DNA of 64,000 nt from Phytoseiulus persimilis (Eukaryota; Arthropoda; Arachnida; Mesostigmata; Phytoseiidae). A program made the position numbers and the translations under genes. The stretch is taken from positions 32,426,001 through 32,490,000 of the forward strand of contig CM075101.1 of NCBI GenBank assembly GCA_037576195.1, given 5' to 3'. Of the stretch, positions 1-64,000 are shown in pieces. The notes beneath the pieces were generated by a model. That model was not told the origin of the DNA. It worked only from the letters and a program-made list of their open reading frames with translations, and made no database searches. Within the stretch, counting starts at the first letter, position 1; every line of letters starts with the position of its first letter.

Positions 1-2750
1 GGCTTCAACGACAGAGACGTGTTCGTCTGCGAGTCCAAGTACTTTCCAAAGATGAAGCGATTCCAAAAAATCAAAGTCTGGGCTCAAAACGAAAAAGTCA
101 ACTACATTCCTAGAGAAAAGCCGTTGGAGGCGATCCGAGTACCGTCCATTTTCCGCAAGAAGGATTCTGAAGACGACGGCAAAGCCGACGATAAAGACAA
201 CAGAATCGATGACAAAGAACTTATAATGCCAGCTCTGCCACAACAGGACGAGTATCGTCCCTGCGACAGGGTCATGCCCGTGAGTAGATGTCGGAGCAGG
301 TTTCGTTGTTTCTTTGATGGAGCTCGGAAGATCGTAGCCTTCCCAATGTCATTCGTGAACGAGGGTTGTCAAGTTCTTCTCTTCGACAGGATGTCATGCT
401 GCCGACCCCGTCCGGAGACGACAACGAGAACACGTACTTCGAGCAAATTACTTTCTCGGGTGGGACCTATCGTACCGGTGATTGCGTCTATGTTCGAACA
501 GAAACGACCAACTTGATGGCACGCATTGAAAAAATGTGGACAGATAAACAGGGCAAGGGCTACTTCCACGGACCCTGGTTCGTGACGCCGCAGGAAATCC
601 ACAGTTCTGGTGCTGCACCCGGCCGCCAGTATTTCCGTCAAGAAGTGTTTTTATCGTCCATCGAGGATACGAACCCTCTCTTAGCGATTACTGGTCGATG
701 TCACGTTATGGATCTCCACGAGTACATGAACAGTGAGTATCTAGTACGTCTTACAACTCTAATTTCTTTCTTAAGGGTACGACGATGCCCTGGAGGCTTG
801 CCATCGAGTGCACTCGAAGCCGCGAAAACTACAAGTTCGTTCGAATATTTCAGTCCGTCCCACCGAGCTGAATGAGCAGGACGTTTTTGTTTGCGAGAAC
901 ACGTATAACGAAAGTGAGAAAGTCATCACTAGACACGAACACGGCCTTCGCAAAATCCTCCACTCGGATGCAGTGCAAGTTGATGAAGTTTACATTCTCA
1001 AACAAGCACCCAAGCTGGCCCGAGAGGATTTCCCGTTTGTGTCCACAACAGCGCCTGTCGCTCAAAGTGATAACGATGACAGTAACGATTTTTCTCGCGA
1101 CGAAACCAGCAACCACTCAATAACGCTCACGACTCCACTGTCGACCAAACAGAAGCTGGCAAATAAAGTCAAACCGATGAGAATCAGTGGTTATATCGTC
1201 TACTCTACCGAACGTCGAAAACAGATCCAAATCGAAAATCCAGATTTGTCGTTTGGAGATCTTTCGAGACTCTGCGGTCAAGAATGGAAAGATCTTCCCT
1301 CGGCTTCGAAAGCCGTATATGAAGAGAAGGCATCCAAACAGAATGAGCTCAACAAGATCAAACACGCCGAAATGTTCAACGCAAGCAACAGCATCGCCTA
1401 CACGGAACGGTACGTGTCTTGACTTCTAGGTCTATCGTTCGAACTCAGTTTTCGATCAACATTCTAAATTTCCCCACGGAACCAAGACGCCCACCTGGAC
1501 TTTACGGCCGACGGAACTCGCTAAGCCCGAACTTTGTTCCAGAAGTGCGAACGATTTATTGAAGGTTTATGAATGTCATTGGGACAATTGCGACTATCAG
1601 TTTGAGGAAATTGAAGACCTGACACACCATCTGACCCACGACCCGTCGGGGCATGTTCATCAAACTTTCATCAAACTCAACGAAAGCGTCAACTTCCAAT
1701 GCCGGTGGATGATGTGCAGTCGTGTGAAGAAAGGCCAGCCTCCGTTCAACACGATTCCGAAGCTGATCAAGCACGTCAAAGACGTGCACGTGAAAACCTC
1801 GCAGCGAACCATTCTCCCTGAACAAAAGACGAGGAATTTCTGCACTAGACGACCGCCCGCATCCACAACTCCTCAAACGCACTCCCATCATCCTACAAGT
1901 CCCCATCATCCGCAGATGATTCAGCAGCAGACTCCAGGTGAGCGAGGCGCGAGCTCGGTCCTCCGAACTCCCACCTTTTCAACTCCTTTTTCAATTGACC
2001 TCGATTGATTTGATCATCGCTTGCCTCGTTTGTCGAGTGTGTTCATTCCGAGATTCTAACGTTAGCCGAAATCCTTACCCGCTCACCTCGATCTGGTAGG
2101 TCCCATGACAGCTCCTGCATCGCCTATGCATGGAATGCCCTATTATGCTCAGGGCACCGGGCAACCCCACCCGGCAACGCCCCATCCTCATGGGCATACT
2201 TATCATATCGGACCTGGCCATGCGTACCCTCAGAGTCCCTCCCCGCAATTCACGTCGATGCATAACGGTCAACCGCATGGTGAGTTTCCTCCAAGAATTT
2301 CCGCTTGCTTGAAGGAACCATCTTCGCCTAGGAAAATCCCTTCTTCACGGTTTCAGTCATTCGTCTCTTAGAGAGCTGGATGGAGAGTCTATGTTTCGGG
2401 CGGTATAGTAAACTGATAATGCGTTCCCAGGTCCGTCAATCCAGGTTGGGACAGTCCCTCGACAGGCCGAGCCCCTGTTCGTCGCCCCACCACCGAAACC
2501 ACATAAATTACTTCACACTTATGCCTACATCAAATACATCGAGGGCTTAAACCACGACCAAAAAACCGTTTCGAACTGGGATCAACAACTCAAAGCAACG
2601 CGTGACAACACAGTCATTCAGAATCCTCACCAGCTTCCGATGCATTGGCTCGCAAACGGCGCCGGACGCCACGGAAGCACCGTAAATGCGCTTTGGGCTC
2701 TGCGAGATTTCATGTTGAAGGATGCACTGAACATCAACCAAATCGAATAG
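1..2750 (+). CDS. PBRM1: Polybromo-1 (PBAF chromatin remodelling subunit), 3' part, six exons
   Basis: The gene is cut at its 5' side by the window edge. Exons that join in frame are 1-279, 390-732, 776-1409, 1543-1937, 2100-2279 and 2431-2750, giving 716 residues plus a stop. In order these hold the end of a first BAH domain, a complete second BAH domain (about residues 105-255, ending with DVFVCENTYNESEK), an HMG box (about 340-400, starting KPMRISGYIVYS), a Cys/His-rich segment (YECHWDNCDYQFEE and following His), a His/Pro/Gln-rich linker, and the conserved C-terminal block (LLHTYAYIKYIEGL, ALWALRDFMLKDALNI), which closely matches my memory of animal PBRM1. Bromodomains must lie upstream of the window. 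Polybromo is the DNA- and acetyl-histone-reading subunit of PBAF SWI/SNF complexes in the nucleus. Identification is very secure. Exon boundaries are read from GT-AG consensus and phase agreement, without transcripts. Confidence 0.95.
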
Positions 2751-3287
2751 TCGCTTACTCCTAAAATATGAACGCAGAGGCTCTCAAATGTTATTGGACT
2801 ATTGTGCAAAGTCTTGGGCGTGTTCCCAGGCGCGGTAAAGATCTGCGCTCTGTCTGCTGGAGTCGCATTGTGAGCTCAAACTTGTTTGTATGCCGGTCCC
2901 GCTGAAACGCATGATGCGCCCAACGAAGAGATCTGGAAACGCGAAACCGTGAAATCCAGATCATTCTGTAGGTGCAGTCAATCATGCAGTCTCCGACCTG
3001 AATTCAGATGGATGAACATAGGTAAACATCTATGGTAGGACGCGAATCCCTCTTCAGGGACAGAGCTTGCGTGTTTATAAATTTGGTTATTGCTTTACTT
3101 GTTCACTGAGGCGATACGAATATCTAGTGATAAATTAGTATCTATTGATCATGTACACTCAGCCGTATCCGTCACCTCAGAGTCAAGGGGCTGGATTCGG
3201 TTTCACGTTGTGTGAATGTGCGAATAGGCGAAAGCACATGTGAATTGGAAGGGTGTGAAACACAGCATGTATATTTCGTCGCAAGTC

Positions 3288-3293
3288 AATAAA
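3288..3293 (+). promoter_or_regulatory. Poly(A) signal of polybromo-1
   Basis: AATAAA about 540 bp after the polybromo stop codon. The 2751-3287 stretch before it has no coding signature and is best read as 3' untranslated sequence. Confidence 0.6.
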
Positions 3294-3452
3294 GCGTAAT
3301 TGAGAATTCCACCAGGAAAAAATCGTAGCCCTTTTCGTTTGCCTCGTTATGTTCGGAGGAGGAATTCATTACGTGGTTCCCTTTCGAAGTTACATTGCGT
3401 TCACTCTGGCAAACCCATGTACGAGTCAGGTCCGCATAAGTCCATATTCCTT

Positions 3453-3767
3453 TCACGATTTCTCCCTGTCCGCTTCCTCGAGCTGTTGGAGGTGTTTCGT
3501 CAGCTCGATTTGTCTCTGTAACGTGGTCACATTCTGAATTTGGCGTCGATGCTGGCGTTCAACATCTTGGATTATGCCTTGTTTCAGCTGACCTCTGGAA
3601 TATTATGAAATGGTGTGACTTCGTTCCCTCGATCCCGATGGGAGCTCAGTGAATGACTTGAGCGGGTGGACCAACCTTTCTTTTTCCTGTTGCCGGTGGA
3701 CGTAGGCAACGATCCCTAAGGCAAAGGCGGTCGACGTAGCGAGAACTATTTTCGACGAGGTTGACAT
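3453..3767 (-). CDS. PET117: PET117 cytochrome c oxidase assembly factor
   Basis: Two exons, 3676-3767 and 3453-3594, give 77 residues, close to the roughly 80 aa of the family. The start is the Met of MSTSSKIVLATSTAF. An upstream in-frame reading is ignored because the family begins at this MSxxSK motif. An N-terminal hydrophobic segment (about residues 6-23, anchor or targeting) is followed by YVHRQQEKER and then a charged helix with DVERQHRRQIQNV and RQIELTKHLQQLEE, the signature of PET117. PET117 acts in mitochondria in heme A and complex IV assembly. The exact splice is chosen on phase: an acceptor at 3595-3596 gives KERRGQLKQG, and an alternative a few bases downstream would also stay open. 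The gene ends 160 bp beyond the polybromo poly(A) signal, tail to tail. It is too small and too split to be obvious from long ORFs. Confidence 0.85.
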
Positions 3768-3857
3768 TTGAGGCACTGAAAATACAATCGGATCGACATA
3801 CGTCAATCTCTGTATTTACGGCAAGAGGTTCCGAGAATCCACTCCAAATCAGTCGGC

Positions 3858-3863
3858 TTTTAT
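3858..3863 (-). promoter_or_regulatory. Poly(A) signal of the Arp10 gene
   Basis: TTTATT on the plus strand (AATAAA on minus), 66 bp after the Arp10 stop and about 90 bp before the PET117 start codon. Confidence 0.6.
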
Positions 3864-3928
3864 TTTGAAAAAAAAACTCTCCGATGATAGCGATAAGTAC
3901 AACGACGCGTCTTCGGAGAGCGCTCGGA

Positions 3929-5149
3929 TCACAGTCCCGGTACGATGTCCTTCCTCCACTTTTGGTCCATCCAGTCGGGTATGTGCTTCTTATTCTCCAA
4001 GAACTGCTCTTTTGTGAATGCTTGCGAACCGACGTAATCGGTAGAGCCATACAGTGAACCGCCTAACCAAGCAGCGACGTTGGAACAGCAGGGAGTCGAG
4101 TGGAACTTGAATTTTTCCATGTGCAAGCTAGCCTTATATTGGGGCAATTCGAGCAGGGCTAGAAGCTCTTCTTTGAAGCGTCGTCTGAAGCCGGGAATCA
4201 TCGAAGTTCCTCCCACGATGACGACATTCTGTGCAAGTACCTTCCGCGAGTCGCGATTGCACAACAGTAACGAATCGATGACTTGCGTAGCCACTGATTC
4301 CATTTCATTGTCTAGCTCGAACAGGCATTCAGGAGCATACTCCCGCAGGGTGCCAGGGATCTCTAACACCTTGTCGCCTTCGAGTGGGTACTGAATATCG
4401 GACGGCGTAGGGAGTTCAAGCTCACGACCCTCACAGAAGGCTTCCTCGAACCCTTGAGCTTGGAGGTGACGATCACGTGGAGTGACGAAACACGTTCGAA
4501 CTTTGATGTCTTCCACAATATCTTCATTGCAAAGAATCTCCGGATTGACTTCGCCGAGAAATCGACTCTCCCCGTCGGGACACCTCACCCTTCCAAATTT
4601 TAGGAGGAATTTCTCCAGTCGTTTATGGATTTCGTTAGAGCCGAGAGGTATATCTTTGTAAGCTGCTAAATTGCAGACTCCGTCGATCACAGGCAGAACA
4701 GAGGTCCACTTGAAGCCAACATCGACAACCAGCGCCGTGTTCAACCGTAGGGTGTATAAGGTGCACAGGTGGGAGGGAACGAACACGATGGCAGGAACTT
4801 CGAAATGTTCGTAGAGAACAGTTGCGAGGGTGTCCTTGAACTCGAGGGGAACCATGAGAGACTCGACGACCACCAAACGACGATCCTTGGGATTGGTGCA
4901 CAGATGCTTGTAATAAATAGCATAAAGAAAATCTTGGAGCAAATGGGGCAATTCGCTTGAGTGGCTGTACGAGTAGATCTCATGATTGTCTACTTTCGAC
5001 GGAATGATCGCTCTCGGACTCGGTTCTCTCGCAAACCCGCATTTCGTGTACGCTCGGCCAAGTTCCAAAACGACCGGACACTTATCCGAAGTCAAGCTGT
5101 ACTCTGCGCCGGTGGTGTATTTTGATGTCAACGGGCTTTGGGACGCCAT
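3929..5149 (-). CDS. ACTR10: Actin-related protein 10 (dynactin pointed-end subunit)
   Basis: A single uninterrupted 406-residue frame from ATG at 5149, near the usual length of about 417. The actin fold is visible: a phosphate-1-like loop (VLELGRAYTKCGFAREPSPRAIIPS, about residues 28-51), a degenerate phosphate-2 loop (VVDVGFKWTSVLP) and the C-terminal nucleotide-fold motif NVVIVGGTSMIPGFRRRF, then a C-terminal AAWLGGSLYGS (actin WIGGS). The degenerate loops and the insertion-poor sequence fit Arp10 better than actin or Arp1. Arp10 (Arp11) caps the pointed end of the dynactin filament in the cytoplasm and supports dynein-driven transport. PET117 follows 161 bp downstream on the same strand. 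No coding intron is seen, unlike most neighbours. Confidence 0.9.
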   Translation of the reverse strand: MASQSPLTSKYTTGAEYSLTSDKCPVVLELGRAYTKCGFAREPSPRAIIPSKVDNHEIYSYSHSSELPHLLQDFLYAIYYKHLCTNPKDRRLVVVESLMVPLEFKDTLATVLYEHFEVPAIVFVPSHLCTLYTLRLNTALVVDVGFKWTSVLPVIDGVCNLAAYKDIPLGSNEIHKRLEKFLLKFGRVRCPDGESRFLGEVNPEILCNEDIVEDIKVRTCFVTPRDRHLQAQGFEEAFCEGRELELPTPSDIQYPLEGDKVLEIPGTLREYAPECLFELDNEMESVATQVIDSLLLCNRDSRKVLAQNVVIVGGTSMIPGFRRRFKEELLALLELPQYKASLHMEKFKFHSTPCCSNVAAWLGGSLYGSTDYVGSQAFTKEQFLENKKHIPDWMDQKWRKDIVPGL

Positions 5150-5477
5150 TTCGAGTGTTCTCGGAGCCTCGTCTCAGCAACTCGTCAAGACTCGAGAAAT
5201 ATCTCCAGCCAGGAACATTGGGATCACGTCATTCGGCGAGAAGCGGGGAAACTCACCTCTCTATATTGTCCAAACGCAGAACCAGCCGCCATGTTTATTC
5301 CCTCGAGCTCGGCGCGAAATTCGAATCCAGTGTCAAGAAACGACCGCGAAGAATAAGATCTTGGCTATGCTCACCTCATCACACAGAAAGTTCTCCCGCA
5401 GGAATCACGCTGCGATGTATGGCAAAAGCCGGGGAACTCTGAAAACATAGATAACGGTCCCCCAGATAACGGACTTT
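5150..5477. other. Arp10 upstream region, no recognised gene
   Basis: Short overlapping ORFs only. On the minus strand a GTGAGT at 5251-5256 is a possible donor of a non-coding 5' exon of the Arp10 gene, but no transcript evidence exists here. Confidence 0.4.
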
Positions 5478-5722
5478 TGCTCCATGGCCGATTTGACCAT
5501 GATCCTGGGGGCCCGTGAGGGTAATTTCAGAGTTGATCTGACTCTACTTTTCGAGGTCCGTGAGGGTGACACCGAAGTCGATCGAACCATATCGCTTGGG
5601 CACCGTGAAGGTGATTTCGGGGTGAATTTGACCATAGCTTTTGAGTCCATGGAAGTGATTACGGGTCGATCTGACCATACTCTCCGAGGTCCATGTAGGT
5701 GATTGCGGGGTCGATTCCGGAA
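5478..5722 (-). repeat. 45-bp minisatellite, block in reverse orientation
   Basis: About five degraded copies of a 45-bp unit read with the core ..GATCTGACCATACTTTT.. near 5487, 5534, 5579, 5624 and 5669, spaced 45 bp. The core is the reverse complement of the repeat at 5780-6740. The unit is a multiple of three, so ORFs with 15-residue periodicity arise by chance on both strands; I do not call them genes. Confidence 0.8.
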
Positions 5723-5778
5723 TCGCCGAGATACACGGTTAGACCGATAACGGAATCAACTCAATAGACCCGCAATAG

Positions 5779-6738
5779 TGTGGTCAGATCGATCTTGGAC
5801 TCACCTAGATAACCCCGAAACATACGGTCAGGTCGATCTCGTAATGAACTCCATGAACCCCCCAAATCACATTCAGTTCGACTCCGGCATCGCCTTCACA
5901 AATCGGTGGTCGGTGGTGAGGGATCTCTTATGTGAAGCCTGTGTTGCCAGAGAGGTCCGTTATCTGAAGTACGATTTGCCGAAACTAATTGTCTCCCATC
6001 TGAGGGATTCGACTGCGTTGTTTGACAATTGAAAACAAGATCTTGTTCAATACCAGCCGGCCTTGGACCGACTGGAGTCGGCCGCGCCGTGCGCGGTCGG
6101 ACGGCGTTCCCTGGCATCGAAGCACTTCTCTCCCCCTTCATTGGGTCAGCATCATGGTTTTGAAGAGTATGGTCAGACTGGTCTCGCAATCACCCCTCCG
6201 GACTTGAAAAACCATGGTCGGATCGGTTCCTGAATCACCCCTCCGGACTTGAAAAAGTATGGTCAGATCGGTTCCGAGATCACCTCTCCAGATTCGGGAG
6301 AGTATCTTCAGATCGGTCCCGGAATCACCTCTCCAGACTCGGAAGATTATATTCAGATCGGTCCCGGAATCACCCCATCCACGTTTTCAAAAGTATGGTC
6401 AGATCGGTCCCGGAATCACCCCTCCACGTTTTCAAAAGTATGATCAGATCGGTCCCGGAATCACCCCTCCAGGTTTTGAAAAGTATGGTCAGATCGGTCC
6501 CGGATTCATCCCTCCAGGTTTTGAAAAGTATGGTCAGATCGGTCCCGGGATAACCCCTCCACGTTTTGAAAAGTATGGTCGGATCGGTTCCGAAATCACC
6601 CCTCCAGATTTTGAAAAGTTTGGTCAGATCGGTCCCGGATTCATCCCTCCAGGTTTTGAAAAGTATGGTCAGATCGGTCCCGGACTCACCCCTCCAAGTT
6701 TTGAGAAGTATGGTCAGATCGGTTCCGGAATCACCGGA
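5779..6738 (+). repeat. 45-bp minisatellite, block in forward orientation
   Basis: Core GGTCAGATCGGTCCCGGAAT recurs near 6173, 6214, 6261, 6308, 6353, 6398, 6443, 6488, 6533, 6578, 6623, 6668 and 6713, giving 13 copies mostly 45 bp apart. Three degraded copies lie at about 5782, 5826 and 5871, separated from the main block by a non-repeat 5900-6160 stretch. The middle copies are nearly identical and the edge copies diverged, typical of recent array turnover. The long open frames across the array (15-residue periods on both strands) follow from the repeat length. Confidence 0.9.
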
Positions 6739-6941
6739 AATAATGGTAATATGTTCCAATCATTTGACAGAGCTGAAGTGTGCGTCAAATGCAAAATGCG
6801 AGTATCGAATATCAGATATCGCCCGTTGTTCTACTGTTCGGTGATTCGAACCAGAACGCCCGTTCATAGGGGACTGTTGTCACACTGGAAAGCCTCCGCT
6901 GAGTGTTGATGATTCAGGTGAGTGATCTCGTACTGACTGTT

Positions 6942-7031
6942 GGCCCTCAGAAGGGCCATCTTTGGCCCTGGAAAGGACCGTTCCTCTGGCCCTAAGGTGG
7001 GCCTTGTTTGGCCCTGAAGAGAGCCTTCATC
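6942..7031 (+). repeat. Short 22-24 bp tandem repeat
   Basis: Four units each starting TGGCCCT (GGCCCT at 6942, 6964, 6988 and 7010) followed by a purine-rich stretch. Neighbour of the 45-bp minisatellite but unrelated in sequence. Confidence 0.65.
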
Positions 7032-9724
7032 TGACCTCCATGGCGGAGGCGGCGCACCGGTTAGGCACTGCACGTGAGGCAGTCCCTTGTGGATCCTCAT
7101 CATCAGTGACTTCGTCGATGACAAGAACAATCGCCCGATCTTTGAAGAGTGAAGTCAGATGGTCGACTGGTCGGAGGACTCTCGACAGATATCGCGCGTG
7201 CGAAAGATGTGATGACGGACTGCATGATTTCGCTGACATTCTAAGGGTCTAAAAGTCCGAAAAAGGCACAGATCGATCGATCGATCCGACGTGCCCGTGC
7301 GTATCTTGAAGAGGAATATGGTTAGAGAGCATCCACATGTACCACTCCAGCTCAGCTACATCAAGGATCGGAGTCGTCTCGTGAACCCGCAATCGCATCG
7401 AATAATCCTCGTAGAGCGTTCTTCTAATCAGATGCTCCAACTATTCTTCAGCTGGGGTGATCGGGAGTGACACTTTCCCAACAATGCGTTCAAGGACTCC
7501 TTGAGACACACGGATGCCGAGTTCGAGACGCCTGCCGAAGAAATTGTTGTCGTCCACTCGATGATTCGGAACACAATACTTCTGACCGATGAATCCGTGA
7601 TCTCTTTCACCCGCCCTTGGGCTGGTTACACCGTCTCTTCAACGCAGACATGGAACCAGTCGAGTCGCGATCTCTAATCAGAGTAACAGCATCTGACGTT
7701 TGTCATAACAGGCGGCTCCTGTTTCAACCCATCCAACGTGGTATATGTATAGATAAAACTCCACATCTCGTCGTTCATCTCTGCTGACCTCTGTTTTTGA
7801 GGTTTCCAGGTTGTTGTCAGAAACGTTACTTTTTCGGGGAGTGTAATCGAGGAATCTTCCTTGTTTGTCGTCCGCCGAAGCCAGCACGTCCTGTTAACGA
7901 AAATATCCCGAAGTCCCACGTAGAAGCGGGAACTTTCGATCTCTCTTGTCCCGGGTGGACAATCCATGAGCATCGAGGGTGAGATCCTTATTATCGTTGT
8001 AAGAATCGAAATTGAAGGCCCTCGTTGGAGGAAACTGGTGGTACAAACCGATTCCGGTATTAAAAAATTAAGCTTGACCGCTTAAGCTAAGGCGCATCCT
8101 GTTGGCCCGGCTGGCGCCAAAGCCCAGTTGACGGCGTTGCCCGGTATAGGACCGGTATCTCGCTGGTGGCAGTACGGCCCGGGTTGCTGAAGTGAGCCAT
8201 CGGAGGGAGAGAAGGGACACAGAGGGTGCCGTTCTGTCGCCCCTAGCCGGAGCTGTTCCGTGCACTTCGGGAATCGCTGCTCGCGCTGTCTTGACATGCC
8301 ACGTCCCCAGGGTCCCATAACTTGTTCATGACGCTGGTATCGACGAGAGTGAGCCTCATTTGTACGTGAAGCCTTTCGGTGCAGAAGGTTATTTCCTTCT
8401 CGGGGGTCTGGGAGCGTTGACGGGGCCCTCAAGATGACGTTTGCCCGCCGTGTAATGGAGTTGTTCCAACGCTCCCTCTTTGAGAGAGCCCCCTATCCGT
8501 CCCTTATCCGTCCGGATACATATCAGGATTCTGCACTCCCGTCACCATCGGCTTCTTTTCTTCCTAGTTCCAAACCGCGGACCCTTGCGAAAGGCTGACT
8601 GATCCGACGTGAGAGACACGTGCTGGGCCGGTACGATACAGCTCGTTGCGCACAACTCGACATTTCTTCGTTTCCAGAAGGTCCGAGTAAGAATTCAACC
8701 AAGTCGCCAGACCGACGTTCCGGGTGACGACCATTGAGGCGACTTGAGACGATACAAAAGCTTGAAGGTGACGAGAGTATCCAAGGGAGCCCAGAATAGC
8801 TGTAAAAACGAAATACGACCAACCTCTACAGTGCACGCCTGAACTGTTACGATCGAACATGTCGTACACGATTCGACTTTGCTGTGGCACCGTCGTGAAT
8901 CACTCAAGTGAATCGATTTTTCCCCAATCCGAGCGATCCGGGGAAATGTGCGGAGGATATTGTGACGGAAGGGAGGCTATCATACTTGGAAAATCTGTAG
9001 GCATAGGCCTGGAGAGCAAAGCAACCATGAGGACATTCTCGCGAGCTCGTTCGGCTGGCCACTGCGCCACCTCGACGTGGGTTGATGACTCATCTCCTGA
9101 GGATCAGTACGCGAAAAAGTTGAGGCTGCAATCCTCAGTTGCAGTTGACTGCCTTCCATGGGGCCGACAGGGAGCGGTGCTTCGACCGTTGAGAAACCCT
9201 TGACACCGCTCCGGATCGGCGGGACAACGGTAATCGGCGAATTCGGGAATCGTAGCTCGGTTCGGTATGCATAGCTCACTTATTGCACGCTTATCCTCCT
9301 GAGGTTCACGGGTGATCGAGATAAAGCCGGTGCTGATTGCTCGGAGGAGTCCGAGTGGTAGCGCTTTGAAACATAACGAGTCTCCCTTTATTATTCTCAT
9401 CTTTCTCGTATAACAATCGTGGTCTCCGGGAACAGCTTGATTTCGCTCACCCATCCCGGGCATTTTCGTCGATCATCTGGTTTTCATGCGTTTCGTGAAA
9501 ACGTGACGCGCTTCCCACAATCACAGCGTCCTATGGTAGGCAACAAAGTAGCCAACACTCCATGACACTGTGACATCAAGCTACCAACTGTCAATATCAC
9601 ATCAACGTGCGACAAAATCCAAACGTTGTTCGACTTTTGTATCCTCAATACACTAATTTACAGCTAGGATATCTCTTTTTACATCGGACTCGAGTTTCAC
9701 TCTCAGAATTTGTTCAGCTAGTTC
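7032..9724. other. Intergenic region without recognised genes
   Basis: Only short overlapping ORFs on all frames, none with a domain, signal peptide or splice-consistent continuation that I recognise. A short GATC run occurs near 7271-7285. The right end should include the 3' untranslated sequence of the NRF-6-like gene. Confidence 0.5.
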
Positions 9725-12700
9725 TCATAGTTTGCATGAGTTGCGCATTGTGAAATGATTGGGCGGAGTATCTGAAACTGGCGTAGACTGTTTTCGTTTG
9801 AAAAATTCCCTAGCGATCCGCGAACAGGGTCCTTCGACAAGAATGTAGAAAACCGTGGAGATGGCCAGCGTGATCAGAAGATGACCACAGAAGGAGTAAA
9901 GCTAGAAATCGAACGGTTTTTAGTTCACACGACAGCTTCATGCCTGAATATCCCGAGATCAAAATCGTACGGCTCAAACATCCGGCTGATATTACCTTCT
10001 GGTAATGCGAATAATAGATGAGTGTCCTGGCCGTAGCTACTTGGTATAATATGAGCAGCGGGTGAATGAGGTACACGAGATAGGCGAGTTTGCCCAACAC
10101 TCCGAACCCACCCCACGAGAGGAATGTATTCACTGGACCTGGAAAAATGTTGAGAACGTTTTCGTTATTATAGATGATTCCAGTCCTGACGGAGCTGACC
10201 GAACCGTAGACACAAATGTGGAGATCCTCGAACCAACGAACCTCCACGCCCACTGACGCAGGCGAATATTAACCAAGCAATCCCGAGGCTCCAAACTACG
10301 CGATGGGTCGCCGCATATAGTGTAGCGACGGGCAACGAAGGGAGTTCGTTGTTCCAAGGATAAGCGGCGAATAGCACTGCAGAACAACTAACAATTGTGG
10401 CCGACCACAATATGAGCTGCCAGAACTGTGGGAGAGATTGAAAACATTCTCAAAAGACGCAATGGGAGTCGGAATCGAGTGCAAACTTCATGTTCCACTC
10501 TGATTGATCTGACTGGGCTCACTGATAGACTTACCTTGGGTATTCTGATGTTACGGTGCTTACGAATCGAGTAACCAAGCAGAATACCAATGCTGAAGGG
10601 ACCCACATGATTGAAGGGCTTCTGGTAAAGTTTGGAACAGATTTCCACCAGAAGACTGCAGAGACAAATAGAGGGAATCGTAGACAGAAAGTTCACAGCT
10701 GTCACGGTTGCCTAACTTTCGGTGGGACGTTGGGTGATCACTGAGAACTTACTTGAGATCGGGGAAAAATATCATTCCAGGGGGCAAATTATACAGAAAA
10801 GTCAAACCGGCTGTAATGAGCGATCCGGCGAAAATGAACAGTAGGTTCACCCCCACACCATAAGTGAAGGATCTGGAAAAGAAATCATCACGTTTCATGT
10901 TAGCAAGAATGAACTAACAGGCCTCACCGCATAGTATGAGTCAGGCTTCGAAACGGGTTTGGAAAACTCGCCCTACCGGTACAAAGGGAAGATGAGCAGC
11001 GGTGCAAGCAATACCAGTTGAAACGCACATGCCAGATACCAGGTGGCGACGAGACACTGTAAATGTTACATCCCCGATCAGCTGAATGCAGTTTTCCAGA
11101 ATCGGTGAAAGTAGGCCCTGATCCAAGTGCAACGGATCTATCCAGCCTCGAGGAGAGAAAGCGCGGTTGCGCTGAGGTGGGAGGAGGGAGCCTTCTAGCG
11201 AAGTCGGACATAACGCAACGATGTAGAGATGATTGTTCTGCAAGACTACTTCCTTTCGTGCGGGCATTTCCTCAATGAAAAGAATCACCCGGTGAACCCT
11301 ACCATCTCCTGATTGTTGAAGACATTGTTGACAAAAATCAGATTGGTCCACCATTTCTCCTCACAAAGTGCGATCTCGACCGACATGATGTCTCTCCAAA
11401 ACGGGCCCGAACCGAAATGCGGCATTAGGAACAATAGACCCATTGTGACTAATAAGCCCGGGAGCATTCTGAAAACAGAACCAATGACGTTATGCCTCTA
11501 AGGACTGTTTGCTCAATGCGAACGAACCATGGTCATAATCGTCGCCAGAGTCTCTAACCTCCAATACTTATTGAATATGAACGGCAATATCCTCATCCCG
11601 CCAGTGTCTTCAAACTCCTTCCATTGGGAGTACATGATCAACAGGCCACTGCAATTCGATTCATGGGGGATTTGAGGGCTTTGTTGGGCAAGAGGGATAG
11701 TTTCGGAAGAGTGGTCACGATTACATTTCGGCTGACCTCAAGAGGAAGAAAGAATCCACGCTGAGTGTGAAGTTGAGGATTCCGGCGAGCACAATGTTCC
11801 CGGTCAACATCTCGTGACCGTTCAGAATGGATCCTGAAAGAGGCAGAACTCAACTGAGAATCCATTTTCCTCGACGTGTCCAGCCGATCGAAAAGAGGGG
11901 ATGCTTCAACGTTTCGCAGGATTCGCCCGCCAGAAAATCGTACGAAGAACTCACGAAACGGCTGCACGTTTTCCACGAAGAAATATGTATGCCCAAACAT
12001 GACCCATAGCATTGAAATCGATCTGATCCCGTCCAAAGCCGCTAAGTTCGAGCTTCCGAGCTTCTTCGTTCTCATGAGATCTGCCACGTTCTCCTGGAGA
12101 CTGAAGCAGGTAACAAAACGAACCAGGCCCGAATCTGCAAGAGTGCTCTCCAGGTTTGAATTCTTATCAGTCGAGCGCGAAACAAATCGAGCAGACGTGG
12201 TCCTCTTATGCTCATGGTGAATTAAGAATCGTGGTCGTAAATCCCATCCGAACCTTTGGCTTTGCCGTCAAGAGATACTTTCAGGTTTTCGGTCATCACA
12301 TCTATGGCACAACATTCTTCCATAATCGTTCCCAGGAGTACAAGCAACGTCAGAACAATGAGGATCGCCCTGCAAATACATAACTATTAGCTACGTCGAT
12401 AGCCTTTTAGGGAAATCACGTTCCACGGGGAGTCATCCGTTTCCTTACAAATCGCGCGGCCGGGTAATAGAATGCATACATTATGGCTGTCTGTAAATCT
12501 GTGAACGGAACATCCTCTTGGACTTCGCAGCGAGTAACGCTTCCTTGGAAATCGACGTCTTTGAGCAAGTGCTGCAGAATCTGTTTGAAATAATAAGCGG
12601 GTTCTTAGTCTGCCGGCCACGTTGTAGCGATCCCATGCGAGGAGTCCGAATTCCCTTCTCAGGAATTACCTTGTTGATATCTTCTCTGTAACAAACTGAA

Positions 12701-15700
12701 GGGACGCATATTCCAACGCGATACGCCACATGGGTTCCTGGAATACGGAACGTTTTCCTCGCGATCTGTGAACGGCGGAAAAAAAGTTGCTTCTCCAACG
12801 ACAGAAATGATTCCCGACACGCGATCGATCGGTTTCAACCCTTCGGAATGGAGCGTTTTCATACGAACCTGTTCACTGTTCAGGTACGGACTAAGTGTCT
12901 CTACTGCGTGGCTCTGATTGTGGAAAACTTTCAGGAAGTCGAAATTTGGAGCCAACTGTAGGCTGCAATAAGATCCGACAAACTGCGTCTCGAGGTCATC
13001 AAGTTCTCGCTCCCCGTGCTTCCAGACTACGGTCGAGAGACACTCATCGTATGACCCCAGAAGTGTTAAGGTTCCTTCGATGAGACCTTCAGTTGGCTTT
13101 CCTGAAGCATCCGCCACTGCAAGAACGAGAATCCAGTGAATCTCTACTTCTTCGATGTCAAGCAAGCAGTCTAGCGAAACGCGGAAAAATAAACTGCTGA
13201 GTTCCGCAACGTGACCCATCTCTGCTTACTCCGTTATTCTAAAATCGATGAAGTTATACTAGCAGCTATTGTCTGCAGGCCTACCGAAACGTCGGGGTTC
13301 ATGTTCCTGTTCCCCGCATATCTTCCCTGTCAACCACAGAGTAGTGAGAGAGACGAAATACCTTCTCTGACTTATCAAAATTCACGAAAAGCTTCTAGGT
13401 TTTGTTGACCATGCACTCCCGGAACCGTCTATCGACGAATCTTTCATCAAAAAAATCGCCGCCTGATTTGCCTCTGATAGCTCTTTCGCCAACATCTCGC
13501 GGTCGGAAAACCGCCATGCTCCGTGCGGCTCATCAGAGAACTTCAAATGTTTTCCGTTGATATTTGAGAAGATCTTCACTTGCTGAGAGCTGGTAGTTGA
13601 ACAGACTCGAAATTCAGTTGAGAGCGGGGGTTTGTACGCGATCATCACCAATCGGGACAACTGAAAGCACCGCGATGAGCAAACTATCGAGCTGGTTCGA
13701 TCAACCATATTCAGAAAGAGTGAATGGATCTCAAGCAGCACCGAGCTGTCAAATACAGGTCAACATACGAGATCTTGTGATGAGCGGTCTAACGCCCAGC
13801 AAAAAACCAGCATGAGGTTTCGAATGACCTAACACCACCAATTAAATCTGACATCGTCTCCTTTCTTCCTCCTTCTGCAATTATGAGGGCTAACAACGCG
13901 TGGCTTATGGGAGCACTGATGCTCCAGCAACGACAGCAGGGACGCTGACGTCGATTGGCAGCAGTGGCGATGAGGGTTCTCTGCAAGTATATTCAGCGAG
14001 AGAACCTAGGCTTCTCCGGGCTCCAGGACTGATGCAGTGCGGCCGTAGGCAACGGGTTGCCGCTATCTCTCACCGTATCAAATGACTTTGCCACCGAAAT
14101 TAGCGTCAAGGCTGGCTTACGTTTCGAGACTTCAATTGTTCGTCGGCCCAATGAATGATGGAAACGTGACCTTATGCAAGCACGGTGCATTAAAAATGTG
14201 CTTACATGTCAAACAACGGGACGAGCAAACAGCTGCGCTTAGTTCTGATCGACTTACCACTGGACGGTCTGACTCACTAACGGACACGATGCTCAATTAG
14301 CGATCTTTCATGAGAAACGCTCCATTGTCGAATCGCCCTAAATTCACGGAAGGCCGCCGCCGTCATTCCTTCGGAGCGACGAAGATAACAGTAACACTTG
14401 TACGACTCGTTGATGCCGGCCCGGACTGACTCCCGCTCGTCCACCCGTTCGACCGTGTCCGTACAGTCAGTTCCCGCGGACACAAAATCCAAAACAAAGC
14501 ATTTAGAATAACGCTTCCGCTTATAGACGTGCCTCCCACTGTGCCAGAGTATGAATCGAACTACCAATGAGCGCTATAGCTGCCAGGTCCGCTACGATCT
14601 ATCTTCCGTTCATGTGGGGAGCGGTCACGATTGGACGAAGGTGACGCGAAAACTCCAGGTGAAGAAAGTCGGGGCACAGTGATGACAGATTATCACTCTA
14701 TCAAACACCGCGGATGCTAAACCTATTTTTCATCATGTTCGATTGAGTCATCACGAAATCTGAATACCACAATCAAAAAAGCGTCGATCATCCTGTGTGA
14801 CCGCATCCGCGCTATGACCACATCCTCGGAGCGCCGGCTCGTTCTATGGAAGCGGATGCACTTGATAAAGTTCGCAAAACCCTGTCCGAACTCGAGGACT
14901 GGCGGCCATGAACAAAAGAAAGGAGAATGATCAGGAGTGTCAGCCTCGGATGCGGAGCTCGTTCTCATCGAAGAGCGGATTCTAAAATTAAATTCGGAGC
15001 TTAACTTTCTCATCGCGCATGCCCCCCTGCGATTCCGAGAATCTCCGATCGAGACGTTATTTCGCGAAACGAACGGTGTGTTATGTTGAGCTGATGTACT
15101 TCGCGGAACAGTACACGGGAACTAACCCGGATTATTCAACAGATCTGCAGAGTGAATATTTTTTTCCTCTGACTTTGGACGGCGCTAACGTGGGCTATTC
15201 GAGGAACGCGATAATGTTGAAATGTGGAGGGGAGCAACCGCCGCATTCAAGTGAGATGTTTCAAAGACGTTTCTTGCGTACATGTGCGGCGGGGTATCCG
15301 ACTAGCTGAATATCTAACGCTCCACGAAAGCGGACCTCCATTTGCATTCCGCAGGAGTGTGTCACCGATATTTCCACGCTGAATTCCGCCGGTGGAGACA
15401 AGTTATAAATTCTAACGTCTGCTTCGTACCTTCTTTCCCTAGCCGAAAACTTCATTTAACGTATTTTGGATCAGGAACTCCTTGATAAGCTTCATGTGTG
15501 TGAAGTTTGTTCACCGTGATCGAAATTATTGTTCTGTTGGAGCTGGACGCTGGTAAACCACAGGTTGGTCAGCAGTCATCGACCCCCTTGAGCGGATCCT
15601 GACATGTCGTCGTGTTCTCACCGTCGACGGAACCTCAGTTGGGAAACCGTCCGGCGATCGTCTGCGAACTGAAGTTCAATCGAATTACAATGAAACTCTG

Positions 15701-18700
15701 TTCGAAAGAACTCGAAACGTAAATTAGGCATAAGAGCTTCGTTCCAGTCGCCGCTTTCCGTTCAACAGCGACGACAGACGATCGACTACTAAAGCCCGGC
15801 TTTGAAGCATTCAGTTCCCTTCTCTTGTATCAATTGTTGCCACAGTGCCGATCTTCTCGCTTAACTTTTTGGGTCCCTTGGAAGGAGGTGGCGCTTGTTC
15901 GCATCCGCACCCTCGCCAGCTAGCCAACTCATCGCCCGTGCAACTATCTGGCTAAACAAAGGCTCCACGTGCAGAATGTGCCCCAATATCGAGAGGGGCC
16001 TCGGCTCAAGTTCTTTCCCTGCGATTGCTCAAGCTGTCAAGACCAACGGTACTCGTGGCTCCAATGGCCAAGTGGTTGGTTCAGAAAAAAATCTCGGAGC
16101 CATTTTATTGAAATGAAATGCCAACGATGGTTTGAAGCGGGCGGGATCACTCGCAGAGCTCAAAAAGAAAATGATGGCCCTGCTATTTTTCATGGTGGTT
16201 ATTAGGCTTGCAGAGCGCGAGTGGAGTACAGCTCGCCGAATGAATGTTGAAAACAAGATGGCCACTTCGTCGAGCAAAACCGGTTTCATACTGTTACGAA
16301 CTTGTCCATCTGAATATAGACCAGATTATGCCCTTCGGTGCAGCCGAATGTCGCAATCTTTGAAGCGGAAGAGCAGCCTTGATGGGCGGAGCAGTGACAT
16401 AATGTGAACACAGAGGGCTTGCTGCACAGTTTGGAGTACTTGGGCTGAAGATTTCGCATGTTTCACGGGACAGACGCGAATAGCTCCGAGGAACTCTGAG
16501 CGTTCTCTTAAGTCTGAGATACAGCAGACAAGTCTGACACTCACTTTCCTTCCGCACATCACCTTGACTGTCGAGCGAGACCTAATCCGTAGGAACCGAG
16601 CGGGAGTTCACGCTAGAGGTATCGCCGTGTAGTTAATTATGAAGGCGGCGTCGTGCTCATGACATGAACCCGACGGGTAGATTTGTGAGAAGCACGAGGA
16701 AAATCGTCTGCATCGAGGAATCTACTCGCGCTTCATCGAATCCAGGGTCCAACGACGTCTCCGGAAATCGGCCAAGTATGACAAGTCGTGTTTTTGCGAG
16801 GGGAGGAACTGCAACGTTGCCTTCAGTATCTTGATCGATCATCGAAAACGTGAACGGTGACACCTCCCAAGTCGTTATAGATTCGACGGAAATTTTGAAT
16901 TTTTCGTCTTTCAAAAGCGAGGTTTCTCAAAAACTGCAAGTTCTTCGAAAATCAATCGACGCCTCATGTTGCGGCCAGCTATACAGAGCCTAAGGGCTCT
17001 GGGTTTCAGATCGGTTGAGCCGAAGGTTTTTGAAATCAGAGGGTGTCCGGGAATCCACGGGGCGAATAACAACGACAGTTGTTGCGCGTCCTAACAGCCA
17101 AGGAGCTGGCTGTGAAGCGATGAATGCCCATGCTCTATGCCTCAATGGTGATTCAGAGGGATTTTTGATAATCAATAATTCCGATAACTAATTCTGGCTA
17201 TGCGGCAAGCCTGTCACCTGGCTTTCTCAGCAGTCCGTCTCTCAGCAGAAGCTCCGTCAACCGTGTAACCAACTCATCAGTTACGGATGCCGATGAGCAA
17301 GTCTGGATTCGGAGCGTCCTGCGAATGGCTCTTACGCGTAATGGCGGACAAATCACGGCGCAAATTGTGGCAGATCCGTCAAAACCGCGAACAAGCCCCG
17401 GGTAACAACAACGTTTTCATTTACGACGTTGGATTTCGTAACATTCAAAAAAATGGTCGATTTGCGCGCCGCAATCGCTCCGCTCCCGTGGATGGCAGGT
17501 GGGAACGAACGGTATAAGCTGGCCGCGGCCTAATCGATTATCACCTCAGAGCCTTCTGTCACTGCAATGTTGCTGATGCTCGTGGAGCAATACTTTTCTG
17601 CTTTGACGGAATCTCTCACCCCGACGGAGGATGCTGTAGAGCTTGGAGTTTCCAGTGGAAATTCGATAATCTGGTTGGAACCGCAACGATCGGAAGTGGA
17701 TGGAGAAATCATGGCATGCCGGGTGGTCCGAGGAGAACGAGTTCGAAATCCGGATAACTCGATTGGCGACGATACGCGGCAGAGAGTTAACGGTTTCCCA
17801 AGGAAATCGCTACATACAATAGAGATTCTGATGGAGATTGGCTTCGATGTCTATCCTGTCAAGATAAGGATCGTGTTCAACAATGCGCGAGCGCATGGGT
17901 GGAGCTTGCGTCAGGGCGGCTGGCCCATCAAGTGCGTTGACGAAATGCTGGACTAACTCCGCGACTCAGAACAGTTTTCTGTCAGAGAGCGGACGGATAC
18001 GTGAACTATTTTCGAGTGGGACTCATAAGGGGAACGGGACGATCGATATTTGAGCGACATGGCGCGATGCCTGGTTCAGGTTACAAAACTCCGATCTTCG
18101 ACACGTGAACGACCGGAAAGGAAATCAGGGACTCAATCGATATGTCGACCAATGCGAATGACTAGTCTTTTCCGTGCGAGTATCCACCTAGCCCTAAATT
18201 AATCAATTAGCGGAATGTTGGGAGCGTCATGGCCTCGGGTTCTCCGCAAGCGGTAGCTAACACGCGTCCTGCATTTCATCGCTTGCTTTCTTCAGGCCAG
18301 CTGCACGCGACCCGTGTGGCAGCTTTAAAACATACTCAGACGTTCTTGAGAACGTCGGAGGGGAGAAATTTCCGTTCGGCTCTGCGGCTTGGGAGCACAA
18401 TGAAGTCGATATTGGTCGGCCACAATTGTCGAGAAGCTTCGATGACGACTCATGTCGAAAAAAGTCACGCTTGACCGCTCATCGCACGTGGGAATTAATT
18501 TTTTTGTGTAATAATCGCTTCGGTCCGCCTCGGAGCAAAAACCGATTATTAAGAACCTGCGTTGTTCTTTTCGACAACAAAAGAACGGATCGATGGTGAA
18601 ACGTTGTTGAATCGGTAGCTTCTAGAGCTCGCTATACGATGCCTCCACCGGAGGTCCAATCATGTTGGCTTCTGACAAAGAGGTCAAGCGCCGAAGATCA

Positions 18701-21700
18701 GCACCAGCTCTTGTGACCAGTCATAGTCTGAATTAACTGCATCACCGTCGAAGTCCTGTGAGGTATGTCGGTGATCGCATCCTAACAACGCGAATCAGCG
18801 ACGGAAATCTGCATAGTCCGGAATCGGAACGTAGTACATGTGTATGTCGAGAAAAATAGACAACGAGATTCAAAAAGAGCGCCGGCCGTCCGGACACAGT
18901 TCATGCGTTCGTTCGAAGGAAGTTGTTTGCCATAATGCACGATTCCGTTGTGAAGCTCGATCCTACATGACTCTACTCGTCTGATTTTTTGCGCAAGGCA
19001 ACCTCTCTGTCCCTTGATTCCGGAGACCAAACACGAGGCGGGCACCGATCGGAGGTACGAGAGCTTTGGATGACTTAACCGGGCGTAGAGTCAGACATCT
19101 TCCGGAAAAATGGTTCTCCATAATCGCTTCATCAGAGATATTTCTCATCTCTTATTAGCGGTATCGGAGTAAAGTAGAGGGAGGGCAAGAGGGGGGCATC
19201 AAGTCAGCAATCATTCGCGCCATGAAAAGGAGGGTATCGCTGAGGCTCATTACGCCTGTAAGCCCGATATCATGAGTAGCAGCTTTTGAGTTCGGAAATA
19301 GTAGGTACATCTCAGCGGAGTTTCAGGTCGCTCAAGTGAGGATTGCTCACGATCGCAGGACCTCGGATTTTCTGCATGAAGGCCATCGGATACCAAGTGC
19401 AAGGATAGAATCTTGCAAACCCGTTCTGATCCAAATTTGTTTCGTTCGCGTGAACAAGCTTCAAACAGGTAGAGGGTAGCCCCTTAGAAACTTGCCGTGA
19501 AGTTGGATCCTTGATCTCGAGCAGGTTCGCTGCTCATAAATTGTCAAGAATTCGTTCCATTGCTCAGAGGTGTCTGTGCACCGAATCGGCTTCCTTGTTT
19601 CGGTTCGTTCTGTGCTCTTTTGTTGTTCTCTGATGAATGAGGCTCGGCTATGTAAGATATCATTCAGGCGAACTGTCGAAATTTAGAGCCGCCTTCGAAA
19701 AACTGCTAGCGCGATGGTTTTCCGCGGCGATCAAAACTGACAGAGAGAATAATTTGTTCGTTTCGGATCTTTTTACGTCTCCACTGGCGAAAGCGGTGAT
19801 TTGCGGGAGAAATGCTAATCTACTATACTGTGCTGACAATCTGGCGCTCGGCGGTCTTTATCGATTCACGCAATTTCACTAGAGTTTTGTCAACCCACGC
19901 CGTATAAAGATACTGCAGAGCAAAATCGGAAGAGAAAAACATGAGGTAATGATCATCGCAGGAAGCGCGGAATCGCGCTTTCAGGTCTCGAGAAAATTAT
20001 CTGGAGCCGATAGATGGCAGCATCAGGGCGTGAAAAGATCGTTTGCCAGATGACAGTGTTGCGGAACAGACCATTCGAAAAGTCCTGTGAGATAACTTTT
20101 CGTTTGTTGATCACCCTTTCGTCGCCCGGCTCGCGTACTATTTAACGAGTGACCGCAAGTTTTTGCGATTTTCCCTGGTTTTATACCTTCAGCGGATATT
20201 CCTGCTCCCGGACGCTCACTGATCCAATCGTAAACGAACAGAGTCGAGATGTGGCAGGTTTCCGAAGCCGGTTAGTCCGAAGCTACCGTAGAACCGCGTT
20301 GGGCGGCGGTGAGTGGGATAGCTCGCTGTATGATCAAAAAGGGGCCCTTCAAACTGCCGATTCTAATGCGCGTGTATCTCGCCGAGGGATCAAGCTAACA
20401 CGAAAACCCCGGGCCATCCTAAGTTGGTGGATCACCGATCAGATGGGCGAGGGTCAGCGCGTAATGTATAAGATTGCTCGGAGATTCGCGTGACCATTTT
20501 GACGCTATCTCGAGCCAGTCAGGTTCTGGCAGCGGGTCATTCTCATGACGATTTGCATGGCTTGCGTTTTCCTCGGCAATCATTGGATCTATCAAGTCAT
20601 GGACGACCAACATTCTCAATGCAATCTTCGGACGGACTCTGACTCCCAGAGAGCTGTTTTTTTCCAGTATCCATAGCTTAGAATTATAACTTGTTCGGGA
20701 TCACCTAATAATCTAGTGAACTCTTTTCCACTCAGCGTCCAAAAACTCGAAAGCAACGGCAATATGGGTGATTTGAGTTGCTACCACGCTCATGTCTCTG
20801 AGCGAAAATTAGGATTGGACCTGACGTGATCCGTTTAGCGATGTCATCGATGGCTTTGCCGGCCCACGTGTGAGCGCCGTAAGCGAAGAGAGTATCTGTG
20901 AATTGCTGTACATGATTTAATTGCAATCTTCTAATCGATCGATGTCGATGTTAATTTCGCTCACAAAAACCGATTGATGGGAAATAGCGGTCTAATGCAG
21001 GAAATTGACGGCGTCAAGAAGAATGATATACTCTCTGTGCCTGCATCCAGGCCCATGGTACGGGCATAAATAACAAAAACACTCGTGGGAAACTGGCATA
21101 CTGGCCACACGCTTGACCCTGGATGACCCTAGAGCAGACCGAGATGATGTTTTTTTTTGCAGAGGAACACGCTCATCAATTGGTCGAAGCTATAAGACGT
21201 CCAATAGAAGTGTGTGGATTGGAAAAGTGACGAATCCAAGGAACCACTGGATCGCCCCCACTGATTATTTCCCACAGCCCGAAGAGGATCTCCCCTAAAG
21301 CATTAAGGAAGGACACTGCTCTTGGAAATTCCGGATAGATGTGTATGTTTTTGTGCGTGCGCGTTGCTCCGAAGTGATCACAGAACCGAAATATGGCGAC
21401 AGCGCCGCTCGCTCGTATCTAATCGTGGGATCATCGTTTAATGAACTGGAAAATATTTGTGGGTGTACATTCATCTACTCTTGGCTTCTCGGCGATCTGG
21501 CGGAGCATATTTCATCTCTCTACCATTCTTACAATGATTTCCGAATCTATACGCGCTGCTGAGAGAGTCGGGCGAAAATGCAGATAAAATTGGCGCAGCG
21601 AAACCCGCGACCAAGAGAATTATGACGACATGGAATGTTCCAGCGGGGAGAAGCTATGATAGTGGAAGACAAGCCATCGCACGAACGGGGCTAGGCAAGA

Positions 21701-24700
21701 GTATGGGAACTCAGCGAGGAATGATTTCCACCGCGATGCATGAGTCACCGAGTTAGATTCCTGGCTGGCTCGACCGTTTGATTTGTGATCCGTCACCCCA
21801 GCGTCAGGGTAGTCATAAATTCTTGATGTGACCATAAGACAGTGTTCAGCAATGACCAGCAGGCGCGTCGTCCATGTATTCCAGAGCAGAGTCGTTCCTT
21901 GACATCTCAACATTTATGGGCACCTGTGTCGAGTCAAGTGATTCCACGTCCCTTTGCTCACGCGCAGGCGCATCTCGTCGATGGCATTGATCCGCCATGG
22001 GGCTTCGGGAGTCCTAGCTGTTTGGTCATCGTTTCGTCACTGTCATCGGGCTTCGATTCCGGTCAGAGAGGAGCGCATGCGACGAGCAATCGATTCAGCC
22101 GGGAATGATCTATCCTCAGAGAGATGACAAACCTTACTTCGTTTGATCGCGGCACTCTCAAATCACATTCGCACAGTTCGATGCGGGCGCCAACCATCCA
22201 CTCGATAAACGGAGGACAGGCACGAATTCGAATCGCAGGGAGCCAGTGGTAAAGACCGTTTAAAAATCACCGGGGCAATGATAAACCCCGTCGAGCTTCC
22301 AGCCACTCGTCGCATCGTTCGGTATCGAACGATTTCGAAAAATCGTGGACATGCGTGCTCCCGTGGCGGCGGTATCTGATCTGGCCTGATTGATTGACCA
22401 GCTTATCAAGCGCTGATAGTTTTTATTTTTGTCTGCTAGATTTTGCAATTTCAGAAATTTCTCATCAGTCGGTCGATTCGTCAAGCTGGTTGATTAGTCT
22501 ACTGTCCAACTGTTTGAATTTGCGCACACGGTTTGACAGGTCTCATGCGTTCATGCCAGGGGCGTTTTCCTCGGTTGACAACGACAATCTGCATAGCATA
22601 CTTAGCGACGCTGAGTCCGTAACTTCACGGTGCGAATGTTGGAGTCACAGATAGTGGCCGCGAGCGAGCTTCAACGAATGGGCGCTAGCGAAACTCGTTG
22701 CGTCAGTGGCCGCCAACCACCAGAGGACTTTCGCTCCCGAACCCAGAAGTTCACGCTTTCCGCTTCCGATGATTCGGTAGCGATAAGTTCTAATGAATGA
22801 CTTCGAACAGATGTAGTGCGCAGCTACGCCTAGATAGTAAGACCGCTCGTCTTCTCAGCGAGCCGAGTCCATCACCGGACTATTACCTAACGTCCGATGA
22901 GCTACACGGAACTATTCTCGCTTTCTACGCGGCTTCCGGATAACTACCGAGCGGCAACTGCGTGTGGAGGTGGGTTTTTTCAAGATGTTCAATGATGCGC
23001 AAAACGCAGCCAGAGTACGCCGCGTGCTGTCGAAGACTCATGAAGTCCAGGCACGAGTTTGTTCGCTCAATCGTTCGTACGCCGCGTCGTTGAATAGGAA
23101 TAGAAAGTAATCAGGGGGAAAGTTCCTATTCACAGCATGAATTCCTTCATCGCGTGCGCATTCTGTCGATTCCAACAACACTCGGTCGAACGCGACAAAG
23201 CTTCTTCATAGTTTAGAAAATCAACGTGACGATCATCGTCACAGTTCTAGCCATCGTCGTCAAGGTTCGATCACCAGCCACGAACTTGATCGTGGCAAAT
23301 CATCACCAGAATCATCACACGGCATGTTGAGCAATCATCCCCAAAAACGGTGGAAGACTATGATCGTGGCAGGCGGCATAGGGTCGCGTGGAGTTGAGAA
23401 GTTGTTGTCAGAGGCGATATGATGCAACCGAGGCAAAATGAAAATGAGAAGTCCCTCGATCGTGTTTCAGGCAGAGCAGCTCCGGTTCCATTCTTCACAC
23501 AGAATTAGCGAGTCGATGCCCTGAGCACGAGGGAGATCCACTCCGAGCTGCTCAGGTGAACTTCTGTCCAGCATCATTGTCCTCTGTCGGCTCAGCATGA
23601 TGAAGAAATAGCCCCTTTGTCCCCCCTCTGTTATCTGTAGAGAAGAGAAGCGTCGACTGTCTTTCCTGATATGCATTCGCCTCGGTCCTGTCAGCTCCTA
23701 GAGCAGCCGTGTGACAACCCGGACGGAAGCCCTCCTGCTCACAGATAGCGGTATTTTCCACGTACCTGGCCATCCGTGCCCAAGCGGAGGCGCTGAGAAT
23801 TATCACGGTGATGGTCGCTGCCATCATTGTCAGGCAAGCGACTACGTCGGCGTGGGTGGCAAGGCGCACTTGCGAAAATTCTCCTACAGCAAAATGAAGT
23901 CTCGCCCAAATACTCCAGCTGCAGTCACCGGTTCTGGTACGACCATCGGAACCCTTCAACTTTGTGAGTTGTTCGTCCGAGCCGATCTCAGCGACTCTCC
24001 GAGTCGAGTGCCCCTCCTTCGAGGTCTCACAGCCACAATCGAAAAATCACGATCGTCGGGAGATCGAAGATGGAAGTTGCCTTCCGTTATGGGGGCTCTA
24101 CGCGGGGGACAAGAGCTGATGCCTCGCGATTGGATTAGCGAAAGGCCGACGGATTTTGTAGGTTGTTTCATGATCATGAGCACTCGATCGCCTCGGAAGC
24201 AGTTCGAACGAGCAAGGCTCGCAATCGAATTTCCCCTCCTACGAGCCGCGCCAATTCCATCGCTTGCGCCGTGAGGGAATCGATGACAGTATCGGACAGT
24301 ACCACATTCGCCGGAACTATGGGCAGTCGTAATGTTTTTGAGCAGCCGACCAACAGTTATGGCGAGCAATAAAGCTCAAGTATGAACAGAACTGGCCCGA
24401 TCTCTTGGTTGCTTTCCGCTGCTCTATCATCTCTTGGCGACCATACGTATTGACGGCGTATTGAATAAATTGCTCGTATAACCACGGATCCGACGTCGGA
24501 CAAGATCGGTAAGTAATTGGCTTCACGAGCGGAGTTACACGGTATTGTCAATGGCAGGCTGTCAGATGAGTTTCTCATCAGTTTTCTTCGACTCGTGACA
24601 TTCGATATGAGGCTTCGGAAGCATACGAAGGGTATCCTTCACAGGACCGAAATTCCGGCTGTGTGAGAAGCGAAATTTCGATTCCGTCGAAAGCTATCAT

Positions 24701-25889
24701 GAATCAATCACTTCGACGCGACCCACAGCCTTCCGCGCAGCAGGCCCGGGATCCGTGACAGTTTCCTTAATTTGGAAACCTTTTTCAAGCCTTCCGGCTG
24801 ATTGCTCCCCTACTAGCTCCAAACGAAATCCCCAGGTGCAAAGCACCCACTATTCGAACAGAGCAAGGGGAGCAAATTGTGCCTGAGAACGTGTCAAGAA
24901 TACTTCCGCCAGGGGAACACGAGATGCATGTATGACTTCGGGAAAGGAGCCTCATCGGAATATTCCCATGCAAGATAGCGAATCTTGGATTTTCATATTT
25001 CGAAAGAAACGGCTCCGTGACTCTGACTGGATCCGTGCGGTGATTCTCAGCACCAAATACTCACGAGGCTTCGAGAAACGTTTTGAGAAGCCCTGAGATG
25101 TTATTCGAGAGCCGGAGACTGGCACTTCCCTTTCGAATATATGATCGTTGCTCAAATGGTCAGGGGAGGCCTAGCATTTCCGGAGCATTCTTCGCGGGCC
25201 ACAACTAAGAACCTGCATATTAGCGAGCGCATGCCTCCCGATATGAACACACTGGGACCCGACCACAAAACACACCCGGAATTTTCCTGTCAAGCAGCAT
25301 GGATTTTGTGATTCTTTCATTTATCTTGTTTGGCTTGTCAAAGAAAAAATTACAACCGTGATTGGTTGGGTGCTCGTCGTCGAGCCGTACCCGGAATGCG
25401 AGCGTTGCCGGCTAGGATTGTGGCTGAGAGGGTTTCATGTCAGCCACGATTAAAAGTTGAGATTGAGGCGCTCGGAACTGAAGCTCCCGGAGACGATTTC
25501 CCTGTTTCAATCTGGACCGCCCGTCACGGTCGCGCATAGAACGGCTCATGTGAGGAACGGCGCTCCGGATAGCTGTTGAAGACTTTGCTCTGATCTGATT
25601 ACTCACTTCTTAGAGCCCACGGAGTCAGCTTGCGCAATCCGAGGAAGAACTGAAACATCGCAGCAGTACAGTCCGCATTGAGTTCGACCTCGGAGGTGGC
25701 ACGCACAACTTGGGGCAGGATGGAATTCATGACACTCCCGATGGCCGCAGTGATATTCCCGGTGAGGCCATCCCAGGTGACATTATCGTTTTTCCGGGAC
25801 AGATCTGTCAGTATGAATTTGGGCTTATCCGTGTATCCAACCGAACTGAGAGCAAGAAGCACTGCGACGAGTAGCGCGGAGGATCGCAT
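9725..25889 (-). CDS. NRF-6-like membrane acyltransferase (NRF domain + acyltransferase 3), 15 exons
   Basis: Exons: 25607-25889, 12869-13116, 12670-12765, 12480-12580, 12279-12369, 11955-12093, 11737-11833, 11559-11648, 11303-11468, 10977-11056, 10753-10872, 10535-10655, 10242-10425, 9996-10138, 9725-9901. They total 2136 nt, 712 codons, every junction phase-consistent. Residues 1-20 are a signal peptide; NADCTAAMFQFFLGL..WALRMADASGKP (about 72-102) and GICVPSVC are the extracellular NRF domain. The acyltransferase-3 domain begins LAALDGIRSISMLWVMFGHTY with the conserved His near 308, and continues through about ten hydrophobic segments (FFLLSGLL, WYLACAFQLVLLAPLLIF, YLVYLIHPLLI, LVEGPC) to a short tail. 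The family is named after C. elegans nose resistant to fluoxetine, implicated in drug and yolk/lipid uptake; the chemical substrate is unknown. The first intron, about 12.5 kb, is unusual. Exon 1 ends in phase 1 with A and exon 2 starts TG, completing the expected Met of WALRM. Confidence 0.9.
13117..25606 (-). other. Giant first intron of the NRF-6-like gene
   Basis: Bounded by GTGAGT at 25601-25606 and TTCTTGCAG ending at 13117 (minus strand). About 12.5 kb against 90-200 bp for most other introns in the gene. I find no convincing nested coding gene on either strand: the many short ORFs lack recognisable domains, conserved codon structure or splice continuity. No clear transposase, tRNA or long tandem array was seen inside. 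Confidence 0.7.
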
Positions 25890-28800
25890 CCTGCTTCGAT
25901 GGATGTTTCAGAATCGGGAGAAAAACACCGGCACAGGAAACACTTTCACGGAAATCTGCACTCCACCATCTGAAATTTCGCGATGAGATTTCGTTGCTCT
26001 CGTGGGCTTCTTCGATCCCCGCGAGCTGATAGTGGCATTAACTTCAACCGTTTCAGATGAACAGCAGCTACGCGTAAGCCCAAAGCTCCTCCCCCGTTCC
26101 AGGGGTCTGCTGGTCCCTCTCGCGCAGCTCCCTCGCCCTGAAGCGCCCCGTCAACGGGGTTCGACCCGCAAATTAAACGAGACGATTTGTTCTGGAGGTA
26201 AGAAACACGAGGAACTCCGATCCGCTCCCTTACACGAAAACAATGTTGACCAGAAGCTTTTTCTGTGCATAATATCAATGTCGACTTCGTTTGCATGAAT
26301 AATACGATCGAAAATGCACATTTTCTGATATCGGGGTGCCTATGCGTTGGAATCGGCTCGGAAAGTAGATTCGGAACAATGGATCAACTTCTTGAGGTTC
26401 AGTGAAACTCCCACAACATCCGGGGAAAAGTATCCCTCCTATCGTGGTGATGTCACGCGTGGAAACCCAATTTAAATGCAATGGAGTCTGATCGGGACTG
26501 CAAGCGCGGATACGCATGCCTTTCGATCATTTTCTGTTGAGGCGTGCGTGTATTCCGAATACCTGATGAGCTCACATTTCTGGATTTGTCCTCTGATCGG
26601 AATTCGGCTTCATGTTCGAGGAGAAAACGGCTTACTTGCACGAATCAATCTCCTGGAGCTATAATCACTGGAACGAATGGGGGAGATGGACTCTAAGTCC
26701 CCTCCCTACCGTATGAAAATGTGGGGATTCTTGTATTCATTTACACAGTGATTCGGCCCCGTCTCGAGCTCGATCTCCCAGAACTCAATATTTACTCAGG
26801 CTCGCCATTGGATCAAGAAGCACGATAGCAAACCGTTGCCAACCCCGATGAATTACCTAATCGCGTCGGACTCCTTTATCTGAACGCATCGAACGCAGTT
26901 GTGGCGCACAGGACGCACTTTGGATCTCTGGAAGAATCCTGAAGTGTGCTAATGACTTCTCGGTTCCTCGAATCGGTATCATTTCAACAATTTGGCTCCC
27001 GTGACTTTATTCATGCCCTGAGGAAGACCCTCGGCTCGGCGCTTGAGGCCGTCAAAAGCCTCCCTGTCCGAGTTAACATCATTTTAGGAGATGAAACAGT
27101 TCAAGTTCACGGCTGCCCGTTACCAACTGTCGCCTTCGAGAAAGCGTTTAGTTAAGACCGGCGGTCAGCAAGGTGAACTATCTCGGAATTGAGGACTGGA
27201 ACGCAGTCGGGGCGAATCAGCGTTGATGGCTCACCACGCAAGCTTGACTCGAACTGATCGCAGGGCTCCAACATCAACCAACGAGTGACTGCAGCTCCAC
27301 AAGCCAGCAAACGAGCGGGCGGGGGAAGCAGCCCGCGTTCGAAGAATGCTATGTTTATCTTTTTTTTTCCCTTTCCTTTTTCGATCCGTTTGGTTTCAAC
27401 GATCGTGTGGAGAGACTTCGAAACTGTTTTTGTGTATTTGAAATTCGGAAATGAGATCTGGAACGAACAGACTTGGTTTCTCTCTCTCCCAATCGCGAAG
27501 GAGCGCGAACTTCTCGTGAATCATCCGAGTCGGCCCTCGATGGACAGGAGGAGAGTTAATACACTTAGAGGATGAAAATCAGGGAGGGGAGGAGCGCGGG
27601 GTATAAGACGATTAGGAGATTGCCTCCACTTTTGATCGACGAAAGTTCAAGAAAAGATCCAGCAATCGTTCTCTCTTGTTCTTTCAACGTCTGTTCTTTC
27701 AGTTGCTCCCTACAACAGTAGATTGTAGCGGCGTGCCACCCAGTCCACCGACTGATTTTTACAGAAAGAGCTCTCACGGTCCTTAGCAGTTGTTGGCATG
27801 CCTCAGCGGAATTTACTTTTTCAGCTCGGTGCTCATCGTCCACGGCTAGATCTGCGATGATCTGATGCGGAGCGATATCTCGTTGTTCGGTGAAAGGGAC
27901 TCTTCGAATATAGACTGACAACCTCAACCGGTTGCGCGTGTACTTTTTCTGCTATTGAACGAGAGCTCTCACTCTTCGAACGATTTTTTGTGCTTCAGGA
28001 AAAAATGAGCTGATGGCGCTGCGGGAACTTCAGTGATGGAGAACTGCTAGTTTGATTCAAAAGAACGAGGCTGGAAGGGCAGAAAGCTTTGAAAGCGGGA
28101 ACAGGAATTCGCGTTTACATACGTTTTAGACATCTTCCTGTCATTCTTATCTCCCGCAAGCATGCGGATGCAGCTCTAGTAGCCCTATAGCGCAGCTTCG
28201 GACGGAGTCGGGGCGATTCCCATCATCGGAATCATCTAGATCGCCGGAGTTTCAACATTGAAGCATTGAACATCTCGGAGCTCGATTCGAGTCTGGAAGC
28301 ACGCGTCAATGTGATTCCACTTCTCCACCTCGTGTATGGCTGATGATGAAGCACGCAGCATGCTCAATGATAACTCAACCTCGCCACAGAGCAGAAGAGC
28401 TAGTTGGCCAAGCTTGGAAAGACTCGGGTTTTCGGGCCATAGGTTGGAGAACTTCAAGCTTTGTTGGGCCTCGTTCCACAACAGCGTTTTGTCCCGACCC
28501 CAGTTCAGGGCCTGCGATTGTTTAATCGTCGACGTAAGCTCTCTTTGGTAGCCAATGAAGCGGATGCCTGTTCCATGAGGGCTTTTTCTGAAGCTGGCCA
28601 CTCAACAGAAGCTGTGCGGTTTCCTCGACCCTCCACAGACTTTTGTACCGGCTCGTAATGAAGCCGCCAGGCTGCGTTGAATCCGCATCAACAAACTTGT
28701 TCAGAATTCTCGAGCGAAGACTCAACAACTCCCGTCGGGGGCATTATCGCCATGATAGTTCCTCAATTCAGTCTAACAGAGATGGGTGGGCTCCAGTCCC

Positions 28801-29690
28801 GGTGATTCGCGATCCCGACGTCTCGTTCATGTCCTAGCTCAAGAGTCGCTCCTCTGACGGCAACCGAATCGGAAACGAAGGATCGATAATCCTCATTTCC
28901 ACCGCGGGGCCGCGTGGTAACCACGTCCAAGCAGCGGGAAGAACTTTCGAATTCGTAGAATACATGCAAAATAATTGGTCCAGTGGATGAGGTAACATCG
29001 AAAGGAAGCCGTGCCATCGGTCAAGCAGATGTGAGGCTCGAATGGTCGGGAACCACGAATCTTGGTGACCGATCTGATTTGCTTCTCTTTCGCGATTGAG
29101 ATACCTGAAACCACCCAGAAGTATTCCTGGACTCACAAGAGAGACCGAGATAAACAAATGACTCCCAGCCGCTCTAACGCATGGATCGTCTTTCGATCAA
29201 CCGTTTTCGTGGATTTGGTTCTCGACATCTAGAAGATCATACTGCGCTTCGTCCAAGAGCGCGCTCAATCGCAGTACGAGGATTCGAGGGCTCCGACGGC
29301 AAACTGACTTTCCCTCGGAGATTGTTAGTCTTCCGGCTCGTCGTAGACGGCACGTTTTTCGTTGCCGCGGTCTCCGCTTCCCCGCCATCGGCGGTTCCCT
29401 GCGAGTCGTGTCCCGGATCGGCAACTCCAGTGCACTCGACGATATCCACAGAACGAGGACACGCAACATCGGCCTGGTCACATAATCGTGGGAAGTGTTC
29501 GTCGAAGGTATCATCTTCAGCATTGACACAGCACTAGGTGACCGACAAAATTGGTACCGGGATGAAGTGATTCGATACCTCAGGTGACCACTGCACAGGT
29601 GGTCTTTTCCTCAAGTTGCAGCATTGTCCAATGCGATCAGCTCCTTTTGAACCAGTTCATCAATAAAGAGTTGGATCGGTTTCGTGATTT
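25890..29690. other. Region upstream of the NRF-6-like gene, no secure gene
   Basis: Should contain the promoter of the NRF-6-like gene next to 25889. Minus-strand ORFs at 28236-28601, 28522-28728 and 28834-29157 have protein-like composition but disagree in frame and match no family I know. They are left uncalled. Confidence 0.4.
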
Positions 29691-29799
29691 CGGAGTTGGG
29701 GCGAGCTCCGACGCTGACATTTGACGAAAAAACTCGAGCCCTGGAAAAGGAGCTCGCGAAAAAAAATTCGAAGGATCTATCGTGATGTTTCGAATACAA

Positions 29800-29805
29800 T
29801 TTATT
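29800..29805 (-). promoter_or_regulatory. Candidate poly(A) signal, copy 1
   Basis: AATAAA on the minus strand in a context (CAATTTATTTTCG on plus) shared with the signal 69 bp after the copy-2 gene. Here it lies about 630 bp after the stop because of the extra sequence in copy 1. Confidence 0.4.
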
Positions 29806-30434
29806 TTCGCATCTACATGTTGAGAAGTCTCGTTCAGTTGTAAGGGTCAAATCGTAACAACATTTGAATAACTGGCAGCACAACTGAGCCATCGGATGGA
29901 ACGAGAGACGAACCCTCCGAGAAAGCACCTCACGCTTCGAGATGGACATCTCTGAAGTACTTTCCGGCTCCGGCGGGATAGACCGCGAGAACGTTACATT
30001 TCTGTGCTATTTGGAATATGCGACGTAGATATATGAAAGCTTAACGTATCTCTGATTTCGACAGTTAGCCGAGCTATCCCACCCCCACGAGATATATTCT
30101 GCGAACATTCCGGAAGCAAGCCGATCCCGCGAAGGTTCGCATCCGCGCTTCTGAAGGATTTGGTTCTACGCGTGTTGGGTTTGTTTTTCCCGCTTCCGTG
30201 CACTCACGAGTTCGACGTTACCGTCGGAACTGGCAGAGCAACAAGATTTCCCGTCCCATTACATTGAAAGAGAGGTATGTCTTCGTTAATAAACCGAGCC
30301 ATCGGTCGCTGCGGACGACCTTTGACAGCGGTTGGATGGACTTGCGCGGTAAATTCGAGATTTGGCGTTCATATCTTGCGGATGTATTGATACACAATTA
30401 TTATATTACATCCGGCTTTCCATCACACCGAGCA

Positions 30435-31256
30435 CTACCACCATTGATTCCACCAGGGCTTCTCCGAGGTTGATGCCATCGCTGTTTCGTCCGACTGCAG
30501 TGATGTCGTTTCCTCTACTTTCACTGACGCTGTTCTATTTCGCAGGATCTCCACCAGAGCGAATATCGCAGTCTTCTCGGGGTCATCCGATGTCACGAGG
30601 TCAGTTGCGGTTTCAGAGCCTGGAGATTTTTCTGTGCATTTTGTGTGAGTTCGTTTCGCGTTCGGTGTGATCCGTTTGGCTCTGGCGAAAATCGACCGTG
30701 CGAACTCCAGCGTTACGTTCCTCGTCGATGAATCTTCAAGCAGACGATCAATAACCGAATGGCACGTTGTCTCGTCGTTTTTCGCAGTTTCCATGCCTTC
30801 ACCTCGAGAAGAGAGTCGATGTTTTCTCGTAGATGAGTGCTCCCCTTGAATCGTCTCGGCTACTTCGGATATCGCAGCGCCGCGAGAGGAGCCATTTTTC
30901 CGTTTCTTGTGTTTTTTCTCACCTTGCGGACGCCTTGGCCCTGTAGCCTGCGACGAGTCTGAAACTTTTACGGTGTCATCTGCCCTGTGCGCTTCGGATG
31001 ATTCTTTCATTCTTCTAGTCGAGGCGGCCTTGACGCTTTTGTCTGCTCCCGATGAAGCCATGTATTCCATTCCCGTCCTGAGGATGAACCAGGGGCTCCA
31101 GGCAGTTTCATTTGTTGAGAACTCAACACTCTTCTCCGCGAAAAAACTGGCAACGTCGAGGAGCGTGGCCAATGGCGAGCCCGATTGTGCTGGGGCTGCC
31201 GCGCAACTTGGACTAGACAGGCCGATCACGATGAACGATAAAAGCAGGAGATGCAT
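30435..31256 (-). CDS. Secreted protein of unknown family, copy 1 (273 aa)
   Basis: Intronless frame from ATG at 31256. A strong signal peptide (MHLLLLSFIVIGLSSPSCAA, residues 1-20) starts the protein; no other membrane segment is seen. The mature part is Ser/Thr/Glu/Lys-rich with a basic stretch (GEKKHKKRKNGSSRG). It shares with the copy at 33740-34582 the blocks AWSPWFILRT.M.YM, the region around a Cys (TTC.SVIDRLL.DSSTR.VTLEFAR), DDPE.T..ALVE.LRNRTAS and a C-terminal tryptophan cluster (PWWNQWW). Two cysteines remain after cleavage, so one disulfide is possible. N-glycosylation sequons occur at NET, NVT and NRT. Conservation of the frame over its whole length between diverged copies supports a real protein. 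I recognise no domain and assign no function; a secreted salivary, cuticular or reproductive role is only conceivable. Confidence 0.8.
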   Translation of the reverse strand: MHLLLLSFIVIGLSSPSCAAAPAQSGSPLATLLDVASFFAEKSVEFSTNETAWSPWFILRTGMEYMASSGADKSVKAASTRRMKESSEAHRADDTVKVSDSSQATGPRRPQGEKKHKKRKNGSSRGAAISEVAETIQGEHSSTRKHRLSSRGEGMETAKNDETTCHSVIDRLLEDSSTRNVTLEFARSIFARAKRITPNAKRTHTKCTEKSPGSETATDLVTSDDPEKTAIFALVEILRNRTASVKVEETTSLQSDETAMASTSEKPWWNQWW

Positions 31257-32098
31257 GACCGAGCCGTTAGAATGCGCTTGCCTGACGCGTTGAATGTCGA
31301 ATGTAAGAATGGTCGGGGGTCGATTCGGCTCTCTTTCACTTTCGGGATTTGGGAGAGTGACTACCCTCTTTCGTTTCTGGAATTCCGCGGGAATTCACCC
31401 CTACAGAGGCTACAGAGTTCAGGAATGCCTAGTTGTTTGCTGATTCGGGGTGAGGCGCCAGTCTTCGTTCTCGTTGATGATAGTGACTTCTTGTGAGTTT
31501 TTTTTCTCGCCAGAGTGTGCGGAAAGATCATTGATTCTTCACGTAATTCCTGGGAAAGTACTCTAAATACAGAAAGCACAGGATGCTATCTCAGACGATT
31601 CACTCCAATGACAACAGATCTACAATCGACTGAACGGAATGTTAACCGTAAGATTACCTTGGGAGGGTATGCACACTATTCGGTGTGCACTGTAGCATGA
31701 TGCACGGCGCTGTGGACCACGTGCGTGCAGTAGACATTGACTGAACTATCTGTTTCTGATACTGGCCAACGGGGAAACTATTCAACAACCATCAAGTGTT
31801 AACCGGGCTCTGTCTGGTTTCACTTGCTCCTGGAATGCGGAGATCATGCCCGGAACCAGCCCCGCAAACGCATGACTGACGAGGCAGAGAGGCACGCGTG
31901 TTCGAATTTAACAGCTGATCACAACTCAACGCGAGAGAGCACGCGCGAGAAACAAAAACGATCGATGCCCCTCAGGCGCAGTGCCCATGGGTTCCGAATG
32001 AGCGATCAACCCTAGGGTTCGATCAACCGCAGGTGAGCGCATGTTCTGAACTACTTCAAAACAGCCTCTTTTTAGGGCTCTGACACGGTTCCGATCAT
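31257..32098. other. Spacer between duplicated genes, upstream of copy 1
   Basis: The first 190 bp upstream of copy 1 resemble the same interval upstream of copy 2 and probably include the promoter. The remainder to 32098 shows no gene that I recognise. Confidence 0.4.
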
Positions 32099-33474
32099 TC
32101 ATCGAGAGAGAGTGGTAACATTTATCCAGATTACACTGTTTCGAAACGCTTCCCGCAGAGCGAAAGCCGCGTCAAGTGTCGCCGGATCCAAACTAGCTCG
32201 ATGTTCCCCCAACAACAGCTTAACTACACTGAAATCTTGTTCCTGGCGCACCGAGGTAGGAGGAATGCTCAATAGTATATGTCCGCTCAGACTTGAAAAG
32301 TGACCCTGCCCTCCGCCGTTTACGTGAAGCGCATACTCCTTCCGTGAGTTTCTTCTCGTAGAGGAACTGCTCTTCCCCTTGAAAAAATCCGGAATTTTCG
32401 GAATAGGGAGGGCGGAGTCCCTGCACATGAGCGGCACCTGAGAAAGAAAGCCAGGACATGGAACATGTCGTAGACCTTGTATTCGCGCACTAGAAAGTCG
32501 CTAGCGCCCATGAGAGCTCGCCGGTATGGGTTCTCCGTCGATGCCCTGAGATGCATAGGAATCTTCTTATTCGAGAGTTCCCGACAAAATGTCAAGCATT
32601 TCCCTGAAAACACGTGGTTTTCTGGCCTAATCCACTTTCCAGCGAGTAATCGTAGTTTCGATGAGCAAGAATCTGGAGAATCGTCGACAAATTATCCATC
32701 CAAAATGGGTCGTCGCCCCAGAACCTCGACCATTTCAACTTCCGATTATTTCAACCGTTTTCTGCATAATCAGCTGAAATTATCGAGGTCCCACAGTGCT
32801 GTACCATCGGGTCTGGACGTCGAGGATTGGGCGAAGTTTCTGTCCGTTGAACTCAGAATCGGGAGTCGTGATCTTAATCTCGTCCATCATATCAGGCGCT
32901 TTCTTGAACGTTCGACAAACCTCTCGAAGACGAACTACAGCGTCTCTGAGCACACCTCCAAAAGTCTCCGGGTTCTCATCAGCCTCTGGTTCTCCTTCAT
33001 CTTCTATGTCCTCCGCGATATTGTCTGCACCTGGTTCACACGGAGTGACAAGCAGCACAACGTTATCCGCCGTAGACTCCTGATGATGATCTTGTTCACA
33101 ACCAAGTTGATTCCATGGGCCAAGAATTTCCGCTCACGAAGACCCATTTCTTTGACCGCTTTGAGTGCGTTGGCAGCCCCGTCAGTTGCTACGGCAACGA
33201 GATCCTTGGTCGGAAGATCAGACGGAGCAAGCCGGTGGCTGATGCCGATTTTCAAATGGACGTTTTGATGGACGTTTACCGTTAGGTATGGATCTGTTCC
33301 GACAAGAGTCGCTTCGTGGATGGACGGAACGAATTCTGGCCCCGAGGGGCTCCACAATTGCTGATAATATAATTCATCAGTCCTGCGCGAGAGTAGGCTG
33401 AGGCCTTGGATATAATGCCTACGAATTTTTTCTTCCTCGTGTGTTCCGTTTCTGCAGACGAATATGGCGGTCAC
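32099..33474 (-). pseudogene. Decayed hAT-family transposase
   Basis: Three minus-strand fragments in different frames together follow the hAT order. 33474 to about 33080 has VATDGAANALKAVKEMG and FLAHGINLVVNKI (catalytic-core region with the conserved His). 33058-32780 continues after a frame change with LREVCRTFKKAP and LRPILDVQTRWYST, the RW motif. 32437-32099 carries the C-terminal dimerisation block LLSIPPTSVRQEQDFSVVKLLL..LDPATLDAAFALREAF. Stops and frame changes near 33070 and between 32780 and 32440 mean it cannot be translated as one protein. The N-terminal BED zinc finger was not found. It lies between the two duplicated secreted-protein genes. Described only; no repaired version is given. 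Confidence 0.8.
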
Positions 33475-33488
33475 GGCTGCGGGTTCTC

Positions 33489-33560
33489 TCCGCGGATAAC
33501 CGCGAGATTTTCGCGGTTTTCAGGGGAGGGAAGCCTCAGGAATGTGGCGGTTATCCGCGG
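33489..33560. repeat. 14-bp perfect inverted repeat
   Basis: CCGCGGATAACCGC at 33489-33502 and its reverse complement at 33547-33560, with an inner CGCGG echo at 33511. It sits just beyond the 5' end of the hAT relic, so it could be a terminal remnant or an unrelated palindromic site. Confidence 0.7.
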
Positions 33561-33665
33561 TTAATGAACGCGGTCAGAAACCACTGGAAGGCCCAGTTGC
33601 GACGCTGACACTTGATGACGGAACCTTGCTCTCGAGAAATAAGCCCGCAGAGAACTTTCGAACAA

Positions 33666-33671
33666 TTTATT
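33666..33671 (-). promoter_or_regulatory. Poly(A) signal of secreted-protein copy 2
   Basis: AATAAA on the minus strand, 69 bp after the stop codon of the 33740-34582 gene. Confidence 0.6.
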
Positions 33672-33739
33672 TTCGTAATGCTCTTCAGGATAGATGGATG
33701 CACTAATATATTACGTCCGGCATTTCATCACAGTTATCA

Positions 33740-34582
33740 CTACCCAGACCACCATTGATTCCACCATCCTTTCTCTGCGGTTGATGGCATCGCTCTGTCG
33801 TCTGAATTCAGTGGCGTGGTTTCCGTTTTTCCCAATGACGCTGTTCGATTTCGCAGGGTCTCCACCAAAGCATTCATTACAGTCTCTTCGGGGTCATCCG
33901 ATGGTTCAAGGCGAGCTCCACGGTGGCCATTCGCGGTCCTTGAGGCACGAGGTGTTCGCGAGCAACTCGTGTAAATTTGTTGCGGGTTGGGTGCGATCTG
34001 CTTGGCTCGCGCGAGAATCAGCCGCGCGAACTCCAGCGTCACTTTCCTCGTCGACGAGTCATCAAGCAGACGATCAATGACCGAAGGGCATGTTGTCTCA
34101 ACGTTTTTCGCAGTTCCCATTCCTTTACCTCGAGAAGAGGGTCGATGTTTCCTCTCAGATAAGTGCCCCCTCGTGATCGTCTCGGATTCGTCGGAGATCT
34201 CAGCGCCGCTAGAAGAACCATGTGCCCGCTTCCTGTGCTTGTTCTCTCCTTGAGCGCGCCTTGATCCTGAAGCCAGTGACGATTCAGATCCTACCGTGGT
34301 TTCATTGGCCGTGTGCGCTCCGGATGATTCCTTCGTTCTTCTAGTTAAAGCGGCCTTGACCTTGTTATCGTCTCCCGATTGGATCATGTAATCCATTGCA
34401 GTCCTTAGGATGAACCAAGGGCTCCAGGCAGTTACATCGGCGGACTGCTCCACACCCTTGCGCGCGAGGAAACTCGCAAAGTCCAAGAATCCAGTCATTT
34501 CTGAGTCCGGTCGTGCTAGGGCTGACATGCAACCCGGACTAAAGACGCTGACTACGAGAACTAACAAAACCAGGCGATGCAT
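33740..34582 (-). CDS. Secreted protein of unknown family, copy 2 (280 aa)
   Basis: Intronless frame from ATG at 34582, paralogue of the 273-aa gene 3.3 kb away on the same strand. Signal peptide MHRLVLLVLVVSVFSPGCMSA (1-21). Conserved blocks: AWSPWFILRTAMDYM, a basic GENKHRKRAHGSSSG stretch, TTCPSVIDRLLDDSSTRKVTLEFAR, DDPEETVMNALVETLRNRTAS, and the C-terminal WWNQWW followed here by SG. Compared with copy 1 it has a few extra residues around TNGHRGARLEP-like sequence before the DDPE block. The NVT sequon of copy 1 is KVT here, and a new NET appears earlier, while NRT is shared. Two mature cysteines are kept. Function unknown. The retained frame despite many substitutions argues for selection on the protein. 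Confidence 0.8.
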   Translation of the reverse strand: MHRLVLLVLVVSVFSPGCMSALARPDSEMTGFLDFASFLARKGVEQSADVTAWSPWFILRTAMDYMIQSGDDNKVKAALTRRTKESSGAHTANETTVGSESSLASGSRRAQGENKHRKRAHGSSSGAEISDESETITRGHLSERKHRPSSRGKGMGTAKNVETTCPSVIDRLLDDSSTRKVTLEFARLILARAKQIAPNPQQIYTSCSRTPRASRTANGHRGARLEPSDDPEETVMNALVETLRNRTASLGKTETTPLNSDDRAMPSTAEKGWWNQWWSG

Positions 34583-34815
34583 TACCGAGCCGTGAGCGTG
34601 GACTTGCCTGAGACAATGAGCTTCGGATGCCGGGGCGGTCGCAGGTCTATCAGGTTTCTCTCTCAGTCTCGAAACGGAAGAGAGCGACCCACCTCTCCGT
34701 TTTCGGAATCCCGCGAGAATTCACCCCGTATCCAGACGGGCTACGAAGTGTGGCAATCTGCGCCCATGCAGATGATGTCAGTATGAGCGCCCAGTTGTTC
34801 TCTAATTTGAAACGA

Positions 34816-37800
34816 ATCCGTTGGATGATTTTGCGTTCTTGCGGGTCTATCGAATCCGTCGCTCGGGGGAAAGAACGGGCAGACTATTGATTCCAGCGAC
34901 GATTCCCGGGACGGCATGTTTATCATGCTGAAAGCAATTGGCGACTCTCAGGCATATGATCGGCTCTTCACTAGCGCGACAACAAAGGGGTACACTTCAA
35001 CTGCGCCACGGCGTCACCTGCCGAGCGGACTGGCAGGCACCGAACTTGAAGCAGGTCGGGAGACTCGGTGAGATTCGGCGAGGGTTCGGGCGAGCGAACG
35101 AAGCGATGCGAGCAGACCGATAGCCAGCGCACTGGAAATCGTGCGCGGGGAACGGGGGGGGGGGGTTCGCTGAGATTAGGTTGAGGCCCGGTTGCCCCTG
35201 TGGCCTGGTTGACGCCATGGCCCTGTTGACGGGAATCCCCTCCAGGAAGACACGAGACCGGATCGGAAGGGAAGACTTCGAAACCGATTGCGGTGTTTAT
35301 CTCGGAGCGTGGTTCCGTGGTGTAATAATCGAATCCAAGGCGGGATATCACAGAGAGGATATTATCTGACATAACTCATGGCAATGATCACTAATACACA
35401 TGCTGAATGTAATCTGCCCCGTACGACTGCTGTCACTACAAAACTGATTGGCGCATCGAAATCAGAGATGGGCGTGCATTCCCCCATAAATCTGTACCTG
35501 AATCCGTCCACGAATCTGATTCCAGACTGGAATCCTCTCGTTGAATGGGAATCCGGACTGAAATGCTCGCGTCTAGTCTGAACCCGGCGTAGAGAGCAGT
35601 TTCGGATCCGGAGTTCATTTCGTTCCTGCCTCGGAACAGAGATCGAGCCAACGAAGTTGACAAACCTCGCTGACCCGTCTATCGAGATGTCCATCGCGGA
35701 TGATTTTGACTTCGGGGAGTCAATAGAACATTCGTAGCTCCAGAAGCGAAGAAAATAACCCTCCAAGAATAGGTAATCCAGTTGCGCGCAAATGATTCTA
35801 CTTGCTAACATTTGGGTAAGCTCGCGCGAATTGTCTCCATTTCTCTGAAGATTTCCATTTCAGATGATCATATTCCATGTTCGAGGACATAGGAAAATAC
35901 AATCAGTGCGCATCAAACGCATGCATCTTCTCAGAGATGGGTCCTGCGGTCGCCCTAGTCATCCCAATCTCGAACCCTTCTGGAGACCCCAACAGCGCAC
36001 GCAACCCTCACAAATCGATCGTTTATTCTCGTCTATTGGACAGTTTGTCCAAATGCGACAACTCGCACGTGTGTATGGCTGACTCTTCAATCTCGGAAAC
36101 AAGGAGTCGATATAGATTGGATAGAACCAACGAGATAGCCGAGCGCTCCAAGTGGTCTGAACGATGCATGCAGATCTGCACGAACATTTCGACATCGCCT
36201 CCAGCGACCTGCTCAACGGTTCGATTCTCGGGCGATCTTGGTGCCGCGCACCGCAAAACATATGGATGTAGCTCAGCTCCCAGAGAAGCGGAAAAGAGCG
36301 CGATTCGTGCCTCTAGGATCCAGTTGAGGAGCGGGGAAATCGAACAGGCCGGGCAGCCCGAATGTGGTCATTTGTGTTACCATTCAAGCATCCGGACGTT
36401 CACGCCGCCTCCGGTGATCGAAATGGTGGCGCTCCCTGATTACCCTCAGGGGCAAACTCCGACCAGACATTCGGCCGTAAACTAAGACCGACAGATATCT
36501 TCCTCCGCTGGGATGACATCTGTTCGGAGCAATCGTGCTCCTATTCCTAGAGGATGCCCCAGATCTACGCAGAGTAAACGACCCTTGCATCATTGAGGAA
36601 CGCGCTGTGCTCGATGGGAATCGAGGCTGGAACAGATTATTCATTCCGATTCATTGCTTGTCATGTGGACTCTCTATTTCCGATCGCTCGGAGGGCCTCC
36701 GAACCTTCGAACCCTGCTAGGCTTTCCCGAGTCTTGTAGTCTCCGTCAGAATATTTCGGTGATCGTGAATCCGTGAGTCTCCGGGTCAATCGAAGTGAAA
36801 CATTCAAGGCATCGGCATTACGATCGGCACTCCTTCCCTAAGGTCTTTCGATCCAACTAAGGATATCTTGACGAGTCCGGCGGGCGTTTCGAATCCCTTG
36901 CGAGAACTTCGAGGAGATCATTCCCTCGAGACTCTCAGGAACCATACTCCGGAGGCGGTGCTGAACGAGTTGAAAGAATTCAAGTTTGTATGAGGTTTCA
37001 AGAGAAGCCAACGCTGACGACCGCCCCTCAGTTTCGCGCGCATCAAGTTATATACGTTGGCGCGCGACATCGGCTCTCAAGTTGTGGCAGAACATTGTCC
37101 GATGGCGCCATCTACCGTCGAAAGGAGCACTTCTCTATATCCATGATTCCAGTTTTGATTCCTTGATATTTTGATAATCATGACTCGCTGTCGACGGAAG
37201 TTGAACGTTGGAGCAGACTTGGAACTCGAGTGTCATCCTTCGCCTCGAAGAAAGCCTCAAAACCGGTAGAACCGCGCTTTCTCTCCGACTCGTGACGTCA
37301 CAGCGACCGTTTGAAAGTTCGACCAATAGCATTTGTTTGGGTCGTGCAGCGGTCAAAGATCTCACTTTGAAAGCGGCAGCGGACTTCGCGGTGAGTTTTC
37401 GCCAGGTTTTACTCTATTTGTCGATGATTCTGTTGATAATATGACTTTCTATGATCATGGAAGTTCATCTCATGCTGGAAGGAAACTATTTTCCGAGTTT
37501 CGCGGCGAAACCATGCTCTTCTGCAGTAGGAAACCAAATTGGCTCTTCGATGAGAGTTTCATTCACCAGTGATTTCGTTCTGACGATCGCGATTGAGTCT
37601 GATTTTTTTCCCGTGGAATACTTCCCAATCGAATTAGGGACTTCCGAAAAGAAAAAGTATCGCTTTTCCGTTGAGCAAGTTTCAGTTGCTGAAACGGCGG
37701 CATCGTTGGCGTGTGCGCCGATAGCTGCTTGGAAGTATCAGTCCTCCGTAGTTATGGGTGAAATCGTGTTAAATAAGACTTCCTCGAAATCATCAACAGC

Positions 37801-38701
37801 TCTCTGTGTTTTGAAGCGCTGTATCATTTGATTTTCCGTTGAGGTTCGAAACGCGTAGCTTCATCGTTCGCAGTAACGAACCAGGTTCGCTGCTCTCCCT
37901 CAATTTTCTAGCCAGGCGGCACCACTCACTAGTCGGCAGTCAGGCAGCCAACCCCACAAGAGTCGGCATCCAAGCCGCAGCCAGCGAACGAACCCCACAA
38001 CTGCCTTGGAGTTCCAACTGCTCCCAACGGCGGCCGGAGTTTGATTTGAGTGCAATCCTAGTACGAGCGCGGTGCGGTGCTGTTGCTCAGTTTAGTTTGT
38101 GCTCACAGTTATGCATAAAGTACGTATGAATTGGTTATACATGAATCTGTTGGACCAGAAATCTGGTTTTTTGGTTATCTTCCGATGATCAGGCTGCTGT
38201 GCGGCAACGATCGAGAGCTCAACCGACCGTTGGTAATTCAGTTCGTTGGCACCAACCAGAACCGCTTTATGAGCGTCAGCTACTTATTGTCGGCTCGTCG
38301 GCCTTTCGCGTGTCGAGAGACAAGTCGACAAATTTTGGTCGTTATGGGGAAGAGCTCCTTAGTTTTGTGTTCACGTGGGTTGCGAGGCGGAGCTATCGGA
38401 CCGCCTGTATGGCGCTCCGGCGGGCCGCACGCGCAACGGACTCCAAGCGCTCAACAAGACCCAGCTAGAGTCGGGGCGAGTTATTGGAGAGATTCTGAGA
38501 GCCGGCTTGGAAGGAGCGTTCAGTGCGAATGTATTCCGTGACATCTTTCGAGTTCTTTGCTCGGAAACAATCCTATGGGTTCAGAGCTGGGGAGTTGAGC
38601 TCACCAGCGCAACGCTCACAAAAGCTACGGAAGCCGAGCCAGAAGCCTTTTCATGATTCTCGGGAACGGCTCTCAATGTATTGATCTTGTGTTTGCAGAA
38701 G
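34816..38701. other. Intergenic region, no recognised gene
   Basis: Short ORFs only. A run of 12 G lies at 35154-35165. The last few hundred bases before 38702 are the presumed promoter and 5' untranslated region of cyclin B3. No tRNA, transposase or repeat array was recognised. Confidence 0.45.
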
Positions 38702-40068
38702 ATGGTCCTTCGACGCGCAATCCAAGGACTTAAAGTTCACTCAGAGAATGTAGCTCCAGCTGAAAACCGAGGCGCCAAGCGACCCCGAGGCGACGACAGC
38801 GGACCCGCGTCGAAGAGAGGCGCGATCGGACTCAAAGTGCAGTCAGAAAACATTGTATTGCCTCAAAATTTGAAGAAGGTTCTCAGAGAGAATCAGGGAG
38901 CCGAGTTGGTAAAGAAAGACATCCTCAAAGAGATCTCGAAGAACGATGCTCAACAGAAGCCCGCAGAGGTGACCACTAGAAAGCCTTCGCCAGCCAAGAG
39001 AGCAGTGCAACCACGAATTAAGGTGAGTACCTTTTCTCCAAGCTCTTTCTGACCATATTACTGAGAGATTATTCGACTTTGAAATGGACTGGGTTGACAT
39101 TCGTCCGAGCTCTCCTTTTCTCTGTTATCTAAATATTGTTGTTCCCCTCATAGCGCACAAATGTCATGGTGAACCACGTCGACGCTTGCGCACTCGACTT
39201 CTACGTCGAGAAGTCCGATCTCCCGGAAGGTGTGCCCGACGTCGATCGCAAAGTCCTGAACGATCCGATTTGCGAAGGCCACTACGCGCATGACTCATTC
39301 GTGTATCTCAGAGAACGGGAGAAAGAGTTCATCTGTCAACCTTACATTCATAAGCAGCCCGAAGTTCCGAGCAGTTATAGAGCACTCCTCGTCGACTGGA
39401 TGGTAGAAATCCAGGAGAGCTTTGAACTCAACCACGAGACCCTCTATCTCGCAGTCAAAATGGTTGACCGCTTCCTCAGCAAGGAGGATCTCCGAAGGTC
39501 GCAAATTCAATTACTCGGAGCGACTTCGCTCCTCATCGCGAGCAAAATCGATGAGCGAGTACCACCGAGCTTGGACGAGTTTACTTATATCTGCGACGAC
39601 GCCTACACTCGGGACATGTTCATAGACATGGAACGCCACGTGTTGAAGGTGCTCGACTTCGATCTCTCGATGCCTCTCAGCTATTCATTCCTCAGACGGT
39701 ATTGTCGCTCAATGGAAATGACTCTACGCGAAATGACACTTGCTCGATTTATCCTGGAGTGCTCTCTGATGGATTATTCAATGATCGGACACCGCGACAG
39801 CAAAATCGCCGCCGCCTCACTCCTCCTCGCTATGGATATTCTCGGCATGGAGTGGAAGGACACTCTCACGTACTACAGTGGCTATCAGCCATCCGAGCTC
39901 CTACCACTGCGCGACGAACTCAATAAATTAGTACACCGCCTGAAACAAGTATCTCAGGAGGAGAAAGCCTCAACGAAAACGATTTTTGTCAAGTATTCTC
40001 ATGAAGTTTTCCACAAAGTCGCCACGCTCGAGTTCCCCCCGATCGAAGAGACGACCTCGTCGAGATAA
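38702..40068 (+). CDS. CycB3: Cyclin B3
   Basis: Exons 38702-39022 and 39154-40068 join in phase 0 and give 411 residues. The start is the Met of MVLRRAIQG; an upstream in-frame reading has no ATG support. The N-terminal 107-residue exon is basic and low-complexity and carries two similar motifs with GLKV.SEN (about residues 5-16 and 39-50), in the position where mitotic cyclins hold degrons. The cyclin box starts near SSYRALLVDWMVEIQESFELNHETLYLAVKMVDRFL, the wording typical of B3 rather than B1/B2 cyclins, preceded by YLREREKEFICQPYI. The C-terminal cyclin fold follows (SYSFLRRYCRS, ARFILECSLMDYSMIGH, SKIAAASLLLAMDI). Cyclin B3 activates Cdk1 and promotes anaphase and meiotic progression in the nucleus. 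Confidence 0.93.
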
Positions 40069-40378
40069 TCGCTGAGTGACAGTTGAGGGGTCCTACATTC
40101 TCCTGGCTGATCTCCTGCACGATCCTCCTGCCAACACAGGAGCTCCGATTCACAGACTCCAACGACATCACCAACCATGTACATAGACAATCAATATTGT
40201 AAATACTGCAGTAAGTGACTCCTCGATCTCAGGTGTCGCGCAGTGAAACAAAACAAGCTAGGAGAATTTATAGATCAGCAAAGGGGGTAGTCTGCTCCAG
40301 GAAATGCATCGAAACTCGACAAAGATGTTGTTACAACATTCAGAAAAAAATTGTGTTTCTCTGTAAAATATATATACA

Positions 40379-40743
40379 TCAAACCGATGAGCTTCTAAGG
40401 GTGTTGTATGTAATATTGCAATGGTTCACGCTACGTAGAGAATAAACGTATTCATCGTCTACCATTTCGGAGTCGTCCTGGATTATCTTCGTGTTGCGTG
40501 GTTCCTTGGTCCTTTTCGCGGAGTTCTCTACCTTATCGATCTCCGTGGAGTCGTCGAAATTGGTAAGAGGCTCCGATGTGCTCTGGATAACTTCCCTAAG
40601 CAGTTCGAAGTGCGTTCGGGGCTGTTTAGAGTGATCGTATCTGGTTTCTGTGCAGCCATGCTCGAACTTGATTGTGATTTGACCGTGACCACCGAGAATC
40701 CGCCGAAAATAGATCATTTTTATCGATGGACTGAACTCCTCGC
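40379..40743 (-). CDS. Possible terminal exon, unknown protein, antisense to the cyclin B3 3' end
   Basis: An open frame of about 120 codons starts after a plausible acceptor (TTGTTCCAG ending at 40744, minus strand) and ends in TGA at 40379. An internal Met opens at 40717 (MIYFRRILGGHGQITIKFEHG). The N-terminal half looks protein-like; the rest is acidic and polar (KVENSAKRTKEPRNTK, DDSEMVDDEY). I recognise no family. It overlaps the poly(A) signal of cyclin B3 at 40441-40446, so if real the two genes overlap tail to tail. No upstream exon or poly(A) signal was found. Confidence 0.3.
40441..40446 (+). promoter_or_regulatory. Poly(A) signal of cyclin B3
   Basis: AATAAA about 370 bp after the cyclin B3 stop codon; the intervening sequence has no other plus-strand gene. 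Confidence 0.55.
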
Positions 40744-41341
40744 CTGGAACAACGATAAAAGTAACGAATGAGAAGGCGCTCGATCGGACGAACTTCGAAT
40801 ATCCGCCCGAACGTGCGCCCGATCCGAACTGTTGTTTAGAATGTCTCGCATTGAATTCGGAGATTTACAAAGAGTCGGCTCGAGGAGTTATTCCTCCAGT
40901 TGGAGCCTTTGAGGTGCACTCAATTCAGGGGTGCCCATATAACATCTTCCGAAATCGAGTCCTCGATTCAGGTAGTATGAATTGACATGTCTTGGAGGAA
41001 CTAACGACACTGGTACGTGTGCTCCGAACCTTGCTGCCGACAAGGAAAGCCATTACGGCCGTTATGGGTCTCGGATCTCATCTCAGCGTTCATACATCGG
41101 TGGGGATCTGTTCGAGCACCACAGGCAGAGGAATCCGAATCATACGAAGAAGACTGGGTACATGGCCACAATCTAGGAGCCTCTGCTCGCGTCCGTTGCA
41201 TTCTGCTCTCGAGGAGCTTCGCGGGCAGAAGCGATCACACCTGTGGAATCGAAATCAATATCCTGTCCTCTTGGACATTATTCCAGAGAAGATAAGTTGA
41301 GCACCTAGTCTAGTACGGAAGCGATACGTGATGCTCTACAG

Positions 41342-41575
41342 CAGAGGTTCTCAAACTCCACTGACCCATCGACCCCCTAGGCGACTTCGTTGAAGTTTAT
41401 GGACTGCCGTTCCCAGGGGGTCGACCGTCGCCCCCTTGATCCACATACGTGGACGCCAAAAAGTTTTGTCAAATCCACCCCGGCATCACCTCTGTGAACC
41501 GGAGATCGGTCATCGACACCCTGGGCGTGGACCGTCGACCCCAGGGGTCGATATCGACCTGTTTGAGAACCACTG
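41342..41575. mobile_element. hAT-type MITE, 234 bp
   Basis: Terminal inverted repeats CAGAGGTTCTCAAAC (left) and GTTTGAGAACCACTG (right) differ at one position. They are flanked by 8-bp direct repeats CTCTACAG (41334-41341) and CTCTTCAG (41576-41583), one mismatch. CAGNGGTTCTCAAAC ends and 8-bp target duplications are characteristic of the hAT superfamily (the Charlie/MER5 type ends in vertebrates). No coding capacity, so a non-autonomous element. The interior has G/C-rich GACCCC and GGGGTC runs near both ends that extend the inverted symmetry. Confidence 0.9.
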
Positions 41576-41583
41576 CTCTTCAG

Positions 41584-43559
41584 GTTCTCACAGTTACCAC
41601 GAGCGAGCCTCAGGTTGCGGTGAGACGAAGTTCAACCGAGCAAACCGAAGCAAACCAGGTCTGGAATATCAGATTGAGAGGAGCAGAGGACGGAAGCAAA
41701 CAGAAGAACAGTTCTGGCGAAAGCCGACTGTGTACCAAACGATGTCACCGTGGAGCTCCGATGGACAGCAAAATCATTGCTCGAAAAATTTAGACTGAGC
41801 TGGCTATCAACGAGAGCCCGTCGGCTCTCGAGGGGGCAGCCAAACGTCCCAGTCGTCGGGATGATTGTTCGCATTCGAATACGCCTTCTCCAGCTGCGGC
41901 AACTACGACACACGATGCCGATCCCGCCTGCACCGGATTTTGAAGTATACATTCGCCGCTGCCATACTAGCTGTGCCACGCAGCTTGCACGTGCAGCGGC
42001 GACTTTTCTCAGTTCATCCCATCTTGTCTCCTCTCATTGAAATTTTCACCCATCTTGCCTTACTGGCTGGCAGGTTGACGCTTGTTGTGAGCCTTTCACG
42101 AATCGACCGATCGATTGATTCATTTACCATATCTTACCTATATTTTAAGTCTCGCAGCATACAAGAAACCTCTTACTCGGGGGCGAGACTTCTCTGCTCG
42201 TCATTGTTGCACCCATATTGGAGGCTCGAATCGTATACGACACTGTTCATGAACGTCGCGTCGGCGCCGCCGCTGACAGCGGGAGTGTACCTATCCAACT
42301 GCGAACTCGACACCCTAATCATGTTCGGAGCGCTTCGCACTCTCTCTAGTTGAGCCTACATGTAGGCCTGATTTCGACGGATCCCATCGGCTCGGAGCTT
42401 CCTGCCCAGGGTTCTGCCCGGAAAAATCTCCGCGAAGGTCCCGATTTTGTTAACGCGGCCTGACGATTTGGTCAGGAGCATGAACAGAGTTGGAGACATT
42501 TTAACACCGCCCCGGCCCGGCTGGGGCACCGCTCCGGAGGGATGAGGATCACTTCCATGACTCGGGGGGCGTCAAATGCGCAACAGAAGCAGCAAGAAAG
42601 TCCTATCGTTATTCGTGGAATCCCGATCCGATCACCAAGCACATCCTGTTAGATATCTCACTCCCTACGCTGACAGAAGGCTCCCTGAAAATCGCCTCGT
42701 GACGTGAACCGGGCTTCTCTCCGGAAGTTGGGAAAACACCTATTCGGAGGCGGTCGCGCGTTCAGACGAGGCCGAAGAGGCTATCTTTCATCAATTTCCC
42801 CGTTGCTACATGAGCTCAACTAAGTTGACTGTTGGGAGTTTCAGTTCTATGAAGCTGATATATCACCGGAAAGATCTCCATCACCTCAGGTAAAAAATTC
42901 TCCTTACGGTGAATGAATGGAAGCATGGCGTCGGGCTGGGCGCCGAACGGTCTCACCTCCATTTGCGAGCTTCGAGTTTCAGGGATTCGTTCTTCGCATT
43001 CTGAATTGCAGCAACTAGTGATAGATAAACGGGCTAAACAGATCACGGGCTGAGATTAGCTTTAAAGCTCCGAGACGCTCGCTCAAGTCCTGTAGAATCT
43101 TCCATTTGGATTCGAAATGTAGTACGAGGGGTTCATGCTCGATTTCTACGGAGCCGTGTCCGTTACAAAATCAACGTCCTTCAAGCGAGACGGGCACATC
43201 GTAGATCAACTGGATCGATGGGCTAACCTCGCCGTTCACAGCAGCGATAACAATAATTAATGAGCAAGACGCTTCATCGGATAGAATTGCGAAGTTTGGC
43301 TGACCACGCGCCTGACTCGGACAGTCTGAGCTGGTTGTGATCGAAAGTCAGAAAAATCACCGGACTCCAGGGCACCGTAAGGGTCGTTCATCTGAATTTG
43401 GCCATATACTGGGGATAACCATCCAAGCCTAGTTCTCCATGGTCGAGCGCTCAGCAGGACCTCATAAGGCATCCGTCAAGTGGAGCCTGCCCGTGAACTA
43501 CAGCGGTGACTAGTTCTAGTCGAGAATTTTCGAGCCCGATCTTGTTTTGGCCATAACTT
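41584..43559. other. Intergenic region without recognised gene
   Basis: No frame here shows domain motifs or splice-consistent exons. The ORF at 41865-42353 lacks any recognisable motif. Confidence 0.4.
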
Positions 43560-44380
43560 TCTCAGTTCTTGGAGTTTTCTCGAAAATCAAGAAGTGATCG
43601 ATCGAGGATATCGAGGCGGAGAATTCGATCCCGAATGCGTATGACGGAAATTCGGTTTCGAAAATGACCCCTCTTCTTCGAGGTCTCTCTGAAAATTATC
43701 GTGAAAACGTCACTATTCATCCGATCGGCCTCGGGGTCGCGTTGGACGCGCGGAAGGGAGCCGGTCATTTTGCCTGAAACCGATCGAAGTTATCTCAGAT
43801 GCTCGGAAAATGGTAAGCGATCGTAGCTAACTTTTTTTCAAGGGCCTACGCGTTAGCTAATTTCGCTCTCTTCGCTTTCCCTCGCATTCCCTCTGGTATA
43901 TACTCAACGACGCGGGATCGAAGGTAACTCCTCGGGTGAAAATAACTCGGAAAGGGCTGAAACACCCGAATATTGAGCTGCAAGGTCGGTCTGGCGGCTG
44001 CGGATTTCTACCGGAAATCACCCTCATTCAGTTCTCCGTCCTCGGTCGCCAAAATCACCCTTGGCACCATAAGAATTCTTGATACGATCGCTTGCCATTT
44101 TTCGAGGATATGAGATAAGTTCGATCGGTTTCCGGGAGAATGACCGGCTACCTTTCGCGCGTCCAAGACACCTACGAGTCCGATCGGATGAATATTGACG
44201 TTTTCACGATGACTTTTAGGGGGACCTCGAATAAGAATTGGTCGTCTTCAAAACCATTTTCTGACCGCAATTTTCATCATATCCCTTTGAGTCTCACATC
44301 GAAATGACCGCCCCGATATCCTCTATCGACCACTTTTTTAATTTCACTCCCTCCAGCGTGCAGATGAGAAAGAAATTTCC
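43560..44380. repeat. Long imperfect inverted repeat (foldback)
   Basis: The left arm, about 43560-43835, is the reverse complement of the right arm, about 44084-44380, with scattered substitutions and small indels. Matching landmarks are ACGTTTTCACGAT.ACTTTT, GATCGGATGAATA.TGACG, GAATGACCGGCT.CCTT and TACGATCGCTT.CCATTTT on the right, each present in reverse complement on the left. The spacer is about 250 bp. No transposase is present. The element could be a foldback transposon or an inverted duplication, and a transcript across it would form a hairpin. Confidence 0.85.
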
Positions 44381-44891
44381 TTGTTATCGAGTGAAGGTTG
44401 TGGTCTCCCATACAAACTTCCGAGCCCTCTCTGACCGCCAGAGAATTCCGAATTATCGGGAACGATTAACGATTGGGGTCACATTCGCTGCGGATTCAGA
44501 GTCATCCGCAGACGGTTCGATCGCGAGTTTCGCCAGCTGGAGCTGTTGCGGCATAGCCATGGTCCGCGGGACGGAACGTGCATGAACAATAAGCTAGTTA
44601 TTGACTGGCGGGAATAACAGGAGCGTGTCGTGAATTTCAAAGGTTAAACTGCTCGATAATTCAGGCTCCAAATACAATAATGCTGAACGGAAGAGTTCCA
44701 CAAAGCCTCGAAACGATCAATACTGAGCTTGCGCATTCAGGGCGCGGAGAGTAGAGAGTTCCGTGGTTTACAAAGGTTCCAATTTTTAGGGTTGTCAGCC
44801 ATAGGCGAGTCGTACCGCATTGAGGAAGTACCAGAGCAAGTTTGCACGCTAATAGTGAACAGTTTAGGAACTCTGAGCAATCGCAGCGAGA

Positions 44892-46740
44892 ATGGCCGAG
44901 GATCCCAAATCGGCAGAGAGTGTCTACGAGTTCACCGTGACTGACATCGATGGCAATGAAGTTTGCCTCGACAAGTACAAGGGACAGGTTGGTCATAGCG
45001 TTCAACAGATTCCGCTTCGAAATTTGAGCTCTTGAAGTTCAGATCAGGCCGCGTGACCGCGCAATCGATCGCATATCAAGTGGCGGCGCGAATCTTGGGC
45101 GGCGTTCCCCGTCATTATATGCATCCGAGTGTTCCGGATGTCATGCTGATAAAAAATTCAATTTCCGCTCCTACAGCATCGGTCTTGGGGAGAGAGGCTG
45201 TGTACCCAGGGGCCTTCATTACGCATTTTGCGCTGCCAAGCTCCACAGTGGGCTCATACTCGCGCGAATTTCTCCGTCGGCGCTTCGAACGGAACAAGAA
45301 ATCATGCTCCGAATTTCGGAATCTTGCGTTCTCGAAGAAGCATTAGGCTTCTTCCTATCAGGCACAAAAACGTGTTTCTGGGAGATTTGTGAATCGATTC
45401 GGAGAGTCTCTACGACTGTGGATGCTCGGACCTCCACCTTCGGAACTGGGGATCTCTTTAAAATACCAGAAAGCGGCTGAAAACTGTTCTAGCAATCACA
45501 GAGTTCAGGGGGATATATCTTGCCACCTGTTGGAGCATGGTTCTAATGATCCCTGGGGGAGTGTCTCAATCGACTTTGAGAATCGATTATCCCGACTGGA
45601 TCCAGCGCTGACATCCATGCTTCAGCAGTTAAGAATGACATGGAAAGTCCTCTGCTTCCCACTTGGATTCCCCGAATTTCGATCTCTGTCGCGGCAAGCG
45701 CCGCAGAAACACGATTCCAGTGTCATTTCGAGCTCATTCAGCGGTGTCACCGGGGTTCAAGGATCGTGTACCAGGCCGCCTCTCCCGGCTAAGCTTCAAG
45801 CCTGCAAGATGCTTTCTCATCTGTTCGGACAGATTCATGACCAAGGGATCAAGCGCGGAGCTAAGCCCGTTCGTAGATTGTGGATATGTCCTCAGAGTTA
45901 GCCGTGCCTCAACTTTACAGGTTTTGCTGATCGTCAATGTCGCTTCAAAGTGCGGTTACACGAAGCAATACGCAGGACTTGAGGAGCTCCACCAAAAATA
46001 TAAAGATAAGGTGCGTTCATGACATCGAAATCTAGTTGATAAACAGGACGCTAATCAGAGATTGAACAAATCTCTTGAGAGGTCCTAAATGTTCAATGCT
46101 TTGGTGTTTGCTGTCAAAACCATACGGGATGGAATCATTCATCTCTCAATTTCTGCTCACCATACCGATCTGATTCCGCCGCGCAGGGCTTCGCTATCTT
46201 GGGCTTCCCTTGCAACCAGTTCGGCTCCCAAGAGCCAGGTACTGACGAGGAAATCAAAGAGTTCTGCTCCCTCAAATACAATGTCACCTTTGACATGTTC
46301 AAGAAGGTTTGTATTATAAAGAAGCGGCACGGTTGCTCTCGTTTGTTCAGCAGCCAGACACCGGGCCGTTATTATTTGTTACCTCTAACGTTGGACGGAT
46401 GATGATGGTTGTGGAACAGCAATCTTGGATTCTCTCATTTGCTTGCAGATCGATGTTAACGGATCGAACGCTGCCCCTCTTTGGGTGTTCCTCAAGAATC
46501 AGCAGCATGGATTCATTGTGGACGCCATCAAATGGAACTTCACCAAGTTTCTCATCGATAGAGAAGGTTCGTTATGAGTCTAGCAGCATTATGACTATTG
46601 ATCTCATCATCAATTACCAATGCAACATGTTCCACATCATGATCGATACGATTCGTTCCGTTCCAGGTAAACCCGTGAAGCGTTACAGCCCTGACAAGGA
46701 TCCCGCGGGGATCTCGAAAGACATCGATGAACTGATCTGA
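44892..46740 (+). CDS. PHGPx: Phospholipid-hydroperoxide glutathione peroxidase, Cys form
   Basis: Five exons, 44892-44987, 45921-46010, 46187-46306, 46449-46566 and 46667-46740, join in frame to 165 residues, the length of cytosolic GPX4-type enzymes. It begins [21 protein letters not shown]. Catalytic Cys43 lies in NVASKCGYT where vertebrates have selenocysteine. The other active-site residues are present: Gln73 (FPCNQFG), Trp131 and Asn132 (IKWNF). Cys89 ([14 protein letters not shown]) stands 46 residues after Cys43, the spacing of the resolving cysteine in insect thioredoxin-dependent enzymes, so thioredoxin is the likely reductant. The oligomerisation loop of GPX1 is absent. It reduces lipid hydroperoxides, probably in the cytosol. 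The first intron (933 bp) is long for this window and holds no recognised gene. Confidence 0.95.
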
Positions 46741-46988
46741 GAAGTTTGATTCTCAAAGTGGCATCATTTTTACTGCAATACGTCCACTAGCTTATCAAGT
46801 GGGGGAATACGAAGACACGATATTTCCCCTGCAATATCCAACCCGGTTAATCACTCCGAAAGCTCGTGATGGAAGCAAGCAGAACTTCTATTCCACTCTT
46901 GTTGTGACTTCATTACTTCACACTTCTCACGGTGAGATCTGCACGCCTAACAATTCGTTCCATGTGGGCGTTATACCAAATTATCCGA

Positions 46989-46994
46989 AATAAA
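46989..46994 (+). promoter_or_regulatory. Poly(A) signal of the glutathione peroxidase gene
   Basis: AATAAA 249 bp after the stop codon. Confidence 0.5.
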
Positions 46995-47592
46995 AGAAAT
47001 ATCAGGCCAAAGTGTATTATTTTCATAAATTGCCAAATAATCGGAGGAATTTTCCATAGAACTCTCAGGGAATGTTAGCAATGTCGAGGACAGAGCGGGA
47101 TGGGTGCTACATTTCCTCCATGCCTGCGGTTGCTCGTGCAGATGGCTGATCCCTGGGAATCGATCCGTGGATCGAGAGTCATGTCTATTTTTCTCGCTTT
47201 CCGGCAGGTCTCTAAGGAACATTTTTGTTGTGATAAATAAGAACTGGCATGACTAGAGGGGCGGTTTCCCGGGGAATTGCCTTCTGCGGCCCGGACGTCT
47301 CTTGGCAGATGCACTGGGTGGCGGTCAACCAAAACACCAGTTCGGGAGGGCCGCCTCTCCGAGAGTTCAGGTTGGCAGGCCGATTCCGCGGAGAACTTTC
47401 GATAAGGAGGCTATCAGTATCGTCGACATCAGTGTCTTCGGTGACACCGCGCGGTGTGCTGACGGGTGCAACGGCTCCTGAGCATGGAGATCAGTGAAAG
47501 TTCAAGTATGGGACGAATTCGAGGAAACCGCGGGTCGCTCAGGAAGAACGGCTGATCACTGGATAAGACGGCGCAGGAAAACAAAGAAACCT
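46995..47592. other. Intergenic space between convergent genes
   Basis: Lies between the 3' ends of the glutathione peroxidase gene (+) and NUBPL (-). No gene seen. Confidence 0.5.
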
Positions 47593-47598
47593 TTTATT
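47593..47598 (-). promoter_or_regulatory. Poly(A) signal after NUBPL
   Basis: AATAAA on the minus strand 83 bp after the NUBPL stop. I see no AATAAA in the short spacers between HTD2, TRAPPC4 and NUBPL, so this may serve a shared transcript. Confidence 0.55.
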
Positions 47599-47680
47599 AC
47601 GATAGCTACGATCACATTTCCTTCTCGCCTCATCTCTTAGCGTTGTGCCCAGCCTATACGTGACAAGATCGAAGGGAACA

Positions 47681-49136
47681 TCATGCCCGTTGTAGTTTCA
47701 ACCGCGCCAGGACTTGCTCCGCCAACTCTTCGTATGATCTCGTTATCACGGAGCTCGGTTTCAGGACAGCTATGGGTTTGCCTTCGTCTGAGCACTCGCG
47801 GATGGATAAATTCAACGGGATGCTGCCTGTAAAGAATACGGAGGGATTCGCCATGACTCTCGGGAGCTGGTGCGTACCGGATGGATGCCGAGGACTGATC
47901 AGCAACTGCATGTTCTTCATCGCCCCTGACGTCGGGAACCGCAGCGTCAGAGATGAAACTAGGAGCCGATGGAAACTCTTGAAAATCACTCACCAATAAC
48001 GGGAACATTCTGCTCTGCTGCGAGTTTCTTCGCGCCCTCTTTTCCGAAGATGTTCGTCGTGTGACCACATTTCTCACACACATGTTCGGTCATATTCTCA
48101 ACGATTCCCAGGATGGGAACTTCCATCTTGCGGAACATCTCAACACCGCGACGGGCGTCGAGTAGCGCAATGGTCTGTGGTGTGGTGACGATCACTGCAC
48201 CGTCGATGGGTATATTCTGAGCGATGGACAACTGCACGTCACCCGTTCCTGAAATCGCACGGATGATATCTAATGAATTCACCTGGAGAATGAGCTTGGA
48301 GCGGACCCCAAGCGCGAGACTTCGCACGCGAGAACGGGAATGGCATCGAAAACAACTCGAGCATCGGTATGGACGCCGTAGAATGTGATATTAGAATACC
48401 TGGTGGCATGTCTACGAGGAGCAGATCCAAGGGACCCCAAGCAACATTTCGAAGCAAACGTTGAACACCTTGCATCACCATCAAACCTCGCCATGCGACA
48501 GGCTTCTGTTCATCGACCAAGAACCCCATCGACATGACTCTGACGTTGAAGTTCCGGAGCGGTATCATGAGATCTCCTATGGACGAGGAAGCGAACAGTT
48601 GACAGTCCAGTGGAAGCTGAAGTTTCCAGCTGCTCCAGCTTTAGGATGTATACAGTCACGGGAAGTGGAACTCACGGTCGTTGAGCTGAGGTTCGCCGGA
48701 AAGATTCATCATCCGTGGAATTGAGGGACCGAAAACATCGGCATCTAGCAGACCTACCGAAAGGCCTCTATTTGCAGCGCAGATTGCGAGATTGACTGTG
48801 ATCGGAGAAACGGTTCTATGATTAAATCTGCATCTCATGCTCGAACGGGGTTTCTCCCAAACGGGAACGCGGCATACTCTCCACACCTGGATTTGAGACT
48901 TGAGTGAAAACGTCCCTGAAGTAGGGCCTACCTGTAGTTGTAGACTTCCCTACACCACCTTTGGCAGAGGACACGAGGACGACTTTCTGAACCCCCGCGA
49001 GAGGCAGCTTCTTCGGCAATCCCCTTTGCACCCGTTGAGTCACATCGGAAGGCGGCTGTGACGAACATTTTCCGCTTCTTAACGGTGTTGGCACCAATGA
49101 AAGTTGCATGGTATCAACATGCTTCAATAGGATCAT
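47681..49136 (-). CDS. NUBPL: NUBPL (Ind1), mitochondrial Fe-S assembly P-loop protein
   Basis: Exons 48932-49136, 48676-48795, 48400-48576, 47994-48248 and 47681-47826 total 903 nt, 300 residues, in phase throughout. The first 38 residues are basic and serine-rich without acidic clusters, as in a mitochondrial presequence, then [30 protein letters not shown] gives the family start and Walker A (about 58-66). [55 protein letters not shown] and [19 protein letters not shown] are conserved Mrp/NBP35 motifs. Cys225-Glu-Lys-Cys228 is the CxxC that binds the bridging 4Fe-4S cluster. NUBPL delivers Fe-S clusters to respiratory complex I. Start codon at 49136 is the first ATG in frame; a second Met lies nine codons on. 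It begins 43 bp after the TRAPPC4 stop. Confidence 0.94.
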
Positions 49137-49179
49137 TAGCAATCTTCTGCGAGCCTGCCACCGTCGTCCTCCACGTACC

Positions 49180-49833
49180 TTACATTCTGTCGATTCCTTC
49201 CACAGCTTGCTGCAGATGGATATCGAAAAGCTCGCAGCGGATCGGTTGTTCCAGCGCGTAGAATGGGTTTTTCAGCCCGTAATCGGCGTAAATCTCGAAT
49301 ATTTTCCGGAGCAAGGCGTCGACATTACTCTGTCGAGGACCCGCGACAGCCATGAACTTCATTCCAGTGACGGTCTGGTAACAGTAGAGCTTGAAAGTGT
49401 CTGTTTCAAGAACTTCGATGCCCGACGACTTGTGCTCAGGACTCAATTGGGAAGCGATTGCGTAAAGCGAATGGAAAGTTGAAGCGAAGAACATCCGCTC
49501 ATTGAGACTCGGTCGAATCTTGCCGAACTTAATGTTGATCGGGTAGTTCTCCTGTTTCTCAAGTACTTCACCGATCTCTCTTCCATCCTGGAGCTTGAGA
49601 CCGTCGGCCGGTACGCCGTTGATGGCGAGGATAGTGTGGCCTGTTTTGATTCCGTCCCGTTCGCCGAAAGTCACCCTCCATCGGTTGATTGCATCTCGCT
49701 TTACTGCCAGTTTGATGTCGAGAGGATAGCGAAATGTCTTCTCAACTTCAAGGGGCACAAATGGAGCATCCCAATGATAGATTAAACCTCCGGATTTGTT
49801 CACTATGTATATGCTCTGGATCCCCGCACTCAT
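49180..49833 (-). CDS. TRAPPC4: TRAPPC4 (synbindin/Trs23), vesicle tethering subunit
   Basis: Single exon of 217 residues; human is about 219. The ATG at 49833 ([22 protein letters not shown]) is chosen because the longer frame begins at TTG. The longin/SNARE-like fold is interrupted near residues 50-110 by the PDZ-like insertion of metazoan TRAPPC4 ([27 protein letters not shown]). The C-terminal half ([66 protein letters not shown]) is diagnostic. TRAPP complexes act as Rab1 exchange factors and tethers at ER-Golgi and in autophagy. Its start is 30 bp after the HTD2 stop and its stop 43 bp before the NUBPL start. Confidence 0.96.
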
Positions 49834-49863
49834 CGTGTTCTCCAAGCGGGGCCGCTCACGTTC

Positions 49864-50508
49864 TCAAACGAAGAGTTTAGCTTCGCCACTCAGAACTTCA
49901 CGATTCGTTTCGCTCTCGCACGAGTACCTTATGCTCACGAAGCGTTTCCGCTGCGATACCAGCTCTAGGAGCACCTTCACCTCTTCACCAACAAACAATG
50001 CGTTCGGGAAGTGCAAAGTTTGCTCCACTACCACGCAGTTGGGAAGGTTTTTAGCAATAAGCCCAGACACGAGACCGTTGAGAAGAGCCCCGTGCACGAT
50101 GCAGCGGTCGAAACCGAATTTTTCGCCGGCTTTCCGATCGAAGTGTATCGGGTTACGATCCCCAGTGATATCGGCGAAGTTTGTCAAATCTTCGATGGAG
50201 AATCGTCGAGATGATACAGCGACTCGTCGCTCGAGAAAGGTTGTGGGAGCTGCCTACAAAAACGCCTTTTTAGAGATCGGAAGAGGCGACGGTGGCTGCC
50301 GCTCCGCAGGCTTGAGCAACGTAGAGTAAACACAAGGATCGGGAAAACACCCAGAGGGCATGCGCAATGAGACGAAATTCTTTCTCGTTATTCTCGTAGA
50401 CTTCCGAAAGCAGGAAAGACAGTCGGACCTGTCAAAACTTCTCACCTTCGAGCAGAGTTCTCGAGATCCCAGATGGAAGCCTAGCTTGTGGGCACGCCTC
50501 AGAAGCAT
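49864..50508 (-). CDS. HTD2: Hydroxyacyl-thioester dehydratase type 2 (mitochondrial FAS II, HTD2)
   Basis: Exons 50446-50508 (21 codons) and 49864-50253 (130 codons with stop) give 150 residues. Exon 1 (MLLRRAHKLGFHLGSRELCSK) is a typical mitochondrial presequence. Exon 2 is a hot-dog-fold MaoC-like hydratase with the R-hydratase motif: Asp53 and His58 in ITGDRNPIH, followed by FGFDRCIVHGALLNGLVSGL and the strand LHFPNALFVGEEVKV. It dehydrates 3-hydroxyacyl-ACP in mitochondrial fatty acid synthesis, the pathway that supplies octanoate for lipoic acid. Length is near the usual 150-170. The intron, 50254-50445, uses GTGAGA/GTAG ends. It is the first recognised gene of the tight minus-strand cluster; in mammals HTD2 is also encoded on a shared (RPP14) transcript. 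Confidence 0.92.
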
Positions 50509-50519
50509 GCTCTGCAAAT

Positions 50520-51319
50520 TCAAACCCACAGGATGCCAGTAGGAGAACTATCCGCAGAGTGGTTCCCGGCAAAATTCACTCCCAATATATGTGACTTGAG
50601 AGAAGGTACGGTCACGCGTAGCCCTAGAAAACTGTTCGATTCCGTCTGCTCCAGTATGTAAACAATCTGATCGCGACTCCATCCATTCAGCCGAATTCTG
50701 CGATGAACGTCAGATGTTCCGAACTCTGTTTTGGATGAATGCATTCGGGCGGTCGACGGTGGGTCCAAGAGGCGCGCCAAATTCAATATCTCTAGGGTGC
50801 CGATCAGCGACCGTTTGAATGACTATTTGGGCCGTCTGCCTTTCGTACGGCGGCGGAGTGAAAAAGTTTGAGCGACGACGGCAGCAGCGGCACTGTGTTA
50901 GGAGGGACTGAGTTCGGCAAAAGTAGAATCCGCTCCCTTGAAGGCGTGAAGTTTGCCATCACGAAGGCAGCTGGTGAAGTTGTGGAGAACCGTAGGACGG
51001 GTTGAAAGCACGCGTACCCATTTTCGCTGTTCATGCGGGTCACTGACAAGGAATGACTATCAGTGGATTCTCTGACGAGCAACATTCCTCCAAATGATGG
51101 ATGGTGAAAGGTTCCATCAAAACTTCTCATTGGCATCGATTGAACCGAAGACGATTTTGAGGGACTGACAGTGTTCCGCCGCACCTTAATGCGACGCTTT
51201 TGATGCATTTCGAGGATACTGTTCAGTAATCGTCTGTGTCGCCTCAGTCCAATCAGCACTCTATAACGCGGCGCCGGGATTGCTTTTTTCTTCGCCAGAA
51301 TATGTTGCGAAAGCCGCAT
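50520..51319 (-). CDS. Putative protein upstream of HTD2, unknown, structure unresolved
   Basis: Two long open stretches on the cluster strand: 51319-50804 (from Met MRLSQHILAKKK; the longer frame to 51364 starts with GTG) and about 50833-50520 in another frame, ending 11 bp before the HTD2 start codon. The first is basic at its N-terminus and has GGMLLVRESTDSHSLSV, which resembles the FLVRES strand of SH2 domains, but the surrounding residues are too unlike a full SH2 for a firm call. The second contains RRIRLNGWSRDQIVYILEQTESNSFLGLRV and is protein-like. The only small GT-AG join I can draw between them removes 26 nt, shorter than any secure intron here, so the model is unproven. Confidence 0.3.
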
Positions 51320-51396
51320 TGGGCGTTCAGAAAGGCAATGAGAACTCTCGCTGAACCTTCGCACGGAGTCATGACGCTGTGTTAAGGTGTAGATTA

Positions 51397-51402
51397 TTTA
51401 TT
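51397..51402 (-). promoter_or_regulatory. Candidate poly(A) signal
   Basis: AATAAA on the minus strand, about 100 bp after the stop at 51499 of a 60-codon minus-strand frame. Confidence 0.35.
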
Positions 51403-51498
51403 AACATGATGATCGACGAACGATTTGCTACGCTATCCCATGGCTTCCCCACCTCATCCCGTCTCTAAATTTATCTGGAATTTGAGTTTCTGAATCAA

Positions 51499-51681
51499 TC
51501 AACGTGCTCTCAGCCTTCGCCAAAGCCATTTGGTAGGATCTCTGACCGGAGGACTTCGTACACACGATATGCCATGTTCCCTACAGAACGCTCGTAGGAT
51601 ATTATCCCTGTTCCGGAAGGAAGGAGTTGGCACAAGCGGCATCTCGATGCTTTTCATATTCTCCGAGGTGGCGCGCTCCAT
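51499..51681 (-). CDS. Small or terminal-exon ORF, unknown
   Basis: Minus-strand frame MERATSENMKSIEMPLVPTP..LRAFCREHG..VRDPTKWLWRRLRAR, 60 residues, ending in a basic tail. The frame stays open for another 25 codons upstream of the Met. An AATAAA lies about 100 bp downstream. No family recognised. It could be the last exon of a gene reaching toward 52 kb. Confidence 0.25.
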   Translation of the reverse strand: MERATSENMKSIEMPLVPTPSFRNRDNILRAFCREHGISCVRSPPVRDPTKWLWRRLRAR

Positions 51682-54600
51682 GTTCGGATTTTCAGAGGAT
51701 GTTGAAAGAGGAAAAGTGTTCCTGATATGGGATGCGTATGTCCCTTACGTGGGAAACCCCAGGATTTGGTATCATACGACGATGAAAATCTCGGAAACTT
51801 CCACTTAACGCAGAATCGGATATTGAATCGCTAGACGTCTAAGGTCGCTCTTCCTGACTGAACTAAAGGTGACCCTCTCGACTAACGTGGAGAACCTTGT
51901 CGAGGCCTCGTGCGGGCCCGACCCTTTCACGGCCAATGCTCGGTCGCCCGGCGGCTCCGACCTGCAGAGAAGAAAATAGGGGGTTTTGAACTACCTATTC
52001 CACTACAATGTTCATCTGACCCTGATGACAAAGCACGAGGAACATGTTTTACTAGATCGATACTACTTGACCAGCGGCAGCCACGACGGGCTTGTTGATG
52101 ATGACAAAGACGATGACCCTGGGCCTGGAAGACTCACCTCTCCAGCGGTCCTCGGCCATCGAGTCGCCGCTGAGGCCGAGGAGGCTTCCGAGTCGACTTC
52201 CTTGGGAACTCACCCATTCTTGCATCCGTGGTCCTACGGGACACTCTATCTCGCGCGCCGAGGGCTGGGGTGCGCCACCGGAACGTAGCAGCATCACATG
52301 ATACAGGTCGTTTCTTTCTCAGACGAAGCTCGCAGCGAACTGTACTCTGCACCAATTCGGCACGCCGTTCATCCTATCTCTGTAGGGCAAAATCTACCGA
52401 TTTTCTCATTCTCGTCACTCGGATCAACCATTTACGAGACCCTAACCACTGACTGAAGACATCGAAAACTCCCGGATTTTCATCTTAGTTGAGAGAAATC
52501 ATCACTTCTTTGTGAGAGGAGGAAGTGGGGCACATTCTGGGACACATGGATCATGATTCGCAGGTCGAATTGCAAAGAAAAGGTCATGTTTCACATCTTC
52601 CTCAACTCTTAAGTAATTACCCTCGAACTGGCTCGAACCATGGTCGACTCTCCAGGAACGCTACATCAGACTTTCTGAATGCACATGCCGTTTCGATGGA
52701 GAATGAACGGTTGTTGAACTTAGATTCTACCGTTCACCGAGTCCTTGGCGTCTTCAAACATTTTGCTGAGCATATCGATGGTTTCCTGAACGTTCGAGCT
52801 GAGAACCTTGACAGAATCGCTCCTTGACCTCCATCTACTATCTGGTTCAAAGCAACCTTGAACGGCTCACCAGAGTTTTTGACGCCTTCTTGCTCGGAAA
52901 TCCTGTCAATGACTGAACAGTTGAGCCATGCGCCCCAGTAGCTGTGAGCACCACCGGATGAATCAAAAGGCACAGTTTGTTTCTTCCCTCTCGATCGGAT
53001 CTCGTACGGGCGTATACGGAACGAAAATTTCATGACGTTGATGGGTAATTAGGAGAAGCTCTGTACCTCATTCACTATGCACAAGTATCTGAACTGGACA
53101 CTGTCGGAATAAGAACGAAAGTCCACGACGAACGTGGAAGCCCTATAGTCCTATCCATGGAGTCGGAAGCGAGAGTCAGGAGTCAGAGTCTAGTAGTCGC
53201 CAATGGGAACAAAACAGCAGGACGAACGCATTAAAATGAATGCTTGACTGCTCAATTCGGTTCATTCAACGTGTCGTTGTGGACCTTATGTTCCAGTCGC
53301 AACCAATCCTTCATTCGTCCTCAACGACGAAGCCGGAAGACGACACGAATCGATCGTTCCCAGGATCACCGGAGAAGCTCATATTTTGTGATGAGGCGGA
53401 GCAGTCTCCTTACGCTGGCCTGACCCACCACGTTATATCACATTCTGGAAGAAAATATACATCTCTCAGGGTCGGCCTCAGTCGTGGTCGAGTCGTAACT
53501 CAACAGTTCCAAAGAACGAAACCGAAGCTGATCACCGAATGTCGTCATCTTCACTCGCATAAGAAGCCATTTCATACCCCATTCCCATGGCTACCAGTTT
53601 ATAGCCCCCAGAAGCACGGTTTCAGTGCAGCACCCTGCTCATGTTTACATCGACCCAGACCTCGTCGACCGCCCGGATGCATCCATCCGTGAGATAGTCC
53701 GGAACACTTGACGCACATCCGAATTCTGCCCTCGCCAACATCACCACCGGCTTACGTACCGATCCAGATTTGGAACTTTCGAGAGAACCACAAGGAGTGT
53801 CCTTGTGACGATTACACTCGTCATGGCACCCTTGCGCCTGGGAAAGTCTCTGATACTGTGGGTTGGGGCTCAATTTTCGGATAGTGACGCAGCTCATTGT
53901 AGTAGCTCCGCCACTATTCACCATGACCCTTGGCACCCTTCATAGTTAGCCAGCTCGTCGAAACTCGAATGATAGGCTCTCTTCCTGAGGCACACTCAAA
54001 CGTTTGTAGCTTGAATCCGAGCTATGTAATGGACAGGCGATGAGGATTCTCGGTCGGAGTATCTTCGACGCAGAGCGGCTGAGGAATGTGCGACGCCTCA
54101 CTGAGCGGGCGATGGATCCAGAATTTAGGGCTGCTTAGCTGTCTGAACATAGGAATATGAGATCAACTCGGGTGGAACGCTCTGTAGTACTAGATCGCTG
54201 GGTCCGAGTCATCTGTTGACGGAGTAAGATGAGAAAATCTCTGAGACATCTTCGCAGAGATGTCCGATAGAGCCCCTCATTTGAGTTGGTCCCGATATGA
54301 TGCGCTCTGTTCGATTAACTGGTCGTCCGTTCTGTATGTGTCGCGAAGATCTTCACTGAATGAGAGGTCCCGTTCCCGAAGCCATTCACCTCATTGCAAA
54401 CTTCCTCGGCGCCCTCCGCGCCAGCGTCTCTGATGGCTTCAAGGAGTGGTAGTGTCGCAAACTTTTCTCGAGGACGATTTCCGTTGTTCTGAGCCCATGG
54501 CGTTGAGCCCTGGGCTGGGAGCGTTCGCGTCTCTGTCGCTCGAGCTGATCGGAAGCGGGCGATTCAAGCTCTTGGATTGGGATGGATCCATAATGTAACA

Positions 54601-57600
54601 TTCAAAAAAAGGAGATCGATGTCTCTACTCAGCAAGATCAGACATTCTTCAGTTTTCCGCAAACTGGAACTAGATAGTCACAACATGGGCTCCCCATGGG
54701 AGACAAGTAACGGAACGACAACTTAAGAAAACGCTCATCAACTCGGGGATGGCACGAATACGGTCACGCCTGCTTTCAGATCGATTCTTTTGTTTTGCAA
54801 ACGTTCCCGGATTTGAGGGACAATGCTTGCAAGGGATCGGAAGGCATCCCGGCAGTCAGCGATGATGGGGAGTCTGCAGCTGGAAAAATCCGGGCGCGGC
54901 TACGATGACATAGACAACTCCTTATTTCACGGGTAACATGATAGGGGAGCTTGCTGATCGACCAAGCTCCGAAACTGATGCAATTCATCCCACACATGAG
55001 TTCAAGAGCTCCTTTCAGATCCCGACATTTTTGGACGATGTAAAGTGTGATGAGCCCCTCTGGAGACTGACAAGTATTTCCATGTTCTCTAGCATTCGCA
55101 CTCTCTTCCGGCCTCCGGGTAATCGAGCCACGTCTCTCATGATCACCGCTGGAGAATGATTTGTCAAGCCTCCGCTCCATCCGCAAGTGCTCTAAGTCTT
55201 TGAAATTAGAGGTTTTTCTTGGCTGTCTTGAGCTTTCAGGCAGTGTGTCGCAGATCTTTACCGCGATTCTCCAAGCTTTGTGGAGGGTTGGGGACTGGAA
55301 AGAAAACTACAATGAGAGGAAAATGTGCCTCTTCACACATTCGGGTTGGCCCTGGAGCTGTATTCGGCTACCATACATCAGAGTGAACTCATTCAGCAGT
55401 CGGAGGCTCGTCACGCTGTCAACTATTCTCCAGCCTGTCATCCTAGAAAAGAAGCCAGCGCAGCGGACCGTCTTTCAGAATGACCAATTTGAAATGTTCC
55501 GAGCCCTGTGAATGTGGAAATTCGATTCGCCTGAGAAGATGCGGGAGTACGTGAGCGAAGGGAAAGAATGGCTGAGTGCTTTGGATTCAATGCCCGAGAG
55601 GAGCCCTCCGCAGTGGACCGCTGAATGAACCATTCATTCATGAAAGCTGGTGAGGAAAACGAGCCCTTGTCCACCTTGAGTGTCGAACGCCGTCCTCTTG
55701 GGATGAATCGTTTTGGTTCGTGAGGGGCGGCCTTGAGACCCGCCTCGTGCCGACCTTGTCCACTGACCAACACATCGAGAGCCCCTGCACCGCACTCCCT
55801 CCAACGAAGGGGAAGTTCTTCCCTTCTCTCCCGTTCCCTTTCCAGCAGCGGAGGACCCTTTCCAAATGCTGTTCTCCGTCCTCTCCGACCGGTTGTTCTC
55901 CTGTGACGTGGAGTCCATCTTGCGTCTGACTTCGGCGTTGACTTCGGCTAGGACCCCCTCTCCTGGGATAAGCTAACCAAGGCGTCTGTCGAGCCTGAAC
56001 GTAGAACCTTGGAGTTCGGACCTCTTTTCTTCCGAATCGAGAGCCGAAATATCCCGAATTCTGAATCGGAGACCATCGACGAGGAAGCGGCAAGATGTGC
56101 GCCGAATTTAGCAGCTTCGTAGTCGCTCTGATGGACGTTTTAGCGCGAACCTCCAAACAACTCGGGGTAAGTGTTCCGTCAGATTGTAGACTTGAGGAGC
56201 CCCCGTCATCTCGGGACTTCGAGATGTCACGATTGACGCTATCTACCTCAATTTCTGGAAGTTGCTGCGTACTTGCGCGTGATCAGATGCGCAGCAGCGA
56301 TGGCAGCTGTCAAGGGGCCATGAACGAGAGGGAAACGGGGAGCCGACGGATCGAGTTACGAAACTTAGCGCCAACGAGCTGGAGCTCTCCCACCGCGGAA
56401 GCGATCCCGAGTTCGACCTTTTCTTCCGAACGAAGCTGTTTGATTCTAACAGTCTCTGATTCTCATGGCGCCAATCACCTCACAGCTCGGAAATTCACGG
56501 GCGCGCAATTTTCTCACCGGAGTGGAGATTCTCTCCTCCGAACCAGCCTCGCCAAGACAGGGAAAATGGCTCTGTTGCTGATAAATTGCTCTCCCTCCGA
56601 TCTCTGCTGCTCCGTCGGTCGCAGACTTGGATTCCTCCTCGTTATTTAACGTTCCTCCTCTCGGGAAATCTGAGCCGACCTCGCTGATAACGGGTTTTGT
56701 AAGGGCTCCGACTCGGCGGAGCGTGATCGCAGAGTCACCACACGAGAAGGGATCTCCAGATAGCTATACATGTCGCTATGCGGGTCAAATTCATAAAAAA
56801 AAAGAGGGCGCTCCGCGGTTCTTTATGGTCAATTAGCCTTGCATCTCCGCCTTTCGACTCTGTTCACGCGGCTTCGCGTATGCTCACTGCAGGTTTGGAA
56901 CGAAGTCTTTTTGGTCGTTCTTCGCTGATCAAGCCGAAGGTTTCTCTTATCTGGGATACGTCTGCGTTGCTGAGATCTGGAGGGTTGCTCGTCAGGGATA
57001 ATTCATGAAGACGCTGAGCATGAGCGGTCTTCTGTTTCTTGCCTTCATAGTGTTCATGTCCGGAGGAGTCTCGCTCCTCAAACCCTTAATTACCGGATGC
57101 CGCCGCCGACGGAAGCCCGCTCGTAAAAGCGTAACGAAACGCGACATCGCGAGAATCGTTTCGGGCGAGGAGATATACATGTGAAATGGTACAGCGCGGC
57201 CGTTCGGAAGCCTGGAAGCCAGATGAAAGAGCTCTGACATGAACGCTGGAATCCGGGGCTGGCTCACAGCGACGAGTTTCCAGGAAGCTTGGGGAACTCT
57301 TCTCCTGGAAGAAATACGGTACTTTGTCTCAACGAAATCGCTCTTCAGTAGCCTATGAACTGTTCGTCGATGCTCGTTTCCGATCCATCGAGACTCGAGA
57401 GGATCGTGGTCTTTGTCGCGGCCGGGAAACTCGCTCGTATTGAGAGGAAAACAGCGAGACCCGTCACTGCGAACGCGAACTCCGCTAAAAAATAGATGAG
57501 GTCGGCGATTGAGTAGGTCTGACGAGTGCTATGTTTCTTTCTTCACGTCGCCGCGCGGTCGTTTGTTCATTCGATTGGTCGAGCGAAGGTGGTGGTCAAT

Positions 57601-60600
57601 TGATCGATCGAGCGAAGGCACGCTTGTTTCTTCCGGTCGGCTAACGTCATTAGTTATATTGCATTCGGGGTGCGGTCGCTGCCCATGTCAGTTCCGAGGG
57701 CGGAGCAATGCTTCGTCCGTGGAATTTCCGCTCCGAGCCGACTGCAATTTTCGTTTGTCGAATGCTTCCTCGGAGACCGGCGACTCGGCTTGCTTTCGAA
57801 ATTCTGGCTCTGCCCATCGTTCGGACATCCCACAACTCTCCAGAGAACCTCGAGGAGCACTGCACCGCGCCGTTTATGGCTCTCGAGGGAGGAATACGAG
57901 ATGAAGGAATTAGGAGATAGACGCGGATAGATTTTACGGAGCGCTACCGGGCGGAGCGGAGCAATAATATGGAAGGAGTCGGAAAGTTGGTTTCGTCTCC
58001 ACCGGGGGAATCAGCCGGACGCGGGATTTGCGAGGCCAGGAATAGAACGTAACGATCTTCGGGTGGGATGACGTGCCTCCGCTTCAGAGCAGCCGCTTTC
58101 AGGACTCTATCAAATCATACCGTACCGTGTGGAAGTCCGGAGAGAGTCCGCCTCTACTCTAACTCACCCGATTCCGCCTCACCCGTTTTTTGTCTTTCAT
58201 GGACGATCAAAAGTGAAGGCTCCTCCAGAGAAGGCCGAGGGAAAGCGAGCCCGCTGGAGGGAATGGTTTGCGTGACCTGCGTCAGCAAGTCTACAAAAAA
58301 GAAGCTTTTTTGAAGGAACGCCCTCGTGCAGACCGTACGCCTACGGTGCAATCGTTTGTTTTTTGCGGACAGCGATGGAAAAGAGGAAATATAACAAGTG
58401 GATCGAGTCCACTCAGACCGCCATCGTGGGGATCTTGGAGCAGGTTTCTGTGGGCTTTCGTTTCCAGGCTCGGACCAATTGCGCGGTCATACGATCTTGT
58501 TAAGGATCAAGTTTATCAGAGGGGCTTCTCGGTCGACGTCACCGAAAGTGGCATGGTCAGGGCAGTCGGACGCACCTTCAACAGTTTCATTTGATGAATT
58601 GAGGGAATGCTAGGAATGGAGCTATCCGTAGAGATCAAGAACACCGATCGACGGACGAGAGACAACTGCAGTTAGTCGTTTATTCTCTGAGGTATTAGCG
58701 ATCCGGTAATGACATCACGTTCTTGCTCTCCCTGTCAGGGCCTTGTGCAGCAGAAGATGTTGTGCGGAGCTTCGAACTCGCTGCAGGAATGTTCCGCGCC
58801 AGCTACGGTGAATGAAGACGTCACTACCCACCAGGTAATTAGTTCCACCCGACTTTGGCTCTCGATGCCCTCCAATCTTGATTACTGTTTGCTCTGATTC
58901 CGACTTGACCGTTAACTAGAACGCTAGCTTCTCTCTTTCGCAATGTTCCGAGAACATCTCCGGACTTGTACACGTCTCGAGATCGCGCAAACACGGTTCG
59001 CACCTGCGCCCACGCCGTGGTTGAGAGGGAAATGCCAGAGAGTTCTCACTCGCGATACCCCGTTTTCAGGTGGCGTCCTCAAGGAAGAATAAGTTCGAGT
59101 GATAAAAGAATCAAAATTGCTCTTGACCGCTGCAACTCGATTCATTCTAATTATGTTAATGTAAACTGACACACGTTTTTGGCTTATATTCTGAAAATAA
59201 AAAGAGAAAACTTCTAAATTCAAGTTCGCGCATTATTGTTCGCATTACTGTGTGATGTGGAACGAGTTGCGTCGAGAGCTCTCGGCGCGCTATCGCTCCT
59301 TCGGAAAAATAGTGTTGGGTGTTCCCGGTGCTCAGCGGAATTGTTCTTCTGCGGAACGGGGCGGAAGCGGCTGCTTGGCAGTCACCCAAATTTCCCTTCT
59401 AACCTCCAAACAGAACAGAGGGAGAACATTGTACGGCACGATCAAGGAATTCGAAACTTTGATGCTTCAGACCTGCTAGGTGTAGTTCTACAGTGTGAGC
59501 AAAGTTCCACGTCTTTCGATGGGCGTTAAAGGGTGGGAAATTTTCTGACGACGCGTGTGTGAAGCGGTAGAATGCGAGGCAAAGCGAATAAGGTTGCTTG
59601 ATCGGTAACCTGGTCAATCCAGGTCAGGCAAAAACAACCTCGCGCTATGCGGCGGATTCCTGAGAGAGACGAAGCTTCAGTTGCCGAGCGACCGATCGAG
59701 AAGCCGCATATTAAGTGGAGATCGGGAAGATTGCTGGGCAGCGTGTGAGCTCAACACATGAACATCCCAACCACACAACTGATTCAAAACATTCCGAGCT
59801 CCAGGGGGCGAATTTCTCAGGCTCATAGCCGGTCTATTTTCATCATGTTCCCGCTGGTGCACACTATCGATGTAAACTTGTTGCGCTCGCGTTCCAGCGC
59901 AAACCCCACGAATTATCACTTCGCCTGGATATTCTCTGGGATATCAGCACGACATGAAGTCGGCAATTGTGTTTCCCGCTCTTCATCATTGCCTCCGGCT
60001 TTTCGAAATTGATTCAATCTCTGCTTGAAGTCGGGGTCATCGGACTTACCGAGATTCCTCGCTCAATGATCCTAACCGTGTGCTCACAACAAACAACGCA
60101 AACGGAAGTCAACCGAAAATGTGACCGAACTGCTTGAGTCGCGCGCAGCGCATGTGGTCACCATGGCTCCCGTTCCGACCCAGAGCTGCAATCGATCTGT
60201 GCCGACCCCTTATATCTGGCAGGAGCTTCGAGGAGAATGAACAGTTCTCCATCCTCAGGTCGGAGTAATAATCTCTGGTGAGCCGAAGGAATCTCTTGAT
60301 CCGCTGTTTCTCCCGCAATCTACATTCTACCGTACTCCTCGACCGTTTCCTCTCGCTCGCTCCGAGACTGGATTTCATTCTTACAGGAGATAATCCTCTC
60401 TGTAAATGAAACCAGGAGTTCCTGACCTCTGAACCTTGTTTCCGAACCAGTTACCGTTCTCATCCGAGAACAAGGTTAACCGATAGCACCCCTATGAAAA
60501 TCTGAGAGTTTGTCCCGTACTATTGGAAAATTCCTCCCTCTGAGATTCCCGAGTGAGCGGAAGCAGGCTACATCGCTCTCGATTATACGAATGCCCGAAA

Positions 60601-61999
60601 AGGTTTCTAGAGCTTCCCCGGATCAGCGGTGGAGAACGAAACACGAAATCCATGAGAACTCGTCAACAATCGATTCCAATCCGCAGTCAAAAGCTCCGGT
60701 GCGGTCGACTCAATCTACTAGTAGAGCTGGTGGCGTGCGCGACAGTGAGCGAGCGATGACACTCGAAATTGAGGTGAACGGGAGGGAGAACGAGGCCTTG
60801 GCAAGGTGACAAACGATGGTCAGGACAGACGACGGGATGACTTCAGCGTGATACTCCGTCGTCGAACTCAAAACGACAAACCTTCCAGGGGCAATGTATT
60901 GGACTCATCGTCTAAAACTAGAATGAAGCGCAAACCGTATCAGACTACGGTGGTCAAGCGCGTTCGAGAGTGCAACGTACATCTGGGGCGTCCCTCTACT
61001 CGGAATAAGAGACCTTCATAGATCGGGCCTTCGAGTTTCGCAATGCATTCTTGATCCGAATCCTCGGGGTTCGTCAGGGATTCGAGACAGTACAACTAGA
61101 ACTTCAGCTTGACATCACTCTGACACATGCTTCCGTTTCCTGGAGCTGGATTGGAGTCTCGCTGTGCTGGAACGTGATCCACCCAGAAGCAAAGTCTCTG
61201 TTCTTCTCCTTTCATCGAGTATGTGCATAGTGATCGGGAGTGGAAGAGAGATCCCGGCCGGAGGATAATGTGACCGCCTCTCGACCGAGCTCTTTGCCCG
61301 GGATCCGATGGACAGCGGAACGGTCGCGCTCTGAGCTTGATGTCGGGAGATTGAGACCGATCGTCAACGTCTCGCCACAGATGCAGCGACGCTCCCATAC
61401 ACCTGCAACGCAGTAGCCGATGATATTTGTCTGCGCTGCATCGAATGTCCCGTTCAAGAACCTGATCTCTGCGATCAAATACCAGTTCCTGATCTGTGAA
61501 GCCGAAAATTCATCGCTTTCGATATATTCCGAATGTGCAGCCAGCGTGGAGTGACCTCCATCTGTCTAATCGGTCCAGCGGGGAGAGGGGTCGCGGTTAT
61601 CCAAGACAACGGGTCACACTATCGGGGGAGACGGGAGGGTATCTTGGACGAGGCGGCGGGTACAGAGAGTCCTGAGAACAAGGAACCGGGCCCTTGCGTA
61701 TATTTTCCATCATCCGCGTCGGGTTGATGGACAGATGTGTTGTACAGCTCGGAGCCGCCCAATGACGCTGTGAGAGAACGGTCATTGTTGTTAGAGTTTG
61801 ATAGGACATAAACTTGTTGTCGAGCAAAGTGTTTTCCCTTTACGGCTTCTGCAATGCTCAACCTGCCGCAGGAAGCCCGGCAGAATGAGAGAAAATCGAA
61901 TCGGTCGTTAATTCCGACAGATGTTGATTCAGTTTGCAGAATCGTCCGCGCTCGAGCCTGCTATCGAGCCATTATTTCAGTCTCAAGTCTCGTTGCACC
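51682..61999. other. Ten-kilobase stretch without recognised gene
   Basis: ORFs of 100-180 codons on both strands (for example 52734-53033 minus, 55638-56156 minus, 56095-56649 plus) lack domain motifs, and overlapping ORFs in opposite frames are equally long, as expected in GC-balanced non-coding DNA. No transposase, tRNA, rRNA or tandem array was recognised. The last few hundred bases should include the promoter of the AA15 gene. Confidence 0.45.
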
Positions 62000-62899
62000 A
62001 TGAGATGCTGGGAAGTTCCTCTCGGGATACTTCTATTGGCCTTCGTGTCGGGAACGAGAGGCCATGGTCGCCTCTGGGAGCCGCCGTCGAGATCGTCTGC
62101 GTTCAGAAGAGGCTTTCACACGCCGAGGAATTACAACGACCATGAGTGCTTCTGTGGCGGCTACAAGGTAAAGACCGATCCTCTGGAGTCAGCGCATCCG
62201 GCATCCTCCAATGATACTTCACGACGAACGTTCCCAGGTGATGTACGAGCTGAACGGAGGTAAATGTGGAGTGTGCGGCGATCCATGGAACCTCCGCGAA
62301 CCACGGCCCAACGAAGATGGTGGAAAATACGGCACAGGAACGATCGTGCGACGTTACCAAGAGGTTGAGACTTTTCTTCTTCAGTTTCTCTCGGCGGCAA
62401 ATCTCGCCTCGGCAGAGATGCTCGAGATTACGCGTTTTCGAAGTCTCCATAGATTCAAATCTTTCCAGGGTAAACGAATCAAGGTTTCCGTTTTTGTCAC
62501 AACCAATCATCTGGGATACTTCGAGTTCCAGCTCTGTCCAGATCCATCGAATCTCAGAGAGGAATGTTTTCTTAAACACGAATTGAACGTGGATGGCTTG
62601 GGCCAGAGAAAAACGAAAAGACTCTACATAGGATCTGAAGATGGGATGCTATCAATGCATATGCGACTGCCCAAAGGCATCACGTGCAGGAGATGCGTTC
62701 TCCGTTGGCAGTACACAACAGGTACGCTATTGGGACTCCAAGAGTGCATTGCTGTCGATCATAATCTTTCAGTGGGAGCCGGTACATCACGAAACGCCTT
62801 CCAGGTAACTTCTGGGGCAGGTGCAGTAACGGAACAGCTGGAATGGGCTGCGGGAACCAGGAAGTCTACCGGGCGTGTGCTGATATCGCGATTCTCTGA
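62000..62899 (+). CDS. AA15 lytic polysaccharide monooxygenase (chitin/cellulose-active, secreted)
   Basis: Exons 62000-62167, 62238-62363, 62469-62721 and 62805-62899 join in phase to 213 residues. A signal peptide (MRCWEVPLGILLLAFVSGTRG, 21 aa) is followed by HGRLWEPPSRSS, so cleavage leaves the N-terminal histidine needed for the copper brace. The second brace histidine is His112 (TTNHLGYFEF), mature position 91, and the axial tyrosine is Tyr204 (EVYRACADI), mature about 183. These match the His1/His91/Tyr184 pattern known for firebrat AA15. Paired cysteines (CGVCGD, CRRC, GRC..GMGCG) complete the fold. No carbohydrate-binding module or C-terminal extension follows. The enzyme oxidatively cleaves crystalline chitin or cellulose outside the cell; in an arthropod a role in cuticle turnover or digestion is likely. 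Confidence 0.95.
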
Positions 62900-63743
62900 G
62901 TCGGGCCTTTTTCACTCCAATCCGAATCTGTATGGCCTCAATAAAACGCGTCACGACTGATGGTGACTGCAGAACGGGATCCCGAAGCTTTGAAATAAAT
63001 TACGTTCAGAGATTCCCGAGTTACTCCACGGTGCGCTCTCTCGCCCCGGTCGCATATGTATCCTTGGCTTGAATCATGATCAGTTTCTCCACTAGAAGGG
63101 ATGCTTTACGAGAATTGAGGATTCGAGCTTGCTACGAAAAAGTGAGCCCCGCAACGACTACATGGACGCCGGCTGTTCCTTGTGGTTTCACAGAGCACAA
63201 CTCCGGAAAAGAACTCGAGGCTGATTTGGAGCCGGAGGCGATGCAAATCGGATCCATCGAGAAAAAGTGGCCATCATGGAACACGCAACGGCTCGAACGG
63301 CTCGGCGTTCTGTCGTTTATAGCTCAAACCAATATTTGTTTCCCTGGGGCAGCACAAGTAGTTCGAGCTGCCGCGAGTAAATCACTGCCGACAACGTCGA
63401 TCCGAGTGCGCTTTACACGACCCGGTTGTACTTCAACCATAACGAGGTGATCGAAAATAGTTCTGCTGCGGATAGACAAGCTGACATCAAATAGAACCGA
63501 ATATTCTTGGACACGCATCTTCGAGCTCCCGTCAAGGTAGAAACGCCAACGATTGCGTTCTGGCATTCGCGCCAGAAACGATGTCCCGTCCATGGGAGCG
63601 CAGTATGAAGATTGCGGGACGTTTCGTTCAGACCGGGAACAGCAGCGTGGATCCAATTCGAAAACTTCCTAGTCGCCTACGGGCGATGGGAACTCTCTGT
63701 TGTTTCCATGCTCATTGGGGTATGTGGCAACTATACGCAAATA
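62900..63743. other. Intergenic space between AA15 gene and OAT
   Basis: Tail-to-tail interval. The plus-strand ORF at 63076-63450 and minus-strand ORF at 63324-63656 overlap and have no recognisable motif. Confidence 0.45.
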
Positions 63744-63749
63744 TTTATT
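63744..63749 (-). promoter_or_regulatory. AATAAA overlapping the OAT stop codon
   Basis: The end of the coding sequence reads AAA-TAA followed by ATA, so AATAAA shares bases with the stop codon. Whether it is the used poly(A) signal is not known. Confidence 0.35.
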
Positions 63750-63908
63750 TGTAGGAAGCAACAGTTTTTCGTATGATTTCGGTGCATTCCAAGAGCTGGT
63801 CTTTGGTGATTGTTAGTGGAGGTGCAAAACGGATTTTGTCATCGTGGGTAGGCTTCGCCAAGAGCCCATTCTCCTTCAGCCGGAGACATAAATCCCAAGC
63901 GTCGTATC
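63745..63908 (-). CDS. OAT: Ornithine aminotransferase, last exon
   Basis: Partial: 53 codons plus stop after an acceptor (GATTTGCAG, minus strand, ending at 63909). The sequence [49 protein letters not shown] closely follows the C-terminus of animal OAT, including the LAKPTH..IRFAPPL motif of class III aminotransferases. OAT is a PLP-dependent mitochondrial enzyme converting ornithine and 2-oxoglutarate to glutamate semialdehyde and glutamate. Exon start in phase 2 requires an upstream exon beyond the window; 63909-64000 reads as intron. The first Met-initiated reading at 63960 lies in that intron and is not the start. Confidence 0.93.
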
Positions 63909-64000
63909 CTGCAAATCCAATCAGAAGGTTTCTCAGCAATCTCATATCAAGCTCGATCATCCACTCATTCGACGCCCCGCAGCTTCCGTTCGCTACACTC

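Follow-up and report, generated by a model that had tools for sequence, protein, structure and literature searches.

Two neighbouring open reading frames in a 64,000-nucleotide window of the Phytoseiulus persimilis genome (the window being the whole stretch of DNA that was analysed) raise the question of whether they are genuine protein-coding genes and, if so, to which family they belong and how it was duplicated. A sequence-only reading had described them as an intronless tandem pair from an unrecognised secreted family, and its coordinates and lengths were reproduced by ORF and genome searches:

30435..31256 (−), gene A coding sequence, 273 aa, stop TAG
33740..34582 (−), gene B coding sequence, 280 aa, stop TAG

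The claimed spacing of 3.3 kb corresponds to 3326 bp from start to start, with 2483 bp separating the A and B reading frames. The two proteins differ at many sites, as described (59% identity across 278 aligned columns), and all of the reported conserved elements were found (AWSPWFILRT, SVIDRLL.DSSTR.VTLEFAR, ALVE.LRNRTAS, and WWNQWW). ‘Intronless’ holds in the sense that both frames are uninterrupted, with nothing further meant by the term, whereas ‘tandem pair’ is too narrow: A and B do adjoin, but the 181 Mb genome contains four full-length copies on three contigs, with A and B on C1 and the remaining two as follows:

C3:25299751-25300566, copy C, full-length
C2:5090075-5090890, copy D, full-length

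Searches of the 181 Mb genome returned no fifth copy. Site patterns group A with B and C with D at 32 sites, versus 3 and 3 for the alternatives. A coding extension upstream of the genes (stop-to-stop frames of 319, 326, 326, and 443 aa) was considered and rejected because the leader of A aligns to those of C/D with gaps of 1 and 8 nt, which makes the ATG at 31256 the likely start of A. Between A and B lies a degenerate ORF (33004..33519, − strand) that, judged by eye, resembles a hAT/ZBED transposase; Pfam gave no match for it. A tRNA scan found none, and a promoter/terminator scan returned 1 and 3 hits (3.7 and 5.1 in shuffles), although it models bacterial signals that are not meaningful for this genome. 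The (TTAGG)5 telomere pattern had 0 matches on either strand and 1 in a reversed control, and a search for mitochondrial COX1 came back empty, with all of its control matches in prokaryote genomes.

The assumption of an arthropod genome is supported by 112 cuticle-domain matches. The family was described as unrecognised, and it remained so in every library searched: none of the four members matched Pfam or NCBIfam at E ≤ 1, PDB sequences gave 0 matches at E ≤ 10, and no relative was present in viral contigs or prokaryote genomes. The weak Pfam match for A (E 6.7) scored 8 bits, below the cut-off of 27. None of three family motif strings tried was found in the literature, and literature listings, at the level of detail they display, contained no recognisable description of the family. 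Orphan status is defined relative to the two profile collections, PDB sequences, and the viral and prokaryote sequences. Because the searches covered these sources only, the genes could belong to a diverged branch of a known arthropod secreted family, but Pfam is built from all of life and matched 0/4 members at E up to 1, and we regard this explanation as unlikely, albeit the least unlikely of the alternatives to a genuine new family. In the predatory mite Neoseiulus cucumeris, 6981 (37.26%) of 18,735 genes in a 173 Mb genome are counted as lineage specific (PMC6902594). The present family resembles those orphan genes in having no recognisable homologue; unlike that gene count, it is a four-copy family in which constraint was measured.

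The reading frame is kept by selection, and the family is protein-coding. Full frames are open in 4/4 copies, whereas a joint neutral simulation retained four frames in 0 of 20,000 runs and three frames in 14. Frame-breaking gaps are absent from the coding regions of five aligned pairs, whereas the flanks have gaps of many lengths. The earlier remark on length-neutral changes was correct, given that coding gaps are absent among A, C, and D and that the only ones between A and B measure 15 and 6 nt. About 9.2 (A-D) and 4.0 (C-D) coding gaps would be expected, versus 0 observed, using internal flank gaps counted by hand (6 of 8 listed for A-D; at least 8 of 9 for C-D); with the listed end gaps, which equal-length windows forced, the expectations are 12.3 and 4.5. 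Coding divergence was lower than that of both flanks in 5/5 pairs. A dN/dS comparison, proposed at the outset as a test of selection, gave an omega of 0.65 for the whole protein (2dlnL of 10.46 against omega 1), and the family is thus fast-evolving. Constraint is weak over the protein as a whole and absent in its basic middle third (omega 1.07), compared to 0.39 in two blocks whose borders were chosen after viewing the alignment. Per-branch values range from 0.40 (A) to 0.94 (C), and constraint may therefore not extend to the youngest copies. Codon usage was uninformative (random windows: -0.013 +/- 0.031; true frames: -0.013 to 0.039), with another frame outscoring the true one in 4/4 genes.

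These values bear on whether the ORFs are young, barely functional or arisen de novo, with frames that survived by chance after a recent duplication. Weak overall constraint, the neutral-like middle, the lack of homologues in the libraries searched, and a low-confidence AlphaFold model are all compatible with such an origin, but four frames never survived neutral simulation, the coding gaps in the five pairs are all multiples of three, and omega falls to 0.39 in the two blocks. We judge this origin improbable, more so than divergence from a known family.

The layout of the proteins is summarised below for A and B:

31194..31256 (−), putative signal peptide of A, residues 1-21, from hydropathy, with a guessed cleavage point
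34520..34582 (−), putative signal peptide of B, residues 1-21, from hydropathy, with a guessed cleavage point
31026..31190 (−), conserved N block of A, residues 23-77, containing AWSPWFILRT, omega 0.39
30627..30776 (−), conserved block of A, residues 161-210, VIDRLL.DSSTR.VTLEFAR, omega 0.39
30438..30455 (−), terminal Trp cluster WWNQWW of A
33749..33766 (−), Trp cluster WWNQWW of B, followed by SG

Each protein has a hydrophobic stretch directly after the Met (best 11-residue Kyte-Doolittle mean of 3.07 to 3.47, compared to ≤1.8 elsewhere in the four proteins). The stretch looks like a signal peptide, and the signal peptides claimed earlier are thus putative, on the basis of hydropathy. All six Trp and two Cys of the mature protein are invariant across copies A-D, and the two Cys (C165 and C207) are located within the 161-210 block of A. 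Dibasic pairs are found in the basic middle of 4/4 copies, those at 108-109, 117-119, and 144-145 being candidate cleavage sites; conservation of basic residues there was not significant (12/19 versus 24/64, P 0.065). The AlphaFold model is too poor to use (mean pLDDT 36.2), and because of this low value neither fold nor helices are established.

Comparison of the flanks revealed how the copies are related at the DNA level:

31257..31427 (−), 5' flank of A, common to C and D and, over most of its extent, to B; taken as the leader and probable promoter
34583..34727 (−), 5' flank of B, common to A, C, and D
29307..30434 (−), 3' flank of A, common to D in three blocks (30434-29944, 29918-29588, 29498-29307)
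27601..28014 (−), block U, 3' of gene A but 5' of the gene in C and D

A, C, and D share about 170 bp upstream and 270–430 bp or more downstream, and C and D share >2.5 kb. The 3' flank of A is shared with C in place to 30093, plus a displaced piece (30066-29944). Searching with block U gave no place besides the A, C, and D loci. Uninterrupted frames on different contigs would suit retrogenes, that is, intronless copies reverse-transcribed from a spliced parent; however, genome searches returned no intron-bearing parent, and because flanks are shared on both sides, the alignments indicate that the copies are DNA-level duplicates that include their flanks, not simple retrocopies. The retrogene origin is thus largely refuted for these four copies, and we consider it the most improbable explanation. 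The ORF could instead belong to a transposable element, as its gene or its cargo, since copies lie beside repeats: in D, a ~900 bp repeat stops precisely at block U, and the C unit has a TIR element of about 1.6 kb at its 3' end. However, the repeat has 13 matches outside the gene loci, the TIR element has at least 43 matches compared to four gene copies, and, judged by eye, the four copies have no terminal repeats in common and the TIR element seems to have inserted separately into the C unit. A transposon origin is accordingly quite improbable, if slightly less so than retroposition.

The order of the flanks is permuted in D relative to A and in C relative to D, which suggests that the copies passed through a tandem array or a circular intermediate. 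Permuted order of this kind is expected of a circular intermediate but is compatible with a tandem array too. At the C locus (about C3:25297700-25302900) the segment is slightly larger than one unit, and part of the unit is repeated to either side of the gene; insertion of one clean circle is not preferred for C on these grounds, and because the copy is just over one unit in length, a tandem array explains its order equally well. Duplication via circular DNA intermediates has been reviewed for cattle KIT, in which the translocated segment is ordered as if a circle had been opened at a different point, and for tilapia vasa, in which copies reached new locations (PMC3420103). In contrast to these cases, the units found here are small (2.7–3.9 kb), and for copy C a tandem array accounts equally well for the order.

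Considering all of the evidence, a genuine four-member, protein-coding, secreted family, probably restricted to one lineage and duplicated as DNA, is the explanation that we favour as the probable one. The product of each gene would be secreted and about 28 kDa in size. Its two conserved modules, at residues 23-77 and 161-210, would be mostly helical, the second possibly holding one disulfide (C165-C207), and would be joined by a disordered, basic, nearly unconstrained linker. Because the middle third evolves much as neutral sequence would, this module reading rests on the two blocks delimited after viewing the alignment. The Trp-rich tail probably adheres to some surface, such as a membrane or lipid, and we suggest a secreted adhesive or effector-type role. 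The protein is most likely an extracellular, fast-evolving, lineage-specific factor, perhaps of the reproductive tract, saliva or defence (unranked). Among arthropods, the orphan sperm protein gene lushu of Plutella xylostella (PMC11290247) is an example with a part in reproduction, and its likeness to this family is by analogy alone. Regarding its history, the tandem pair may be ancestral on C1, from which a segment with an A-like gene would later have been copied to C2 and C3 via a tandem-array or circular DNA intermediate. A stronger version, in which a new secreted family, possibly with a new fold, is confined to one arthropod lineage, continues to change rapidly, and has twice moved from one chromosome to another in permuted, promoter-carrying units of circular or rolling-circle DNA, is tentative and rather doubtful.

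Orphan secreted proteins often carry traits that distinguish lineages. This family is small (four genes) and fully testable, with the two conserved modules as targets, and its two permuted copies would provide a compact natural case of short gene units moving between chromosomes together with their flanks.

Protein search with gene A recovered four matches in the genome (181 Mb, 127 contigs), none with internal stops: A and B, the two minus-strand ORFs of the window, whose lengths and coordinates as described in the sequence-only reading were confirmed, and two further full-length members of this apparently secreted family, copies C and D, on other contigs.

Family members
30435–31256 (contig C1, window), minus strand: gene A, ORF of 273 aa
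33740–34582 (contig C1, window), minus strand: gene B, ORF of 280 aa
C3:25299751–25300566: copy C, found by protein search with A
C2:5090075–5090890: copy D, found by protein search with A

The A and B proteins share 59% identity over 278 aligned columns. DNA search with A plus flanks and protein search with B (E up to 10) led to the same four genes; the single TAG in the A, C, and D rows of the latter is their own end codon (B is longer), and its two extra matches, with E values of 0.72 and 1.94, are no better than chance. The DNA search also matched short flank-only pieces, one of them off the gene loci (C2:587344, 82 bp), and no decayed gene copies were seen among its best-scoring candidates. 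The R&R cuticle domain, which is typical of arthropods, had 112 matches in this genome and none in 14 control genomes, marking the organism as an arthropod. Searches of the genome for COX1 and for a telomere repeat pattern gave no match. Other genes in the window, the first four of them conserved, were as follows.

318–1422: BAH and HMG box frames, which we take to be polybromo-like
3929–5173: actin-family protein
39154–40068: cyclin
49180–49863: Sybindin/TRAPP subunit
62172–62960, plus strand: ORF matching LPMO_10 (lytic polysaccharide mono-oxygenase; E 8.5e-09)

Upstream DNA (~145 bp or more) is common to all four copies, several hundred bp of downstream DNA are common to A, C, and D, and the alignment of C with D covers 2558 bp (91%). 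These flanks, present on both sides, rule out simple retrocopies and identify the copies as DNA-level duplicates, and the promoter was likely duplicated together with the gene. Site patterns supported the grouping AB|CD at 32 sites versus 3 and 3 for the alternatives. Because private changes are most numerous in B (129 vs. 50 in A), the root probably lies on the B branch if the sequences evolved in a clock-like manner.

The flank order is permuted twice among the copies. Block U (27601–28014, minus strand), found only at the A, C, and D loci in a search with the upstream DNA of D, lies 3′ of the gene in A, yet 5′ of it in D and C. A 244-bp piece follows the gene unit (gene plus shared flanking DNA) in D, and partly in A, and precedes it in C. 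A circle opened at a different point would yield such an order, as in the cattle KIT case (PMC3420103, which also describes tilapia vasa as a circular case); so would a tandem array if it were cut in a different phase. At C, the 3′ end of the unit is occupied by a TIR element (~1.6 kb), whose right end, together with the adjoining 124 bp of the unit, is repeated at 92.5% identity on the opposite side of the gene. The segment is slightly longer than one unit, which makes a tandem or rolling-circle concatemer more likely for C than a single clean circle. No clear microhomology was read by eye at the junction inside C.

Several repeats lie near the copies. The TIR transposon (C3:25297859–25299455; terminal repeats ~200 bp) has at least 43 genome-wide matches to its first 489 bases and was apparently inserted, as judged by eye, at a TATA site of the gene unit. 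A ~900-bp repeat near D (positions 2400–3315 of L006, the stretch around D on C2) has its 3′ end exactly where block U begins; of its 13 matches away from the loci of D, C, and the window, six short and two long pieces share that 3′ end. A 45-bp minisatellite (12.8 copies, 6157–6735) has related pieces ~13 kb upstream of D (C2) and ~2.3 kb upstream of C (C3). By eye, a degenerate ORF between B and A (33004–33519, minus strand; no Pfam match) resembles a hAT-type transposase, a long frame by C a reverse transcriptase, and a long frame by D a retroelement protease/gag.

The suggestion that the frame is under selection was borne out. Along the tree with flank-derived rates, all four frames stayed open in 0 of 20,000 neutral simulations (three in 14), and coding gaps are absent from A–D, A–C, and C–D and amount to just 15 and 6 nt against B. 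Over six pairs, dN/dS between copies ranged from 0.36 (A–D) to 0.62 (C–D) by NG86 and from 0.40 to 0.82 by YN00. In each of the five pairs compared (all except B–C), coding K2P was below that of either flank, the difference being slight for A–C downstream, B–D downstream, and C–D.

K2P distances (coding; upstream; downstream)
A–D: 0.172; 0.261; 0.206
A–C: 0.169; 0.236; 0.182
C–D: 0.061; 0.073; 0.078
A–B: 0.310; 0.445; 0.563
B–D: 0.304; 0.405; 0.336

A purpose-written codon model gave a whole-protein omega of 0.651 (2dlnL 10.46 vs. omega 1) and, for blocks whose borders were chosen after the alignment had been inspected, the following values:

Codon-model omega by block (2dlnL)
Residues 1–22: 0.73 (0.47)
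Residues 23–77: 0.39 (8.94)
Residues 78–160: 1.07 (0.08)
Residues 161–210: 0.39 (9.25)
Residues 211–280: 0.62 (2.87)

One omega per branch (A 0.40, B 0.79, C 0.94, D 0.71, internal 0.62) brought a small likelihood gain (−2390.98 vs. −2393.10), and codon usage was uninformative on the frames. Based on the simulations, gaps, K2P, and omega, the reading frame is maintained by selection, and the sequence overall is fast-evolving.

None of the four members matched Pfam or NCBIfam at E ≤ 1 (at E ≤ 10, Pfam gave one match for A, E 6.7, and none for B), PDB sequences gave no match at E ≤ 10, and 41 pattern stretches in viral and 58 in prokaryote contigs included no relatives. The earlier description as an unrecognised family therefore holds, its scope being these libraries; the motif strings tried were not found in the literature searched. 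Of the 18,735 genes of N. cucumeris, a predatory mite, 6981 (37.26%) are called lineage specific (PMC6902594), so another orphan family would be ordinary if the present species is of that kind.

The predicted mature chain (~28 kDa, pI 8.6–9.5) has six Trp (53, 56, 268, 269, 272, and 273 in A numbering) and two Cys (165 and 207) that are invariant among the four copies, all of which carry dibasic pairs at columns 108–109, 117–119, and 144–145. In the middle part, conservation of basic residues did not significantly exceed that of the remaining residues (P 0.065). AlphaFold2 with the four-member alignment gave a low-confidence model (mean pLDDT 36.2, pTM 0.23), too weak for a fold search, with helices at 28–45, 55–68, 73–89, 176–196, and 226–244 and a long intervening coil. 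Candidate roles, in no particular order, are reproduction, saliva, and defence. The best inference is that the family is a secreted, fast-evolving factor that would work by contacting a surface or membrane with its Trp tail and a pair of helical modules, the linker between which may be cleaved.
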